From the NCBI GenBank assembly GCA_001803635.1, contig MHDU01000055.1, positions 1 to 61,426 on the forward strand: a stretch of DNA of 61,426 bases, in the 5' to 3' direction. This DNA comes from Nitrospirae bacterium GWB2_47_37. GTDB taxonomy: Bacteria > Nitrospirota > Thermodesulfovibrionia > Thermodesulfovibrionales > Dissulfurispiraceae. Numbering within the stretch: the first letter of the stretch is position 1; each line of letters starts with the position of its first letter. Made by a program: the position numbers and the translations under genes. The notes under the pieces are model-generated. The model was not told where the DNA came from and did no database searches. It was given only the letters and a program-made list of their open reading frames with translations. This document shows positions 1 to 61,426 of this stretch, piece by piece.

Positions 1-78
1 TTTGTAATGAAGATGGAAAAGCTGCTCGGAAGGAAACTGACAGCATTGCCGAAAGGAAGACCTCGCAAGACAAATTAA
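1..78 (+). CDS. C-terminal end of a probable REP-associated tyrosine transposase (partial)
   Basis: An open frame runs from the first base to a TAA at 76-78 and encodes 25 residues ending LLGRKLTALPKGRPRKTN. The basic tail with GRPRK resembles the C-terminus of REP-associated (Y1/IS200-like) tyrosine transposases, which often end in a GRKL...GRPKK-type tail. The catalytic HUH and Tyr motifs lie outside the window, so identity rests only on this tail. The stop codon is followed at once by an 18-base sequence that recurs at 32747-32764, consistent with a mobile-element end. It could instead be another DNA-binding protein with a basic tail. Confidence 0.45.
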   Translation, partial: FVMKMEKLLGRKLTALPKGRPRKTN

Positions 79-98
79 ATGGTCGCTGTCCCTATTTT
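76..98. repeat. Short dispersed repeat, copy 1
   Basis: GGTCGCTGTCCCTATTTT (81-98) is preceded by AAT and follows directly on the stop codon of the transposase-like tail. The same bases recur in the same orientation at 32743-32765, where they end a truncated gene. Linkage to a transposase terminus suggests that the sequence marks the end of a mobile or REP-like unit; this is inference. Confidence 0.6.
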
Positions 99-152
99 AA
101 TAAACAATGCACAATCGCAAGCCTGACCCCATTCCTATGTTGCGTCTCGACG

Positions 153-1262
153 CTATAACGCTATCGCCTTCTCATAAATCCTGTACTTCTTATACAGCTT
201 TCCCTCAACCATTTCCGAAATCCTTATCACAGGGATATTGTCTTCGAGTATCCACGAAAATTCAACCCTCTTGTAATTTCCGTCTTTTATCCCTTTAAAT
301 CCATACCTGAGAAGCAGGGCGTCAACCCCCCTGTTCCTGTATTCCGGCTTAATTCCCAAAAGAAGCAGTCTGAGATCCTGAATTTTTCTTGAATAATAAA
401 GCGCCTTGAGGATAGACACCGGGTTAAGCCTGCCGTTCATCTTTTTCAAAACAAAATTATAATCCGGTACCAGTCCGAGAAAGCCGACCTGCTCGCCGTC
501 TTTTTCCGCGATAAGCGTCAGTTCAGGGACAGCGATAGGCTTAAGCTTTCCCGCGTTGTAAGCAAGCTCCTCGTCCGGAAGAGGGACAAATCCCCAATTC
601 CCTTCCCATGCCGAATTATAGAGTCTTTGAAATGCCTGCATGTCCGTCATGAAATTCTTTTTGTCGATATACCTGACGCTAATTCCCTTCTTCTCTGCCA
701 GCGCAGCCACCCTTAGAACCTTTTCAGGCAATCTCTCTTTGGTATGATAAATAAAGGCGTAGAGGTCTTTTGATTTGACCATCCCGTAAGCATCCATCAG
801 ATCGTTGTAATAAGGCGGATTGTAAGGCATCATCAGCATGGGAGAACTGTCGAACCCTTCCGTCAAAAAACCGCACTCCTCATTCGTGGAGAAATTCATA
901 GGGCCGCGCATAATATCCATGTCCTTATCTTTCAATTCATCCCGCACCTTATTTAATAATGCTCCGGAAACCTCTTTGTCGTTAATGCATTCAAAAAAAC
1001 CGAAAAAACCTGCCTTCTCGTCATGCAGCCTGATATGCTCCGGATTGATTATGGATGCTATGCGGCCGGCAATATTCCCGTTCTTTCTTGCAAGAAAGAA
1101 CTTCACGTCAGCGTGCTTTAAAAATGGATTTTTCCTGGAAAAATGCCCCTTCATGTCCCATGTCAATTGAGGGACATAAAGGCTGTCATTTTTGTAAAGG
1201 TTGAGGGGAAATTTTATAAAGGCATGGAGATCCGATTTTGTTTTGGCTTCTATTATCTCCAC
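153..1262 (-). CDS. GNAT-fold N-acyltransferase, bacterial ceramide synthase (bCerS/YghO)-like
   Basis: A 369-residue protein with a GTG start, seven bases after the stop of the serine palmitoyltransferase gene. The N-terminal part and the C-terminal part (LLLLGIKPEYRNRGVDALLLRYGF, an R-N-R-G acyl-CoA-binding turn) have the look of the large GNAT-like YghO family. In Caulobacter crescentus a member of this family, bCerS, acylates the sphingoid amine to form ceramide. The identification rests on general resemblance plus the strong context: cerR-like epimerase, then spt, then this gene on one strand with overlaps or tiny gaps. The expected role is N-acylation of 3-ketosphinganine at the membrane. 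A general GNAT acetyltransferase of other function cannot be excluded from sequence alone. Confidence 0.7.
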   Translation of the reverse strand: MEIIEAKTKSDLHAFIKFPLNLYKNDSLYVPQLTWDMKGHFSRKNPFLKHADVKFFLARKNGNIAGRIASIINPEHIRLHDEKAGFFGFFECINDKEVSGALLNKVRDELKDKDMDIMRGPMNFSTNEECGFLTEGFDSSPMLMMPYNPPYYNDLMDAYGMVKSKDLYAFIYHTKERLPEKVLRVAALAEKKGISVRYIDKKNFMTDMQAFQRLYNSAWEGNWGFVPLPDEELAYNAGKLKPIAVPELTLIAEKDGEQVGFLGLVPDYNFVLKKMNGRLNPVSILKALYYSRKIQDLRLLLLGIKPEYRNRGVDALLLRYGFKGIKDGNYKRVEFSWILEDNIPVIRISEMVEGKLYKKYRIYEKAIAL

Positions 1263-1268
1263 TTATAT

Positions 1269-2459
1269 TTATATCAGACCCAATGCCTTGCCGACCTTCT
1301 TGAACGCATCGAGCACCTTATCGAGCTGTTCATCCGTATGCGTGGCCATATAGCTTGTTCTGATAAGCGCCTTGCCGGGCGGCACAGCCGGAGAAACCGC
1401 GACGTTTGCGAACACGCCCTCTTCCTGAAGCATCATCACGGATTTAAAGGCGATTTCGTCCTCTCCGACAATGATCGGAATAATAGGCGTCTCGCTCGGC
1501 CCGAGATCAAAACCGAGTTCCTTAAAACCCTTAAGCATCTTATGCGTATTCTTCCAGAGCCGTTCTATCCTTTCAGGCTCGTTCTCGATTATGTCAATTG
1601 CCGCGCTGACGGACGCTATCGATGCCGGCGGCGGGCTCGCGCTGAATATCAGCGCCCTCGCGAAATGTTTTATATAATGAACGACATCCGCATCTCCGGC
1701 GATGAATCCGCCTATGGATGCGAGCGATTTACTGTAAGTTCCCATTATCAGATCGACCTCTTGTTCCAGGCCGAAATGCTCCGCAGTGCCCCTTCCCGTC
1801 TTGCCCAAAACACCAATGCCGTGGGCGTCATCCACTAAAAGCCTTGCCCCGTGTTTCTTTGTTATATTCAGCACTTCAGGGAGCTTGATGACATCGCCCT
1901 CCATGCTGAAGACGCCGTCCACAACGACCAATTTCCCCCTGCCGTTATTATTATTGAGAACCCTCTCGAAGTCGGCCATGTCATTGTGTTTGAACCTCTT
2001 GACTTCGCCGTAAGAAAGCCTGCATCCGTCTACAATGCTGGCGTGATCCATTTTGTCTATAACGACAACGTCGTCCTTTCCGACAAGGGCCGATATTACG
2101 CCCAGATTAACCTGAAAACCGGTGGAAAATACGAGGGCGGCCTCTTTTCTCATAAAACGCGCCAGCTTTTCTTCGAGGTTCACATGGAGATCGAGAGTGC
2201 CGTTGAGGAATCTCGATCCGGCGCAGCCGGTACCGTATTTCTTTATCGCCTCTACTGCGGCCTCTTTGACCTTCGGATGATTGGTGAGCCCTAAGTAATT
2301 GTTCGAGCCGACCATTATCATCCGTTTGCCGTTCATTACCACTTCGGGATCCTGCGCGCTCTCTATTATCCTGAAAAACGGATAGACACCCGCCTTCTGT
2401 AATTCTTTTGCGGTCTTGAACTTAAAACATTTTTCGAATATATCCGTATTATTTTTCAT
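1269..2459 (-). CDS. spt: Serine palmitoyltransferase (alpha-oxoamine synthase family)
   Basis: A PLP-dependent alpha-oxoamine synthase of 396 residues if started at the ATG at 2459, which overlaps the stop of the upstream epimerase by 4 bases (ATGA). An upstream in-frame start at 2495 would extend far into the epimerase and is unlikely; ATG at 2465 is also possible. Lys244 in [13 protein letters not shown] is the expected Schiff-base lysine. His139 (DHAS) and the DDAHG motif at 210-214 are the other cofactor contacts. The motifs [23 protein letters not shown] and [11 protein letters not shown] are more like serine palmitoyltransferase than BioF or Kbl; the true BioF of this organism appears at 57115. 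The reaction is L-serine plus palmitoyl-CoA (or acyl-ACP) to 3-ketosphinganine, the first step of sphingolipid synthesis. Confidence 0.8.
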
Positions 2460-3418
2460 AGCCATCGGTGTATCCTGTACCAGTCTGCCGTCCATTGCGC
2501 TCCTTCCTTTATTTTTACCTTGGGTTCAAACTTCAATTTTGCCGCGGCCTTTGACGCGTCGCAAACCCAGTACGCGTGCTTCATCTCTTTAATCTTGTCC
2601 GAATTTATTATATTTACGCCTCTCAGCTTCTCCGAGAGCATGCCCAACAACGGCATAACAAACTTAGGCATCTTCAATTTCACCGGCCTGCGCTGAAGCG
2701 CATCGGATATGGCAGTAATAATATCATCGACGGAATAAATATTGCCGTCCGACATGAAAAAAATCTCCCCTTCCGCCTCCCTGCTCAAGGCAGAAAGTAT
2801 TATACCATTTATCAAATCCTCAACGTAAAGAAAAGAATAATAACACTTTCCCCAATATGGAACGATGCCTGATTTCACCATCTTGAAAAAGACGAGCAGA
2901 TCCCCGTCGCGCGGGCCGTAAACTGCGGGAGGCCTGATAACGGTAACCGGAATATTCTTTCCGTTCGCCGTGACTATCTTTTCCCCTTCAAGTTTTGTTC
3001 TTCCGTAAACGGATACGGGCATGGGAACGCAATCCTCTTTTAAGGGAATACCGTCATGACACGGCCCCGCAGCCGCAAGACTGCTCAGATAAACGAACCG
3101 TTTAATATCGGGATTGTTTTCGACAACGGCCCTTACGATATTTTCCGTGCCTTTGGAATTGGCGTTATAATAATCTTCTTCCGAGCATGCCTTTGTAACT
3201 CCGGCGAGATGAAAAACGTAATCGACGCCTTTAACGGCATCTATAAGAGAATCCCTGTCAGTGCAGTCTCCTTCCGTTGTCCTGACATTCATATCTTCGA
3301 GGAATCTTAACCGCGACCGGTTTCTTACAAGACATTTGACGTCGAATCCTTCTCTAACGAGGGCAGCCGCGAGATGACTCCCTATAAAACCCGTTGCGCC
3401 GGTAACCAGCGCCTTCAT
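2456..3418 (-). CDS. NAD-dependent epimerase/dehydratase (extended SDR), probable ceramide reductase CerR-like
   Basis: A 320-residue extended short-chain dehydrogenase. The N-terminal GATGFIGS motif (residues 7-14) is the Rossmann NAD(P) site, and the YGRTK sequence holds the catalytic Tyr-x-x-x-Lys. The start overlaps the stop of nfeD by 4 bases, and the 3' end overlaps the spt start, so translation is probably coupled along the operon. In Caulobacter the gene cerR encodes an epimerase-family protein that reduces the keto group during ceramide synthesis and sits next to spt. The same neighbourhood here supports that role. Without context, a sugar-nucleotide epimerase or a 3-beta-hydroxysteroid dehydrogenase-like enzyme would be an equally good reading. 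Confidence 0.7.
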
Positions 3419-4713
3419 TGCGCCCTCCTCACCTTGACCTTAAGCCCTTTAACGCTTTCAACCGTTACTTTTTCGTTCTTATGTATGGTCTCGTCCGAAT
3501 ACGCCGACCAGTATTCGCCGTGCACGACTGCCATACCGCCGTCCGGAGTAATATCGGTCTTCGCAATCCCTTCCAGCCCTATAAGGCCTTCGGAGCCGGT
3601 AACGGGTTTTCTCTTATACGCATTATACGCGAGCCTGAAAGTCAGCACGAAAAACAGGGCGGTGACAACGGCTGCCGGAATTATCACCGAAAGCGAAAGC
3701 TTAAAGAAAGGAAACGGAGATTCAAACAGCATCAGCGATCCCATGACAATCGATACGATGCCTCCTACGGTCAGCATACCGTATGACGTAACCTTTATTT
3801 CGAGAATAAACAGGATAAGTCCTATGATAATAAGGAGAACGCCCGCATAGTTTACGGGAAGCGTCTGGAACGAATAAAATGCGAGCACAAGGCATATGCC
3901 GCCGACAACGCCGGGGAATATCGCGCCGGGGTTGGTCAACTCAAAGAACAGGCCGTAAAAACCGAGCATCATGAGTATATAAGCGACATTGGGATCGCTT
4001 ATAAGATTCAATATCTTCTGTCTTAATCCTATCTCATGCCTGACGATTTTAGCGCCCGATGTCTTCAACGTCTTTTCGCCGTAAAGGGTCTTTACCTTCC
4101 TGCCGTCTATCCCGGAAAGAAGCGCAGTCAAATCCTTCGCAATAAGGTCGATAATATTATTTTTCAGCGCCTCGGTCTCTGTGACGGAAACGCTTTTCCT
4201 CACCGCGTCCTCGGCCCACTTAATATTCCTGCCGCGCTGCTCGGCTATGGATTTGATATACGCCGCCGCGTCGTTAGTCGCTTTCTCCGCTACGGTTTTA
4301 TCCATTTTCTCGCCGATTGCCACCGGATGCGCTGCGCCTATATTAGTGCCGGGCGACATTGCGGCGACATGCGCGGCCATTGTGATAAAAACACCTGCCG
4401 ACGCAGACCGCGCGCCGCTCGGCGAGACATAGATCACAACCGGAACATTGCTTCCTATAATGTCCTTAACAATGCTCCGCATAGACGTATCGAGGCCGCC
4501 GGGCGTGTCGAGTTCGATGACCAGCGCCTCCGCATTCATTTCGGATGCCTTTTTTATGGATTTGCCGATATATTCCGCCGCAACCGGATTGATGACGCCG
4601 CTTACGGTAATGACGAGCACTTCGGATTTCTTGTTTTCGATAGATAAAGAAGACGCAAGATGCAGGAATATCGAAAGAATGACAACGGCAAGAAATACTA
4701 ATCTCTTACGCAT
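3415..4713 (-). CDS. NfeD-family membrane-bound serine protease (ClpP class), full-length
   Basis: A 432-residue protein. Residues 1-24 form a signal or anchor helix. A ClpP/crotonase-like serine-protease domain follows (ELDTPGGLDTSMR, then SPSGARSASAGVFI with the likely nucleophile Ser). Four or so transmembrane helices span roughly residues 240-360, and a C-terminal NfeD beta-barrel domain (GLEGIAKTDITPDGG...GEYWSAYSDE) completes the long NfeD1b architecture. Such proteins are usually paired with a stomatin/SPFH protein and are thought to cleave membrane-associated substrates. No stomatin gene is adjacent here; instead it leads the probable ceramide genes. This placement next to lipid-synthesis genes, given the link of SPFH/NfeD systems to membrane microdomains, is suggestive but unproven. 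Confidence 0.85.
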   Translation of the reverse strand: MRKRLVFLAVVILSIFLHLASSLSIENKKSEVLVITVSGVINPVAAEYIGKSIKKASEMNAEALVIELDTPGGLDTSMRSIVKDIIGSNVPVVIYVSPSGARSASAGVFITMAAHVAAMSPGTNIGAAHPVAIGEKMDKTVAEKATNDAAAYIKSIAEQRGRNIKWAEDAVRKSVSVTETEALKNNIIDLIAKDLTALLSGIDGRKVKTLYGEKTLKTSGAKIVRHEIGLRQKILNLISDPNVAYILMMLGFYGLFFELTNPGAIFPGVVGGICLVLAFYSFQTLPVNYAGVLLIIIGLILFILEIKVTSYGMLTVGGIVSIVMGSLMLFESPFPFFKLSLSVIIPAAVVTALFFVLTFRLAYNAYKRKPVTGSEGLIGLEGIAKTDITPDGGMAVVHGEYWSAYSDETIHKNEKVTVESVKGLKVKVRRAQ

Positions 4714-4735
4714 ATGACATTATAACATGAACATC

Positions 4736-5614
4736 TCAGTGATAAACCACTATCAGAACAAAACCGGCAAGCATCAAAACAGTGCCGAGCAATCTTTCCT
4801 TTATCGAGGACTCTTTAAAGAACAGGTAACCGTAAAAAACGCCTATCAGCAGGCTCAGCCTCTTTACTGAAATCATATACGCGACCTTGGTCATGCTCAT
4901 CGCTATCATGTGGGAAATGATCATAACGGAGTGAAGCATTCCCGGCAGGATCGAAGACCTTACCGCGCCGTTACGGAATGCCGCGTTAATCTCATTCCTG
5001 CCCTTATATAAAGCTATAGGGGCAAACGCCAAGACAACCGCCGTAATATACGTTGCGCCGAAAAATATAGGAGATGAATGCTCGATAGCCCTCTTGCCCA
5101 AAGAGGATGTAAAGCTGAAAATAAGCGCCACGGCTACCATGTACAGCGAGCCCTTTTCCCTTTTTATCGCGGCAAAAGGTTCGAGAACGCCCTTTTTAAA
5201 ATCCTTTATATTCAGGGTATAACCGCCTGCTGCTATAAGTAATACGCCGACGGCGCCTGAAAGCGATATTTTCTCACCGATAAGAATATACGGAACAACG
5301 ATGAGAAAAACAGGCGTGAGAGAAAGAAAAGGAAGCGTAAGGCTCAACGGCGAAAGCTTTAAAGCCTTTATATAGAAAATCATGGCGATTATCTCAAGCG
5401 GCAATGCGCTTAAAAAGGCTATATAAAAGTCCTTATCCAGCGCGGGAACCGGAATGAAAAGCAGGGATATAAAAAGCGCGGGCAGCGCGCATGAAAGCCG
5501 CAGCCATGCGATGAGATACTCGTTATGAATCGACAGCGCCTTTTTTGTAAGCGCGTCGCTCGTGGCGAGCGTAAAGGCGGCGATAAGGGCATATATTACC
5601 CAAAGATTTTCCAT
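4736..5614 (-). CDS. EamA/DMT-superfamily transporter
   Basis: A 292-residue hydrophobic protein with about ten predicted transmembrane helices arranged as two EamA halves (residues ~5-135 and ~155-290); the second half starts near the SLYMVAVALIFSF segment. It is the first gene of the minus-strand group and lies 22 bases upstream of the nfeD start, so cotranscription with the protease and the ceramide-like genes is likely. The family exports or imports small metabolites (amino acids, nucleotide sugars and others). Substrate cannot be read from sequence. A role as a lipid-linked flippase has precedent in the DMT superfamily and would fit the neighbourhood, but this is speculation. Confidence 0.8.
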   Translation of the reverse strand: MENLWVIYALIAAFTLATSDALTKKALSIHNEYLIAWLRLSCALPALFISLLFIPVPALDKDFYIAFLSALPLEIIAMIFYIKALKLSPLSLTLPFLSLTPVFLIVVPYILIGEKISLSGAVGVLLIAAGGYTLNIKDFKKGVLEPFAAIKREKGSLYMVAVALIFSFTSSLGKRAIEHSSPIFFGATYITAVVLAFAPIALYKGRNEINAAFRNGAVRSSILPGMLHSVMIISHMIAMSMTKVAYMISVKRLSLLIGVFYGYLFFKESSIKERLLGTVLMLAGFVLIVVYH

Positions 5615-5664
5615 CTATTCATTTTAACTTAGAACATCTAATAAAAAACCATGAGAATAACCAT

Positions 5665-5802
5665 CCGAACCGGTAGGGCACAGTATTTCCGCTCATTCTC
5701 GTCCCACATCCTGCGGGACTCCGAGGCACCGGCTCGGTTTCGACATCACGGCGAAACTTCGAGCCGCTGAAACCGCTACAATACAATGCCCTGCCGGTTC
5801 CG
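5665..5802. repeat. Palindromic element, long form with internal segment (copy 1)
   Basis: The ends are inverted repeats (CCGAACCGGTAGGGCA at the left, TGCCCTGCCGGTTCCGG at the right). The outer parts, GGCACAGTATTTCCGCT (5677-5693) and CCGCTACAATACAATGCC (5773-5790), match in reverse complement the two halves of a compact 40-base palindromic element at 29900-29939. Here a ~79-base segment separates the halves, and CCGCT stands at both junctions like a 5-base duplication. The internal segment is itself foldable (GTCCC...GGGAC, and GGCTCG...CGAGCC). No protein-coding role is supported. Confidence 0.65.
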
Positions 5803-7126
<1,324 letters not shown>

Positions 7127-7148
7127 CGTTAAAATCGGATTAACCTCG

Positions 7149-7177
7149 GAAAGGGCGCGGCTTTTCCGCGCCTTTCT
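7149..7177 (+). terminator. Rho-independent terminator after ilvC
   Basis: AAAGGGCGCGG (7150-7160) pairs with CCGCGCCTTTC (7166-7176) around a short CTTTT loop, followed by a T-rich tract. It lies 23 bases after ilvC and before the convergent brnA, so it may work for both strands. Confidence 0.8.
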
Positions 7178-7190
7178 AATTTATACAACT

Positions 7191-7451
7191 CTATTTGCTC
7201 ACTGTTTTTTCCTGTTTTACGCGTTCGTGGAGCCAGACCTTTATCAATGCGCCCCTATCAACACCTATCCTCTGCCGAATATCGTCTATCTCGTTCACCA
7301 GAGACTCGGCTATGTCCAATGTTAAGCGCACCTTTTTGCCGTGTCCGGTAATCTTTGCCTTTGACATATCTATCAAGTCATGTATGTCCTCGCCAGCATC
7401 GAATCGTCTGTCAAATTCAGATGTGCTTTTAGCCAATTTCTTTTTTGCCAT
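7191..7451 (-). CDS. brnA: BrnA-family antitoxin
   Basis: An 86-residue protein whose N-terminal region is a likely toxin-binding arm. Its C-terminal half is a ribbon-helix-helix-type domain (KKVRLTLDIAESLVNEIDDIRQRIGVDRGALIKVWLHERV). It is encoded after and overlaps by 23 bases the BrnT-like toxin gene; toxin-first order with overlap is typical of brnTA. The antitoxin is expected to neutralise BrnT and to repress the shared promoter upstream of brnT. The module lies between ilvC and psd on the opposite strand. Confidence 0.8.
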   Translation of the reverse strand: MAKKKLAKSTSEFDRRFDAGEDIHDLIDMSKAKITGHGKKVRLTLDIAESLVNEIDDIRQRIGVDRGALIKVWLHERVKQEKTVSK

Positions 7452-7701
7452 ATAACTTAGCCTCCTTTCTGGCAGTGCGCCTTACAGAAATTATTCTAAC
7501 TCCATCACTTCGCATTGTATATACGGCAGTCCACAGCTTTTCGTGAAGTTCGGCGATTATGATACTTCTTTTCTCAACCGGATGAGGAACTTCTATCTCT
7601 ATCCTGTGTTCATCAAGCCATAGATCTTTTGCCGTCTCAAAATCAATGCCGTGCTTTTCCTTGTTCCTCCCGCTTTTATCGGCATCCCATTCGAATTTCA
7701 T
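7429..7701 (-). CDS. brnT: BrnT-family ribonuclease toxin
   Basis: A 90-residue protein that begins with the family signature FEWDADKSGRNKEKHGIDFETAKDLW, then a RelE-like core that ends IISVRRTARKEAKLY, where the Arg-Arg and Glu are typical of BrnT. BrnT toxins are RelE-fold ribonucleases that stop translation, held inactive in a complex with BrnA. The protein is of normal family length and appears intact. Start is an ATG at 7701; no clear ribosome site was noted. Confidence 0.85.
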   Translation of the reverse strand: MKFEWDADKSGRNKEKHGIDFETAKDLWLDEHRIEIEVPHPVEKRSIIIAELHEKLWTAVYTMRSDGVRIISVRRTARKEAKLYGKKEIG

Positions 7702-7794
7702 GTTTTAATTATACAATATTTGATTAAATTCTGGACAAAATAAAATTTTCAGTCATTATTGTTCAATGTCGCGACTTTAATGTTATAATTTCCC

Positions 7795-8424
7795 ATGTTT
7801 AAACTCGCACCCGAAGGCCGGCCCTTCATCGGTTTTTTTGCCGTTGTTACAGCAATCGCTTTTACGGCAGGAGGCGCGTTAACAGCCCTCCTGCCTTTTG
7901 TTTTAACACTCTTTATGCTGTACTTTTTCAGGGATCCTGAAAGGACGACGCCTGAAGGGGATAATATTTTCGTTTCCCCTGCCGACGGAAAGGTCATACT
8001 TATACAGGATGTGCGGGAAGATCAATACCTAAAAGGCAATGCCGTACAAGTGAGCATATTCATGTCTCCGCTGAATGTCCATGTAAACAGGGCCCCATGC
8101 GACGGCAGCGTCGAATCGGTAGTCCATACCCCCGGAAGGTTCCTTTCCGCATTCAAGCACGAAGCGTCTTTACAGAATGAAAATATCGCAATGGTAATGA
8201 ATACAAAATACGGGAAAATCATTGTGCGTCAAGTGGCGGGGTTCCTCGCGAGACGCGCTGTATGCAGGGTAAAACCCGGAGATGCGCTAAAAAAAGGCGA
8301 CAGGTATGGAATCATAAAATTCAGTTCGAGGCTGGATATTTACCTGCCGAAAAATACCGGAATAAAAGTAAAACTGGGCGATAAGGTTAAGGCAGGGGAG
8401 ACGGTGATAGGGGAATGCGCCTAA
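7795..8424 (+). CDS. psd: Phosphatidylserine decarboxylase proenzyme (short type)
   Basis: A 209-residue short-form (PSD-A-like) enzyme that converts phosphatidylserine to phosphatidylethanolamine at the inner membrane. Two N-terminal hydrophobic helices (about residues 10-45) precede the FFRDPER motif. SPADG (61-65) and VHVNR with His96 are the conserved active-site parts. The self-cleavage site, usually Gly-Ser in KFGSR, here reads KFSSR with Ser177-Ser178; Ser178 should become the pyruvoyl group. The gene ends overlapping the end of the convergent tonB by 4 bases. Its usual partner pssA is 12 kb away at 20336, on the same strand, beyond a block of minus-strand genes. Confidence 0.9.
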   Translation: MFKLAPEGRPFIGFFAVVTAIAFTAGGALTALLPFVLTLFMLYFFRDPERTTPEGDNIFVSPADGKVILIQDVREDQYLKGNAVQVSIFMSPLNVHVNRAPCDGSVESVVHTPGRFLSAFKHEASLQNENIAMVMNTKYGKIIVRQVAGFLARRAVCRVKPGDALKKGDRYGIIKFSSRLDIYLPKNTGIKVKLGDKVKAGETVIGECA

Positions 8425-9140
8425 TCTAACCTGTAGACTATCGGTATAATAACCTGCGCTTCAATCGGCGGTTTCGGAAACGGCGATGTCTTTTTTACCG
8501 TCTCAACGGCGTTTTTATCGAGGACATCAATCCCGCAGCTCTCCACAATCTTTATACTCTCAATATGACCGTTTCCGTTAACAACAAATGACACCACAAC
8601 TTTTCCTTCCCATCCCATCTTTCTTGCTATGCGGGGGTAAGAAATACTTTTCATAATCAAATCCCTGATGTACGCAAAATGCTCTTTTAGATACCTTGCT
8701 CTTGCCTCGTTCACGCCTGATGCCGTTTTAGTGCCTACAACCGCCGTTTTAACCGCATCGGCATTCGCATGGCTTGCATCCTTTTTAACAACCTCTCTAC
8801 TGCCCCGCTCAGGGGCAGCAGCTATCGGATTTGTTTCTACAGGCATGGTCTGTTTATGACCCGCCTGTTCCTCTGTCCGCGGAACAGGTACCGGCCTGCT
8901 TTCACGGACTATCTGCTTGTTGAGTTTCGGCATATCAGCCGCAGCCTTTTCATAGGTCCGGCTGTAAGTATGTATTTTACTTCCGATGCTGAAATCGATA
9001 ACAAGCGGTTTATTCGCGGGAACGATAACTTTGCCTGATTGCAGAAAAACTAAAAATATCGCCGCATGGATAACGAAAGACACCCATAAAGATGCCGAGA
9101 AGTTTTTTTCATTCGAGAGATTATCTTTAAACCATTGCAT
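8421..9140 (-). CDS. TonB-family energy transducer
   Basis: A 239-residue TonB-like protein. It has one N-terminal transmembrane helix (about residues 17-35, LWVSFVIHAAIFLVFLQSG), a periplasmic linker with scattered prolines (VPVPRTEE...), and a C-terminal TonB domain (YPRIARKMGWEGKVVVSFVVNGNGHIESIKIVESCG). It transmits proton-motive-force energy from ExbB/ExbD to an outer-membrane receptor. It is the last gene of the run that includes the TonB-dependent receptor at 10571, so it is probably dedicated to that receptor. No exbB/exbD genes are in this block. The start overlaps the upstream small gene by 14 bases. Confidence 0.88.
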   Translation of the reverse strand: MQWFKDNLSNEKNFSASLWVSFVIHAAIFLVFLQSGKVIVPANKPLVIDFSIGSKIHTYSRTYEKAAADMPKLNKQIVRESRPVPVPRTEEQAGHKQTMPVETNPIAAAPERGSREVVKKDASHANADAVKTAVVGTKTASGVNEARARYLKEHFAYIRDLIMKSISYPRIARKMGWEGKVVVSFVVNGNGHIESIKIVESCGIDVLDKNAVETVKKTSPFPKPPIEAQVIIPIVYRLD

Positions 9141-9324
9141 CGCTTTTATTTTTCCCTCCGAATTTCTTTATTGCGGCAATCGCGAGAATAACAATAGCTG
9201 CGCCCGCGCATCCGAAACATGACGCGCATGTATTTCCCGAACACCTTGCAGTCAGCGCGATGCCTGCCGCGCTGCCCGACATACCGAGCGCGGAATATAC
9301 AATTTTATTTTTAATCTCTTTCAT
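9127..9324 (-). CDS. Small Cys-rich membrane protein of unknown function
   Basis: A 65-residue protein with two hydrophobic segments around a Cys-rich centre (CSGNTCASCFGCAG, four cysteines in 14 residues). It overlaps the ferredoxin-like gene upstream and tonB downstream by 14 bases each, which supports translation as part of the operon. I do not recognise the family. The clustered cysteines inside or beside a membrane segment suggest metal or Fe-S binding, which would fit the neighbouring NapH-like protein, but no function can be assigned. Confidence 0.6.
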   Translation of the reverse strand: MKEIKNKIVYSALGMSGSAAGIALTARCSGNTCASCFGCAGAAIVILAIAAIKKFGGKNKSDAMV

Positions 9325-10132
9325 AGCCTATCGCTCCTTCAGGACATACCTTTTCGCATTCCCTGCAAGACATGCATGACGCCTGCTCCCTCTTTGCCTT
9401 CCAGTCGTCATCGAGACTTAATGCCCAGACCATGCATGAATCAACGCATCTGCCGCATCCGCTGCATCGAGATATATCCGTCTTCATCCTTTTTGTGAAT
9501 CCGAGCTTTGATCCGAGATAATTCGCAATGCTGTCCAATGCCCCGATCGGGCATAAGAGATTGCAGTATGCCCTGCCTCCCTTTGCAAAAAAACCTGTCA
9601 GGCCGATTGTAAGCAGTCCTGCAATTCCCATCGAGGTCAGCAGATATGTCCGGTACGCCGGGACAAAAGGAGAGCCGGCAAGAAACGGCAAAACCCTGAA
9701 GTTGCATAGCTTGCACGCGATGCTCCCTATTCCTATGACCGCGCCTGCCATGTAAATAAAGAGATATCCGTATCTGAATGCGGGCGCGTTCATAAATGAA
9801 AAATCTATCTTTAATTTTTTCGGAATGCCTCTGCTCACAATCTCGGCAGTTCCGCCGACAGGACATATGTGGCTGCACCAGAGTCTTCCGAAGAAAACCG
9901 TAACAGCGAGTATCGCGGACACAAGCCCGACGCCGAACCACGCGGAAGAAATATTATTGACTAAAGCGCTCCACCCCTTTGCCGGAATAATAAAAAACAT
10001 TCTCGGACATACCGCCCCGCACATATTCACCTCGCCTGCGGTCTGCGGGATAATGCTCAAAGGAGGGAGAAATATAACCATGCCGAGCGCAATAAAAATT
10101 AATCTTCTATTTCTTTTAATGATGTCCGGCAT
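9311..10132 (-). CDS. NapH/YccM-like membrane ferredoxin (4Fe-4S)
   Basis: A 273-residue integral membrane protein with about five transmembrane helices. Two cytoplasmic CxxxCP motifs, CSHICPVG and CNLLCPIG, are characteristic of the NapH/NosR/RdxA group. The C-terminus carries two 4Fe-4S ferredoxin motifs (CSGCGRCVDSC and CMSCRECEKVCP). Such proteins pass electrons from the quinol pool or cytoplasm to periplasmic redox partners. Here the context is a TonB receptor operon, not a nap or nos operon, so it may supply electrons for reduction or release of an imported metal complex. That idea is inference. The start overlaps the upstream gene by 17 bases. Confidence 0.88.
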   Translation of the reverse strand: MPDIIKRNRRLIFIALGMVIFLPPLSIIPQTAGEVNMCGAVCPRMFFIIPAKGWSALVNNISSAWFGVGLVSAILAVTVFFGRLWCSHICPVGGTAEIVSRGIPKKLKIDFSFMNAPAFRYGYLFIYMAGAVIGIGSIACKLCNFRVLPFLAGSPFVPAYRTYLLTSMGIAGLLTIGLTGFFAKGGRAYCNLLCPIGALDSIANYLGSKLGFTKRMKTDISRCSGCGRCVDSCMVWALSLDDDWKAKREQASCMSCRECEKVCPEGAIGYERD

Positions 10133-10571
10133 CGGCGCCTCCCTTCATGAAATGCACTGTCCGGATCACAGAGCCGTTCGATGAATCTATTATCTCCATC
10201 TCCTTGCAGCCTCCCTGCCCGTTAATTGTCAGATACAGAGGCAGCCTTTTGCCGAACCCCACTCCTTTGAATTTTCCTCCGTCAATTTCCATCCATTTAT
10301 AAAACGGCATCTTTACTGCCGGCGGATACCAGCTTTGAATAGTCGCCCCATCCATTCTCACTTCGATGTCTTTCGCATGTTGCAAATTTTTCAGAGAAAT
10401 GGCTATTACCTGCCTGCCGTTGTAATCGCTTATGTTGAGCGTTTTTTTATCCGCATCTTTTTTTATAGCCAGCGATGCGTGACGGTAATCGTGAACCTTG
10501 AAATTCGCAAAAAGCGCTCCGACAGCAATGCCCGCAAGCACAAAGACTGCGGTTTTCAGGAACTTGCGCAT
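10116..10571 (-). CDS. Exported or membrane-anchored protein of unknown function
   Basis: A 151-residue protein started at the ATG at 10571, which has GGAGG six bases upstream and overlaps the stop of the receptor gene (TAATG). An in-frame start at 10586 is less likely. Residues ~5-22 form an N-terminal hydrophobic helix (a signal or anchor). The rest looks like a small beta-rich periplasmic domain ending GGADAGHH. I do not recognise the family. The position between the TonB-dependent receptor and the NapH-like ferredoxin suggests a periplasmic partner in the same uptake or redox process. Confidence 0.65.
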   Translation of the reverse strand: MRKFLKTAVFVLAGIAVGALFANFKVHDYRHASLAIKKDADKKTLNISDYNGRQVIAISLKNLQHAKDIEVRMDGATIQSWYPPAVKMPFYKWMEIDGGKFKGVGFGKRLPLYLTINGQGGCKEMEIIDSSNGSVIRTVHFMKGGADAGHH

Positions 10572-12667
10572 TACTTTCCTCCCCATCTATAAGTAAGACC
10601 CGCAAAAAATATCCGCGGACTTCCGGGAGCGAACTGTGAATCGCTGCCGCTCTTTGACGCGCGCTCGGCGTAGAGCCTGTCGAACAGGTTTATCACTTTT
10701 GCGTAAAGCCCCCATTCCTTTGAGATGTTATAAGACGCCCTCAGGTTAAACAGGTCATGCCCGCTGTATTGCTCGGTATTGGCGTCATCCATCCAATATC
10801 TGCCGAGCCTTACCCACTCAAACTCTGTCGAGCCTCCTCTCAGAAAAGAGGGCTTGTAATTAAGGCGCGTGTTCACTATCGCGCGGGGTGCTGTCGCCAT
10901 CTCTTTCCCGCTGTAATCGGTAGTGCTCGAAACCCTGTATTCCTTGTATTTGTGAAGGGCGTAAGAGAATGAAGAGCTCAGCTCGATTTCCTTCAACGGC
11001 TGTATGCCTGCTCCGATCTCCACGCCTTTATGCTCTGTTTTCCCTGCATTCAGCCTCTGCGTAACGCCTGTCTGCGGCGAATAGCTGACAATGTCGTCTC
11101 TTTTCACCATGTAGTAAACGGATGCATTGTATGTAAACACACTGCCGACATTTCCTCTTATTCCGGTCTCGTAACTGTCAACCTTTATGGGCTTGAGATT
11201 TACCGCTGTCGAGGCAGTTCCGCTGTTCCCTCTAAACAGGTCTCCCGAAGATGGAACCCTGAATGCATGATTGTAAGATATAAAGGCGCTTATGCTTTTT
11301 GAAAAATCATAGGTAAGGCCTAATTTAGGGCTCAGATGGTTGAATGTTCTATCCGTATCCGCAGGCCTGTTCGTATTCGGATCGAGAAGCGTCTTATAAT
11401 CGTAAGAGAGATTATCATACCTTGCGCCTGCCGTCATGCGGAGCTTATTGAGAGGAGAAAATTCAAGCTGGGCATAAGGCGATATTCCGAAAAATACGGC
11501 ATTGAAATCGTAATTATTATCAGTGTTGGTTACATAGTAGGAATAAGACGTATATTTATCGCCTGTTTTATATGCCTGTATGCGCCTCTCAAAGTAATCT
11601 CCGGGGCTGTAATCTATATCCACGCCCGCTACGAGCCTTGTCCTTAACGGCTTGAAGTCCTGCCTGTATTTTGCGAGCAGTCCGAGAGAATAAAACCTTG
11701 TGTTCGAATGGTACCCGAAATAATTCGCTCCGGATTGGAAGATGCCCCACCCCGGCAATAAATCCATTTCATTCCATCTGAAATAAGGAATAAAACTGAA
11801 CAGTATATTATTTTCAATCTCCTTTTCTATCTCTGTGGATATCCTGAATGCCTTTACCTTCCTGAAATCGAATGTCTGATAGTTATACCACGGCTTGCTT
11901 TCAAAGTCAGCCTTTGTCAGGCCGTTCGAGCCGCCGGTCTGCTGATCTATATTTGAGAATGCGATCACTGTCTTGGCTGTTGCGCTGCCGTTGATTACGC
12001 GATCCCATCTCAAGGTAACGCTCTGGCGATCATAGCCGCTTCTTTCCCTCCAGCCGTCGGAATGAGTGGTATTGAGGTCGAGCCTGAAACCGTTATCGCC
12101 CCATGTATTGCCGCCGCTCGCAAGAATCCTGTACCAGTTATGTTCGCCCCATTCGGGATTGATCTCTATCTCGGGCTTTAAAGGCGAAGGCCTTGTCATG
12201 ACATTTATCGTGCCGCCGATGGCATCGCTTCCGTAAAGAGCGGTTCCGGGCCCTTTTATTACTTCAATGCGCTGCGCGCCGGGAATATTCACCTCATATA
12301 AGGCATTATGATTGAAAAAACCCGTTGACCTTATCGGGATACCGTCCTCAAGAAACAGATAAACCGGGTTTGTAGTCAACGGCTGGCGTATGGCGGTGAT
12401 ATGCCCTTCTCCGGCGGTCGTATTTATCCACACGCCCGGAATCCGGTTCATAATCTCCGAAGGATGTGTCGGTTTTACATTCTTTATCTCCTCGCCTTTA
12501 ACGGCATTAATTGTCTGAGCCTTTTCCTTCAAAAGTTCCGCCTCTCTCGTTGCGGATACCACAATTTCTTCAAGCTGTTTCGGAGTTTCCTTGTTTTCTT
12601 CAGCTTCCGCAAGGGCATATCCTGAAAACGCAATAATTATCGAAATTAATGCAAAAATATATATCAT
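10571..12667 (-). CDS. TonB-dependent outer-membrane receptor
   Basis: About 698 residues. The start is taken at the ATG at 12667, just before a signal peptide (MIYIFALISIIIAFSGYALA); a GGAGG lies upstream at 12680-12684, and a TTG at 12670 would be closer to it. A TonB box-like segment (EEIVVSATR) precedes the plug domain (residues ~45-155, with KGPGTALYGSDAIGGTINV). A 22-strand-type barrel follows and ends in an aromatic-rich C-terminus (FFAGLTYRWGGK). These receptors import siderophores, haem, cobalamin or metal complexes. The substrate is not evident; the redox neighbours point to a metal or haem compound. A hairpin but no clear promoter was seen upstream. Confidence 0.9.
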   Translation of the reverse strand: MIYIFALISIIIAFSGYALAEAEENKETPKQLEEIVVSATREAELLKEKAQTINAVKGEEIKNVKPTHPSEIMNRIPGVWINTTAGEGHITAIRQPLTTNPVYLFLEDGIPIRSTGFFNHNALYEVNIPGAQRIEVIKGPGTALYGSDAIGGTINVMTRPSPLKPEIEINPEWGEHNWYRILASGGNTWGDNGFRLDLNTTHSDGWRERSGYDRQSVTLRWDRVINGSATAKTVIAFSNIDQQTGGSNGLTKADFESKPWYNYQTFDFRKVKAFRISTEIEKEIENNILFSFIPYFRWNEMDLLPGWGIFQSGANYFGYHSNTRFYSLGLLAKYRQDFKPLRTRLVAGVDIDYSPGDYFERRIQAYKTGDKYTSYSYYVTNTDNNYDFNAVFFGISPYAQLEFSPLNKLRMTAGARYDNLSYDYKTLLDPNTNRPADTDRTFNHLSPKLGLTYDFSKSISAFISYNHAFRVPSSGDLFRGNSGTASTAVNLKPIKVDSYETGIRGNVGSVFTYNASVYYMVKRDDIVSYSPQTGVTQRLNAGKTEHKGVEIGAGIQPLKEIELSSSFSYALHKYKEYRVSSTTDYSGKEMATAPRAIVNTRLNYKPSFLRGGSTEFEWVRLGRYWMDDANTEQYSGHDLFNLRASYNISKEWGLYAKVINLFDRLYAERASKSGSDSQFAPGSPRIFFAGLTYRWGGK

Positions 12668-12765
12668 CAAATTGCTTTCCTCCATGAGTGTTTTAAACTA
12701 CGGACTTGAAGAGGCTATATGTCTGAACCGCGCTTACACAAGACGCGGATGACGTCCATGCGCAA

Positions 12766-12790
12766 GCAGGGCAGAATAAAATAGCCCTGC
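12766..12790. other. Hairpin between small exported protein gene and TonB receptor gene
   Basis: GCAGGGC (12766-12772) pairs with GCCCTGC (12784-12790) around an A/T-rich loop of 11 bases. There is no T-run on the minus strand after it, so it is a weak terminator candidate or another mRNA structure. Confidence 0.35.
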
Positions 12791-12808
12791 GATGTTGGAA
12801 ATGGTCTG

Positions 12809-13099
12809 TTAGGCTCTTGGAGGTCTGTCTTTTGTAAAGATATGGGATGATGCGTAAAATATTGAGGCGGGGCTTTCAAGGCTATTTTCCGCAACCGGCC
12901 GGCCGTGGCTCTCCGGCTGCTCGAAGAACATCAATGTATCTATGCTGCCTGCCGTGTTTGCCGTCCCTGCGGTTTTACATACGTTGAGCGTCATGATCGA
13001 CGCCCCTTTGATCGCGCCTTCGGGACATGTCTTCGTTACGTGCGAAAACAGCATAAATGATACAGCAATAAGAATTGTTATTGAGACTACCCTTTTCAT
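12809..13099 (-). CDS. Small exported protein of unknown function
   Basis: A 96-residue protein if started at the ATG at 13099 (MKRVVSITILIAVSFMLFSH), which gives a normal signal peptide; an upstream in-frame start at 13138 would add 13 residues. The mature part contains two cysteines and otherwise low-complexity residues. I do not recognise the family. It lies between the ABC exporter genes and the TonB-receptor gene on the same strand, so it is probably part of the same transport system. Confidence 0.55.
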   Translation of the reverse strand: MKRVVSITILIAVSFMLFSHVTKTCPEGAIKGASIMTLNVCKTAGTANTAGSIDTLMFFEQPESHGRPVAENSLESPASIFYASSHIFTKDRPPRA

Positions 13100-13177
13100 T
13101 GCGTGATTTATTCTAAAGCGATTGCGGATTAATTTCAATCTAAAGTTCTATATTCAAATATCCTAAAGATATAATTA

Positions 13178-13846
13178 TCATGCATTCCCCAGCCTGCCGT
13201 TATGCATCCTCATCACCCTTCCGGCTTCATTCGCTATAGATGAACTGTGCGTTACCATAATAAATGTAATGCCCTTCTCTTTATTCATAGTCTTGAATAG
13301 TTTTATTATCTCCGCTTCCGCATCTTCGTCAAGGTCTCCGGTAGGCTCATCGGCAAAAATAATTTCCGGATTATTTATAAATGCCCTTGCAATCGCGACT
13401 CTCCTCTGCTGTCCGCCGGAAAGTTGAGACGGGTAGGAGTTCATTTTATCCGCAAGCCCGACCATCTCAAGCAGTTCGCAAGCCGCAGCACGCAGATTCG
13501 AACCGCTCTCCCGGCTGAAAACGGAAGGAAGCATTATGTTTTCAACGGAGGTGAGTGTCGGAATAAGGCTTGCAAACTGAAATATGAAACTCATCTTTTT
13601 ATTCCTGAATTCGGAAAGAACGCTATCGCTTATAGATATAAGATCGATGCCGTCTATAACAACAGAGCCTGAATCCGGCCTCGCAAGCCCTCCCATAAGG
13701 TTCAACAGCGTGGTCTTTCCGCTGCCGGAATGTCCCATTATAGCGACAAACTCTCCCTTAGCCGCCTGAAAACTTACATTGTCCACGGCCTTTATCGGTT
13801 GTCCGCCTGTTTTATATGTCTTCAAAACATCCCTGAGTTCTATCAC
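13178..13846 (-). CDS. ABC transporter ATP-binding protein (LolD/MacB-like)
   Basis: A 222-residue ATPase with Walker A GHSGSGKT, signature LSGGQQRR and Walker B IIFADEPTGDLD. It is of the LolD/MacB/FtsE group that works with FtsX-like permeases. The start is a GTG four bases after the permease gene, so the two are cotranscribed and form one transporter. Members of this group extract or expel lipoproteins, peptides or macrolides across the envelope instead of importing solutes. Confidence 0.9.
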   Translation of the reverse strand: MIELRDVLKTYKTGGQPIKAVDNVSFQAAKGEFVAIMGHSGSGKTTLLNLMGGLARPDSGSVVIDGIDLISISDSVLSEFRNKKMSFIFQFASLIPTLTSVENIMLPSVFSRESGSNLRAAACELLEMVGLADKMNSYPSQLSGGQQRRVAIARAFINNPEIIFADEPTGDLDEDAEAEIIKLFKTMNKEKGITFIMVTHSSSIANEAGRVMRMHNGRLGNA

Positions 13847-13850
13847 GATA

Positions 13851-15047
13851 TCATTCCCCTTTTCTTATCGCATCATAAGGCTCCATGCGGCTGCCCCTGA
13901 ATGCGGGATAAAGAGCGGCGGTTATGCCGGTAACGACGGAAACAACGAGCGTCAGAACGGCTGCCGCAACGATAAAAATATTTCCGGGCCAGATATACGG
14001 CAGTTTAAAAGCCGACATTATGGATTCCTTAAGCGAGGATAAAACTCCTAATCCGGCAGCAATGCCTATAATCCCTCCAAGAAAAGAAATTATCACGGCC
14101 TCTATGATTATCAGAGAAAAAACCGAACTTTTTTTAGCGCCCATAGAGCGCAAAAGCCCCATCTCCCTCTGTCTCTCGTTCACTATCATCGAAAATACCG
14201 CTCCTATCAGAACAATGGTAACAAACCATAACGCCGCTCCAATGCCGAAGATTGTCTTTACAAGCACATTGAACTGGCTCTTAACGGAGCTTATTACGTC
14301 CTGAGCGGTAAGCGCCTTTACGCCGCTTATTTCGTATTCGACAAAGACAGCAGCCCTCTCCGTAGAAAGCCCTTCCTCAAGCTGCACAAGCACCGAGGAA
14401 ATCGCGTTATCATCGATATCGAGCGCTTTGCGGGCGTTCTTTTTGGATTCGTGTATCATCTCGCGCGCGGTTTCAAGAGTCATATACGCGCCGTTGTCTA
14501 TCTGCTTTAACCCTGTCTGGGCGAAAAAACCCGCAACAGTTAAGGGCTTGCCGTAAAAGGCAATAACTTCACCTTTTGCAACGGGTATCGACCTGCCGAG
14601 CAGCACCTCGTCTTTTCCAAGCGGCCGGTCAAGCTTTTCTTCCAGCCACGGCAGTACCGTAAAATCGGTTTCGGGATCAAAAGCCACAAGCAGCGTATCC
14701 ACAAAGCTGCAGCACTCGTACTGCTCCGACTTTATGAACAATTGTGGAGACGCCCTCTTTACGCCTTTAACTTTCTTCACCTTCTCAAAAATCCGGTCGG
14801 GCATATAAAACACCGACGGCTTGCTCGCGATAAGAGAGGCCTTAGCGTCTTCCTCATGCCCTGCGGGAACGACCATCAAGTCCGCTCCAAGCCTCTCGGT
14901 GCCGGTCTTAATGCTTTGCAGGACGCTTTTCAATCCGGCGGCTCCGGCAAACAGCATCGCCGACACAAGGGATACGGCCAGTATCAAAGCGATATTCCTG
15001 AAGGGCTTTCTTTTTATATTTTTTAATGCAAGGGTCAGGATTGTCAT
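13851..15047 (-). CDS. ABC transporter permease, FtsX/MacB-like
   Basis: A 398-residue permease with one N-terminal transmembrane helix (LALILAVSLVSAMLFAGA region), a large periplasmic MacB-type domain (~residues 40-250) and three C-terminal helices with the FtsX-family MGLLRSMGAKKSSVFSLIIIEA coupling segment. It pairs with the ATPase encoded immediately downstream. A lone cysteine pair (YECCSF) occurs in the periplasmic domain. A credible sigma-70 promoter is just upstream at 15066-15095. A mechanotransmission type of transporter acting on an envelope or outer-membrane substrate is likely, but the substrate is unknown. Confidence 0.88.
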   Translation of the reverse strand: MTILTLALKNIKRKPFRNIALILAVSLVSAMLFAGAAGLKSVLQSIKTGTERLGADLMVVPAGHEEDAKASLIASKPSVFYMPDRIFEKVKKVKGVKRASPQLFIKSEQYECCSFVDTLLVAFDPETDFTVLPWLEEKLDRPLGKDEVLLGRSIPVAKGEVIAFYGKPLTVAGFFAQTGLKQIDNGAYMTLETAREMIHESKKNARKALDIDDNAISSVLVQLEEGLSTERAAVFVEYEISGVKALTAQDVISSVKSQFNVLVKTIFGIGAALWFVTIVLIGAVFSMIVNERQREMGLLRSMGAKKSSVFSLIIIEAVIISFLGGIIGIAAGLGVLSSLKESIMSAFKLPYIWPGNIFIVAAAVLTLVVSVVTGITAALYPAFRGSRMEPYDAIRKGE

Positions 15048-15065
15048 TTACTCACCTTTTTCTAT

Positions 15066-15095
15066 TTTATATCACCAAGACCCGCTGAAAGTCAA
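15066..15095 (-). promoter_or_regulatory. Sigma-70-type promoter for the FtsX-like permease gene
   Basis: On the minus strand, TTGACT (15090-15095) and TATAAA (15066-15071) are separated by 18 bases. The expected start is about 12 bases before the permease ATG, preceded by AGGTGAG. The -35 box overlaps the T-tract of the terminator of the upstream beta-propeller gene. Confidence 0.55.
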
Positions 15096-15122
15096 AAACA
15101 AGCCCGCCCAAAGGGCGGGCTT
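15092..15122 (-). terminator. Rho-independent terminator after the beta-propeller gene
   Basis: AAGCCCGCCC (15100-15109) and GGGCGGGCTT (15113-15122) form a perfect 10-bp stem with a 3-base loop. Read on the minus strand it is followed by GTTTTTG. It lies 27 bases after the stop of the gene at 15149 and separates that gene from the ABC transporter genes. Confidence 0.85.
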
Positions 15123-15148
15123 GCATGCACGGGGAGGAAGTTATGAAG

Positions 15149-16195
15149 TTACTTTTCCCATGCAATCTGAACGCCGCAAATGAAAACCTCTCTGTTTGGT
15201 TTTGCCTCGGGATTCACTCCCATACCGTTATGGCAGGACTTGCACATGGAGATGCTTCCGAGCACCTTCTTGGTCTGCAGATTCACAACAATGTATTCGG
15301 AATCTTTGTAGTCTTTAGGCGGAACGCGCCTTGCCGCGGCTATCGCGTATTTGCCGTCGGGAGTAGTTGCAACGTCATGAACGTCGTAGTCCTCGCCGAA
15401 GACAACCTTATCGACAACCTTCATCTTTTTTGTGTCAATCATATAAAATCTTCCGTCCGCTTGCTGTCCCGCAACCGCTCCGGTCGACGACTGATATAGA
15501 ATCTTGCCGTCAGGACTCAGTCTTGACCTGTGCAGAAATTCCTTTCTGCCTGTCTCTATTTCCTTTATTCTCTTGCCTGTAGCTGCATCATAAACATAGA
15601 CTTTGTGGTCTTTCATATCGCTTGTCCAGACATACTTGCCGTTTTCAAGCGCCTGAACGCCGCAGAGATAGGTTGACTTGTAGAGCCTGTCCATGAGCTT
15701 AGGGTCTTTAGGGTCTGAAACGTCGAATTTATGCACATCTCCCTGAGACATGGAACTGAAATAAAGTTTTCCGTCAGGTCCCCAGTGGCTTCCGCAGTGC
15801 TTCGTCTCCTTCTCAAATATCTTCTTCTCAGCCACGACCTTTGGGTTCGTCCTGTTGCCGATATCAACCACATAAAGAACACTTGACCATGTTGGATAAT
15901 AGACATACTTCTGGTCCGGCGACATCTCGAGGGCATCTGCCCCATCGTTATTCGGTATGGGCATTCTGCCGGCAACGGACCCTGATATCATCTCCCTATT
16001 TGGGTCGATTGTGATCGTAGTAAATACAAGATGTCCGCCCCTCGTTGCTGAGTAAACTGTTCCCTTATAAAGCGGCTTTGTATCTCCCGCAGTCAATTCG
16101 GCCGGCGCAAAAAAGAAATAACCGGCGACAGCAACCAATGCTAACGCCAATACAATTGAAACCGTCTTAAAACTTTTTCCCCGTAGACTCTTCAT
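15149..16195 (-). CDS. Beta-propeller (YncE/NHL-like) periplasmic protein with a C-terminal CXXCH motif
   Basis: A 348-residue protein with an N-terminal signal or anchor helix (residues ~10-28) and repeated propeller blades with the pattern SPDGKILYQSSTG / TPDGKYAIAAARR / NGKYVWTSDMKDHKVYVYD. The C-terminal part holds SMCKSCHNGMGV, a single CXXCH that could bind a c-type haem. An HCGSHWGPDG segment supplies further possible metal ligands. Start: ATG with GGAGGAAGT upstream. The gene is alone between a terminator and a sigma-54 promoter and lies next to the sigma-54 activator operon that probably controls it. Function is unknown; periplasmic redox sensing or carriage is a reasonable guess. 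Confidence 0.75.
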   Translation of the reverse strand: MKSLRGKSFKTVSIVLALALVAVAGYFFFAPAELTAGDTKPLYKGTVYSATRGGHLVFTTITIDPNREMISGSVAGRMPIPNNDGADALEMSPDQKYVYYPTWSSVLYVVDIGNRTNPKVVAEKKIFEKETKHCGSHWGPDGKLYFSSMSQGDVHKFDVSDPKDPKLMDRLYKSTYLCGVQALENGKYVWTSDMKDHKVYVYDAATGKRIKEIETGRKEFLHRSRLSPDGKILYQSSTGAVAGQQADGRFYMIDTKKMKVVDKVVFGEDYDVHDVATTPDGKYAIAAARRVPPKDYKDSEYIVVNLQTKKVLGSISMCKSCHNGMGVNPEAKPNREVFICGVQIAWEK

Positions 16196-16303
16196 TACTT
16201 CCTCCTTTTTTTCTTTCTTGACTGTTATCTGTTGCTTCTCACATCATGCTTATTACTTTCTTGTATACCACCTCCCCATATAATCTATAGCTCATATATA
16301 GAC

Positions 16304-16319
16304 AGCAACAAATATGCCT
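16304..16319 (-). promoter_or_regulatory. Sigma-54 (-24/-12) promoter upstream of the beta-propeller gene
   Basis: The minus strand reads AGGCATATTTGTTGCT, which fits TGGCAC-N5-TTGC: the GG and GC doublets are spaced exactly as required, with only the leading T and the C of CAC differing. Transcription would start near 16294, about 100 bases before the ATG at 16195. A sigma-54 activator is encoded by the next gene along. Confidence 0.7.
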
Positions 16320-16323
16320 AAGG

Positions 16324-16341
16324 GGATTATTCAAATAATCC
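16324..16341. promoter_or_regulatory. Perfect palindrome beside the sigma-54 promoter
   Basis: GGATTATT and AATAATCC form an 8-bp inverted repeat with a 2-base centre, directly upstream of the -24 element. It may be a binding site for the sigma-54 activator encoded at 16455-17822 or for another regulator. It is nearer the promoter than most enhancer sites. Confidence 0.45.
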
Positions 16342-16414
16342 GATTTTCGGCGGTGAATTATAAAACGGCAGGGTAGGAGAAATTTTTAAAGAAACTGAAA
16401 TTAAAATTATCAAG

Positions 16415-16455
16415 GCAAAACGCTACGGCAAAATAAGATAACTATGGCGTTTTGC
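16415..16455 (-). terminator. Possible terminator hairpin at the end of the activator gene
   Basis: GCAAAACGC (16415-16423) and GCGTTTTGC (16447-16455) are perfect 9-base inverted repeats with a 23-base loop, one arm overlapping the stop codon. There is no strong T-run, so this is a weak call. Confidence 0.3.
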
Positions 16456-17822
16456 TATACCTCTATGTCCATTGATTTCAGCTTTCTGAGGAGGGTGCTG
16501 TAATCTATTCCAAGTATGCGGGAGGCTTTGCTTTTGTTGCCTCCGGTCGCTTTAAGGACATTCTCTATATGAAGTCTTTCCACATCAAAAAGGGTAAGTT
16601 CCGCAAAATATGGAGAAGCCGATTGTTCTATCTGCTGAATTTTATTTTTCACATCATCGGGCAGATCGTCCGTGCCGATAACAGCATCGTCCGTCATAGT
16701 AATCGCCCTTTCAATCACATTTTCGAGTTCTCTCACGTTCCCTTCCCATTTATATTTAACAAGCAGTTCCTCGGCGTCTTTACCGATCCCGCCGATATTT
16801 TTATTTGTCTTTGCGGAAAACTTCTTAATAAAATGTTTTATCAATAACGGTATATCATCTCGCCTTTCTCTTAACGGCGGTATCTCTATCGGTATCACGT
16901 TCAAACGGTAATAAAGGTCTTTTCTGAACAACCCTTTATTTACTGCCTCTTTCAGGTCTTCATTGGTTGCCGCGATTATCCTGACATCCACGCTCAGGGT
17001 CTCTTTCCCGCCGAGCCTCATAAAACTTCTCTCCTGCAGAAATCTGAGTATCTTTACCTGCATCCTCGGGCTTATGCTGCTTACCTCGTCGAGGAATACG
17101 CTGCCGCCGTTCGCTTCTTCAAACAATCCTATCTTTTTATTGACCGCTCCCGTAAACGCGCCCTTTTCGTATCCGAAGAGTTCCGACTCAAGCAAATCAT
17201 CCGGAAGAGCGCCGCAGTTTATCGCGATAAAAGGCATCCCTGCCCTCTTACTGCCGTAATGGATCGCCTTTGCCACAAGCTCTTTACCTGCCCCGCTTTC
17301 CCCGATGACAAGGACGGTTCCATCCGTATCCTTTACCTTCTCTATCATATTGAAGACCTGTCCCATAGCCTGACTTATTCCTACAATCTCACCGCCTCGT
17401 GAAACCCCGCTCAACTGCCTTCTAAGCCCTATATTTTCGAGTTTAAGATTTCTCGCATCGACCGCCCTTTTCACCACAATCGGTATGTGTTCCGGATCAA
17501 AAGGCTTCGGGATAAAGTCATACGCCCCTGCCTTAATCGCCTTTACAACGGATTCAATAGACGAATAGGCGGTTATCACAATAACCGTTATTTCTTTATC
17601 TATCGAGTGAACGTCCTCCATTACCCTGAAACCGTCCATATCGGGCATCATGAGATCCGTTATAACTATATCGGCATGGTCGCCGTCTTTAAGTCTTTTT
17701 ATCGCATCGCCGGCATTCGTAAAAGTCTCCACCGAATAACCCTCGGGTTCGAGAGACCTCTTCAGTATCTTGAGCATTGTTTCTTCATCATCTATCGCTA
17801 TTATCCGCACAGGCCTATCCAT
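16455..17822 (-). CDS. Sigma-54-dependent response regulator (NtrC/ZraR type)
   Basis: 455 residues in three domains. The receiver domain (1-120) has acidic residues D11-D12 and the phosphorylation site Asp56 (VITDLMMPD). The AAA+ domain (~145-375) has Walker A GESGAGKE and the sigma-54 contact loop GAFTGA. The C-terminal Fis-type helix-turn-helix is NKSKASRILGIDYSTLLRKL. It overlaps the histidine-kinase gene by 8 bases and should be its partner. Its likely target is the sigma-54 promoter at 16304-16319. The metal-responsive ZraR group has the same architecture, but the signal here is unknown. Confidence 0.93.
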   Translation of the reverse strand: MDRPVRIIAIDDEETMLKILKRSLEPEGYSVETFTNAGDAIKRLKDGDHADIVITDLMMPDMDGFRVMEDVHSIDKEITVIVITAYSSIESVVKAIKAGAYDFIPKPFDPEHIPIVVKRAVDARNLKLENIGLRRQLSGVSRGGEIVGISQAMGQVFNMIEKVKDTDGTVLVIGESGAGKELVAKAIHYGSKRAGMPFIAINCGALPDDLLESELFGYEKGAFTGAVNKKIGLFEEANGGSVFLDEVSSISPRMQVKILRFLQERSFMRLGGKETLSVDVRIIAATNEDLKEAVNKGLFRKDLYYRLNVIPIEIPPLRERRDDIPLLIKHFIKKFSAKTNKNIGGIGKDAEELLVKYKWEGNVRELENVIERAITMTDDAVIGTDDLPDDVKNKIQQIEQSASPYFAELTLFDVERLHIENVLKATGGNKSKASRILGIDYSTLLRKLKSMDIEV

Positions 17823-19518
17823 TAGCTTCTCCTATCGGTAATTTGATCCTGAATGCGCTTCCCCTGCCCTTTTCGCTTTCCACAAATATCTCTCCTCCAT
17901 GGTTCCGGACTATGCCGTAACTTATTGCAAGACCCAGACCAGTTCCTTCTCCAACTGCTTTTGTTGTGAAAAAAGGGTCAAATATCCTGTCCTTTATATC
18001 TTCATCCATGCCGCAGCCTGTATCCGTGATAACAACCTCAGCCGTATCGCCGGCCGCTAACGTCTCGATCTTTATACTGCCGGAACCCTTGATCGACTGG
18101 GCTGCATTCAGGAGAATATTATTCAGCACCTGACTTATTTGCAAAGGGTCTGCGGACAGAGCGGCGGGGTTGACGCAGAGTCTTTTTGTTATCTCTATAT
18201 TATCCGAACGGATTTGGTGTTTTACGGTATTTATCGCATCGTCGATAAGGGCGCCGAGGGAAACCGGCTCCTTGCGGGGCGGCGACTGCCTCGAATAAGA
18301 AAGCAGGTCTTTTGTTATCCTCGCGCACCTGTCCGCGTTCTTTATGATCGTCTCGATATCCTCCCGCGCGTCATTATCGACGTAGTTCTTCCCCATTAAT
18401 TTCGCGATGCCTATCACATTGCCGATGGGATTGTTTATTTCATGCGCTATGCCGGCTGCGAATTTTCCGACTGCGGCGAGCCTTTCGGCCTGACGAAGCC
18501 TTTCTTCCATGCTTCGCAGGTTCTCGAGATTATGAGCCATTTTATTGAAACTCTCCGCAAGCCCTCCCATCTCATCTCCGGATGCAATATTAATTCTATA
18601 TCCGAACTCTCCCATGCCTATCCGTTCCGCGCCCTCCTTCAACATAACAATAGGGCGCGTCAATTTTTTCATCGTTATAAACAGTACGAAAATGGAAACG
18701 GCCGCGATAGCCGATATAAGGGCAAAAATAGTCAGATGGACTTTGGCGAGAATCATCGGCAGCCGGTCTTCCTGTAAAATCAACACATTGCCTATGCCGT
18801 TGCCCGACACATCGTTCAGCGGAAACCTCATTATAAGGTGTTTCTCCTGATCCAACGAAGCCTTATCGCGGTAGGTCGAGGATACAACGCTGTTTTTATT
18901 GTCGGTGATGATTATATCCGTACTGCTCAACTCCTTTATTTTTGAAAGAAGCCTGTTGTCGAGCAATATTCCGGCGGTGATAGTGCCGATGAGCTGGCTT
19001 TCATTGTAGTAAACCGGAGCGGATGCCCTTATAATAAAACCTTTTTCGGCAAGTTCGATGCCGGATGCAACTCTGCCCCGAAGCGCGTTTTTTATAAGCA
19101 TATCGGATGACCTGTCGCTGTCGTATCTGTCCGGGTTTTCCGCTACCGCGATTACGCGCCCGCGCCTGTCCCCGACTTCCACGGAGTCGATGCCGAATGA
19201 TTTATAGAGACGCGTAACGGCCCTCAACGGATGTTCCCGTTCGCCCGCAAGCTCCGTGTGATAAAAAAGAGTATCCTTTATTTCCCTGTCATTACTGAAA
19301 AGCCCGGCGTAGCCTGTAACCTTTCCCTGATAATCGTCGAAAAGATTTAATACAAGATTTTTCACGCTTGTAAGACGGCCCTGCTGTTGTTTGGAAAGGG
19401 CATCCTTCAGCATGTAGGAAACAACCGGCAGTATTGTGACAATAACGAGGACTACCGTCAGAACGATAATCGAGGTTATTTTATGGCGGATAGAAAGCCT
19501 TTTCCAGATATTTCTCAT
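17815..19518 (-). CDS. Membrane sensor histidine kinase with periplasmic domain and HAMP
   Basis: A 567-residue kinase. One transmembrane helix (~15-37), a periplasmic domain of about 220 residues of single-Cache-like appearance, and a second helix (~258-280) are followed by HAMP ([20 protein letters not shown]), HisKA with the phospho-acceptor in [14 protein letters not shown], and HATPase_c with [17 protein letters not shown] and GTGLGL. The gene overlaps the upstream binding-protein gene by 4 bases and the response-regulator gene by 8, so the three form one operon. The binding protein probably presents the ligand to the periplasmic domain. Confidence 0.93.
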
Positions 19519-20312
19519 TTTACACGCGCTAACCTCTTTCCGATTATCGACTGTCCTTCTTCGCTCAAGACAAACTCAATAAACTTTTTTGTCCGGCCTG
19601 CGGGCGTTCCCTTTGTAATAATGTAAAAATCGCCTGTAATCGGATACAGCCCTTTTTCGGTATTCATAGGCGTAGGCGAAACGCCGTCCACATCGATGAT
19701 CTTTACCTTCGCCTTTTCGGCAAGCACTCTGCTTACAACCCCTATGGCGGATGGAAATTTTTCGACATATTCGATAACATCCTTATCCGTCTTGACTATA
19801 ATCGCCTTTTTCGCAACCGGACCGGCGATCCCGAGCGCCTTTCTGACCGGCTCATCCATATCCCTGCAGTGGTCTCTGAAAACCAAGGCAACGGGCTTAT
19901 GGATTCCGCCTACCTGTTTCCAGTCGGTAATCGTTCCGCTATGGATATCCGATACCTGCCGCAGGGTAAGATTTTTTATGCTGTTTTTCGGATTGACTAT
20001 AACCGCTTTGATGTCTACGGCAACCCTGTGCGCTATCATGCCGTATTTTTCAGCCGCCTCACGGGGCAGCGGGCAGCACAAACCGCCCATCTCATATCTG
20101 TCTTTAGCGACAACCGCAATCCCGTCGGCGCAGCCGCCGCCCTTGACGACAACGTTTATTCCATACTTTTTTTCAAACGCCTTTGCTGCATCCTCCAGCG
20201 CACCGTGCGTAAGGATATGCGTTCCCTGATAGCCGAAATCTGCGGCATATAACAAAGAGGCGGACATAATTAAATATATAAGCAAACATTTCATTTTTTT
20301 ATTATAATACAT
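19515..20312 (-). CDS. Periplasmic PstS-like substrate-binding protein, probable sensor accessory
   Basis: Up to 265 residues; the ATG at 20294 (residue 7) gives a cleaner signal peptide (MKCLLIYLIMSASLLYA). The fold type is the phosphate/molybdate-binding-like periplasmic protein family (FGYQGTHILTHGALEDAAKAFEKKYG..., later SGTITDWKQVGG and a C-terminal EEGQSIIGKRL). Several cysteines sit where ligand contacts are expected (KGGGCADG, GGLCCPLP, RDHCRD), which is unusual for a phosphate binder and hints at a thiophilic metal or a redox function. There is no ABC permease partner; it instead leads a two-component operon, so it probably senses and does not transport. Confidence 0.75.
   Translation of the reverse strand: MYYNKKMKCLLIYLIMSASLLYAADFGYQGTHILTHGALEDAAKAFEKKYGINVVVKGGGCADGIAVVAKDRYEMGGLCCPLPREAAEKYGMIAHRVAVDIKAVIVNPKNSIKNLTLRQVSDIHSGTITDWKQVGGIHKPVALVFRDHCRDMDEPVRKALGIAGPVAKKAIIVKTDKDVIEYVEKFPSAIGVVSRVLAEKAKVKIIDVDGVSPTPMNTEKGLYPITGDFYIITKGTPAGRTKKFIEFVLSEEGQSIIGKRLARVK
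20301..20308. promoter_or_regulatory. Symmetrical -10-like element between divergent genes
   Basis: ATTATAAT reads TATAAT on both strands in the 23-42 bases that separate the divergent PstS-like gene and pssA. No convincing -35 box was found for either direction, so this is only a candidate shared promoter. Confidence 0.3.
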
Positions 20313-20335
20313 CAGGGAGTGCGGATAATTAAACT

Positions 20336-21118
20336 ATGGCCTTAAAACATTCCAGACACAAGAGAGAAGGGGAAAAGCCGAAGAAGGGGGTATATCTCCT
20401 GCCGAATACCATAACCCTCTGCGGCATGTTCGCGGGCTTTTACGCGATCATCTCCGCGATAAACGGCAATTTCATCCATGCGGCATGGGCGATAATAATT
20501 GCGAACGTCTTTGACGGGCTCGACGGATGGATAGCGCGTTTGACGAACACCGCAACGAAATTCGGAATAGAACTCGACTCCCTCTCGGACCTTGTCGCAT
20601 TCGGGGTCGCGCCGTCCGTAATGATGTACAAATGGACGCTCGCACCGTTCGGCAGGGTCGGATGGGCTGCGGCGTTTCTCTTTGTAGCGTGCGGAGCATT
20701 AAGGCTTGCCCGGTTCAATATACAGACAGGAACGCCCGGATCAAAGGCATTTAAAGGCATGCCCATACCTGCTGCCGCGACCATATTGGCGTCAATCGTC
20801 ATTTTCTATTATGAACTCTGGAAAGGGATTCCGGAAAAAAATGTATTCTTTCCTGTCATCACGATACTGCTTTCTCTGTTGATGGTGAGCACGCTCCGCT
20901 ATCACGGGCTCAAAGAAATAGATTTCAGGGAGAGAAAGCCTTTCTGGGTTCTCATAGTATTTGTCATGATCATTTTCGTCATGTTTGTGCATCCGTCTAC
21001 GGCAATATTCGTTTTTGCAATGGCATACCTCCTGTGGGGTATAATTGAAAATGTCGTTCTTCTCTTAAAGAGGGGCAGGACAAGGCACGGTGTAGAAACC
21101 GGAGGAAGCGCAGAATAA
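20336..21118 (+). CDS. pssA: CDP-diacylglycerol-serine O-phosphatidyltransferase
   Basis: A 260-residue integral membrane enzyme of type II (Bacillus-like) PssA. It makes phosphatidylserine from CDP-diacylglycerol and serine; Psd (7795) then makes phosphatidylethanolamine. The CDP-alcohol phosphotransferase signature is complete: Asp63-Gly64, Ala67-Arg68, Gly77, Asp81 and Asp85. About seven transmembrane helices are predicted. leuA starts two bases after its stop, so both are cotranscribed. Confidence 0.92.
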   Translation: MALKHSRHKREGEKPKKGVYLLPNTITLCGMFAGFYAIISAINGNFIHAAWAIIIANVFDGLDGWIARLTNTATKFGIELDSLSDLVAFGVAPSVMMYKWTLAPFGRVGWAAAFLFVACGALRLARFNIQTGTPGSKAFKGMPIPAAATILASIVIFYYELWKGIPEKNVFFPVITILLSLLMVSTLRYHGLKEIDFRERKPFWVLIVFVMIIFVMFVHPSTAIFVFAMAYLLWGIIENVVLLLKRGRTRHGVETGGSAE

Positions 21119-21119
21119 A

Positions 21120-22622
21120 ATGAGGATTATAAAAATATTCGACACGACATTACGGGACGGCGAGCAGTCGCCCGGCGCGTCCATGAACGTGGATGAAAAG
21201 ATACAGGTCGCGAGACAGCTCATAAAATTAGGAGTTGATATTATCGAAGCCGGATTTCCGTTCGCGTCTCCCGGAGATTTCGATGCGGTCAAACGCATCG
21301 CCGATGAAGTAAAAGGAGCCGTCATTGCGGGCCTTGCGCGCGCAAAGGAAGACGATATAAAGAGCGCGTACGAGGCGCTTAAAGACGCGCCGATGAAGCG
21401 CATACATACCTTTCACTCCACTTCGGACATACACCTGAAATACCAGTTCAGGGTCAGCCGCGAAGAGGCTTTGAAGAGATCCGTCGAAATGGTCAAACTG
21501 GCGCGCAGCCTTGTCGAGGATGTGGAATTCTCGCCTATGGACGCGACAAGGACGGAAATCCCTTATCTGCTTGAGGTTGTTGAAGCGGTCATTGAAGCAG
21601 GCGCGTCAACGGTCAATATTCCGGATACTGTGGGATACACCACGCCGGTAGAGTTCGGAAATATGATAAAAACCATCAAAGAAAGAATCGGAGATAAAGC
21701 GGTAATCTCTGTGCACTGCCATAATGACCTCGGCCTTGCCGTCGCGAACTCCCTTGCGGCAATCATAAACGGAGCGGGACAGGTTGAGTGCACCATAAAC
21801 GGCATAGGCGAGAGGGCCGGAAACTGCTCCATGGAAGAAATTGTCATGGGTTTAAAGACGCGCAAGGATTTTTATAATGCCGATACCAATATAAATACAA
21901 AAGAGATCATCCGCACGAGCAGGCTTATAACCAGAATAACGGGCATGGCGGTACAGCCTAATAAGGCGATAGTCGGAGCCAACGCGTTCGCGCATGAGTC
22001 AGGCATTCATCAGGACGGTCTGCTTAAAGAAAAAATGACCTATGAGATAATGCGCCCCGAAGACATCGGCCTCCAAAAGACAGAGTTTGTGCTCGGCAAA
22101 CATTCGGGAAGGCACGCATTTAAAGACCGGCTTCAGAAACTGGGCTATGAACTCAACGCAGAGGAGATCGATACTGCCTTTAAAAAGTTCAAACACCTTG
22201 CGGACCAGAAAAAAGACATCTTCAACGAGGATTTAGAGACGTTGATTTCCGAAGAGGTATCGAAAATCCCGCAGACATACAGCCTCGTTGACCTCTCCAT
22301 ATCGAGCGGCGTGAGCGTAAGACCGACAGCGGCCTTGAAACTAAGGGTTAATGACGATGTTATAGAGAAGATGGAACACGGCGACGGCCCTGTTGACGCG
22401 GTGTACAAGGCCATTGCGTCCATCACTAAAACAAAGAGCATTCTTCAGAAGTTCGAGGTAAAGAGCGTAACCGGCGGAATGGACGCGCTCGGAGAAGTCA
22501 CGGTTTCGATCGAAGAAGACGGCAAAACCGTAAGAGGACACGGCGCGGATACGGACATCATTGTCGCGGCCGCAAAGGCGTATATAAACGCCTTAAACAA
22601 ACTCGCAGTTAGAAAGAAATAA
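21120..22622 (+). CDS. leuA: 2-isopropylmalate synthase
   Basis: A 500-residue LeuA that condenses acetyl-CoA with 2-oxoisovalerate, the committed step of leucine synthesis. The N-terminal TIM barrel begins with FDTTLRDGEQSPG (residues 7-19) and has the VHCHNDLGLAVAN metal-binding segment. The NGIGERAGN motif and a C-terminal LeuA dimer/allosteric domain (from about residue 370, with GGMDALGEVTVSIEEDG) are present, so feedback inhibition by leucine is expected. The length agrees with the bacterial family. The related citramalate synthase is less likely because of the presence of ilvC and leuC nearby. Confidence 0.93.
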   Translation: MRIIKIFDTTLRDGEQSPGASMNVDEKIQVARQLIKLGVDIIEAGFPFASPGDFDAVKRIADEVKGAVIAGLARAKEDDIKSAYEALKDAPMKRIHTFHSTSDIHLKYQFRVSREEALKRSVEMVKLARSLVEDVEFSPMDATRTEIPYLLEVVEAVIEAGASTVNIPDTVGYTTPVEFGNMIKTIKERIGDKAVISVHCHNDLGLAVANSLAAIINGAGQVECTINGIGERAGNCSMEEIVMGLKTRKDFYNADTNINTKEIIRTSRLITRITGMAVQPNKAIVGANAFAHESGIHQDGLLKEKMTYEIMRPEDIGLQKTEFVLGKHSGRHAFKDRLQKLGYELNAEEIDTAFKKFKHLADQKKDIFNEDLETLISEEVSKIPQTYSLVDLSISSGVSVRPTAALKLRVNDDVIEKMEHGDGPVDAVYKAIASITKTKSILQKFEVKSVTGGMDALGEVTVSIEEDGKTVRGHGADTDIIVAAAKAYINALNKLAVRKK

Positions 22623-22645
22623 TAATTCAATTATTCGCTATCCGG

Positions 22646-22858
22646 TCAATTTCTCTTTTTGCGTTTACTTTTTATTTCAGACACAATATCTTGAACGCTC
22701 AATCCTTTCAACAATCTCTCTCTCTCTTTAGTATAGTCGCCGGTTCCTCCTTCAAATTGCTGAAGAAAACGAACCATGCCCAAAGGGCCTAATGCCTTCG
22801 CTATCGCCTCCAGACCAGCCTTCCTTAAAACTGTCGGACTCATTGTTTGTGTGCTCAT
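22646..22858 (-). CDS. Probable antitoxin partner of the PIN-domain toxin
   Basis: A 70-residue, charged protein ([36 protein letters not shown]...). Its start overlaps the stop of the PIN-domain gene by 4 bases (ATGA). Small genes of this type are often found next to PIN-domain genes that begin [15 protein letters not shown], and they are taken as antitoxins. No DNA-binding fold is evident by eye. Confidence 0.6.
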
Positions 22859-23304
22859 CTAATTACCTCCGCAACCCATTCAAGAGGGTTTTTCACTTCT
22901 ATTTTTAGACTGCTGAGTTGGACCGCCTTGCTTAACAGCCCGTCATCTGTTGTCAGCAAAACATCTGCATCGCCTTTTTCAGCGCAAGCAATATGCAACG
23001 CGTCAAATGCCTTAAATCCTAATCTTGTAAGTTCTAAAGCCCTTATTTCAATATATCTGTCAATTGCGACATATGACTGATGCATTGATGCAAGAATGCT
23101 GACCTTAAGTTTTTTCTCACTATCAGGGATTCTGGATATTTCCACATCCATTATCTCGCTGCCGATCACAGTCCAATTAAGATTCCGGCTGTAATTTAAT
23201 ACTGATAGAATTGCCTCCGATTCAAGATGTATCCTATCCTGCGTTTGATCGTCAAATGGGCGATTTAAGCAGCAGACATCAAGATAAATCCTTAGTTTTT
23301 TCAT
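22855..23304 (-). CDS. PIN-domain ribonuclease, probable toxin
   Basis: A 149-residue PIN-domain protein. Acidic residues expected in the Mg2+ site are visible: Asp9 in IYLDVCC, a Glu in the HLESEA helix, and the Asp residues of [30 protein letters not shown] toxins cleave RNA. Toxin-first order with a short antitoxin downstream is seen. The ATG at 23304 follows an A/T-rich stretch without a strong ribosome site. Confidence 0.8.
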
Positions 23305-23341
23305 ATTGTGAATTATAACAGATAATTTTGGAAAAAAAATA

Positions 23342-23369
23342 TTTCAAACTCAAGCTGAAAACTGAAACG
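23342..23369. repeat. Degenerate heptanucleotide array (intergenic)
   Basis: Four 7-base units of the form TYRAARC (for example TGAAAAC, TGAAACG) lie between the PIN gene and the pilin-like gene. This is similar in style to the arrays inside the dcw genes, but weaker. Confidence 0.4.
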
Positions 23370-23384
23370 CCGCGGAGGCAACGT

Positions 23385-23465
23385 CCAAAAACCCCTCGGC
23401 TGGAGCACCCTTGCAGGGCGCTACGGGAGTTATTAAGCGGAGCAGGCTGCAAGCTTGCCTGCCGC
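23385..23465. other. Hairpin-rich intergenic region after the pilin-like gene
   Basis: Two inverted repeats can be seen: AGCACCCTTGCAGGGCGCT and a longer GCGGAGCAGGC...GCCTGCCGC. They follow the stop of the minus-strand pilin-like gene. Transcription termination or REP-like repeats are both possible; no long T-run accompanies the larger hairpin. Confidence 0.4.
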
Positions 23466-23494
23466 CTCTCCCCCAAGTTTACTCTCACTGCTTC

Positions 23495-25590
23495 TTATTC
23501 ATCAACGAGCGTCCATGTATCCGTATCCGTATCGTTTATCGCAACAGCACAGTTTTTGTTTCCATCCGCGCTTATTACATACGCATCTGCAGTTATACTG
23601 CCGCCACTGCTATAGGCAATCGAATCAATGTTTTGATTGTGGGTCGTACAACTGCTGTTCTGCCACAAGGTAACTGCTGTTGTATCTGACTGGTTCACGC
23701 TGAATGTCCTATTCGTTCTTACCCTCGTGCATGTTGTTCCGTATTGCCCGCCTTTTACATAAATACTGCTGCCGCTCGGATCATTTCTGACAGTCACAGA
23801 TGAACAATAATCCTGCGATGTTGTATAGACAGTTGTAGAGCAAAGGCCGGTGCCATTTGTATTAGTTGCCGAAAGCTGAAATGTTGTATTGCTATTTATG
23901 TTTCCCGTGTTACAGTTGCCTCCGTAAGAATTTGAAAAACTCGTACATGCCCCGCTTGTAGGGCTGAATGTTGCAGTCGCAGGGCCATTATTTATAGTCC
24001 ATATAAGAGATGTAGGGTTGCCGGTCGTAATAGGATTTGGGCTCGCCTCAAGTGTGCATGAGGGAGCAGGCCCCGGAGGCGTACCGACAGTGACGGTTGC
24101 AGAACAATTACTGCTTCCCTGTGCATTGGTAACGGTAAGGGTAAATGTTGTGGTAGCGCTAATTGTTCCGGTTGTGCAGCTTCCGCCGCTTGAACTCGAA
24201 AAGTTTGAGCATGTCCCACCCGGCGCAGGCGACCATGTCCCGTTGGCTGGTCCATTATTTATTGACCATGAAAAGACAGTCGTTCCGGCTGTCTGCATTG
24301 AACTCGGATTTGCAGAAAGGGAACAGGTCGGCGTCCCCGCAGCGGCAGCAGCATTAACAGTTATCGAGAATCCCTTTGATACCGTGGATCCTGTGCAGCC
24401 ATCCGACAATGTTGCCGTAAAACTATAGGTACCGGCGGTGGTAGGATTATTTACACTCAGAACGCCGGTAGAAGTAGTTACCGATAACCAAGCGGGATTG
24501 CCTGAAAGACTCCATGAGTATGAAGTGTTGCAATTACCTGTGCCTGTACATTTTCCTCCTGTGCCGTCTAAATCAGCAAAATTGGCATTAACTGTTCCAA
24601 CTGTAGTTGATGGAAGTTCTGTATTGGTAATTTTCAACGGCTTAGGTCTTACAGAAATTGTAAACGGATCGGTAGATGTACAATTGTTTGTACCTATACA
24701 TGAACCGTTTCCTGAATCTGTAACCTTCAACTCCCCCACAGGTATGCTGATTGTCTCGGTACAGCTCGCAAGTTCTCCTGTGCTTGATGAACTATTGTAG
24801 TTAAGCGTGCCTGATATTAGTCCTGACGTGCTAAGAGACAACCCTTTGCTGGTCAATTCTGTAGGGGCAGAGCCGTCCCCCCATGTATAAGGCGGTGCGC
24901 CTCCGACCGCCTGTATCGAATAAGAATAAAACGAGTCCTCCTCTCCCTGGTCAAGAGCATTTGGAGAGATTATTCTCAACTGTTGCGGACACTCTCTTAA
25001 TGATCGTATCTCATCCAGTGAAACATATTGCACGATATCATCATACTCATAAGTAGCGCTGCCATCTGTATAACTTGTCGCCTGTTCTCTTATCCAAAAA
25101 CAAGTGCCGGAAGGGCATGCCGGGCCGCCGGTTGGCTGGGTGATAGTGCCTGTACCGTTAGCATCCTCCCCTTTACTGTATACAATAAATGCAATATTGG
25201 ATTTAGTGTTTGCCGCAGTGCAGGCTGCGTTTGTGCATTCAAATACCGTCATTGTTGTTGTATTGACTGAACAGGCGTTCTCTGTTGATGGAGTTCCATC
25301 TATTTCAACTGCAGTAGAATATTGTATATCTCTTGTCCATGAATCCAATTTTCTGGCGCCCGCCGCCTCAAGGGTTGCCGGTAAATAGCCATTCTTTACC
25401 GCATATCCTAATACCGCTTCTTTCGCCTGTTTGACCGCTTCTCTCGATTCGATTATTTTCGCCCTTTTAGTCAATGTACCGAATAAGGTCAGCCCCATCG
25501 TGAGCAGGAGCCCCACGATAATCAGCACCATCGCTATTTCGATGAGGGTAAAGCCTTTTGCGTCAATTTTTAACATTCCTTTCCCGCTTT

Positions 25591-25594
<4 letters not shown>
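23495..25594 (-). CDS. Very large type IV pilin-like protein with Ig-like repeats
   Basis: 699 residues (ATG at 25576 is an alternative start). The N-terminus is a classic class III signal: KGFTLIEIAMVLIIVGLLLTMGL, cleaved by prepilin peptidase after Gly, with Glu5 conserved. After a pilin-like alpha helix and head (to ~residue 190) comes a long Ser/Thr/Gly-rich, Cys-rich region with putative-Ig-like modules (GAPPYTWGDGSAPTELTSKGLSLSTSGLISG, and repeated GTPTCSLSANPSSMQTAGTTVFSWSINNGPA / PSCTLEASPNPITTGNPTSLIWTINNGPA). It is far longer than a normal pilin (150-200 residues), so a tip-located adhesin or minor pilin is likely. It overlaps by 4 bases the upstream phase-variable membrane-protein gene. 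Confidence 0.75.
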
Positions 25595-26058
<464 letters not shown>

Positions 26059-26205
26059 AAAAACTATAGCTTTTATAGCATAAACCCCTTTACGGTTGCA
26101 AATTTTCTTGTCAATAAAGCACGGCCATGAACATAGCCATCCTAAAGTTTCAGCCTCAATCCTCCGATAAAAAGACAGCGGTTAATTTCCTCCGGGAGTT
26201 TTGTC

Positions 26206-27240
26206 ATGAAAATCGAAGGCTTTAATATCTCAATGTCCGGCAGTCATAATCTGATTGAAAAACATGAGAAAAATGAATCCCTGAGAATGTGGGTAGGGGA
26301 TGAACGGCCTGATTTCGAGGGAAGAAACCCGATACCGTCCGGCGATGTTGCCGAGATTTCCAAGGAAGCGAAAACCGCGCAATCTGCCGCGCAATCCGAA
26401 AACCCCGGAGATATTACCGATGGGCAGTTAACCTCCAGAGACAGGATCATGATAGCCATGATAGAGGCGTTGACAGGCAAAAAAATAAAAATTGTAACCC
26501 CTAAACTCCAAAAACCTGCCGAAGTTGAAACGCCTGACGGCAATGCGGCATCTCAAGGAGAACAAAGGGAGGGATGGGGCGTCGAATACGACTATCATGA
26601 ATCATACGTCGAAAAAGAAAAAATGTCTTTTGAGGCTGAAGGCATAATAAAAACGAGCGACGGAGCCGAGATAAAATTCATGGCCGCTATTTCTATGAGC
26701 AGGGAATTCATGCTCCAAAACAACATAAGCCTCAGATTGGGAGACGCTAAAAAAATAGATCCGCTGGTTATCAATTTCGACGGCCCTGCGGCGCAGTTGA
26801 CGGATACTAAGTTCAGTTTCGATCTCGATTCCGACGGAAAGAAAGACGGCATATCATTTCTTCGTTCCGGCAGCGGATTCCTCGTGCTCGATAAAAATTA
26901 TGACGGCGATATAAATAATGGAAGCGAGTTGTTCGGGCCGGAAAGCGGCAACGGCTTTACAGAGTTAGCCCGATACGATTCGGACGGCAATCGATGGATA
27001 GACGAATCCGATTTCATTTACGGCAGGCTTCGCATATGGGCAAAAGACTCAAAAGGAACCGACACGTTCTATTCGCTTAAAGATAAAAACATCGGCGCTA
27101 TATATCTCGGGAGCGCGTCCGCCGAATTCAGCATCAAGAATTCGCAAAACATTCTGCAAGGCGAGGCGCAAAGCGCGGGGATATATCTCAGGGAAAACGG
27201 AACCGCCGGCACAATCCAGCAGATCGATTTGACTATTTAA
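26206..27240 (+). CDS. EF-hand/RTX-like calcium-binding protein of unknown function
   Basis: A 344-residue protein without a signal peptide. The N-terminal 110 residues are polar; the C-terminal half contains three Asp-rich loops: DLDSDGKKDG, DKNYDGDINNGSELFGPESGNG and DSDGNRWIDESDF. This pattern is like the FrpC/RTX-associated domain with paired calcium loops (LVLDRNGDG...NGSELFGD). Calcium-dependent folding outside the cell is possible, for instance via type I secretion, but no C-terminal secretion signal or transporter genes are seen. The 3' end overlaps the end of the convergent dynamin-like gene by 8 bases. Confidence 0.65.
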   Translation: MKIEGFNISMSGSHNLIEKHEKNESLRMWVGDERPDFEGRNPIPSGDVAEISKEAKTAQSAAQSENPGDITDGQLTSRDRIMIAMIEALTGKKIKIVTPKLQKPAEVETPDGNAASQGEQREGWGVEYDYHESYVEKEKMSFEAEGIIKTSDGAEIKFMAAISMSREFMLQNNISLRLGDAKKIDPLVINFDGPAAQLTDTKFSFDLDSDGKKDGISFLRSGSGFLVLDKNYDGDINNGSELFGPESGNGFTELARYDSDGNRWIDESDFIYGRLRIWAKDSKGTDTFYSLKDKNIGAIYLGSASAEFSIKNSQNILQGEAQSAGIYLRENGTAGTIQQIDLTI

Positions 27241-29776
27241 CCGTCTGCTCCGTCTTGAATTCCTCCCATAAGCCGCAGAACCCTTCCATTCCTCTTTCCG
27301 CGTCTTCGAGGAATTCGATCCTCGATTCGATCTCCGCTCTCGAACGGTTCAGTTCCTGTATTATCCCGTCGAATATGGATTTATAAATGCCGGCAACCCT
27401 ATCTACCTCTTTGGAGATTTCGTTCTTCAGTCCGTCGAGGTGTTGATTTATGTGAGATAAAAGATCGGCGCTTTGTCCTGACATCCATGTATGCGTTACA
27501 TCTTCGAGGCTCTTTCTTATAAGGAAAACGGCCTTTTTCATCTGTATCGCGTCGAACTTTAAATTACCCGTCCTCCGGTTTATGCGCCCCAAAGAAAGCG
27601 TCAGTTGCAGGAACCCCCACAGACCTCTTCTCCTCGCGAGCCTTCCTTTAAAGAACGCGGGATCGAACAGGCCTTCCAGTTTTAAAACCTTTCCCTGAAA
27701 ATCGAACCTGATAAAAGATTGAAGCAGTTTGGGCATTGCTATATCGATATCCGGAACGTCCTGCGTTTTCATATATTCCTTGTATTGCATTGCCTTGTCC
27801 AGCATCGACCTGCTCTGTTCCCGCAGCTCTTTCTCTTTCCGGCTCAAATCATTATTTATCGACTTTTGATATTTGCCCATCATATGAATATAATTCTTCT
27901 CTACGGCGCCTTTTTTTATCTCGCTCGATATTTTATCCGTCGCTTCCAGCCTGCTTCCATTCTGAAGCGCAATAAGTTCTTCGGCGGAAAGGGACATAAG
28001 CGCCTTTATCAACGACCTCATAACATTGTCGGTGTGCATATTGATTATAAGCTGCAGGGATTTATGGGCAAGGGTTAAATCCCGCCCCATCCCGTCGATA
28101 TTGCCGTCGAACACGGCCTTCCCGGACAATGCAAGCATCGCCTCTTCGTACAGTCCCGCCGCGGCGTCCATCTTCTCCCGCAGTTCATCGCGCTTTCTCT
28201 TGAGTTTCTCGATCCTGTTCGCAATATAACCTTCTTTGATATCCATGAGCCTGCGGTCTATAAGGGACATCTTATGATTGAAAAGCTCTATCGAAGCCTT
28301 TTCCACCGCGATATAATTTATATATTTTATAAGCTGTTCGACCCCGCTTTTTTCCCTCAGCGTCCCGAAAGTCGCCCATTCTTTTCCGTGAAACCACATC
28401 ATGTTCCTTATCTGGTTGTCGACAAAGGATAGGATCGTCATCTCTTCCATGCCCTGATACTTCCTTAACGAACTATTCAGGCACTCGCGCAGTTGCGCGC
28501 CGTCGTCGGTATCCAGCCCGGAGCAATCTTTAATCCTGAATGCCTTTTGCGCATAAAAATACTGAAGCGCCGATACTCCGAGCACGATAAACCCTTTATA
28601 CCCCAGTTCCTTCAGTTTAGACCTCAGAAAATCTATGAACCTGACGGCCGATTTCTTTTCTTCGCTTAAATACATAAGATCGAGCTTATTTACAACGACT
28701 ATGAAAGAATAGATCTTATTGTGTTCTTCAAAGGCAGCCTTTATGTCCCTGAAGAACTCCTCTTCGCTCTTTGTAAGGTGCTTCGTGTAATCCACTATGA
28801 AGACCACCACATCCGCGTCTCCAATCCACTTATAGGCGACCTTCTTATGGTCGGTCCCGGCGAGATCCGGTCCCGGAGTGTCTATGATCGTGTAGTCGCA
28901 CAGGCTGTCCTCGCCGGCAACATAATTGATTTCCATGTCGTCGAGGACATAGCCGTCTTTTTTGTCCATCTGCGCGGTCCTGAACTCATCTAAAATATAT
29001 TCTTTCACGTCGGACGGCTTATTAAAGGAGATATTCCGGCCCTGATAATTCACCGATATTTTCTTATCCCTGCTCTTTGCGTAGATGCACGAGTTAAAGG
29101 TGGGAAGCTCGGTGCTTGCCGGAGCGTATTCATCGCCAAGGAGACAGTTAACCAGGACGCTCTTTCCCGATTTTTTCAGGGCCATCATAGCCACCTTCAG
29201 GTTTTTATTCTCCATATCCGTAAGCATGCCGCCGATATCCGACACTACGTTAAGGATCGTGTCCTTCTCTTCCCTTATCTCGCCGCCGTGAATGCATGAA
29301 ATACGGCTTTGCGCCTTATCGAGAGCGGCTTTCAGGTCTCCGTAATTTTCGCTGAAGACCTCCATCTTCCTTCTTTCGGATTCTTCGTCACCGAGCATAA
29401 CCTCTATCTCTATGTCGAGATAGAGCATCTGCTGGATTATTTCGCTCAATATCTCCTTGTCCTCGGTATCGAGAACAAACCGGTAATTCGGCAATTCCGG
29501 CTCGTCGATATAATTGACCAGTTCGCTTAATTTACGGGGCTTAAATAATATCCTGCCGGTAGATTTATGTTTAAGGAATGTGTCAAAGCCGAAGACTATC
29601 TCTTTTGCGACCTTGATCTTATGGATGGAATTGCCGTCTACGCCGGAGTTGTCTATAAACTGAAAAACCGGCATCTCGTCCTGAAGTATTATTCTCTTGT
29701 TTAAAAACGGAAAAACGGCATCCTTACTGGATTTCTTCTGGGTATAAAGCGCGCCTTTTATTTTAATGATATCCAT
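27233..29776 (-). CDS. Bacterial dynamin-like GTPase
   Basis: 847 residues. An N-terminal extension of ~190 residues precedes a dynamin-type GTPase domain. The P-loop reads ALKKSGKSV (the first Gly of GxxxxGKS is Ala). Next come a switch-I Thr in PASTELPTF, DTPGPD (G3) and VNKLD (G4). The C-terminal ~400 residues are helical and charged, with long coiled-coil-like segments (IEKLKRKRDELREKMDAA, KSINNDLSRKEKELREQSR) and a hydrophobic patch near residue ~690 (RRGLWGFLQLTLSLG) that could be a membrane paddle. Such proteins remodel or fuse membranes and some protect against phage or membrane damage. It is a single gene, not the common tandem pair. Confidence 0.8.
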   Translation of the reverse strand: MDIIKIKGALYTQKKSSKDAVFPFLNKRIILQDEMPVFQFIDNSGVDGNSIHKIKVAKEIVFGFDTFLKHKSTGRILFKPRKLSELVNYIDEPELPNYRFVLDTEDKEILSEIIQQMLYLDIEIEVMLGDEESERRKMEVFSENYGDLKAALDKAQSRISCIHGGEIREEKDTILNVVSDIGGMLTDMENKNLKVAMMALKKSGKSVLVNCLLGDEYAPASTELPTFNSCIYAKSRDKKISVNYQGRNISFNKPSDVKEYILDEFRTAQMDKKDGYVLDDMEINYVAGEDSLCDYTIIDTPGPDLAGTDHKKVAYKWIGDADVVVFIVDYTKHLTKSEEEFFRDIKAAFEEHNKIYSFIVVVNKLDLMYLSEEKKSAVRFIDFLRSKLKELGYKGFIVLGVSALQYFYAQKAFRIKDCSGLDTDDGAQLRECLNSSLRKYQGMEEMTILSFVDNQIRNMMWFHGKEWATFGTLREKSGVEQLIKYINYIAVEKASIELFNHKMSLIDRRLMDIKEGYIANRIEKLKRKRDELREKMDAAAGLYEEAMLALSGKAVFDGNIDGMGRDLTLAHKSLQLIINMHTDNVMRSLIKALMSLSAEELIALQNGSRLEATDKISSEIKKGAVEKNYIHMMGKYQKSINNDLSRKEKELREQSRSMLDKAMQYKEYMKTQDVPDIDIAMPKLLQSFIRFDFQGKVLKLEGLFDPAFFKGRLARRRGLWGFLQLTLSLGRINRRTGNLKFDAIQMKKAVFLIRKSLEDVTHTWMSGQSADLLSHINQHLDGLKNEISKEVDRVAGIYKSIFDGIIQELNRSRAEIESRIEFLEDAERGMEGFCGLWEEFKTEQTVK

Positions 29777-29899
29777 CTTCCCTGCCCGCCGGGTATTTTT
29801 GAACTATTCCCGAAAATTATACTTTATTGCGGCATAAGCTAACAAGATAAATCCACAGTCATACACTTCAGAGAATTTGGCTGCAGATTATGGATAGAA

Positions 29900-29939
29900 G
29901 GCAGGGCATTGTATTGTAGCGGAAATACTGTGCCCTGCC
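29900..29939. repeat. Compact 40-base palindromic element (copy 2)
   Basis: GGCAGGGCA and TGCCCTGCC bound a 40-base unit. Its reverse complement matches the two outer parts of the interrupted element at 5665-5802, with no intervening segment here. It lies 80 bases upstream of leuC, between divergently transcribed genes. Confidence 0.65.
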
Positions 29940-30018
29940 TTCGGGATGGCCGCGTCTTGTCAATCCTTTGCCGGTAAGGATATAATAGAGATTCAATTTA
30001 TATATTTGCGGAGGATAC

Positions 30019-31278
30019 ATGACCATTACAGAAAAGATATTCGCGGCGCACACAGGCAAAAAAGAAGTTTCCGCCGGAGAACTTGTAAACGCGAAAGTCG
30101 ATCTTATACTCGCCAACGATATTACGGCCCCCATTGCGATACAGGAATTCAAAAAAACAGGCGCAAAGGATGTTTTCGATAAAGACCGCGTGGCATTCAT
30201 ACCCGACCACTTCGCGCCGCAGAAAGACATAAAGGCTGCGGAGCAGTGCAAGATGCTGCGTGAATTCTCAAAGGATTATCGTCTCGGACTCTATTTCGAA
30301 GTAGGAAGGATGGGGGTAGAGCACGCGCTGCTTCCGGAGCAGGGGCTTGTAGTTCCGGGAGACCTTATAATCGGCGCGGACAGCCATACATGCACGTACG
30401 GAGCGCTCGGAGCATTCGCGACAGGTGTGGGTTCCACGGACGTGGCTGCGGCAATGGCGACAGGCGAATGCTGGTTCAAAATTCCGGAGTCGATGAAATT
30501 CGTTTATTATGGAAAACTCAATAAATGGGTCAGCGGCAAGGATTTGATTCTCCATACAATCGGAGACATAGGAGTTGACGGCGCATTATACAGGGCAATG
30601 GAATTCGAGGGAGAAACCATCAGAAATCTTCCTATGTACGGAAGGCTCACAATGTGCAATATGGCTATCGAGGCCGGAGGAAAAAACGGGATCATCGTGC
30701 CTGATAACATAACAGAAGGATATGTAAAAGGAAGGGCAAAAAGGCCGTACAAATTTTATGCCTCCGATTCCGACGCGAAATATATGGAAATCAGGGAATA
30801 CGACTGCTCAAAGATACCTTTAACGGTTTCATGCCCTCATCTGCCGTCGAATACAAAACCCGCAACGGAGCTTTCGCATATCACCATAGACCAGATAGTG
30901 ATCGGCTCATGCACAAACGGACGGCTCGAAGATTTAAGAGAGGCCGCGCAGATAATAAAGGGCAGGAAGGTTAATCCTAATGTGAGGATGATCGTCATCC
31001 CCGCAACGCAGCAGATATACAAAGACGCAATGCACGAAGGGCTGCTCGACATATTCATAGACGCCGAGGCGGTTGTCTCGACGCCGACATGCGGACCTTG
31101 TCTCGGCGGGCATATGGGAATCCTCGCAAAGGGAGAAAGGGCTCTCGCTACCACAAACAGGAATTTTGTCGGAAGAATGGGACATCCGGAAAGCGAGGTT
31201 TACCTCAGCAATCCGGCAGTGGCAGCGGCAACAGCGGTGATAGGGAAAATAGCTACGCCCGAAGATTTGGGATTATAA
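30019..31278 (+). CDS. leuC: 3-isopropylmalate dehydratase large subunit (HacA/archaeal-like)
   Basis: A 419-residue aconitase-family large subunit that isomerises 2-isopropylmalate to 3-isopropylmalate. The Fe-S cluster cysteines are in [23 protein letters not shown] and [14 protein letters not shown]. The length is that of the short LeuC/HacA type (about 420 residues). Start: ATG with GGAGG eight bases upstream. No leuD (small subunit) or leuB is adjacent; the downstream gene is convergent, so the small subunit must be encoded elsewhere. Confidence 0.93.
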
Positions 31279-31286
31279 ATAATCTA

Positions 31287-32291
31287 TTAATCTTCCCAAT
31301 CCTTGCCGGTCATCAATTTCCACGCGTTCTTGAATGCTATTTTTTCGGCAGTAGGTTTGCTTAACTCTTTCAGAACAATAGACCTGAAGGTATCCATCAC
31401 CCTGTCATAATTACCAAAGCGGCCGGTGTTGATATCCGAGCCGATAACAAATCTGTCGGGGAATTCCTCGAATAATTTTTCCCATTCGGCATCGAGGGAA
31501 ACACCCCATGATGACACATCATACATTATTGCGTCTTGATAGCCTGTGCCGTGATATTTGGAGCCGGGTTTCGACTGCACGAGATCAAAATAAAGGTTCG
31601 GGTATTTTTTGATCAAATCCCGCACGCCGTCGGCCTTGCTGAATTTATTCCATGTAACCGGATTCCTGTTCCTTCCCACATGACACCATATCAACTTTGC
31701 CTTCGGGTATTTGGCAAGCATCCTCTCCAGTTCAGGCAGAAGTTCGTCCTCCGCCTCGTGGTGCAGCAAGAACGGCATGCCTGTCTCGCTCGACAATTCA
31801 AAAACCACCTTCATGGCTTCGGAGTCAACCGGTAGATGCACATTGCGGTTATTGGTGCTCGAAGGATAGTGTCTTGCCTCAAACTCGCCCATCGCAAAAT
31901 ATTTGCCCGACCTCGCATCCTTTGCAAGTTTTTCAAGAAAACCCTTATCGCTGCCGTGCCACAGCTTGCCGTCGCCGTGAACAATAGTGGGGACAAACCT
32001 GTCGGGATGCAGTTCGTTCTGTCTTATCGATTCCTCGCTTCCGAGTTTCTCGTTAGGTCCGAGCCATGTAAGCGCCACGCCGTTTTCATCCATCCTTCCA
32101 ATAAGCCTGTCGGTTTCTATTTTACCGCCGTGATGATACTCCACATCTATTATCGGAATGGTTCCCTGCTTTATCAGTGTTTTAATACGTTCCTTAAATA
32201 TCCTGACCTGTTCGTTTTTATCGAGAGCAAATGCATCGTTTGAAAGGATAAAAATAAGAGCAAAAATAACGGTAGTTAATGTTTTAAGCAT
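31287..32291 (-). CDS. Exported amidohydrolase-family (TIM-barrel) protein
   Basis: 334 residues started at the ATG at 32291, which has GAGGAGGA upstream and opens a signal peptide (MLKTLTTVIFALIFILSNDAFA). An in-frame start at 32387 would run through a repeat and is rejected. The body looks like an amidohydrolase-2/TatD-type barrel, with possible metal ligands in IIDVEYHHGG, GEFEARHY, LLHHEAEDE, IWCHVGR and IGSDIN. Substrate is unknown. Periplasmic location is unusual for this superfamily. Confidence 0.75.
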   Translation of the reverse strand: MLKTLTTVIFALIFILSNDAFALDKNEQVRIFKERIKTLIKQGTIPIIDVEYHHGGKIETDRLIGRMDENGVALTWLGPNEKLGSEESIRQNELHPDRFVPTIVHGDGKLWHGSDKGFLEKLAKDARSGKYFAMGEFEARHYPSSTNNRNVHLPVDSEAMKVVFELSSETGMPFLLHHEAEDELLPELERMLAKYPKAKLIWCHVGRNRNPVTWNKFSKADGVRDLIKKYPNLYFDLVQSKPGSKYHGTGYQDAIMYDVSSWGVSLDAEWEKLFEEFPDRFVIGSDINTGRFGNYDRVMDTFRSIVLKELSKPTAEKIAFKNAWKLMTGKDWED

Positions 32292-32318
32292 CGCAAAATC
32301 CTCCTCTTTAATGCCCCT

Positions 32319-32367
32319 ATTTTCCGGCTTCCCGCAGCAGATGAAAAATGTGCATGTCAGCAATTTA
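32319..32367. repeat. Direct repeat flanking the broken toxin-antitoxin locus, left copy
   Basis: TTCCGGCTTCCCGCAGC followed by [A/G]GATGAAAAATG (32322-32350) recurs at 32697-32725. Similarity continues more loosely to an AATTTATT-like end. The truncated toxin frame stops inside this copy. Confidence 0.6.
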
Positions 32368-32463
32368 TTCGCCGTGCCGCTGTTCATTCAAAAAATCTTT
32401 TATAAAATTGCGCTTGCTGTGTATCAAGGCGAGTATTTTTGCAGGTTTCGACCACTTTACCAC
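32365..32463 (-). pseudogene. Truncated RelE/ParE-type toxin
   Basis: A GTG start overlaps the antitoxin stop. The frame encodes 32 residues beginning VVKWSKPAK, which matches the usual N-terminus of ParE/RelE toxins (VKWSxxA). After about 14 codons the similarity is lost, and the frame ends where the left direct repeat starts. A normal toxin has about 95-100 residues, so this is a remnant. Confidence 0.55.
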
Positions 32464-32636
32464 GATTGCATTTCTCTTTTTAACTCTTCGATAGAATACG
32501 ATTCGCCGCGCTCTACAGCCTCTCTGCCTTTCTTGACCTTGTCAATAACATAAAGTTCATACATTATGTCGTCAAGATTTGAGGTTTCCGGCAATCTCGA
32601 AATCGCTTTGATCGCCTCTTGCTTTAAGGTTTCCAT
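32457..32636 (-). CDS. Orphan ParD/RelB-like antitoxin
   Basis: 59 residues from an ATG at 32636, with GGGAGGTGCTGAC upstream as ribosome site. The sequence pattern (AIKAISRLPETSNLDDIMYELYVIDKVKKGREAVERGESYSIEELKREM) is typical of the small antitoxins that pair with ParE/RelE toxins. The pattern includes the DIMYELYV core and an ExGxxxSxEELK tail. The partner toxin directly downstream is truncated, so the antitoxin seems to be orphaned. Confidence 0.75.
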   Translation of the reverse strand: METLKQEAIKAISRLPETSNLDDIMYELYVIDKVKKGREAVERGESYSIEELKREMQSW

Positions 32637-32696
32637 GTCAGCACCTCCCTTTGCTTTGCCTTATCCTTATTTTATCATTTTTATAGTTTTTCGGCA

Positions 32697-32725
32697 TTCC
32701 GGCTTCCCGCAGCGGATGAAAAATG
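32697..32725. repeat. Direct repeat flanking the broken toxin-antitoxin locus, right copy
   Basis: This copy differs at one base from the left copy over 29 bases. On the minus strand it contains the small palindrome CCGCTGCGG. The two copies bracket about 375 bases that hold the antitoxin and the toxin remnant. Confidence 0.65.
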
Positions 32726-32741
32726 AGGCTGACGGATTTAT

Positions 32742-33170
32742 TTAATGGTCGCTGTCCCTATTTTTGCACGAAGGAAGTAATGATTGCCATACTTCTTGGA
32801 GTTTTTTAAATGATTCAATTTTTTCTATCTTCCAGTCGGGAAGATATTCCTTGCGCTGCCTTACAAATTCTTCTCTTTGATCAGGGGTTAATTTAGACAA
32901 GCCCTCTACAATTGCCCGCAATTTGGGATTTTGTGCTGAAACTCTTTGTCCGTTTTTAATTTGATTGAGCAATTCATTGCAAAATTTGCTGTTTAACTCC
33001 TCACTGTTAAATGGCAATTTAAGTTTTCTGGCTACATCAAATGGGTCGTTAAAAATAAGTGGCGATGAGAAGCGCAAGGTTTTATTGATCAAGATTGATT
33101 TCGCTGCTTCCTCAGTAGCATACTTGTAAAAAAATTGCCTATTGTGCTTCCTGTTTGGTGATGTTAACAA
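32742..33170 (-). pseudogene. N-terminal fragment of a DUF2971-like protein, cut by a repeat
   Basis: 142 residues. The N-terminal region FFYKYATEEAAKSILINKTLRFSSPLIFNDPFD matches the DUF2971 family opening (YKYR...L..N.I.FS.P..FNDPFD). Family members usually have about 250-350 residues. The frame ends with KNRDSDH, which is encoded by the dispersed repeat at 32743-32765, so the natural C-terminus has been lost at a repeat junction. The function of DUF2971 is unknown. Confidence 0.65.
32743..32765. repeat. Short dispersed repeat, copy 2
   Basis: It contains GGTCGCTGTCCCTATTTT, identical to 81-98 and in the same orientation. It forms the 3' end of the truncated DUF2971-like gene and lies 18 bases from the right direct repeat. 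Confidence 0.75.
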
Positions 33171-33260
33171 TCATTCACTCCTTTATGTATTATGTAACCC
33201 AACATATATGCTCAACGGCAACATTAAGCCACTCCGTTTAGATTTATTATCCAATCTCAA

Positions 33261-34355
33261 TTATCTTCTTTCTAAAATCTTCAATCCCTTGCAACCATCC
33301 TCATACCCCATATCACACGCCTTTTGAAAATCCTCAATCGCTTTGTCTATGTCACCTTTCCTAAAATAAACACCTCCACGAAAGTAGTAGGCTTCGGCAT
33401 TCTTAGGGTCTAACGCAATACACTTACTGTAATCTTCAATTGCCTTGTCATATTGGCCTTTCTTAGCATAGACAACCCCACGAGAAGAGTAGGCTGCAGC
33501 AAGATTCGGGTGGTCTAATGCAATAGCCTTACTGTAATCCTCAATTGCCCTGTCGTATTGGCCTTTATTAGCATAGGCAACCCCACGAAAAGAGTAGGCA
33601 TAGGCATCTTTAGGATTTAATGAAATAGCCTTACTGCAATCCTCAATCGCTTTGTCATATTGGCCTTTCATAGTATAGGCAACCCCACGAGAAGAGTAGG
33701 CATAGGCATCGGCATAACTTGGGTCTAACGCAATTGCTGATGTATATGCCTCTATTGCTCTGTCATATTCTTCATTTACAGAGTAATTCAACCCCTTGGT
33801 AAGCAATGCCTTTGCCGTCAATGTATCTGTAGCTTTTTTATACTTCGCTTCAATCTGCCTATCTGCCTTTAACAGACCGACCTCTTTTTTGAGCTTCTCT
33901 ATCTCATTTAATGCCTCATCTGCCCTTTTATTCGCATCCCTTAGCGATGTCTCCATCTCTTTTATCTTTCCGCTGTCTTTACGAAGACCGTCGAGGGTCT
34001 TTGCAACCGCTTTAGGGTCTGCTGACACTTTTGCCTTTAGCCAATAGGTCTTGCCGTCCCATTTCTCATCTACCACCTCTGCGCCGACTATGCCCGCAGT
34101 CAGCACAGTTACCTGGTCTTTTGTAAGCTTAAAGTCCTTAACCTCAGTCTCGCTTATAAGATATGTGCCGAATTCCTCAAGGAGCAGTCTCTTTACCATT
34201 TCAAGGGAAATAGTCCTGCATGACGCCTTACTGTCAAGCTCGCTCGCCTGATATGTGTATTCTTTTACAAAGGTAACTTTCTCAGCGTGGGATAATCCGG
34301 CAAACAGGAATATGCTGAAAACAACTGCGAGAATAATTTTTATGAAATAGCGCAT
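33261..34355 (-). CDS. Exported TPR-repeat protein
   Basis: 364 residues from the ATG at 34355 (GGGGGATGAG upstream); the in-frame start at 34379 is less likely. A signal peptide (MRYFIKIILAVVFSIFLFAGLSHA) is followed by a ~100-residue globular part with VKRLLLEEFGTYLISETEV, a coiled coil (~residues 130-175) and five TPR units with near-identical wording (AYSSRGVAYTMKGQYDKAIEDCSKAISLNPKDA...). The TPR units are also very similar as DNA, with a period of 102-105 bases between 33424 and 33730. A periplasmic scaffold role is likely; the partner is unknown. Confidence 0.8.
   Translation of the reverse strand: MRYFIKIILAVVFSIFLFAGLSHAEKVTFVKEYTYQASELDSKASCRTISLEMVKRLLLEEFGTYLISETEVKDFKLTKDQVTVLTAGIVGAEVVDEKWDGKTYWLKAKVSADPKAVAKTLDGLRKDSGKIKEMETSLRDANKRADEALNEIEKLKKEVGLLKADRQIEAKYKKATDTLTAKALLTKGLNYSVNEEYDRAIEAYTSAIALDPSYADAYAYSSRGVAYTMKGQYDKAIEDCSKAISLNPKDAYAYSFRGVAYANKGQYDRAIEDYSKAIALDHPNLAAAYSSRGVVYAKKGQYDKAIEDYSKCIALDPKNAEAYYFRGGVYFRKGDIDKAIEDFQKACDMGYEDGCKGLKILERR
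33424..33735. repeat. Tandem 102/105-base repeats encoding TPR units
   Basis: The phrase TTACTGTAATC recurs at 33424 and 33529 and, with one change, at 33631. The intervals are 105 and 102 bases, that is, 35 and 34 codons. DNA-level identity is high, pointing to recent unit duplication or conversion. Confidence 0.75.
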
Positions 34356-34599
34356 CTCATCCCCCTTTGCTTCAATCATAGGGAAATTATATCAGCTTTT
34401 ATGAAAAATGGGAGGTGAAAATTACCCGAAGCACACAAAAATTTCAACCGCACTAACCTCTTGAACACCCTGCATAGAATGTTTTATTCTTACAGATAAA
34501 CACATGGCGCATGAAATCAAAATAAAAATCTATAAGGATTAAAGAATTCAGGGTAAAAACCGCGTAAAAACAAATTCCTTGTGATAAAATAAAAACAAC

Positions 34600-35070
34600 A
34601 TGAGCATAGAAGATAAACTTAAAGAATTAAGCATTACTCTCGCCGAAGCTCCCAAGCCGCTCGGCTCTTATGTGCCTTGCGTTCAGACGGGCAATCTTCT
34701 TTTCTTGAGCGGAGCGCTTCCATTGAAAGAGGGGAAGCTCATCAAAACAGGCCGGGTTACCGGAAGAGTCGGAGAATCGGTCTCGATAGAAGAAGCTCAG
34801 GAATGCGCCCGGCAGTGCGTTATAAATGCGCTTTCGGTTTTGAAGTCTCATCTCGGAAGTCTCGATAAGATCAAAAGATGCGTAAAGCTGAACGGTTATG
34901 TGGCGTCGGCATCGGATTTTACGGAGCAACCGAAGGTGCTGAATGCAGCGTCCGATCTTTTGTTCGAGATATTCGGCGAAGCAGGCAGGCACGCGCGGGC
35001 GGCAGTAGGCGTATATGTCCTCCCATTGAATTCGCCGATAGAGATAGATTTCATATTTGAGATAAACTGA
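34600..35070 (+). CDS. RidA-family protein (YjgF/YER057c/UK114)
   Basis: 156 residues, of the longer RidA subgroup (typical RidA is ~130). Conserved parts are GNLLFLSGALPLKEGKL, the CVINALSVLKSHLGSLDKIKRCVKLNGYVAS region and a HARAAVGVYVLPLNSPIEIDFIFE end that holds the substrate-contacting Arg. RidA proteins hydrolyse reactive enamine/imine intermediates from PLP enzymes. No ribosome site is obvious, and an A/T-rich -10-like TAAAAT lies just upstream, so the mRNA may have a very short leader. The next gene follows after 11 bases. Confidence 0.85.
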   Translation: MSIEDKLKELSITLAEAPKPLGSYVPCVQTGNLLFLSGALPLKEGKLIKTGRVTGRVGESVSIEEAQECARQCVINALSVLKSHLGSLDKIKRCVKLNGYVASASDFTEQPKVLNAASDLLFEIFGEAGRHARAAVGVYVLPLNSPIEIDFIFEIN

Positions 35071-35081
35071 AGGAGCATAAT

Positions 35082-35447
35082 ATGCATAATCTTTTTATTC
35101 ACGGCACGCTCAGGCGGGGATGCAGCAACAACAACCTCTTATCCGGAGCCGATTTTATCGGGAGCGCCGAAACAGCCGAGGACTACGCCCTCTTTATGGT
35201 AGACAAAAAGCCTCTAATCACCAAACGCCCGGTATCGAAGATAAAAGGCGACGTATACTCGATAACCGAAGAGATGATGACTATGGTCGACCGCCTTAAG
35301 GGTAACCCGCGCATCAATAAAAGGGAAGTCGTTTCGGTAAAACTCGAAGACGGCAAGACGATTGAAGCATGGCTTTATTTCCACATTCACCCGTTGCGAA
35401 ACTCCGTCCTCATAGAGTCCGGGGACTATACCGAAAAAAAAGCTTAG
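35082..35447 (+). CDS. Gamma-glutamylcyclotransferase (AIG2/GGCT)-like protein
   Basis: 121 residues with the family opening LFIHGTLRRGCSNN (YGTLRRG-type glycine loop) and a C-terminal AWLYFH segment. The family acts on gamma-glutamyl amines or is of unknown activity. A ribosome-site-like AAGGAG is 7 bases before the ATG. It overlaps the end of the convergent small gene by 4 bases. Confidence 0.75.
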   Translation: MHNLFIHGTLRRGCSNNNLLSGADFIGSAETAEDYALFMVDKKPLITKRPVSKIKGDVYSITEEMMTMVDRLKGNPRINKREVVSVKLEDGKTIEAWLYFHIHPLRNSVLIESGDYTEKKA

Positions 35448-35677
35448 CCCTCGATCAATCCTGTCTCTTTTAATTCTTTTACCATTACGTCAAACTCCGG
35501 GCGGTGCTTATACCCCAGCGCGACAATGGCCTCGTAAGGCTCCATCTCCGCGTTTGGATCGGACAACGACAGGTATTTGTTGAATACGGCGTTAAAGGCG
35601 TTCCTTTTTGCCGCAATAAAATAATTGTCCTCGAACGCAAGGGAAATCTTATATGCAATGTCTTCAATCTCAGGCAT
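35444..35677 (-). CDS. Small protein of unknown function downstream of the radical-SAM gene
   Basis: 77 residues, acidic and helical (MPEIEDIAYKISLAFEDNYF...), with GGAGGAGAG before the ATG, 26 bases after the stop of the radical-SAM gene. I do not recognise it. It may be the last gene of the dcw-linked run. Confidence 0.6.
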   Translation of the reverse strand: MPEIEDIAYKISLAFEDNYFIAAKRNAFNAVFNKYLSLSDPNAEMEPYEAIVALGYKHRPEFDVMVKELKETGLIEG

Positions 35678-35703
35678 TCTCTCCTCCTTTGCTTGTCCCT
35701 TTA

Positions 35704-37341
35704 TTATACATTTAACGCATTCATATACTCATCCCTCAGTTTTTCCTTTGAAGTGCCCGCATCTATAAACTCCCACGGCAATATCTCGTCAAACCCCTTT
35801 TGCCTGAATATATAAAAGCCTATATCCGTTCCGGCCTTTGAGCACGCGGCTCTGTAATCGTCGGTTTTAACCATCTCCTTGAGAACGCCGAATACTCTCC
35901 TGTCGCCGGTTGAGAACATCCCCTGCATATGCGCGTATTTCGGCACATCGTGAAAGACCTTAACGCCTTTTTCATCCCTCAGCGCCTTTTTTATGAATTT
36001 CAATTTTCCCTTCACGGAATCGAGGGATTCCATGGGATGCCGTTGAAAAGGGGTGAAGGGCTTGGGAACAAAGGTGCTTATGCTCAAGATTATATTGCCC
36101 TTATTGGAAATTTTTCTCGCCTTTTTCACAAGCTCGATAATTCCTTCTATATCCTCATGCGTCTCCGTCGGAAGTCCTATCATAAAATAAAGCCTCAGAT
36201 TCTCGATGCCTGCATTTAAAATAAGTTCCGATGCAGCGAGAATATCCTCTTCCGTGATCTTTTTATTGACTACCTTCCTCATCCTTTCCGTTCCGGCCTC
36301 TGGAGCTATCGAGACGCTCTTATGCCCTTTCAGCAGTTCGACAAGCCCGGCGCTCTTCGCGCTCGCGCGGAGAGACGTGATGGAGAAGTCAACGCCTTCT
36401 ATGCATAATACATCCATAATATGCGGATAATCCGTAAGGGAAGGGCCGATTAATCCTATCTTTGGCGTAATCTCTTTCGCCCTGTCTATCTCCGTTTTTA
36501 TTGCCTCCAAATCTTTTTTCCTGACCGGGCTGTAAATATGCCCCACAAGGCAAAACCGGCAGTGCCACGGGCATCCCCTCATCGCCTCGATAAGATACAT
36601 ATCCGAAAATTCCGCTTCCGGCGTGATAATGGCGGTCGTGACAGGAGAAAGGGACAAGTCTTTTAAATATCTCCTCTTTATCTTTTCCGGAGCATTATTC
36701 AGAGGAATCCTTTTAGCTATGGTTCCATCATTGTTATAATCGATCCGATAAAACTCAGGCACATAAATGCCTTCGATATTCAATACTCCTCTTTTAATCT
36801 CGCCCTTTTGTCCTTTACCATTTGCCCTATATTCATCCAGAAATTCGTTCAGCGATTCCTCTGCCTCGCCTACAAAGATAATATCGAATACCGGCGCTAT
36901 GGGCTCGGGATTGAAAAAACAGCAGACTCCGCCTGCAATAAGCAGCGGATGGTATTCATTTCTTTCCAGTGCGCTGAAAGGTATTTTTGATATATCGAGT
37001 ATCTTTAAAATATTCGGATAATCGTTTTCAAAAGAGATAGAGAAGGCAACGATATCGAATTTGTTGAGAGGTCTTTTGGATTCACAAGAAAATACCGGAG
37101 TACCTGTCCTGATATATTCTTCCATATCCCTTTCATCCGGAAGGAACGCCCTTTCGCATACGACATCTTCCCTTTTGTTAAGAAGCCCGTAAATCCCCTG
37201 AAAACCTAAATTCGACATGCCTACATGGTAGGTGTTCGGATAGACAAGGCAGATGTTTATTTTTCCGCCGGGGTCTTTGAATATGGCGCCTTTTTCCTTT
37301 GAAAGGAGAGCGTCAACTTTTTCGATAAGCCTGCGGTTCAC
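35704..37341 (-). CDS. Radical-SAM protein with N-terminal B12-binding-like domain (TIGR03960-like)
   Basis: 545 residues with a GTG start. The N-terminal ~200 residues look like a cobalamin-binding Rossmann-type domain (NICLVYPNTYHVGMSNLGFQGIYGLL) but lack the DxHxxG cobalamin motif. The radical-SAM core has CPWHCRFC for the 4Fe-4S cluster. The general layout resembles the TIGR03960 family, often encoded near a DUF2344 partner and rng/rpl genes; here it follows ftsZ by 6 bases. Function is unknown. A possible weak heptanucleotide array lies at 36799-36826 in the linker between the domains. Confidence 0.8.
   Translation of the reverse strand: MNRRLIEKVDALLSKEKGAIFKDPGGKINICLVYPNTYHVGMSNLGFQGIYGLLNKREDVVCERAFLPDERDMEEYIRTGTPVFSCESKRPLNKFDIVAFSISFENDYPNILKILDISKIPFSALERNEYHPLLIAGGVCCFFNPEPIAPVFDIIFVGEAEESLNEFLDEYRANGKGQKGEIKRGVLNIEGIYVPEFYRIDYNNDGTIAKRIPLNNAPEKIKRRYLKDLSLSPVTTAIITPEAEFSDMYLIEAMRGCPWHCRFCLVGHIYSPVRKKDLEAIKTEIDRAKEITPKIGLIGPSLTDYPHIMDVLCIEGVDFSITSLRASAKSAGLVELLKGHKSVSIAPEAGTERMRKVVNKKITEEDILAASELILNAGIENLRLYFMIGLPTETHEDIEGIIELVKKARKISNKGNIILSISTFVPKPFTPFQRHPMESLDSVKGKLKFIKKALRDEKGVKVFHDVPKYAHMQGMFSTGDRRVFGVLKEMVKTDDYRAACSKAGTDIGFYIFRQKGFDEILPWEFIDAGTSKEKLRDEYMNALNV
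36799..36826. repeat. Possible degenerate heptanucleotide array in the radical-SAM gene
   Basis: Four 7-base units roughly NTTTGCC (for example CTTTACC, ATTTGCC) encode the Lys/Gly-rich linker NGKGQKGEI. This is weaker than the arrays in the mur genes. Confidence 0.35.
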
Positions 37342-37347
37342 ACTTTT

Positions 37348-38631
37348 TCAATCCCCTGTCTTCTTCCTCAAAAACGTCGGTATATCGTAAATATCTTCCT
37401 GCGGAAGAATGGATTCGTTCAAGACCGGCTTTTGATCTTCATTCTCTTTGGCAAGCATTTCCAACAAATTCTGTTCCGGCTCCGCGTTCCCGACATTGTC
37501 CGCTGTTTTTTCCGGCTCTTTTACGGCCTCTTTATGAATGATTCGTTCGAGGGGCTTTTGTTCGCTCCGCGGCATGCCGATATTTTTAGACAGTATCCTG
37601 TCTGATCCTTTAAGGCTTATAGGTTTTTTATCCGGGGTCCATTTCTTGACCTGAGGCAATTCGGCCTTCTCCACCCTGTCCTCGAGGCCGGTGGCTATGA
37701 CCGTCACCCTCACGTCGTCTTCCATATCGGGGTTTATAACCGCGCCGAGGATTATATTCGCCTCGTCATCGGCGGACTCGTAAATAAGCGACGACGCCTC
37801 CTGAACCGCGTCTATAGACATGTTCAAGCCTCCGGTTATATTAATCAGGATGCCCTTTGCGCCGTCGATGGACGACTCTTCTAAAAGAGGATTCGATATA
37901 GCCCTTTTCGCCGCTTCGAACGCGCCTCCGTCGCCCTTGCCGCTTCCTACTCCGATGACCGCCCTTCCCGCGTTTTCCATGATTGACTTTACGTCCGCGA
38001 AATCCAGATTTATAAGGCCGGGGATTAATATCAAATCCGAAATACCCTGTATCGCCTGCCGCAATACGTCATTGGCTATGGAAAAAGACTTAAGAAGAGG
38101 AGTTCCCTTTTCTACGACGAGATGAATCCTGTCATTGGGAATTGTTATCAAGGTATCGACATGTTTTTTGAGTTCCCGGATGCCCTCCTCCGCGTTAATG
38201 GCCCTCTTCCTGCCTTCATAATAAAACGGCTTTGTAACCACGCCTACGGTTAAAATGCCCATCTCCCGCGCAAGGCTCGCAACCACCGGAGACGCGCCGG
38301 TTCCTGTTCCGCCGCCCATGCCGGCGGTGATAAATATCATGTCGGCGCCCTCTATGCACCCCGCAAGGGTGTCTTTATCGTCTATCGCGGCCTGCCTGCC
38401 TACGACGGGATTCGAGCCCGCGCCGAGGCCCTTTGTGAGGCCGGCGCCTATCTTTACCTTTACCGGAGCCAGCGACGCTTCGAGATGCTGGGCATCAGTA
38501 TTGACGGTTATAAATTCAACGCCGTAGATATTGGCCGCTACCATGCTGTTGACGGCATTGCTGCCCCCGCCCCCGACTCCGACCACCTTTATTTTCGCAA
38601 CCGGCCTTCCGATGTCCTCCAGTTCAAACAT
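37348..38631 (-). CDS. ftsZ: Cell division protein FtsZ
   Basis: 427 residues. The tubulin-like GTPase domain contains GVGGGGSNAVN, the signature GMGGGTGTGASPVVASLARE and NLDFADVKSIM. A Lys/Glu-rich linker of ~75 residues from about residue 325 and a C-terminal conserved peptide (YDIPTFLRKK) for FtsA/ZipA-type partners follow. It forms the cytokinetic ring at the membrane. It lies 9 bases after ftsA, at the usual end of the dcw cluster. Confidence 0.97.
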   Translation of the reverse strand: MFELEDIGRPVAKIKVVGVGGGGSNAVNSMVAANIYGVEFITVNTDAQHLEASLAPVKVKIGAGLTKGLGAGSNPVVGRQAAIDDKDTLAGCIEGADMIFITAGMGGGTGTGASPVVASLAREMGILTVGVVTKPFYYEGRKRAINAEEGIRELKKHVDTLITIPNDRIHLVVEKGTPLLKSFSIANDVLRQAIQGISDLILIPGLINLDFADVKSIMENAGRAVIGVGSGKGDGGAFEAAKRAISNPLLEESSIDGAKGILINITGGLNMSIDAVQEASSLIYESADDEANIILGAVINPDMEDDVRVTVIATGLEDRVEKAELPQVKKWTPDKKPISLKGSDRILSKNIGMPRSEQKPLERIIHKEAVKEPEKTADNVGNAEPEQNLLEMLAKENEDQKPVLNESILPQEDIYDIPTFLRKKTGD

Positions 38632-38640
38632 AGAAGCCTC

Positions 38641-39936
38641 CTATTTTTTGCCTAATATATTTTTAAACCATCCGGCCATTTTGGCAATGATCCTGTTGAA
38701 TATATCCGAAGAAAAACCGCTCCGCTCCGAAGGCATCATCGCCTCGATGCCGTATAAAACGAGCCCGACGCCCGTGGCGTACATGGGGTTGTTGAATTCG
38801 CCTTTCAATTCGCCCGTTGCATTGCCGTTCATTGTCCGTGCGCCGGAGCCATTATTGAAATTCTCCGCGGACAAATAAGGATACCCTATTCGCACGGGCA
38901 TAGACAGCATCGCCTCGGCCATCCTGTCAAATCCCGCGAGGAGAGAAGACCCTCCGGTCAACACGAGACCGGATATAATAAAACCGTTATTTTGCAAACC
39001 GTCGATTTCCTGTTTAACGAGTTCGAGGAGTTCTTCGCATCTCGGCTGGAGTATCTCGGCGATATATTTCTTAGGGATGCCCCTTACCTGGCCGTCAATG
39101 GCAACTACGTCCACCTCCGCCGGATTGCCGCTTTCAGGAAGTATAGAGCCGTATTTCTTCTTCACCCTTTCGGCCTCATGAAACGGCAGCCTCAGCCCGA
39201 CGGATATGTCGTTCGTGAAATGATTGCCTCCTATGCCGAGCACCGACGTATGCCTGAGCCATCCCTCTTTATATACGGCGATGTCCGTAGTGCCTCCGCC
39301 GATATCAACGAGGGCGATCCCCATGTCGCGCTCATCATCCGTCAATGTAGCGCCCGCTGATGCAAGCGGCTGGAGGACTATATCGGCGACCTCAAGCCCC
39401 GCCCTTTCGCAGCACTTTAAAAGATTCTGCACCGATGACACTGCGCCGGTAACTATATAAACCTTTACTTCCAGCCTGACGCCCGCCATTCCCACAGGGT
39501 CTTTTATCCCTTCCTGCCCGTCGAGGATAAAATCCGTGGGAAGGACGTGAAGCATTTCCCTGTCGAGAGGAACATACACCGCGCTTGCCGCATCGATGGC
39601 CCTTTCTACGTCCTCGGCGGTTACCTCTTTGCCTTTTATCCCGACCGCTCCGTAACTGTTGAAACTCTTTATATGGCTTCCGGCAATGCCTACAAGCACA
39701 TCTTTTATAACCATGCCTAAATGATCTTCCACATCGGCAACGGCCCTTTTTATGGAATTAGCCGTGGCCTCCATATCGATAACAACGCCTTTTCTCAGGC
39801 CGGTGGACGGATGCGAGCTGACGGACAGGATATTCATGCCGCCATCCGTTATCTCTCCGGCAATAGCGCATATCTTGGTCGTGCCCACATCGAGGCCGAT
39901 AATGATATTGTTATTTCGTCTTCTTTTCTCCGCCAC
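38641..39936 (-). CDS. ftsA: Cell division protein FtsA
   Basis: 431 residues from a GTG at 39936 that has GAAGAGG upstream; a TTG at 39945 in the same frame is an alternative. The actin-like fold shows GLDVGTTKICAIAG (phosphate 1), the SHI-containing 1C domain, VDIGGGTTDIAVY (phosphate 2) and LTGGSSLLAGFD. A C-terminal amphipathic helix (IIAKMAGWFKNILGKK) is the membrane anchor for FtsZ. The start region overlaps the end of ftsQ by 26 bases. Confidence 0.95.
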   Translation of the reverse strand: MAEKRRRNNNIIIGLDVGTTKICAIAGEITDGGMNILSVSSHPSTGLRKGVVIDMEATANSIKRAVADVEDHLGMVIKDVLVGIAGSHIKSFNSYGAVGIKGKEVTAEDVERAIDAASAVYVPLDREMLHVLPTDFILDGQEGIKDPVGMAGVRLEVKVYIVTGAVSSVQNLLKCCERAGLEVADIVLQPLASAGATLTDDERDMGIALVDIGGGTTDIAVYKEGWLRHTSVLGIGGNHFTNDISVGLRLPFHEAERVKKKYGSILPESGNPAEVDVVAIDGQVRGIPKKYIAEILQPRCEELLELVKQEIDGLQNNGFIISGLVLTGGSSLLAGFDRMAEAMLSMPVRIGYPYLSAENFNNGSGARTMNGNATGELKGEFNNPMYATGVGLVLYGIEAMMPSERSGFSSDIFNRIIAKMAGWFKNILGKK

Positions 39937-40690
39937 TTTCTTCAACCTCTTCCGAACGACCGGCAGGTTTTACTATTATCTTATCGGCAAACCTGAGGTC
40001 TATATGCTCTACGGCGATATTCCTTTTTTCTATCTCGTCCTTCGCGAACTCCAGCCTCTCGATCTTTTTCTCGAAATCGCCGGCGCCTATCTTTATGGCT
40101 ATGCTGCCCAGCTTTAAAGTTATATCCTCCGGCCTCTGCCCGGTTATCTCGATACTGCCTCCGTAAGACAAAGTCCGCCTATTAAGGACATTCACGAATT
40201 TTACCGCCTCTGCGTAGGCTTCTCTGTTCCTGTTATGGTCTATGTCTTTTATTATCGGTAAAAACAGCACCGTGCCTTCCTTCAGCGGCTCGAGGATGTT
40301 TCCATCCCTGTCTATGAGATACGGCCTTCCCGCTATGTTGAAAATCGCGATAGGTTCCGCCTCGGTAACGTTCACAACTATCTTACCCGACAATTCCTTG
40401 CGGATAACGGCATCCCTTACCCACGGAGACCTCCTGAGCCTGCCGTAAAGCTCTCTCCCGGAAACCCCGAAGAGTTCGTCTTCCTTATACACTTTAATCA
40501 GCGACCTCAATTCGTCGTTCTTGAGATGGCGGTTGCCGATAAACACTATCTCTTTAACCGAAAAGGAATGCGTAATGAAAAAATACATCGCGATTCCCGA
40601 AACGATAAAAAGGATACCCATAAAGACCGCGAACTTTATCTTCTTGCTCTCTTTTTTCCTCTGTAATGTCCTTATGTTTCTCCTGTTCAT
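39911..40690 (-). CDS. ftsQ: Cell division protein FtsQ/DivIB
   Basis: 259 residues: a basic cytoplasmic N-terminus, one transmembrane helix (~residues 20-40), a POTRA domain that begins [23 protein letters not shown], and the FtsQ beta domain with [12 protein letters not shown]. It scaffolds FtsL/FtsB/FtsW/FtsI in the divisome. The start overlaps the ddl stop by 4 bases. Confidence 0.92.
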
Positions 40691-41607
40691 GCCTTAAGCG
40701 CCTGCCTCAGTATTTCCTCTATCAATCGCGGGAAATCCATACCAGCAAGCCCTGCTATTTTCGGCAGAAGGCTCGTCTCCGTCATGCCCGGAATCGTATT
40801 CGCTTCAAGTATGTACGGCTCGTCGGATCCGCTCAATATGAAATCGACCCTCGTAGCTCCTTTGCATCCGAGGGCGTTATGCGCCTTCAATGCGGTGTCC
40901 TTGAGCATTTCGTAGGCAGCGCCGTCAATTTCAGGCGGCAATATGTATTGGGTGAGTCCCGCAGTATATTTGGCCTCATAGCTGTAAAATTCCTTTGAAG
41001 GCCGCACTTCAACCCCTCCGAGCGCCTGCTGCCCGAGTATGCCTATCTGTATCTCTTTTCCTTTGATATATTTTTCGACAATTATCTTCTCTCCGTATTT
41101 AAAAGCGTCTTTCAGCGCATTATCAAGCTCTGTCTCCTTTTTCACTATACTCACGCCGATGCTCGATCCCTCGGCAACGGGCTTTACTACCCACGGCATT
41201 TCAAAACCGGTTTTGAGTTTGGAATCGGGGGTCGGGAGTTCCGAACGCCGAACAATAATAAACGGCGCAACAGGTATGCCGTGATGTAGGAAAATCTTCT
41301 TTGACGCCTCCTTGTCCATAGCGATGGCCGACGCCATAACACCGGAGCCTGTGTAGAGTATTCCCATAACCTCCAGCAGGCCTTGTATCGCCCCGTTTTC
41401 TCCATGCCCGCCGTGCAGGGCTATAAAGGCGATCCCGACTTTTTCCTTTTTCAAATCCTCGCAGAGATTCTCGGACGCATCGATAAAAACCGCGTCATAC
41501 CCGAGACCGAGCAGGGCCTTATGTATCGCTCCGCCGCTTTTAAGCGACACTTCGCGTTCAGCGGATGTCCCGCCGGCAAGAACCCCTATGCGTTTACCGG
41601 TTATCAT
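40687..41607 (-). CDS. ddl: D-alanine-D-alanine ligase
   Basis: 306 residues with the DdlB-type ATP-grasp pattern: [80 protein letters not shown]. It joins two D-alanines for peptidoglycan precursor synthesis. A 42-base heptanucleotide array (41212-41253) encodes the extra loop [15 protein letters not shown] between VAPFIIV and MPWVVKP, in front of the ATP-binding part. Confidence 0.95.
41212..41253. repeat. Heptanucleotide array in ddl (6 units)
   Basis: Six consecutive 7-base units with a common NNNGARN-like pattern (for example TTTGAGT, CGGGAGT, GCCGAAC). The array is exactly 42 bases, or 14 codons, and is in frame within ddl. Confidence 0.65.
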
Positions 41608-41734
41608 GAATTGTCGTTACTCCTCAAATTTATTGACCCCTATTTTATCAGTTAAGCGCATAATATCTCCAATCCGCCTCTCCATAATCTCAATCTTCCT
41701 GCCTATTGATATTTACAACTTCGGCTATGCTCTT

Positions 41735-42652
41735 TTATTCAATATAACCGCTTCTCCCTAAAATCCTTATCTCCGGTTCAAGAATAATCCCGAATTTTTC
41801 TTTCACTTTACTGCTCACAGTATCCATCAGTTTAAGAAAATCGTCTGCCGTTCCTTTTCCATTGTTTATAAAAAAATTGGCGTGCATTGCGCTGACCTCT
41901 ATATCTCCGGCCCTCATGCCCTTGCATCCTGCTTCGTCTATGAGCCTGCCTGCGGCTATATCTTTCGGGTTTTTAAATACGCATCCTGCCGATGCCTTTG
42001 ATACGGGCTGTTTCGATTTCTTTTCTTTTATGAATTCATCTATTCTTTTTCTAACTTCAACAGGTTCATCTTTTTTAAGCGATAAAACAGCGCTGAGAAT
42101 AATAGAATCGGGAGGGATCTTTGCGCTTCTATATTGAAAGTTCATATCGCTTACGGATAATTCTTTTATGCCTACATCAGGCATTAATAAATTAACGGAT
42201 TTAATCACGTCCTTAATCTCGAACCCGAATGAGCCGGCGTTCCCCGCAATCGCTCCTCCGATAGAACCCGGAATGCCCGCCAGCCCTTCCATGCCGCCGA
42301 ATCCATTTTCGACGCACATGTTTATGACCTTTTGAAGGGAGCATCCTGCTTCAATATTAAGCGTTGCGCGTTCGGCGTTCAGCGCAATGTTATTCATCTT
42401 TGATGTGAAAATAACCGCGCCCTCGATACCGTTGTCTCTTACGAGGATATTTGTTCCTCCACCGATAACGATAGATAGAATTCGTTCGGCAGCAAGAATT
42501 CTTTTGAGTTCAGAAAGGGAGGATTCATCCGGGAAAAACGTCATATCGGCAGGGCCGCCGATCTTTAAAGAGGTATGCCGGGACATCGGCTCGTCGAACC
42601 TGATGTCGATGTCTCGTGAAATACAAAACTCTTTTAGAAGTTCATATCCCAT
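41735..42652 (-). CDS. murB: UDP-N-acetylenolpyruvoylglucosamine reductase
   Basis: 305 residues, FAD-linked oxidoreductase family. FAD-binding: HTSLKIGGPADMTFFP and VIGGGTNILVRDNGIEG; MurB domain: GLAGIPGSIGGAIAGNAGSFG and KASAGCVFKNP. It reduces UDP-GlcNAc-enolpyruvate to UDP-MurNAc. A 127-base gap to ddl shows only a 22-codon frame without support. It starts 12 bases after murC. Confidence 0.95.
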   Translation of the reverse strand: MGYELLKEFCISRDIDIRFDEPMSRHTSLKIGGPADMTFFPDESSLSELKRILAAERILSIVIGGGTNILVRDNGIEGAVIFTSKMNNIALNAERATLNIEAGCSLQKVINMCVENGFGGMEGLAGIPGSIGGAIAGNAGSFGFEIKDVIKSVNLLMPDVGIKELSVSDMNFQYRSAKIPPDSIILSAVLSLKKDEPVEVRKRIDEFIKEKKSKQPVSKASAGCVFKNPKDIAAGRLIDEAGCKGMRAGDIEVSAMHANFFINNGKGTADDFLKLMDTVSSKVKEKFGIILEPEIRILGRSGYIE

Positions 42653-42664
42653 GAATAAACTCCA

Positions 42665-44053
42665 TTATCTCATTACTCCGACGCTCCTTAACTTATTCAG
42701 TATCTCATCGCCCATCTTATACACGTCTCCGGCGCCGAGGGTTATAAGCACATCTCCTGATTTAAGCTCTGAGACTATCTTTTCTACCATTTCCTTTCTG
42801 TCGGGAATATAATACGCGTCCTTCCGCCCTGTTTTATTTATCATCTTTAAAAGATTGCCTGAATTTATTCCATCTATGGGTTTCTCACCGGCAGGGTATA
42901 TGTCCATCAAAAACAATCTATCCGAATTATCGAAACTCGCAGAAAATTCATCCATCAAATCCCTTGTCCTCGTATATCTGTGAGGCTGGAACAAGATAAA
43001 TAGCCTGTTTTCGTTAAAACATTCACGGGCCGCCTTGAGAGTAGCCTGCACTTCCGAGGGATGATGACCGTAATCATCAAAAACCTTTATACCGTTTACA
43101 TCACCCTTTAATTCGAATCTTCTGTGAATTCCGCCGAAACCGCAGAGCGCCTTTGAGATGACTTCCATAGGGATCTGCAGTTCTATGCCTACGGCTATCG
43201 CGGCAAGGCTGTTCAAAACATTATGCCTTCCCGGCACCGGCAGGGTAAATGTTCCCAATGAGTTACCTTCATGCACCGCCTCGAAAACCATCTTAGCGCC
43301 GGAATGCCTTATGTCCCTCGCGTAAATATCCGAATCTTCGGACAATCCGTAAGTGATGAATTTTCTCCGTATGGAAGGGATTATCTCACGGAGATATTCG
43401 TTCTCCTTACAGACAACGGCAATGCCGTAAAAGGGTATTTTGTTTATGAATGAAATGAACGCGTTTTTAAGCGATTCCATGTCCTTGAAGAAATCCATAT
43501 GCTCTTTATCGATGTTTGTTATTACGGCGATTGTGGGATTCAATTTCAGAAAGGAGCCGTCGCTTTCGTCAGCCTCAGCAACAAGATAATCGCCCTGTCC
43601 CAGCTTCGCGTTGCTTCCCATGGAGTTTAGTTTCCCGCCTATGACTACGGTCGGATCAAGCCCCCCTTCTCCGAGCACCGTAGCTACTAAAGAGGTAACG
43701 GTCGTCTTGCCGTGCGCTCCGGCTACCAGGATTCCGTATTTAAGCCTGCCGAGTTCCGCGAGCATCTCCGCCCTCGGAATCACCGGAATAGACCTTTGTT
43801 TGGCTTCGACAACCTCCGGATTGGCCTGAGAAACCGCTGATGATATAACGACTACGTGTGCGTGGTCGATATTGTCGCCAGTATGCCCTATATATATTTT
43901 TATACCGAGGCCCTTAAGCCTGTTGGTCGTTTCGGATTCCTTGATGTCCGAGCCGGTCACATCATAGCCGAGATTGTGCAGGACCTCCGCTATGCCGCTC
44001 ATCCCGACCCCGCCTATGCCTACAAAATGAATGATCCTGTATTTATTGAACAA
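42665..44053 (-). CDS. murC: UDP-N-acetylmuramate-L-alanine ligase
   Basis: 462 residues. The start is a TTG with GGAGG seven bases upstream; no in-frame ATG is available before the GIGGVGMSGIA nucleotide motif. ATP site: GAHGKTTVTSL. Central and C-terminal Mur ligase domains include NIDKEHMDFF, GIHRRFELKG and DDYGHHPSE. It adds L-Ala to UDP-MurNAc. Located 13 bases after murG. Confidence 0.95.
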   Translation of the reverse strand: MFNKYRIIHFVGIGGVGMSGIAEVLHNLGYDVTGSDIKESETTNRLKGLGIKIYIGHTGDNIDHAHVVVISSAVSQANPEVVEAKQRSIPVIPRAEMLAELGRLKYGILVAGAHGKTTVTSLVATVLGEGGLDPTVVIGGKLNSMGSNAKLGQGDYLVAEADESDGSFLKLNPTIAVITNIDKEHMDFFKDMESLKNAFISFINKIPFYGIAVVCKENEYLREIIPSIRRKFITYGLSEDSDIYARDIRHSGAKMVFEAVHEGNSLGTFTLPVPGRHNVLNSLAAIAVGIELQIPMEVISKALCGFGGIHRRFELKGDVNGIKVFDDYGHHPSEVQATLKAARECFNENRLFILFQPHRYTRTRDLMDEFSASFDNSDRLFLMDIYPAGEKPIDGINSGNLLKMINKTGRKDAYYIPDRKEMVEKIVSELKSGDVLITLGAGDVYKMGDEILNKLRSVGVMR

Positions 44054-44066
44054 CGCATTGCCTCCG

Positions 44067-45182
44067 TTATTTTTTTATCAAACTCAGCGCGATATCCACG
44101 ATCTTCTCCGCCGCATCCATCCTGCCGAAGGCCGAAGCGGCATTCCGCATCTCTTTCCGGGCCTTTTCATCGGAATAAAGCTCCCGCAACGCCTCCGCGA
44201 GCCCCTCGCCGCTTAATTCCCTGTCCAGTATCATCCGGGCGGCGCCCATGTCTTCAAGCTTTCTGGCGTTCAATTCCTGATGATTGGCTGCCGCATGGGG
44301 ATAGGGTATCAATATGGCGGGTTTCCCTACGGCCGTGATCTCCGACAGCGTAGTTGCGCCGGCCCTGCATATCACGATATCCGCAACCGCGTATGCCTCT
44401 GCCATCTGATATATAAACGGCACCACAATGCCGTTAAACCCGAGCCTGCGGTAAACGTCCTTAACCTTCTCGTAATCGCCCTGTCCTGTCTGGTGCAGAA
44501 ACTGGATATTCTGCCTTAAATCGAGAAGGTAATTCAATGCCTCTATCATAGACTTGTTTATATTTCTCGCGCCCGAACTGCCGCCGAAAACGAAAACCGT
44601 GAATTTCTCTTTTTCGAGAGGGAATAAGGTATACGGATCCGTATCTTTATCCGCGTCTTTATCCGCATTCCTATCGGCTATTTGCTTCCTTATGGGATTC
44701 CCCGTCAGATAGCACCTGTCTCTCGGGAAGAAAGAAGTGCTTTCCTGATACGTGACCGCAACGGCATCGGAAAATTTTCCGAGAAGCTTATTAGCAAGTC
44801 CCGGGACCGAATTCTGTTCGAGTATCATGGTAGGGACGCCCTTTAAATACGCAGTAAACACCATCCCCACGGACGCGTACCCGCCGACGCCTATTACAAT
44901 GTCCGGCCTTATCGATTTAAGGATGCGGTAAGACTCGATGATGGAAATAAGGAATACAAAGAACGCCTTTATTTTTTTAAAAAGGGATTTGCCGACCAGC
45001 CCTTCAGCCTTCAGGAACCTTATGGGATAACCTTCCCTCGGTATAACCTTAGCCTCGATGCCGTGCTCCGTCCCTACAAAAAATACGGAATTTTTTTGTT
45101 CCCTGCGCTTGAATTCCTCCGCTGTCGCGATACCCGGGTAAAGATGCCCGCCCGTTCCTCCGCCTGCAATGATTATTTTCAT
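44067..45182 (-). CDS. murG: UDP-GlcNAc:undecaprenyl-PP-MurNAc-pentapeptide GlcNAc transferase
   Basis: 371 residues, GT28 family. N-terminal GGGTGGHLYPGIA, central FGGSSGARNIN and C-terminal ICRAGATTLSEITAVGKPAILIPYPHAA motifs. It makes lipid II on the inner face of the membrane. An Asp/Lys-rich insertion (ADRNADKDADKDTDP) is encoded by a 12-base tandem repeat at 44641-44676. Start overlaps ftsW by 4 bases. Confidence 0.95.
   Translation of the reverse strand: MKIIIAGGGTGGHLYPGIATAEEFKRREQKNSVFFVGTEHGIEAKVIPREGYPIRFLKAEGLVGKSLFKKIKAFFVFLISIIESYRILKSIRPDIVIGVGGYASVGMVFTAYLKGVPTMILEQNSVPGLANKLLGKFSDAVAVTYQESTSFFPRDRCYLTGNPIRKQIADRNADKDADKDTDPYTLFPLEKEKFTVFVFGGSSGARNINKSMIEALNYLLDLRQNIQFLHQTGQGDYEKVKDVYRRLGFNGIVVPFIYQMAEAYAVADIVICRAGATTLSEITAVGKPAILIPYPHAAANHQELNARKLEDMGAARMILDRELSGEGLAEALRELYSDEKARKEMRNAASAFGRMDAAEKIVDIALSLIKK
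44641..44676. repeat. 12-base tandem repeat in murG
   Basis: Three imperfect 12-base units (GCGTCTTTATCC type) encode the repeating DKDADKD peptide in MurG. Being a multiple of three, changes in copy number keep the frame. Confidence 0.6.
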
Positions 45183-46414
45183 GTCCTTTTCATTTTACTA
45201 TATCTCTTATATCCGTGTCCCCTCTGCCACCTGTTTATCGAAGCGGAATTGGCGACAACGAACGACGATCTCAATTTATTATCCCCTGTCTTATAATGCG
45301 CCTGCGGTTCGCCGCCGCCCCTTGAGACATTGAGCAGCAAGCCTATAGCCGTCATGCTTACCAGCAGGGATGAACCTCCGTAGCTTATAAACGGCAAAGG
45401 AAGCCCTTTTGTGGGAACCATGCCGGTAACGACCGCGAAATTGATGACCGCCTGAATCGCTATCATGGTCGATATTCCGAAGGCCAAGAAATAAGCGAAC
45501 GTATCCTGCGTTTTTCGCGCGACGGCAATGCCCCTCATAAACAAAATAAAAAACAGGAACACCACGAATAAAGCGCCCATTAAGCCTAACTCCTCGCCGA
45601 TCAGCGAAAAAATAAAATCGGTATGCACCTCCGGCAGAAAGGAGAGCTTCTGTTTTCCCTCTCCCAATCCCACTCCCTTTAATCCCCCGCTTCCGAGAGC
45701 GATAAAAGACTGAATAAGCTGGAAACCGCTGCCCTGCGCGTCTTTCCACGGATCGAGGAACGCCGCGACCCTCTTCCATCTGTACGGCTCGGATATGAGT
45801 TTGATGATAACCGGGACAGCCAGAATGCCGAGCGAAAACAAATACCGAAGCCGGATTCCGGACAAAAACAGCATAGCCATTGTGAGCAGGCCGAGGCTCA
45901 TGACTGCGCCGAAATCGGGCTGTTTCAAAAATACTACCTGAAAAATCCCCATAATGCCTACAGGAATTATGAAAGATAAAAATTTATCCCGCCTGTAACC
46001 CGAAGAGCTGACATACCACGAAAGAAAAACGACCATCGAGAGCTTTACAAGCTCGGAAGGCTGAAATGCCGAAGGCCATATCCGTATCCATCTTCTCGCC
46101 CCTCCTCCGCTGATACCGAAGGGAGTGAATACCATCACGAGACAGATAAAAGAAACGACAAGCAGCGGAATTGCCGCCTTCCTTAAATATTTCAACGGTG
46201 TTTTATAAGCGATAAACATGGCGATCGTTCCCAGAAGCACTGTAAACAACTGCTTCTTGAGGAAACCGAACTGGCTTAGGGCAACGCCCTTTATTCTGTA
46301 CTTTTCGATCATGTCCGGAGAAATGACCGACGTAGAACTGTAAACGGCCGTGAGCCCGACCAGAATAAGCAGGAGCACTATGAATAATATCCACCTGTCA
46401 TACTGTTGCTTCAT
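45179..46414 (-). CDS. ftsW: Peptidoglycan glycosyltransferase FtsW (SEDS family)
   Basis: 411 residues, about ten transmembrane helices. Conserved SEDS motifs: GGGARRWIRIWPSAFQPSELVKLSM, FLKQPDFGAVMS, HTDFIFSLIGEELGLMGA and the KGLPLPFISYGGSSLL end. It polymerises glycan strands at the septum together with FtsI. Overlaps murD stop and murG start by 4 bases each. Confidence 0.95.
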   Translation of the reverse strand: MKQQYDRWILFIVLLLILVGLTAVYSSTSVISPDMIEKYRIKGVALSQFGFLKKQLFTVLLGTIAMFIAYKTPLKYLRKAAIPLLVVSFICLVMVFTPFGISGGGARRWIRIWPSAFQPSELVKLSMVVFLSWYVSSSGYRRDKFLSFIIPVGIMGIFQVVFLKQPDFGAVMSLGLLTMAMLFLSGIRLRYLFSLGILAVPVIIKLISEPYRWKRVAAFLDPWKDAQGSGFQLIQSFIALGSGGLKGVGLGEGKQKLSFLPEVHTDFIFSLIGEELGLMGALFVVFLFFILFMRGIAVARKTQDTFAYFLAFGISTMIAIQAVINFAVVTGMVPTKGLPLPFISYGGSSLLVSMTAIGLLLNVSRGGGEPQAHYKTGDNKLRSSFVVANSASINRWQRGHGYKRYSKMKRT

Positions 46415-47826
46415 AATTCCATCACCGCTTTTTTAAACTGCCTGCCCCTATCTTCGAAGTCCTTGAACATATCGAAACTGGCGCAGGCAGGAGAAAGCAT
46501 AACCACATCTCCGGCTGAAGCAATATCTTTTCCCCTCGCCACAGCGGCATCGAGACTATCCTCGACAAAAATGCCGGTAATATCTCCAATCGCCTTTTTG
46601 ATCTTATCCTTTGCCTCGCCTATAAGAATAACGGCCTTCACCTTGTCCTTTACTAACGGTCTGAGGGCCGAAAAATCGCCGTCTTTATCCCTTCCCCCCG
46701 CTATAAGTATCACAGGCTCGTCAAAGCTCTCGATGGATTTTATAACCGCGCCGACGTTCGTCCCTTTGGAATCGTTGATGAACTTCACCCCGTTAAGCTC
46801 CCTCACGAATTCGAGCCTGTGTTCAAGGCCCGGAAAGGTCTTCAAGGTACGCGCTACGGCATCCGCGCCGCATCCGGATAGAAGCGCAATCAAAGAGGCT
46901 GCCATAGCGTTCTCGATATTATGAACGCCTTTAATCTTAAAGGCTGAAGGATCGACGGTAAAGGCTATAGGCGATAGGCTGCGGGCGATAGAAAAATGTA
47001 TTAAACCGTCCTTATAACAAGCCCCTTTCACCTCTTTCCGTCTGCTGAAATAAAAAATTTCGGGCCTATTGCCGGTCGCCCATTGCCTCCCGCCTATCTT
47101 TAATATTTCTCCGGTCATCGGGTCGTCCGCGTTCAACACGAGAAAATCATCCGTCCCCTGATTCAAAAACATCCTGCATTTCGCGTTAATATATTCCTGC
47201 ATGGAGGCGTATCTGTCTAAGTGGTCCGGAGTTATATTCAATATCGTCGCGCCTTTCGGCCTGAATGAGTCTATGGTTTCGAGTTGGAAACTCGATACCT
47301 CCGCGACTATATAATCGAGATTCGAGATTTGAAATTTGAGATCTGAAATTTCCTCCGTAAGCGCGTTGCCTATATTGCCGCCTACAACGGCGTTAAAACC
47401 GCTATTCCTGACAATCTCGTAGAGAAGCGCCGTAACGGTAGATTTCCCGTTGGTTCCTGTTATTGCCAAAAATTCTGTCTTTCGCTCGCCGGCTGCCGAT
47501 TGCCGATTGCCGACTATTTGATACGCCAACTCCAACTCGCCGATTACCTTTACCCCTTTTTCCAACGCGGCTCTTAAAGGAGCGCTGCTCAAAGGAACGC
47601 CCGGACTGATAACAATGAGGTCTGTATCTTCGAACAACTCCGGCGGATGGCTGCCTATTACGGTTTTGACGGCGGGATTTAGCTTTCCGAGAAACGGTTC
47701 AAGTTCCTGCCTGCTTTTTTTGTCGGTCACGATGACCGAAGCCCCGAGTTCGGAAAGCAGGTTGGCCGCCCCGACCCCGCTCCGGGCCAGACCGACAATC
47801 GTAACCTTCTTTCCGTTTACACGCAT
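46411..47826 (-). CDS. murD: UDP-N-acetylmuramoylalanine-D-glutamate ligase
   Basis: 471 residues from the ATG at 47826 (a TTG precedes it). ATP site GTNGKSTVTALL, then PDHLDRYASMQEYINAK and INDSKGTNVGAVIKSIES. It adds D-Glu to UDP-MurNAc-L-Ala. Four separate heptanucleotide arrays interrupt it: 47485-47512 (VGNRQSAAGERKTEF, just before the P-loop), 47315-47349 (ISDLKFQISNLD), 47063-47097 (GGRQWATGNRP) and 46962-46989 (ARSLSPIAF). The core motifs remain intact, so the gene is probably functional with loops of unusual sequence. Confidence 0.95.
   Translation of the reverse strand: MRVNGKKVTIVGLARSGVGAANLLSELGASVIVTDKKSRQELEPFLGKLNPAVKTVIGSHPPELFEDTDLIVISPGVPLSSAPLRAALEKGVKVIGELELAYQIVGNRQSAAGERKTEFLAITGTNGKSTVTALLYEIVRNSGFNAVVGGNIGNALTEEISDLKFQISNLDYIVAEVSSFQLETIDSFRPKGATILNITPDHLDRYASMQEYINAKCRMFLNQGTDDFLVLNADDPMTGEILKIGGRQWATGNRPEIFYFSRRKEVKGACYKDGLIHFSIARSLSPIAFTVDPSAFKIKGVHNIENAMAASLIALLSGCGADAVARTLKTFPGLEHRLEFVRELNGVKFINDSKGTNVGAVIKSIESFDEPVILIAGGRDKDGDFSALRPLVKDKVKAVILIGEAKDKIKKAIGDITGIFVEDSLDAAVARGKDIASAGDVVMLSPACASFDMFKDFEDRGRQFKKAVMEL
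46962..46989. repeat. Heptanucleotide array in murD (4 units, distal)
   Basis: Four 7-base units RGGCKRY (AGGCTAT, AGGCGAT, AGGCTGC, then GGGCGAT). They encode SIARSLSPIAF. Confidence 0.7.
47063..47097. repeat. Heptanucleotide array in murD (5 units)
   Basis: Five 7-base units NGCCNNY (for example TGCCGGT, CGCCCAT, CGCCTAT) encode GGRQWATGNRP. Confidence 0.7.
47315..47349. repeat. Heptanucleotide array in murD (5 units, shared with murF)
   Basis: Five 7-base units YYGARAT (TCGAGAT twice, then TTGAAAT, TTGAGAT, CTGAAAT). The same type of array, in the same reading frame, occurs in murF at 51186-51220, so both proteins gain a near-identical ISD[LF]KFQ[IV]SNL segment. Confidence 0.85.
47485..47512. 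repeat. Heptanucleotide array in murD (4 units, proximal)
   Basis: Four 7-base units of the form NYYGCCG, two of them exactly ATTGCCG. They encode VGNRQSAAGE, just before the ATP-binding loop. Confidence 0.8.
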
Positions 47827-47858
47827 CAAATCTTACTCTCGGACCTCCAAAAAAAATT

Positions 47859-48950
47859 TCAGGATCTGTCTGTAGATTCCTGCTTGCGGACCGAAAGATT
47901 TTTCCCTGAAGATCTCTTAGCCTTCTTTTTGCCGGCGATATTCGCATGCGAACCGTTTTTCTTTTTATTCTTTGCCGCAACCTTCTTTACCTTACCGTAT
48001 TTATGCGCCTTAACTTTCTTATGCCCTGCAACTTTATGTTTATTATATGACGCCAAAACTACCGGCCTCTCGCTGACGCTCGTAAAATAAATGGCCGGCT
48101 CGGCCTTCTGCTCCAAAATATCGTACCCTTTTGATAGAAGCATCACAGAATCGTCCCAAAGGTTGTCCCTCACCGACTCTCCAAGCACCGCGGCAATTAA
48201 GGTGTTATTGCCTTTTTTGGCAGCGCATACGAAACAATGTCCCGCAGCCCTCGTATAGCCTGTTTTACCTCCGTAGAGGTCGTCATCCGTCCAGAGAAGC
48301 TGGTTTGTGTTTTTCACGAAAACACGCCTGCCGTTCACTGAAAACACCTCTTTAGCCCTCGTATTGATGATCTCCCTTATCAACGGATACTTGAGGGATT
48401 CCTTCATGATTTTCGCAAGGTCGAAGGCGGTTATATGCTGGCCGGGGCCGGGCAGTCCGGACGAATTTATAAACCTCGCGTTTTCCGCCCCCATCCTCAT
48501 CGCCCTGTCATTCATCATGGAAACGAACGCGTCTTCAGTGCCTGCAACCGCCTCTGCGAGGGCCACAGCGGCGCTGTTCACCGATCTCATAAGGGCGAGG
48601 TGCAATAAATCCCTCACCGTATATTTTTCGCCCGCCCTCAGGCGCGGCGTAACCGATGGAGTGCCTGCCGCGTTCTCGCTGACGGTCGCAACGGCATCGG
48701 GATTTATGCTCTCCAGAACAGTGATAGCCGTAACGAGTTTGGTAGTGCTTGCCGGAGGAAGCTTTAGATTCGGGTTCTTCGCGTATAGAATTCTTTCGCT
48801 CGCGCTGTCTATGACAACCGCGGCCCTGGCCGAAAGCTCATCGGCAAAAACGGATGTGACGAGTAATGAGTAAAAAGAAACAAGTAAAAATAAACCTCTT
48901 ACGAAGGGTCTAACTCTTAATTCATGACTCTTGGCTCTTGACTTTCCCAT
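47859..48950 (-). CDS. D-alanyl-D-alanine carboxypeptidase (DacA/PBP5-like)
   Basis: 363 residues, serine peptidase S11. SxxK: PPASTTKLVTAI; SxN: RSVNSAAVALAE; KTG: GGKTGYTRAAGH. The signal peptide is residues ~1-36 (FVRGLFLLVSFYSLLVTSVFA). Both its n-region and its h-region are encoded by heptanucleotide arrays. The C-terminus is a Lys/His-rich tail (KKVKAHKYGKVKKVAAKNKKKN) instead of the usual PBP5 domain. It trims pentapeptides in the periplasm. Its position between mraY and murD inside the dcw cluster is not the common order. Confidence 0.9.
   Translation of the reverse strand: MGKSRAKSHELRVRPFVRGLFLLVSFYSLLVTSVFADELSARAAVVIDSASERILYAKNPNLKLPPASTTKLVTAITVLESINPDAVATVSENAAGTPSVTPRLRAGEKYTVRDLLHLALMRSVNSAAVALAEAVAGTEDAFVSMMNDRAMRMGAENARFINSSGLPGPGQHITAFDLAKIMKESLKYPLIREIINTRAKEVFSVNGRRVFVKNTNQLLWTDDDLYGGKTGYTRAAGHCFVCAAKKGNNTLIAAVLGESVRDNLWDDSVMLLSKGYDILEQKAEPAIYFTSVSERPVVLASYNKHKVAGHKKVKAHKYGKVKKVAAKNKKKNGSHANIAGKKKAKRSSGKNLSVRKQESTDRS
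48856..48890. repeat. Heptanucleotide array in the dacA-like signal peptide (h-region)
   Basis: Five 7-base units GTRAMRA-like (GTAATGA, GTAAAAA, GAAACAA, GTAAAAA). They encode most of the hydrophobic core of the signal peptide. Confidence 0.65.
48911..48945. repeat. Heptanucleotide array in the dacA-like signal peptide (n-region)
   Basis: Five 7-base units TRRCTCT (TAACTCT, TGACTCT, TGGCTCT and variants). They encode residues 3-13 of the protein (KSRAKSHELRV). Confidence 0.75.
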
Positions 48951-48954
48951 AATT

Positions 48955-50037
48955 TCACCTCAATTTTAAAGTTGCGAGACTGAATAATGCAAGTATTATC
49001 CCGGCAATCCAGAACCTTACTATAACTTTAGGTTCCGGCCAACCCTTCAGTTCGAAATGATGGTGTATCGGCGCCATCCTGAATATCCTCCGGCCCGTAA
49101 GCTTAAAGGACGCCACCTGCATGACCACCGAAATAGTCTCTATCACGAATATTCCTCCGACAACGGCAAGCACTATCTCGTGCTTCGTTATGACCGCAAG
49201 CGTTCCGAGAGCGCCTCCGAGCGACAGCGAGCCCACATCTCCCATGAATACCTCTGCGGGATGCGAATTATACCAGAGAAATCCGAGGGACGCTCCGAGC
49301 ATGGCGCCGCAAAATACCGTCAGTTCCCCTATGCCCGGCAGGTAAAGCACCTGCAGGTATCGCGCGAACTGGGCGTGACCGGAAACATACACCAGCGCTA
49401 CGTTTGCGAAGACGGCGATGGCGACGAGGCCTATGGCGAGGCCGTCTATGCCGTCCGTCAGGTTTACGGCGTTGGAAGATCCCACGATTACGAATACCGA
49501 GAACGGGATGTAAAAATATCCGATGTCGAAAAGCCATTTTTTGAAAAACGGAATACTGAGGATCGTATTATAAGGGTCTTTCGGGTTGGCGTACAGGAAT
49601 ATACCTATGGCAAAGGCAAGGACAAGCTGGAATCCGAACTTATAGCACGGCTTCAAACCCTTCGGATTTCTTTTCACCGATTTCAGATAATCGTCAAGGA
49701 AACCTATGAACCCGAATCCCAACAGCGAAACCATCATTATCCAGATATAAACATTTTTGAAATTACCCCACATCAGTGTCGATATTGTGATGGATAGAAT
49801 AATAATAATGCCGCCCATCGTCGGCGTGCCGGCCTTCGAGTAATGGGTCTTAGGCCCGTCGTCCCTTATCTGCTGCGTCATGCTGATACGCTGCAGCCGG
49901 CGGATAATGCACGGGGCGATGATAAAGGTGACTATGAGGGCGGTAATCGCTGCCAGCGACGTCCTGAACGTTATATACCTGAATACGTTGAACGGAAAGA
50001 AGTACGGCTGCAGGCTGTAGAGCAGTTCATACAGCAT
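48955..50037 (-). CDS. mraY: Phospho-N-acetylmuramoyl-pentapeptide transferase
   Basis: 360 residues, about ten transmembrane helices. Motifs: TPTMGGIIII, GFLDDYLKSVKRNPKGL, NLTDGIDGLAIG and the APIHHHFELKGWPEPKV loop. It makes lipid I. It overlaps murF by 11 bases and is followed after 4 bases by the dacA-like gene. Confidence 0.96.
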   Translation of the reverse strand: MLYELLYSLQPYFFPFNVFRYITFRTSLAAITALIVTFIIAPCIIRRLQRISMTQQIRDDGPKTHYSKAGTPTMGGIIIILSITISTLMWGNFKNVYIWIMMVSLLGFGFIGFLDDYLKSVKRNPKGLKPCYKFGFQLVLAFAIGIFLYANPKDPYNTILSIPFFKKWLFDIGYFYIPFSVFVIVGSSNAVNLTDGIDGLAIGLVAIAVFANVALVYVSGHAQFARYLQVLYLPGIGELTVFCGAMLGASLGFLWYNSHPAEVFMGDVGSLSLGGALGTLAVITKHEIVLAVVGGIFVIETISVVMQVASFKLTGRRIFRMAPIHHHFELKGWPEPKVIVRFWIAGIILALFSLATLKLR

Positions 50038-51427
50038 TGCAATTCTCCCGTGACCGCCGATTATTGACCAACGACTCCATTACCCTTTCCATCCTTATTC
50101 CTCTCGAACCCTTTATCAAAATGACGTCTTCCTCTTTTATTATTTTCGCGAGTTCCGCGCCGGCTTCTTCCGATGTGTCCACACTAATCCCCTTGCCCTT
50201 GAATTCCCCGACGGCATGAGCCATCAACTGCCCGACGCCTATAAATATGCCGACAGGCAATTCCGACAGCATCCGCCCTATTTTTTTATGTTCTTCAACC
50301 TCGTAATCCCCCAACTCAAGCATGTCGCCCAAAACAGCGATGGCCCTTTTATATTTTCCGGAATTTAAAAACCGCATCAGTTCGTTAACGGATTCACGCA
50401 CGGATGAAGGATTCGCGTTATACACGTCGTTCAGAAACACAGCGCCCATATGCCTTTTTACTTCAAAACGCATGCCGACCCCGCCGAACGATTCGAGACC
50501 TGTCTTTATTTCCCTTAGGTTAAAACCGAGGGCATATGCAGCGGAAGCAGCCGCGAGCGAATTGTAAATATTGAAGAGCCCGAACAGCTTTGAATGCACG
50601 TCGATGCGCTCATTGCCCGCGCATATCGTGAATTTCATTCCTTCATCCGAAAAGACGATATCTTCCGCGATTATATCGGCATTATGCTGTATTCCGAATG
50701 TTATGACCTCGCCGTCGAACTTGGGCTTAACTCCCTCTATAAGAAAAGCGTCATCCGCATTCACTATCACCTTTTTTATATAAGACATTATCTCAAGCTC
50801 GGAATCCCTTACTTTATGGAGGGAACCGAACCCCTGAAGATGCTCATATCCTATATTCGTAACAACGCCGATATCCGGCAGCGCGATACCGCAAAGTTCA
50901 TCTATATCTCCCGGCCTGTTGGTCCCCATCTCAAGGACCATCACGTCCGTATTTTCTTCCATCCTCGCAATAGATAAGGGCATCCCGATATGATTGTTCA
51001 GGTTCCCGGCGGTCTTAAGCACCTTCAATCTCCCGCCTAATATCGATGAGACAAGCTCCTTTGTCGTTGTCTTGCCGTTGCTGCCGACAACACCGATAAC
51101 GTTCCCTTTGAATCCTTTTCTTACATGCCTCGCCAGATCGTGCAGCGCTTTTAATGTGTCCTCCGTAAAAATTAGAGTTTTATTTTTGAGGTTTGAAACT
51201 TGAAATTTGAAATCTGAAATCACAAGGGCGCCTTCGCAGGTCTTAAGAGCATCGTTAACGAAATCATGACCGTCGAACCTGTCTCCCTTCAGCGCGATAA
51301 ACAAATCTCCTTTTTTTATAGTGCGCGAGTCTATCGACATGCCGGTAAAATTAGAATTCCGGTATCCGAATTCCGCACCTGCAACAACGCCTCCTGTTGC
51401 CGCAATTATATCTTTAACGCTTAACAT
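50027..51427 (-). CDS. murF: UDP-N-acetylmuramoyl-tripeptide-D-alanyl-D-alanine ligase
   Basis: 466 residues; N-terminal substrate domain, ATP site GSNGKTTTKELVSSIL, EMGTNRPGDIDELC, and the C-terminal DVYNANPSSV motif. It adds D-Ala-D-Ala, the product of Ddl. A heptanucleotide array (51186-51220) inserts ISDFKFQVSNLK between the N-terminal domain strand EGALV and TLIFTEDTLKAL. Overlaps murE by 7 bases. Confidence 0.95.
   Translation of the reverse strand: MLSVKDIIAATGGVVAGAEFGYRNSNFTGMSIDSRTIKKGDLFIALKGDRFDGHDFVNDALKTCEGALVISDFKFQVSNLKNKTLIFTEDTLKALHDLARHVRKGFKGNVIGVVGSNGKTTTKELVSSILGGRLKVLKTAGNLNNHIGMPLSIARMEENTDVMVLEMGTNRPGDIDELCGIALPDIGVVTNIGYEHLQGFGSLHKVRDSELEIMSYIKKVIVNADDAFLIEGVKPKFDGEVITFGIQHNADIIAEDIVFSDEGMKFTICAGNERIDVHSKLFGLFNIYNSLAAASAAYALGFNLREIKTGLESFGGVGMRFEVKRHMGAVFLNDVYNANPSSVRESVNELMRFLNSGKYKRAIAVLGDMLELGDYEVEEHKKIGRMLSELPVGIFIGVGQLMAHAVGEFKGKGISVDTSEEAGAELAKIIKEEDVILIKGSRGIRMERVMESLVNNRRSRENCNAV
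51186..51220. repeat. Heptanucleotide array in murF (5 units, shared with murD)
   Basis: Five 7-base units YTGARRY (TTGAGGT, TTGAAAC, TTGAAAT twice, CTGAAAT). It ends with the same CTGAAAT unit as the murD array and is read in the same frame. Confidence 0.85.
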
Positions 51428-53088
51428 TCGGCGGTTTCTGTCCCCCTATAATTCGTTCCTCCGCCGAAAGACGGCCTGCCGATTGCGCGCCTTATAGCGC
51501 TTTCGAGGGCTGTCCTGTCGCTGAAGCCGTAACGCTTTCCCTCTATCTCCTGATACTCTTCATGCCCCTTTCCGGCAACAAGCACTATATCGCCTGAAGA
51601 CGCGAGTTCAACCGCCATGCCGATAGCGACATTCCTGTCCTGTATAACTATATAATTATCCCCGCTTATCCCTTTTTCTATATCCCTTATAATATCCCTC
51701 GGGCTCTCGCCCCTCGGATTGTCGGATGTGAGGATAACGAAATCGCTCATTTTAGCCGCGATCTCTCCCATCTTCGAGCGCTTGCCTTTATCCCTGTTGC
51801 CTCCGCATCCGAATACGGTAATGATCTTCCCTTGTTCGCTCTTTTCCGCCTTTTTTTCAGTTATGGCATACTGCCACCGCTTAGCCTTCATCATCTTTTC
51901 GGTCTTTTGGGTGAATCGGTATGCCTCCATCAGTTGACGGGCAGTCGCTAAAAGACGCTCAAGGGCGTCTTCCGTGTGGGCGTAATCCACAACGGCAAGA
52001 AAATCCTGCCCGATGTCGACCTTTTCAAATCTTCCCTTAACCAATCCTGTCATGGCGATTCCCTCCTTTATGCTTTTAACCGGCACATCCATAGACAATG
52101 CTGCGCCTATGGACGAAAGCATGTTATACACGTTAGTTATTCCGACAAGAGGAGAAATAATTTCATCTTCTTCTTTCCCCTTAACTTTTATTTTGAACGA
52201 AGTCCCTTTGAATGTCGTTTTTATGTCATAAGCAACGATATCGGCGTTTTGATCATCTATCGCATACGTTAATACCCTTTTGCCTTTCCCGGCCTTTGAC
52301 CATTGCCCTCTTAAGTCGTCCGCCAGTCTCTTGCCGTAATGATCGTCCGCGTTGACAACGGCTATGCCGTCTTCCGTCAGAAGCTCGGCAAACAGCCTTA
52401 CCTTTGCGGCGCAATAATCTTCCATCGTCCGGTGAAAATCGAGGTGGTCTCTCGTGAGATTAGTAAAAACAGCTGTCTTGAACCGGGTATAATCCGCCCT
52501 TTTCCGGGATAAGGCATGAGATGAGACCTCCGTAATCACATGGCTGCATCCCTTATCCGCCATTTCCCTCATTAAGCTCTGTAAATCGGGAGCCTCCGGA
52601 GTAGTATGCTTTGCTTCATAGGCGGAATCCTTTATCAGATATGTAATCGTTCCTATAAGTCCGGTATCTTTCCCCCATTTTTCGAGTATGGATTTAATGA
52701 GATACGACGTGGTGGTTTTGCCGTTGGTGCCTGTAATGCCTATGACGGTCAAATCCTCTGACGGCCTTCCGTAAAAACGGTGCGAAACCGCCGCAAGGGC
52801 GTCCCTGCCGTCTTCGACCCCTATCCAGACGACATCGGGATATTTTTTTATCGCCTCTTGCCTGTCGCCTATTGCCTGCTTCTCGTAAATAACCGCCGCC
52901 GCCCCTTTTTTCACGGCATCCTCTATAAATGAATGGCCGTCGAAATTTTCTCCTTTTACCGCGGCGAACAGATCGCCTTCCTTGACGCTTCTGGAGTCAT
53001 AGGCTATGCCGGATATGTTTTTTTCAACGTCTCCGTTCACGTCAAAACCGTCCGCTAATATATTTTTTATCTTCATTTCCATATTCAT
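51421..53088 (-). CDS. murE: UDP-MurNAc-tripeptide synthetase (meso-diaminopimelate-adding)
   Basis: 555 residues, about 60 longer than typical. ATP site GTNGKTTTSYLIKSIL; substrate motif SDNPRGESP, whose DNPR indicates meso-diaminopimelate. Two insertions are seen: QAIGDRQEAIKKYP from a heptanucleotide array (52850-52877), and a ~35-residue charged segment (AYRFTQKTEKMMKAKRWQYAITEKKAEKSEQGK) between LLATARQLM and KIITVFGCGG. Core motifs are intact. The start overlaps the ftsI stop by 4 bases. Confidence 0.95.
   Translation of the reverse strand: MNMEMKIKNILADGFDVNGDVEKNISGIAYDSRSVKEGDLFAAVKGENFDGHSFIEDAVKKGAAAVIYEKQAIGDRQEAIKKYPDVVWIGVEDGRDALAAVSHRFYGRPSEDLTVIGITGTNGKTTTSYLIKSILEKWGKDTGLIGTITYLIKDSAYEAKHTTPEAPDLQSLMREMADKGCSHVITEVSSHALSRKRADYTRFKTAVFTNLTRDHLDFHRTMEDYCAAKVRLFAELLTEDGIAVVNADDHYGKRLADDLRGQWSKAGKGKRVLTYAIDDQNADIVAYDIKTTFKGTSFKIKVKGKEEDEIISPLVGITNVYNMLSSIGAALSMDVPVKSIKEGIAMTGLVKGRFEKVDIGQDFLAVVDYAHTEDALERLLATARQLMEAYRFTQKTEKMMKAKRWQYAITEKKAEKSEQGKIITVFGCGGNRDKGKRSKMGEIAAKMSDFVILTSDNPRGESPRDIIRDIEKGISGDNYIVIQDRNVAIGMAVELASSGDIVLVAGKGHEEYQEIEGKRYGFSDRTALESAIRRAIGRPSFGGGTNYRGTETAEC
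52850..52877. repeat. Heptanucleotide array in murE (4 units)
   Basis: Four 7-base units NTYGCCT (ATCGCCT, CTTGCCT, GTCGCCT, ATTGCCT). They are close in pattern to the GCC-type arrays in murD. Confidence 0.8.
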
Positions 53089-54794
53089 TTTTTCGAAACC
53101 ATCAACAACCCCTTTTCCCCGGAGTCGTCCCTCGGCACGCTCAAATACGAAAGCGATTCGCTCGCTATGCTCCTGAATACCGGGCCTGCAACGACCCCTC
53201 CGTAAGCATGTCCTTTCGGTTCGTGAATAACGACTATCATGACCAGCCTGGGCTTGTCCGCAGGCACAAAACCTACAAAAGAACCGACAAACTTATCCTT
53301 TGAATAGGTCTTTGTCTTAGGGTCTATTATCTGCGCCGTGCCGGTCTTGCCGGCCACCTGATTCCCGTCGACAGCAGCGCCCATCGCGGTGCCGCCCTCC
53401 TCGGTTACCGTCTTGAGAATATCCCTGAAAACAGTTACGGTCTTTTCCGATAGAATTCTTCGCGCGTCTATACCGGCTTTATAAGCAACAATCCCTTCAT
53501 GGCTCCTTATCTCCGAAACAATGTGAGGCCTGACGAGAAATCCCCCGTTTGCTATGGCAGCATACGCCCTTAAAACCTGAAGAGGGGTAACTGCAACCTC
53601 CTGCCCTATGGAAACGGCTCCTATGGATGTGCCCGACCACCTTGACGGAGGCCGCACCCAGCCCGAAATCTCGCCGCCCAAATCGATCCCGGTCTTTTCT
53701 CCGAAACCGAAGCGTTTTATATATTCGTATAACTTTTCCCTGCCTAAACCGAGTCCTATCTTTATCGTCCCCACATTAGAGGATTTCTGTATGACCTCTT
53801 TAAAGGTAAGCACTCCGTGCTTGTGGGCGTCTTTTATCTTTTTCCCTCCTACCTCTATATGTCCGGCGCTACAGTCGAATTTCGTATCCGGCGTAACGGC
53901 GCCTTCTTCAAGCGCTGCGGCGCCGGCTATTATTTTAAAGGTTGAGCCGGGTTCGTAGCAATCCGTGATAGCCCTGTTCCTCCTCCTGTCCGCCGTTGCG
54001 TCGGCCGGATTATTTATGTCGAAGGTCGGCCTGTTCGCCATCGCGAGTATCTCGCCCGTATAAGGGTCCATCATTATGGCCGTGCCTGACGCCGCCTTCC
54101 ATTTGGTAACGGCGGCATCCAGATTTTTCTCGAGGATATACTGGAGCCCCTCGTCTATTGTAAGCGCAACGTTATTCCCCTTTATCTCCCTATTCAACGA
54201 AAGGCCCTGCCCGTCCGAAAGCACGTTGCCTTTGGCGTCCCTGTATACATGCAGCTTTTCGCTCTTTGCCGACAAATATTTGTCGTATTTCCGCTCTACC
54301 CCCTCAAGCCCGTTATTATCCACATTAACGAACCCTATTAAATGGGATGCCAAATTCCCCTTGGGATAATACCTTTTTATGTCCGGAACAAACCCTATTC
54401 CTCTAAGCCTCAAATCTTTCACGACTTGCGTATCTTCAACCGCAAGCTTACGCTCTATCCAGTTGAATCTCTTACCGGCGCTGAGTTTGGCTAAGATAAT
54501 ATCCGGCCTTTGATTGATCTTTTCGGAAAGGGTCGAGGCGATCTTATCCGGAGAGGATATCTCGGACGGATCGCAATAAATGGATTCCGTATCGAGATTG
54601 ACGGCAAGCTCCCTTCCCCTCCTGTCCGTTATAATGCCCCTTTTGACCGGAATTAATTCCCTTTTGACCTGCTGGAACCGTGCCCTTGCAGAATACCAAT
54701 CATGGTTAAAAAACATAATATCCACAAGGCGGAAAACAACCGCGCAAAATCCGAAGACAATTACAGTGCCGAGTATGATAGCCCTTTTATTCAT
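53085..54794 (-). CDS. ftsI: Peptidoglycan D,D-transpeptidase FtsI (PBP3)
   Basis: 569 residues. One N-terminal transmembrane helix (~5-25), a class B PBP dimerisation domain (RGIITDRRGRELAVN), and the transpeptidase domain with the catalytic Ser in EPGSTFKIIAG, SSNVGTIK and KTGTAQ. It crosslinks septal peptidoglycan with FtsW. A 205-base gap to ftsL contains two very small candidate frames. Confidence 0.95.
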   Translation of the reverse strand: MNKRAIILGTVIVFGFCAVVFRLVDIMFFNHDWYSARARFQQVKRELIPVKRGIITDRRGRELAVNLDTESIYCDPSEISSPDKIASTLSEKINQRPDIILAKLSAGKRFNWIERKLAVEDTQVVKDLRLRGIGFVPDIKRYYPKGNLASHLIGFVNVDNNGLEGVERKYDKYLSAKSEKLHVYRDAKGNVLSDGQGLSLNREIKGNNVALTIDEGLQYILEKNLDAAVTKWKAASGTAIMMDPYTGEILAMANRPTFDINNPADATADRRRNRAITDCYEPGSTFKIIAGAAALEEGAVTPDTKFDCSAGHIEVGGKKIKDAHKHGVLTFKEVIQKSSNVGTIKIGLGLGREKLYEYIKRFGFGEKTGIDLGGEISGWVRPPSRWSGTSIGAVSIGQEVAVTPLQVLRAYAAIANGGFLVRPHIVSEIRSHEGIVAYKAGIDARRILSEKTVTVFRDILKTVTEEGGTAMGAAVDGNQVAGKTGTAQIIDPKTKTYSKDKFVGSFVGFVPADKPRLVMIVVIHEPKGHAYGGVVAGPVFRSIASESLSYLSVPRDDSGEKGLLMVSKK

Positions 54795-54841
54795 AGCGCC
54801 CCGGCCGTGCGGACATTTTCTATTTTTATGACCTCCTTCAT
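54791..54841 (-). CDS. Possible 16-residue coupling ORF upstream of ftsI
   Basis: ATG at 54841 to TGA at 54791. It overlaps the stop of the 37-residue frame (ATGA) and the ftsI start (ATGA). The AAGGAGG at its start could serve as a ribosome site for a nearby start. This is weak evidence; it may be only leader sequence that couples translation. Confidence 0.25.
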   Translation of the reverse strand: MKEVIKIENVRTAGAL

Positions 54842-54951
54842 TGCGCTCCTATCCGGATAAGCGACAAGACAACCACCGTGCATATCGCTATACCGGCGGG
54901 AACAGCTATAGTAAGATACGCTAAAATCCCGTTGTCCTCATCATCATCCAC
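54838..54951 (-). CDS. Possible 37-residue single-pass membrane peptide between ftsL and ftsI
   Basis: A GTG-started frame with an acidic N-terminus (VDDDEDNGI) and a single hydrophobic helix (LAYLTIAVPAGIAICTVVVLSLI). It ends overlapping the next tiny frame. A charged end plus one transmembrane helix is a plausible small divisome-associated peptide, but no family is recognised and no strong ribosome site is seen. Confidence 0.35.
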   Translation of the reverse strand: MDDDEDNGILAYLTIAVPAGIAICTVVVLSLIRIGAQ

Positions 54952-54999
54952 CCGGATGCTATGTTTTACGATTCAGGTCTTCGGTTTCATCGATTCTCC

Positions 55000-55323
55000 T
55001 TATCGTCCCGCAAAAGACGCCCTATAGGGCTCCTCATCTTTTGTCTTTTTCACATATACGACCTTAACCCTGTCCGGAAAGGCAAACTTATCCGCTGCCG
55101 TGCTTTCGATCCTTTCCACGGACAGAAGGCTCGCCCGTTCCGCCGCAAGCATCTTCGCTTCCCTCGTCATGACGGTTTTTTTCTTTTCAAGGCTGCTGAT
55201 CCTGTATTCTATCGTTACAAAGCTCGACCTGAGCCACACTATTCCGAAAACAGAAATAAGGAGCATTATAACCGCCGCCGGCTTCAACACCGATAAAAAT
55301 CTGTTCTCTTTCCTCATCATCAT
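55000..55323 (-). CDS. ftsL: Cell division protein FtsL
   Basis: 107 residues: basic N-terminus, one transmembrane helix (~residues 14-32, VLKPAAVIMLLISVFGIVWL) and a short coiled coil (YRISSLEKKKTVMTREAKMLAAERASLLSVERIE). Size, topology and position between rsmH and ftsI fit FtsL, whose sequence is poorly conserved. Confidence 0.8.
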   Translation of the reverse strand: MMMRKENRFLSVLKPAAVIMLLISVFGIVWLRSSFVTIEYRISSLEKKKTVMTREAKMLAAERASLLSVERIESTAADKFAFPDRVKVVYVKKTKDEEPYRASFAGR

Positions 55324-55376
55324 ATCCTCGACCTCCTTGTCGTAATTACACCGTTAATCCATAACTCGGCACGTCA

Positions 55377-56258
55377 CTACAATTTTTCAGCCCCCCTGAG
55401 CTTAGCGCTCCTCGACGAAGGGTTTCTCCTTACCTCCTCATAAGCGGGCGTTAAGGGTTTTTTTGTCAATATTTTTAAAACGCCTTCCCTGGCGCTTTCC
55501 CTGATGAAGTTCTTTACTATCCTGTCTTCAAGGGAGTGGTATGAAATAACGCACAACCTTCCATCGGAGGTCAACATGTTCACCGCCGACGCAAGCCCGT
55601 TTTTCAATTCATCCATCTCTCTGTTGACCTCAATCCTCAACGCCTGAAACGCCCTCGTTGCCGGATGTATTTTCCCTCTCCTGCCGCAGGCCTTCGATAT
55701 GATATCCGCCAGTTCCCTGCATGTATCTATCTTCTTTTTCATTCTATTGAAAACAATCGTCTTTGCTGTCCTTTTAGCGTAAGGATCTTCTCCGTATTCC
55801 CGTAAAATCCTCTCCATTTCTTTTTCCGGATATTTATTCACAATGTCCCATGCCGTCAGTTCCTGTTCCGTATCCATCCTCATATCCAGCCGTGAGTCGG
55901 AAAGAAAACTGAATCCCCTTTCCATTCCTTTAAGCTGCATCATCGAAACGCCGAGGTCAAAAAGTATGCCGTCGACTTTATGTATGTCCAAAGACAAAAG
56001 GATGTCTTGCAATCCTGAAAAACTTCCCTTCTTGAGAGCTACCCTGTTGTTGCCGAGCCTTTGACGTGCATAACCGAGGGCATTCTCATCCCTGTCTATC
56101 CCGACAAGCCTGCCCGATGAACCCAAACGTGAAAGCACGGCAGCGGCATGGCCGCCGAGCCCCACAGTGGCATCCACATAGGTTCCGTTTTCCCTGATGT
56201 CAAGCATCTCCATCGTCTCCTCCAATAAAACAGGAGTATGAATAAACTCAAGGCTCAC
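55377..56258 (-). CDS. rsmH: 16S rRNA (cytosine1402-N4)-methyltransferase
   Basis: 293 residues. The start is the GTG at 56258, which overlaps the stop of the small upstream gene by 4 bases (GTGA); a TTG at 56279 is rejected. SAM-binding DATVGLGGHAAAVL and the C-terminal ALRIEVNREMDELKNGL, SYHSLEDRIVKNF motifs are present. The enzyme (MraW) methylates C1402 in the ribosome P site. Position second in the dcw cluster is standard. Confidence 0.95.
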   Translation of the reverse strand: MSLEFIHTPVLLEETMEMLDIRENGTYVDATVGLGGHAAAVLSRLGSSGRLVGIDRDENALGYARQRLGNNRVALKKGSFSGLQDILLSLDIHKVDGILFDLGVSMMQLKGMERGFSFLSDSRLDMRMDTEQELTAWDIVNKYPEKEMERILREYGEDPYAKRTAKTIVFNRMKKKIDTCRELADIISKACGRRGKIHPATRAFQALRIEVNREMDELKNGLASAVNMLTSDGRLCVISYHSLEDRIVKNFIRESAREGVLKILTKKPLTPAYEEVRRNPSSRSAKLRGAEKL

Positions 56259-56464
56259 GGCTGAGAATATAAAAACCAAAAGCCGTCAACCATCCCTCCA
56301 TAGACCTCGCCGACCGCATTGGAAACGTTATAATTGTAAAGAGAGAACGGGTCTATGTAAGCCTCCATCCTGCCGATGATCTCTTCGAGGTCATCCCCCT
56401 CTCCCCACTTTTCAAAAAACGGGGATTCTTTTAATGCCTCTTTCACCTCTTCCACTGTCAGCAT
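56255..56464 (-). CDS. Small protein of unknown function between mraZ and rsmH
   Basis: 69 acidic residues (MLTVEEVKEALKESPFFEKWGEGDDLEEIIGRMEAYIDPFSLYNY...), ATG at 56464 with an AAGGAGG a few bases upstream. Its stop overlaps the rsmH start by 4 bases, which supports that it is translated. mraZ and rsmH are usually directly adjacent, so an extra gene here is not standard. No family recognised. Confidence 0.65.
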   Translation of the reverse strand: MLTVEEVKEALKESPFFEKWGEGDDLEEIIGRMEAYIDPFSLYNYNVSNAVGEVYGGMVDGFWFLYSQP

Positions 56465-56503
56465 GGCATTCCTCCTTTTTAAATGGAGAAAACTTTCTTC
56501 CGC

Positions 56504-56959
56504 CTACAGTCCATAGCCTGCGAGCACCGATTCGTACGCCTTCGCGTCTACCTTTTCCGGATCCGTCACCTCGTTCCACGATGCCCTGTCCCATATCTCG
56601 ATCTTATCTATCTGTCCTACGATTACCACCTCGCTGTTTATCCCCGCGTCCTGCCTGTGCTCATAAGGAATGAGTATCCTTCCCTGCTTGTCCAGATCCG
56701 ACTCGACGGCGGAGGCGATAACGCGCCTTAAAAAATATTTCACGGCCTCTTCCATCTTCGGCATCGACCTTATTTTTTCTTCGATCTTGTTCCACTCCTC
56801 TAAAGGATATAGATGGAGGCACTTGTCAAATGCCGCGTTTGTGATATATAGTTTTGAATTGGCGTACTTTTTAAAAATAATGTCGCGCAAAGGAGCGGGG
56901 ATGATAATTCTTCCCTTTGGGTCTAATGTGTAATAATATTTACCCAAAAACGATGTCAT
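56504..56959 (-). CDS. mraZ: Transcriptional regulator MraZ
   Basis: 151 residues from the ATG at 56959, with GGAGGGAG seven bases upstream; an in-frame start at 56974 would lie within the operator. Two SpoVT/AbrB-type swapped-hairpin domains: YYYTLDPKGRIIIPAPLR and SDLDKQGRILIPYEHRQ. MraZ binds direct repeats in its own promoter and represses the dcw cluster. Such repeats are present immediately upstream. Confidence 0.95.
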   Translation of the reverse strand: MTSFLGKYYYTLDPKGRIIIPAPLRDIIFKKYANSKLYITNAAFDKCLHLYPLEEWNKIEEKIRSMPKMEEAVKYFLRRVIASAVESDLDKQGRILIPYEHRQDAGINSEVVIVGQIDKIEIWDRASWNEVTDPEKVDAKAYESVLAGYGL

Positions 56960-56970
56960 TCCATCTCCCT

Positions 56971-56994
56971 CCACTTTAAACCACCTTTTACCAC
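56971..56994 (-). promoter_or_regulatory. MraZ operator: three GTGG boxes at 10-bp spacing
   Basis: On the minus strand GTGG occurs at 56994-56991, 56984-56981 and 56974-56971, exactly 10 bases apart (GTGGTAAAAG then GTGGTTTAAA then GTGGAG). MraZ is known to bind 3-4 direct TGGG/GTGG-type repeats with 5-base spacers upstream of mraZ. Confidence 0.8.
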
Positions 56995-57000
56995 AATGAA

Positions 57001-57030
57001 ATGATAAGGTGGGGGAATATGCAATGTCAA
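57001..57030 (-). promoter_or_regulatory. Sigma-70-type promoter of the dcw cluster
   Basis: On the minus strand TTGACA (57030-57025), an 18-base spacer, and TATCAT (57006-57001). The start would be near 56994, so the MraZ boxes cover the first transcribed bases. Confidence 0.65.
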
Positions 57031-57070
57031 GGGGGAAAATGCATTTTTTTTAACTTTCCCATATTATGCA

Positions 57071-57099
57071 TTGATTCTGCAATACAAACACTATATATT
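57071..57099 (+). promoter_or_regulatory. Possible promoter of bioF
   Basis: TTGATT (57071-57076), 17-base spacer, TATATT (57094-57099). The expected start is only about 9 bases before the bioF ATG, so the leader would be very short; moderate support only. Confidence 0.4.
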
Positions 57100-57114
57100 G
57101 GGGTAAAACGGCAA

Positions 57115-58254
57115 ATGTTTTCGGGCGAATTGAAAAAATTAATGAATGACAACCTCTTACGAACTATCCGCGACAGGGAATCCGGCAGTACCGCGTCGAG
57201 AATTATCATAGATGGAAGGGAATACATAAACTTCTCGTCTAACGATTATCTCGGCCTCGCCGATCATCCTTTAATAATAGAAGCCGCAAAAAAGGCGCTG
57301 GATAAATACGGCTTCGGCGCGGGCGCATCGAGGCTTTTATCGGGCGGCACGGAATTACACGGAGAACTCGAAAAAATGACAGCCGGATTCAAAGGCGCCG
57401 ATTCATCTCTGCTTTTCAATTCGGGATACGCTGCGAATACAAGCGCAATTCCTGCCGTCTCCGGAGAGGGAGACGTAATATTCAGCGACGAACTCAACCA
57501 CGCGAGCATTGTTGACGGATGCAGGCTGAGCAAGGCAAAAAAGGTTATATACAGGCACAGGGATATAAATCACCTTTCAGAATTGATAAAAAAAGAAAAC
57601 GACAATAGGAAAATAGTAATAACCGACACCGTATTCAGCATGGACGGAGATATCGCGCCGTTGAAAGACATCCATGACATTTGCATCCGGCATGATGCAA
57701 TCCTTTATATCGACGACGCGCACGGAACAGGCGTGCTCGGAAACGGACATGGAGCTTTAGCGCATTTCAACATTAAGCCCGAACAATGGATAATACAGAT
57801 GGGCACGTTCTCAAAGGCGCTCGGCTCTTACGGAGCGTTCATCGCGGCCCAAAAAAATGTTATAGACCGGCTTATAAACACGGCAAGGGGATTTATTTAT
57901 TCAACCGCCCTTCCGGCATGCATTATCGCGGCATCGATAGAGGCTCTAAGGATTTTAAGGGAAAAAACCTCATTAACGGAAAAACTACGGCAGAACAGAG
58001 AAAGGCTTTTAAAAGGCATCAAAGATTTGGGACTTGATACCCTGAACAGCGAAACACCGATAATACCCGTTGTTGTCGGCGATGTCGAAACTACCATGAA
58101 ATTTTCCGAACATCTCATGAAAAATCATATTTACGCGCCGGCTATACGGCCTCCGACGGTGAAAATACCGCGGATACGCTTTACCGTAACCGCCGCGCAT
58201 ACGGAAAAAAATATAGATAAACTCTTGGAAGCGCTCTCAACCCATAATCCATAA
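57115..58254 (+). CDS. bioF: 8-amino-7-oxononanoate synthase
   Basis: 379 residues from the ATG at 57115; an in-frame start at 57001 would run through the promoter region of mraZ. It is an alpha-oxoamine synthase with Lys234 in GTFSKALGSYGAF, His203 in DDAHGTGVLG and SRLLSGGTELHGELE, all typical of BioF. It makes the biotin precursor KAPA from pimeloyl-ACP/CoA and alanine. Compare with the serine palmitoyltransferase at 1269, which has [10 protein letters not shown]. No other bio genes are adjacent. Confidence 0.85.
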   Translation: MFSGELKKLMNDNLLRTIRDRESGSTASRIIIDGREYINFSSNDYLGLADHPLIIEAAKKALDKYGFGAGASRLLSGGTELHGELEKMTAGFKGADSSLLFNSGYAANTSAIPAVSGEGDVIFSDELNHASIVDGCRLSKAKKVIYRHRDINHLSELIKKENDNRKIVITDTVFSMDGDIAPLKDIHDICIRHDAILYIDDAHGTGVLGNGHGALAHFNIKPEQWIIQMGTFSKALGSYGAFIAAQKNVIDRLINTARGFIYSTALPACIIAASIEALRILREKTSLTEKLRQNRERLLKGIKDLGLDTLNSETPIIPVVVGDVETTMKFSEHLMKNHIYAPAIRPPTVKIPRIRFTVTAAHTEKNIDKLLEALSTHNP

Positions 58255-58277
58255 TCATTCATTTACAAATACAAAAA

Positions 58278-58442
58278 GGCAAAACAGGTATGGATGAAAA
58301 GCCTTTAGCGGCGATACCTTAGAGCCGAACCCTCCCGCCGTTTAAGGGCAATTGCAACATTACTTTTACATTAAACAATATAAACAGGCATCTAATAATC
58401 TTATCGCATTGATAAAGGCTTTGAAACCGTGCCTGTTTTGCC
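58278..58442. repeat. Inverted-repeat element (MITE-like), 165 bases
   Basis: 29-base imperfect terminal inverted repeats: GGCAAAACAGG...AAGCCTTT at 58278-58306, and its complement at 58414-58442, with weaker pairing continuing inward (GCGATA). It lies between bioF and the lipoprotein gene. It contains no coding frame. A structured RNA is the main alternative. Confidence 0.55.
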
Positions 58443-58532
58443 CTATTACGAATTATGGTAACGGTTGAAATTTTCCCGGCACTAATCTGTTATAATAACA
58501 CCATTGCAACGGGAAACGATGAGGAGCAAATC

Positions 58533-58904
58533 ATGAAATATATATCAATTCTGTTATCCAAAAAACTGCATTTACTTTTGTTTATAGTTTTTTTATACGG
58601 CTGCTCATCAGGGATAAGCATGAAGGAGCACGTCAATGACTGGATGTCGAGGCCGGTATCGGAACTTAAGCAGGCAATGAAGAGTCCCGATTCGTACGCC
58701 TCGAAAATCGGGTGGAAAGAGACCACCTATCCGCTTGCCGGCGGAAATTCAGTATATGTCGAACCTTTCAGCGAGAATTGCTCTATACATTGGGAAATAA
58801 CTCCGAGAGGCACGATTATACGTTACCGCGCCGTAGGAAAAGGTTGCGAGCAGGAATCGAGTTCCGACGCTTTTATACGTAATCTCATGCCTCCACCGCA
58901 GTAA
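58533..58904 (+). CDS. Small lipoprotein of unknown function
   Basis: 123 residues from the ATG at 58533 with GAGGAG upstream; the longer frame from 58455 is rejected. Lipoprotein signal peptide with lipobox LYGCSSG. The mature part has DWMSRPVSELKQAMKSPDSYASKIGWKETTYPLAGG. Likely anchored in the outer or inner membrane; family not recognised. Confidence 0.7.
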   Translation: MKYISILLSKKLHLLLFIVFLYGCSSGISMKEHVNDWMSRPVSELKQAMKSPDSYASKIGWKETTYPLAGGNSVYVEPFSENCSIHWEITPRGTIIRYRAVGKGCEQESSSDAFIRNLMPPPQ

Positions 58905-58929
58905 TTGAGCGGATTTACGTTATATTTTT

Positions 58930-59940
58930 ATGAACTATCCTAACAGTTATATATCCGTAATAGGCGCCGGAAGCTGGGGAACGACATTAGCATCCCTTCT
59001 TGCGGACAAAGGCTATGACGTGACGCTCTGGACGCACGAAACCGACCTTGCGGAACGGATAAATAAGGAAAGGGTAAATAATCTCTACCTTCCCGGCATT
59101 ACACTCTCCAATAACGTAAAGGCCGTAAGCGATATTGCCGAAGCGGTATCAATGTCGCGCTATATATTGAACGTTATCCCGACGCAGTATATAAGGCCGG
59201 TATTTACACAGGCAAAACAATACATCAAAGAGGAGTCGATCATAATAAGCGCGTCAAAGGGCATAGAGATAGAAACCCTTTTGACTCCGTCTATGCTTCT
59301 GAAAGAGATTCTCGGCAAGCCGGTCTCCATCATTTCCGGGCCGAGTTTCGCCAAAGAGGTTGCCTTAAGGCTTCCCACCGCCGTAACCCTCGCTACCGAG
59401 GATAAAAAAACAGGACTGCTCTTGCAGGAGATATTTAACAGCGACTATTTCAGGGTTTACACTCACGACGACATAATCGGCGTGGAAATAGGCGGCGCCC
59501 TGAAAAACGTCATAGCGATAGCATCGGGCATCTGCGAGGGGCTCGGACTCGGCCATAATTCCCGGGCCGCCCTTATAACAAGGGGGCTTTCGGAGATAAC
59601 AAGGGTCGGCATGGCCATGAACGCGAGGGAGATTACGTTTTCGGGATTGAGCGGCCTCGGCGACCTTGTGCTGACCTGCACCGGCCCGCTGTCGAGGAAT
59701 TACACCGTCGGCTGCAAGCTCGGGCAGGGGCAAAAGCTGTCCGATATTGTAAGCGGGACGATGCACGTTGCCGAAGGAGTTACGACGACGCGAGCGGCTT
59801 ACGATCTTTCAAAAAAGCTTAATATAGACATGCCGATAACCGAACAGGTTTATCTGACATTATATAAAGATAAACCTCCCAAAGAAGCGGTAAGAGACCT
59901 TATGAACCGCACCCTCAAATCGGAATTCTATGGATACTAA
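58930..59940 (+). CDS. gpsA: Glycerol-3-phosphate dehydrogenase [NAD(P)+]
   Basis: 336 residues. Rossmann motif GAGSWGTTLA (residues 12-21), SASKGIE, SGPSFAKEV and the C-terminal NSRAALITRGLSEI, SGLGDLVLTC motifs of GpsA. It reduces dihydroxyacetone phosphate to sn-glycerol-3-phosphate for phospholipid synthesis. The 3' end overlaps larB by 11 bases. Confidence 0.95.
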   Translation: MNYPNSYISVIGAGSWGTTLASLLADKGYDVTLWTHETDLAERINKERVNNLYLPGITLSNNVKAVSDIAEAVSMSRYILNVIPTQYIRPVFTQAKQYIKEESIIISASKGIEIETLLTPSMLLKEILGKPVSIISGPSFAKEVALRLPTAVTLATEDKKTGLLLQEIFNSDYFRVYTHDDIIGVEIGGALKNVIAIASGICEGLGLGHNSRAALITRGLSEITRVGMAMNAREITFSGLSGLGDLVLTCTGPLSRNYTVGCKLGQGQKLSDIVSGTMHVAEGVTTTRAAYDLSKKLNIDMPITEQVYLTLYKDKPPKEAVRDLMNRTLKSEFYGY

Positions 59941-60673
59941 GAAGTTAGGATCGCTGCTCAATGACATAAAGAAGGGCATCATATCGCCGAAAGACGCTAT
60001 GGAGGCGATCAAACACCTTCCCTACGAGGATATGGGTTTTGCGAAGGTAGACCATCACAGGGGATTGAGAAACGGCATACCCGAAGTGATCTTCGCGCAA
60101 AACAAAAAAACCGAAGACGTAGTATCGATAGCCGATGCGATGCTGAAAAGGAGCGGCAGGTTCCTTATTACCAAGGCCTCGGAAGACGTATACAAGGCAT
60201 TGGATATGAAAAGAGCAAAATTTTATCCTGAAGCCGGCGTGATTTCATACGGTGAAAAACAAAATAAAAAAGGTAACATACTCGTAATCTCCGCCGGAAC
60301 GTCCGATATGCCTACGGCAGAGGAGGCCGAAGCAACCGCATCGTTCCTTGGAAGCAAAACAGAGAGGCTTTACGATGTAGGCGTTGCGGGCATTCACAGG
60401 CTGCTGAGCCATCGAAAACTTATCGGAAAAACAAAGGTCATAATCGTTGTTGCCGGAATGGAAGGCGCGCTGCCCTCCGTTGTGGGAGGACTTACGGACA
60501 GGCCGGTAATCGCAGTGCCTACGTCGGTAGGTTACGGCACGAGCATTGGAGGGCTGACGGCCCTTTTTGCCATGCTCAATTCATGCGTTCCGGGCATTGC
60601 GGTGATGAACATAGACAACGGCTTCGGCGCGGGATGCCTCGCGCACAAAATAAATATGATGGGTACCAAATAA
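59930..60673 (+). CDS. larB: LarB: pyridinium-3,5-biscarboxylic acid mononucleotide synthase (AIR-carboxylase-like)
   Basis: 247 residues with an N-terminal helical part and a C-terminal AIR-carboxylase-like (PurE-like) domain: VISAGTSDMPTAEEAEATASFLG, VVAGMEGALPSVVGGL, VPTSVGYGTSIGG and MNIDNGFGAGCLA. LarB carboxylates nicotinic acid adenine dinucleotide in nickel-pincer cofactor synthesis. larA, larC and larE are not nearby. A terminator follows. Confidence 0.88.
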   Translation: MDTKKLGSLLNDIKKGIISPKDAMEAIKHLPYEDMGFAKVDHHRGLRNGIPEVIFAQNKKTEDVVSIADAMLKRSGRFLITKASEDVYKALDMKRAKFYPEAGVISYGEKQNKKGNILVISAGTSDMPTAEEAEATASFLGSKTERLYDVGVAGIHRLLSHRKLIGKTKVIIVVAGMEGALPSVVGGLTDRPVIAVPTSVGYGTSIGGLTALFAMLNSCVPGIAVMNIDNGFGAGCLAHKINMMGTK

Positions 60674-60703
60674 AAAAGGACGAACGACTGTTCATCCCTT
60701 TTT
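60672..60703 (+). terminator. Rho-independent terminator after larB (probably bidirectional)
   Basis: A stem of AAAAAGGA-GAAC with GTTC-TCC-TTTTT around a GACT loop, with T-runs on both strands. It lies between larB and the convergent zinc-ribbon gene. Confidence 0.65.
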
Positions 60704-60746
60704 ATTATCGATCTATTACCGAACTAACTGTTCAGCATGAAGGGCC

Positions 60747-60947
60747 TCAGCCTCCTCCGAAACCTCCGGAAGGGCTAAAAGACGATGAGCCGCCGCCGAT
60801 AGAACAACAACTGAACGAAGATACTTTCTTCTTCACATTGTTCGAATCGCACTTCGGGCACCTTGTATCGTTACCGTCTGCGTTGATGCTTTGAAATACC
60901 GAAAAGGTCTCATTGCACTTTTCGCAGTAATATTCATAAATCGGCAT
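60747..60947 (-). CDS. FmdB-family zinc-ribbon protein
   Basis: 66 residues: MPIYEYYCEKCNETFSVFQSI...TRCPKCDSNNVKKKVSSFS, with the two CxxC pairs of the FmdB zinc ribbon, and a Gly/Ser-rich tail. The function is not well known; the family was first described as a putative regulator of formamidase/amidase genes. Confidence 0.88.
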   Translation of the reverse strand: MPIYEYYCEKCNETFSVFQSINADGNDTRCPKCDSNNVKKKVSSFSCCSIGGGSSSFSPSGGFGGG

Positions 60948-61078
60948 TAACAGCTACCTCCTGTATCAAATCTTATTTTTAGAATCACACATAAATGCGG
61001 ATAAAGTCAAACCATAATTCCTAAAGCAGACCTGCACTCTATGTCCGAGACGTTTTCAATGCGGATTATGGTCAAACT

Positions 61079-61426
61079 TCATGCCCTCAGGATCATGGAC
61101 AGCATATCATGGAGATAAAACGGCTTGTGGAGGAAGGCATTCGCGCCCGCGTTCAAAAAATCCCTTTCATCGCCATCAGCGCTTATGCCTATTATGAAGG
61201 AATCCGGACATCTGGAACGCATTATCTTCGTAAGCGTAACACCGTCAATCTCAGGCATGGAATAATCGGTAATGATGATGTCAAAATCCTCTTTTTCAAG
61301 AATGTCGAGAGCTGACGTCCCGTTATGCGCGGCGCAAACAACGAATTCGTGCAGACCGAGGACATCGGCAAGAAGCCTTCTGACGGCCTCGTCATCGTCT
61401 ATTACAAGGACTCTCTTCTCTTTCTT
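61079..61426 (-). CDS. Response-regulator receiver domain (5' end beyond window)
   Basis: 115 residues read from the window edge: KRVLVIDDDEAVRRLL (acidic pocket), phospho-acceptor Asp in DIIITDYSMPEIDG, then GISADGDERDF (switch Ser) and HKPFYLHDML (Lys). It ends 30 residues or so after the Lys-Pro motif, so it is either a stand-alone CheY-like protein or the C-terminal receiver of a longer protein. The start codon is not in the window. Confidence 0.85.
   Translation of the reverse strand, partial: KKEKRVLVIDDDEAVRRLLADVLGLHEFVVCAAHNGTSALDILEKEDFDIIITDYSMPEIDGVTLTKIMRSRCPDSFIIGISADGDERDFLNAGANAFLHKPFYLHDMLSMILRA

Follow-up and report, generated by a model that had tools for sequence, protein, structure and literature searches.

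The window, the whole 61,426-nucleotide stretch of DNA analyzed here, comes from a 2.47-Mb Nitrospirae genome (G000) and contains two palindromic repeats, a long form at 5665-5802 and a compact one at 29900-29939. A preliminary description had proposed that the two are related in reverse complement, and comparison places them in one repeat family, the reverse-complemented arms of the short form agreeing with the long form at 21/23 positions on the left and 22/22 on the right. The internal segment of ~79 bases with CCGCT at both junctions, also described there, indeed occupies 5694-5772, between CCGCT at 5689-5693 and at 5773-5777. On the plus strand, the long form is ordered as arm, GCTCATTCTCG, P2 hairpin, CTCCGAGG, P3 hairpin, CCGC, and arm, with 5667-5687 and 5780-5800 forming the palindrome proper. 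In the following list, A1 denotes an alignment of 40 copies chosen by hand from 48 extracted, and G001 and G002 are congeners of G000.

5629-5666, plus strand: outer left flank, an imperfect terminal inverted repeat similar to flanks elsewhere in the family.
5667-5687, plus strand: left arm of P1, GAACCGGTAGGGCACAGTATT, with copy-specific outer bases.
5689-5693, plus strand: left CCGCT junction, continuing into the conserved CGCTCATTCTCG.
5691-5701, plus strand: core part 1, GCTCATTCTCG, with 10 columns invariant in A1 (GCTCATTCTC) and one nearly invariant.
5701-5719, plus strand: P2 hairpin with its loop around ATCC, covarying, Watson-Crick at pairs 2-6 in 396/445.
5719-5726, plus strand: core part 2, CTCCGAGG, conserved in A1.
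5730-5766, plus strand: P3 hairpin, CGGCTCG...CGAGCCG.
5773-5777, plus strand: right CCGCT junction, the join point of the CCGCT-type short form.
5780-5800, plus strand: right arm of P1, AATACAATGCCCTGCCGGTTC, pairing with 5667-5687 except at C.A, A.A, and T.G.
29900-29939, minus strand: short form, its arms joined at one CCGCT, without core; the orthologous site in G001 also holds a short form.
44053-44066, no strand assigned: site without the element in G000; G001 (L115) and G002 (L318) carry a copy.

Folding of the long form with its flanks (5645-5822) yields -64.9 kcal/mol (z -4.6), a stability equaled by none of 200 shuffles. A covariance model built from A1 (R1) recovers two members in the window and no others at E<=10, one at 5676-5791 on the plus strand (E 7.6e-30) and one at 29904-29935 on the minus strand (E 7.6e-5), the latter with 84 core positions skipped. 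Similarity between non-orthologous copies reaches, in the better pairs, about 35-50 nt outward from the core on each side, and left flanks also match the right flanks of different copies (50 alignments, a few of them orthologous, most ending at 20-55 nt). Because these flanks resemble each other beyond the palindrome, the whole may form an imperfect inverted repeat as long as about 185 bp. Copies of a second type carry the core words GCTTCATTCTCG and CTCCGAAGC, a paired change.

Other repeats lie in the same DNA. A second, intergenic repeat of ~188 bp occupies window positions 5825-6012, with arms at 5833-5879 and 5959-6005 that are 72% complementary, and has 8 copies longer than 100 bp in 840,167 bp of the genome. 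Four of these 8 lie less than 200 bp from one of 14 element copies, a neighborhood that makes up ~0.9% of the DNA, in a control that takes all DNA although both repeats are intergenic. At L305, the ~188-bp repeat is absent from the G002 orthologue, and the same apparently holds for the window copy (L050). A third repeat, of ~160 bp (58280-58440), has 5 copies in the same 840,167 bp, none less than 200 bp from a long element copy and one ~12 bp from the short form on contig C1 (L154). Besides, a small palindrome, ATGGCAGGGCGC...GCCCTGCCAT, at L333 (about 1150-1190) and L305 has a loop that appears inverted between G002 and G000.

The preliminary description expected many family members in the genome, and R1 gives 33 matches in G000 at E<=0.01, together with 99 in G001, 42 in G002, and 29 in G012, which belongs to another genus. 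These counts are possibly lower bounds, since at most 150 candidates per genome were scored (150 of 774 first-look candidates in G000), and copies within a genome share subfamily ancestry. A BLAST search of G000 with the 79-base segment alone, a query that retrieves its own subfamily only, gave 11 matches, every one belonging to an element copy, either full or truncated. Across the phylum, the core pattern occurs in 81/395 Nitrospirota genomes, at 0 to 75 per genome, and a reversed-pattern control gave 1 match among the matches listed. Within one genus (g6), the numbers are 0 in G007 (one contig), 19 in G019, 11 in G027, and 1 in G030. Some single matches in Nitrospirota genomes are likely due to chance, and three genomes share one 41-base match without a difference. 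A collection of named genomes carries the pattern in at least 115 stretches. Among the 80 matches listed, 41 are titled Nitrospir- or Thermodesulfovibrionales, and the other listed carriers include Latescibacterota, Gemmatimonadetes (Gemmatimonadota), Desulfobacterota, Desulfobulbaceae, Desulfurivibrio, Desulfospira, Desulfarculaceae, Omnitrophota, Spechtbacteria, and Parcubacteria, the Omnitrophota copy (L256) falling below the arm threshold. One carrier available in culture is Desulfospira joergensenii DSM 10085 (L231). Three matches in genes (L196, L216, and L238) look by eye like chance, and a viral collection contains the pattern in 1 stretch.

Arms are present in 97/113 named-genome copies, 24/25 in G000, 44/44 in G001, and 24/26 in other relatives, with a median length of 19-21 bp; the 16/113 named-genome copies in which arms were not found include the three chance gene matches. 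The outer arm sequence varies from copy to copy, while the arm pairing score has a median of 14, compared with 5.5 when the right flank is taken from another copy (n=189). In P2, the 396/445 Watson-Crick pairs at positions 2-6 come from 89 of 105 distinct named-genome P2 hairpins, those long enough, and when pair 1, which is fixed by the search pattern, is included, 90.8% of pairs are Watson-Crick in the named genomes versus 47.1% (maximum 52.8%) with halves exchanged between copies. In the host order (74 distinct P2), the corresponding values are 91.9% and 55.8%.

Mismatches in the arms are biased by strand. Read on the plus strand, A.C outnumbers G.T by 105:30 in the named genomes, 37:6 in G000, 55:6 in G001, and 36:4 in other relatives, and A.C-rich copies outnumber G.T-rich ones by 56 to 7, 17 to 1, 33 to 0, and 21 to 1 in the same order; a plus-strand A.C mismatch is a G-U or G-T pair on the minus strand. 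The minus strand is the more stable one in 85/96 named-genome copies, 23/24 in G000, 44/44 in G001, and 23/24 in other relatives, and, in the two copy sets also folded with DNA parameters, in 88/96 named-genome and 44/44 G001 copies. Among the copies listed, 35 have titles other than Nitrospirota, and 27 of these have arms; their A.C:G.T ratio is 22:12 (12 copies versus 4, binomial p 0.08), and folding stability favors the minus strand in 21/26 (Wilcoxon p 0.0007). Within A1, P1 (A.C 52, G.T 6) and P2 (14 and 2) carry the bias, and in the P3 stem it is reversed (G.T 26, A.C 8). The bias is therefore strong in Nitrospirota and suggestive but weak outside it. Because the mismatches of both the arms and P2 are strand-biased, the minus strand, which reads CCTCGGAG-P2-CGAGAATGAGC and is the better folder, seems to be maintained in a foldable state.

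The origin of the arms can be read at site 1, the junction of two co-directional genes, examined in 11 genomes. By eye, we take these genes to be pyruvate-dehydrogenase-like. Seven genomes (G000, G003, G005, G007, G009, G017, and G034) are empty, a single nucleotide (1 nt) separating stop from start. In G001, the complete element and its two arms lie between the stop and start codons; in G012, that point holds a degenerate remnant, and G041 has a different ending. Since the empty genomes have a single nucleotide between the genes and the G001 element includes the arms, the arms came in with the insert at this site. On its left side, the insert is shorter than the stretch over which flanks of copies elsewhere resemble each other. 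G002 (L335, contig C288) has a different, unrelated insert, which contains CCCCCTTTATAAAAGGGGGA-like repeats and directly precedes the conserved end of the gene. At the second site (window 44053-44066), the empty state of G000 could instead be due to deletion, and deletions could account for some of the empty sites. At two sites, no target duplication longer than 2-3 bp is readable, and the element ends are not sharp.

If the core inserted into the tips of palindromes or terminators already in place, each copy would have its own arms. The arms do differ between copies, some look like A-tract/GC/T-tract stems (L063 and L068), and YPAL repeats are reported, in the available text of PMC2229807, to target areas of dyad symmetry. 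However, the empty site 1, with its 1 nt between stop and start, offers neither palindrome nor arm and contradicts this route there, and the segment is found only inside copies (11/11 matches in G000), leaving this origin very unlikely.

For the two CCGCT copies, the preliminary description left open whether a small element had entered an older palindrome with a 5-base target duplication or whether the short form arose by deletion between the repeats; our results speak against the former and for the latter. A genome-wide search with the segment alone found none outside the palindrome, all 11/11 matches being in full or truncated copies. Junction 5-mers are equal in 13/24 G000, 18/44 G001, and 9/24 other-relative copies, and in just 5/91 named-genome copies and 1/26 copies outside Nitrospirota by title, so that equality is a feature of the host lineage and not of the element. 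Because the segment was seen only within copies and the 5-mers are rarely equal in the named genomes, CCGCT is not a target duplication, and because the arms, too, are missing from the empty sites at site 1, insertion into an older palindrome is unsupported. A CCGCT duplication would fit the arms shared by long and short forms, also at one orthologous site, as well as the frequent equality in G000, but not its rarity elsewhere nor the joint occurrence of core and arms in many lineages, and is hardly credible. Thus, when the two junctions of a palindrome share a short repeat, that repeat need not be a target duplication.

Deletion between the repeats is supported by an orthologous pair, a short copy in G002 (C264:12305, L450) and a long one in G001 (C31:8424, L102), whose sides align over 1,024 and 1,020 bases (85% and 93%). 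The ~79 extra bases of L102 are the core between CCGCT repeats, and 6 bases overlap where the two sides meet; together with the junction equality, this pair is best explained by deletion between repeats, and we infer loss of the core rather than gain. The short-form pattern ATTTYCGCTNNAATAC, which detects only the CCGCT-type join, was sought in 14 genomes and matched 8 times; palindromic arms accompany 6 of these matches and are lacking from two (L447 and L451). Other reduced forms occur as well: a deleted copy joined elsewhere than at CCGCT (C78:12398-12480), a core-less palindrome without CCGCT (C10:29597-29625), and several half copies in the genome of the window. The short copy of the window is old, since the orthologous site in G001 is likewise occupied by a short copy.

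Orthologous occupied sites (27 comparisons, 20 distinct sites) hold the element in the same orientation at 12 and inverted at 8, one of the latter (L328/L152) being ambiguous to read, with two copies in G002. Cores are 0.89-0.98 identical at four inverted sites (L316/L114, L052/L050, L319/L070, and L145/L120) and 0.67-0.79 identical at the other four. At two of the latter four, L307/L100 and L331/L104, a type 1 core by eye faces a type 2 core; L319/L070 combines an inverted core with nearly unchanged outer arms. At L320/L131, orientation and core (0.95) agree and the outer arms have changed on both sides. Inverted cores may reflect either inversion in place or repeated insertion. A neutral account, in which template-switch correction during replication keeps the arms complementary with no selection, would produce both the two-sided arm changes and the apex inversions at fixed sites; it predicts neither the strand bias nor a core common to several phyla, and we consider it distinctly improbable.

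Copies are mostly intergenic, at a median distance of about 20 bp from a gene. Of the 189 with arms, 14 fall within ORFs (crude caller) and 169 between two ORFs, and for these 169 the folded strand runs antisense to the two neighbors in 75, sense to both in 42, and mixed in 52. A riboswitch or untranslated-region element was dropped as a candidate, given the mixed orientation to genes and the inverted copies at some sites.

The strand bias and the concerted arm change would also fit selection for an RNA in place, that is, dispersed functional RNAs (sRNAs or sponges) made from the minus strand, with mobility secondary. To the strand-biased pairing and the two-sided changes between orthologous copies, such as L320/L131, can be added the GGA in the apical region of P2, CsrA-like loops present in 65/74 distinct P2 of the host order. 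Nevertheless, GGA occurs in just 39/105 named-genome P2, orientation to genes is not fixed, 8/20 orthologous occupied sites hold inverted copies, and Rfam 15 offers no credible match: there are 0 matches to the window at gathering score, 0 for 7 named loci at E<=0.1, and for the 7 loci at E<=1 a single match, to a miRNA model (0.26), far below its gathering score. Overall, functional RNAs selected in place strike us as a rather unlikely origin.

A search of neighbor-gene clusters and Y1 regions found no mobilizing gene for the element. The 12 clusters of neighbor genes listed contain no transposase by eye, the largest by raw size comprising sensor/regulator and ABC genes. An element of REP/REPIN type moved in trans by a Y1 transposase (RAYT or TIRYT), with the minus-strand P2 and its 5' GGAG as the REP, would have its enzyme at hand in much of the host order, where Y1_Tnp is found in 94/140 genomes, as well as in G001, G002, and G012; GGAG stands directly 5' of the P2 hairpin on the minus strand, and recognition of single-stranded DNA would yield strand-specific pairing. 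In contrast, G000 has no Y1_Tnp match despite its 33 copies, only 2 of 20 Y1 gene regions contain a strong element copy, 1.1-1.2 kb from the gene, most of these Y1 genes have, by eye, inverted repeats of their own (for instance, GGGACACATCCC), and conserved and variable parts are opposite to those of a REPIN. We therefore rate this source of mobility as fairly improbable. With a strong copy in only 2/20 regions, at that distance from the gene, a RAYT/REPtron-like linkage was rejected as well. One of the two, L406, also has an interrupted copy adjoining the gene, and at L406:1320-1427 a Y1 gene with its own inverted repeats seems, by eye, to lie inside the P3 hairpin of an element copy.

Taken together, the best explanation, which we consider likely, is a non-autonomous mobile element with a strand-biased foldable structure and a length of up to about 185 bp, its mobility being supported by dispersal, by copy numbers that differ strongly between congeners, and by absence from orthologous sites. 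A trans-acting enzyme would recognize the folded minus strand, as single-stranded DNA or RNA, by its core and not by conserved ends, and the strand would then be inserted between genes. After insertion, the arms would diverge in concert, and the apex could flip or be swapped. Short forms such as 29900-29939 would arise at the base of the hairpin, where the two CCGCT repeats allow slippage. The putative enzyme might act on single-stranded DNA, a tentative assignment that falls somewhat short of probable, or, as we think unlikely, on RNA. A broader proposal is a multi-phylum class of mobile elements known by the fold of the apex and not by the ends, in which a structured strand is inserted together with its complementary arms, the ends are free, and the mover is an enzyme not previously assigned to any small element; we regard this proposal, enzyme included, as doubtful, slightly more so because the strand bias is weak outside Nitrospirota. 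A core of ~20 bases with hairpins kept across several phyla, variable arms, and strand-biased pairing makes recognition by structure testable, and hundreds of natural variants could be used to find the recognizing enzyme.

Among known systems, integron attC sites are recombined as a strand-specific folded single-stranded DNA with a copy-specific stem, and carry boxes of the consensus RYYYAAC/GTTRRRY. The element shares the strand-specific fold and copy-specific stem, and the box pair RYYYAAC ... GTTRRRY was found in 0/189 copies. In a limited search of the open-access REP and MITE literature (PMC3733652, PMC8266576, PMC12306157, PMC2229807, and PMC3116915), the available text does not describe the core, and of the core words only CTCCGAGG and CCTCGGAG appeared among the matches listed. 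Small bacterial palindromic repeats are, as far as the available text of reviews goes, mostly defined by conserved ends and found in one or few genera.

Correia/NEMIS, ERIC/RU-1, RUP, and YPAL/RU-2 are presented in the available text of PMC2229807 as small non-coding intergenic inverted repeats with a long stem-loop and no gene of their own, each named for one or few related genera. The element resembles these bacterial MITEs in being short, non-coding, and dispersed, with inverted-repeat ends, and in its insertion polymorphism (site 1 being empty in 7/11 genomes). It differs in that its ends vary, its apex is conserved, and it spans several phyla, and in that neither a TA motif nor a clear target duplication is readable. 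REPs and REPINs are described, in the text available from PMC3116915, as dispersed hairpins with compensatory changes in part of the hairpin and a possible single-stranded DNA form, REPINs having both ends conserved and a spacer that covaries. The element is likewise a dispersed hairpin with compensatory changes, but here the core is conserved and the arms are variable, and no linked RAYT flanked by cognate repeats was found in the 20 Y1 regions. According to the available text of PMC3733652, REPs carry an unpaired GTAG/CGTC tag at one end, and TIRYT elements are tyrosine transposase genes flanked by terminal inverted repeats. Y1 genes with flanking inverted repeats occur, by eye, in the same genomes as the element, although those repeats look unrelated to its own. 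In this sense, the element resembles a MITE or a REPIN turned inside out, with the apex conserved and the ends variable: it is MITE-like in behavior and REPIN-like in fold, with the conserved and variable parts trading places, and is a new, patchy but widespread variant of small palindromic mobile DNA.
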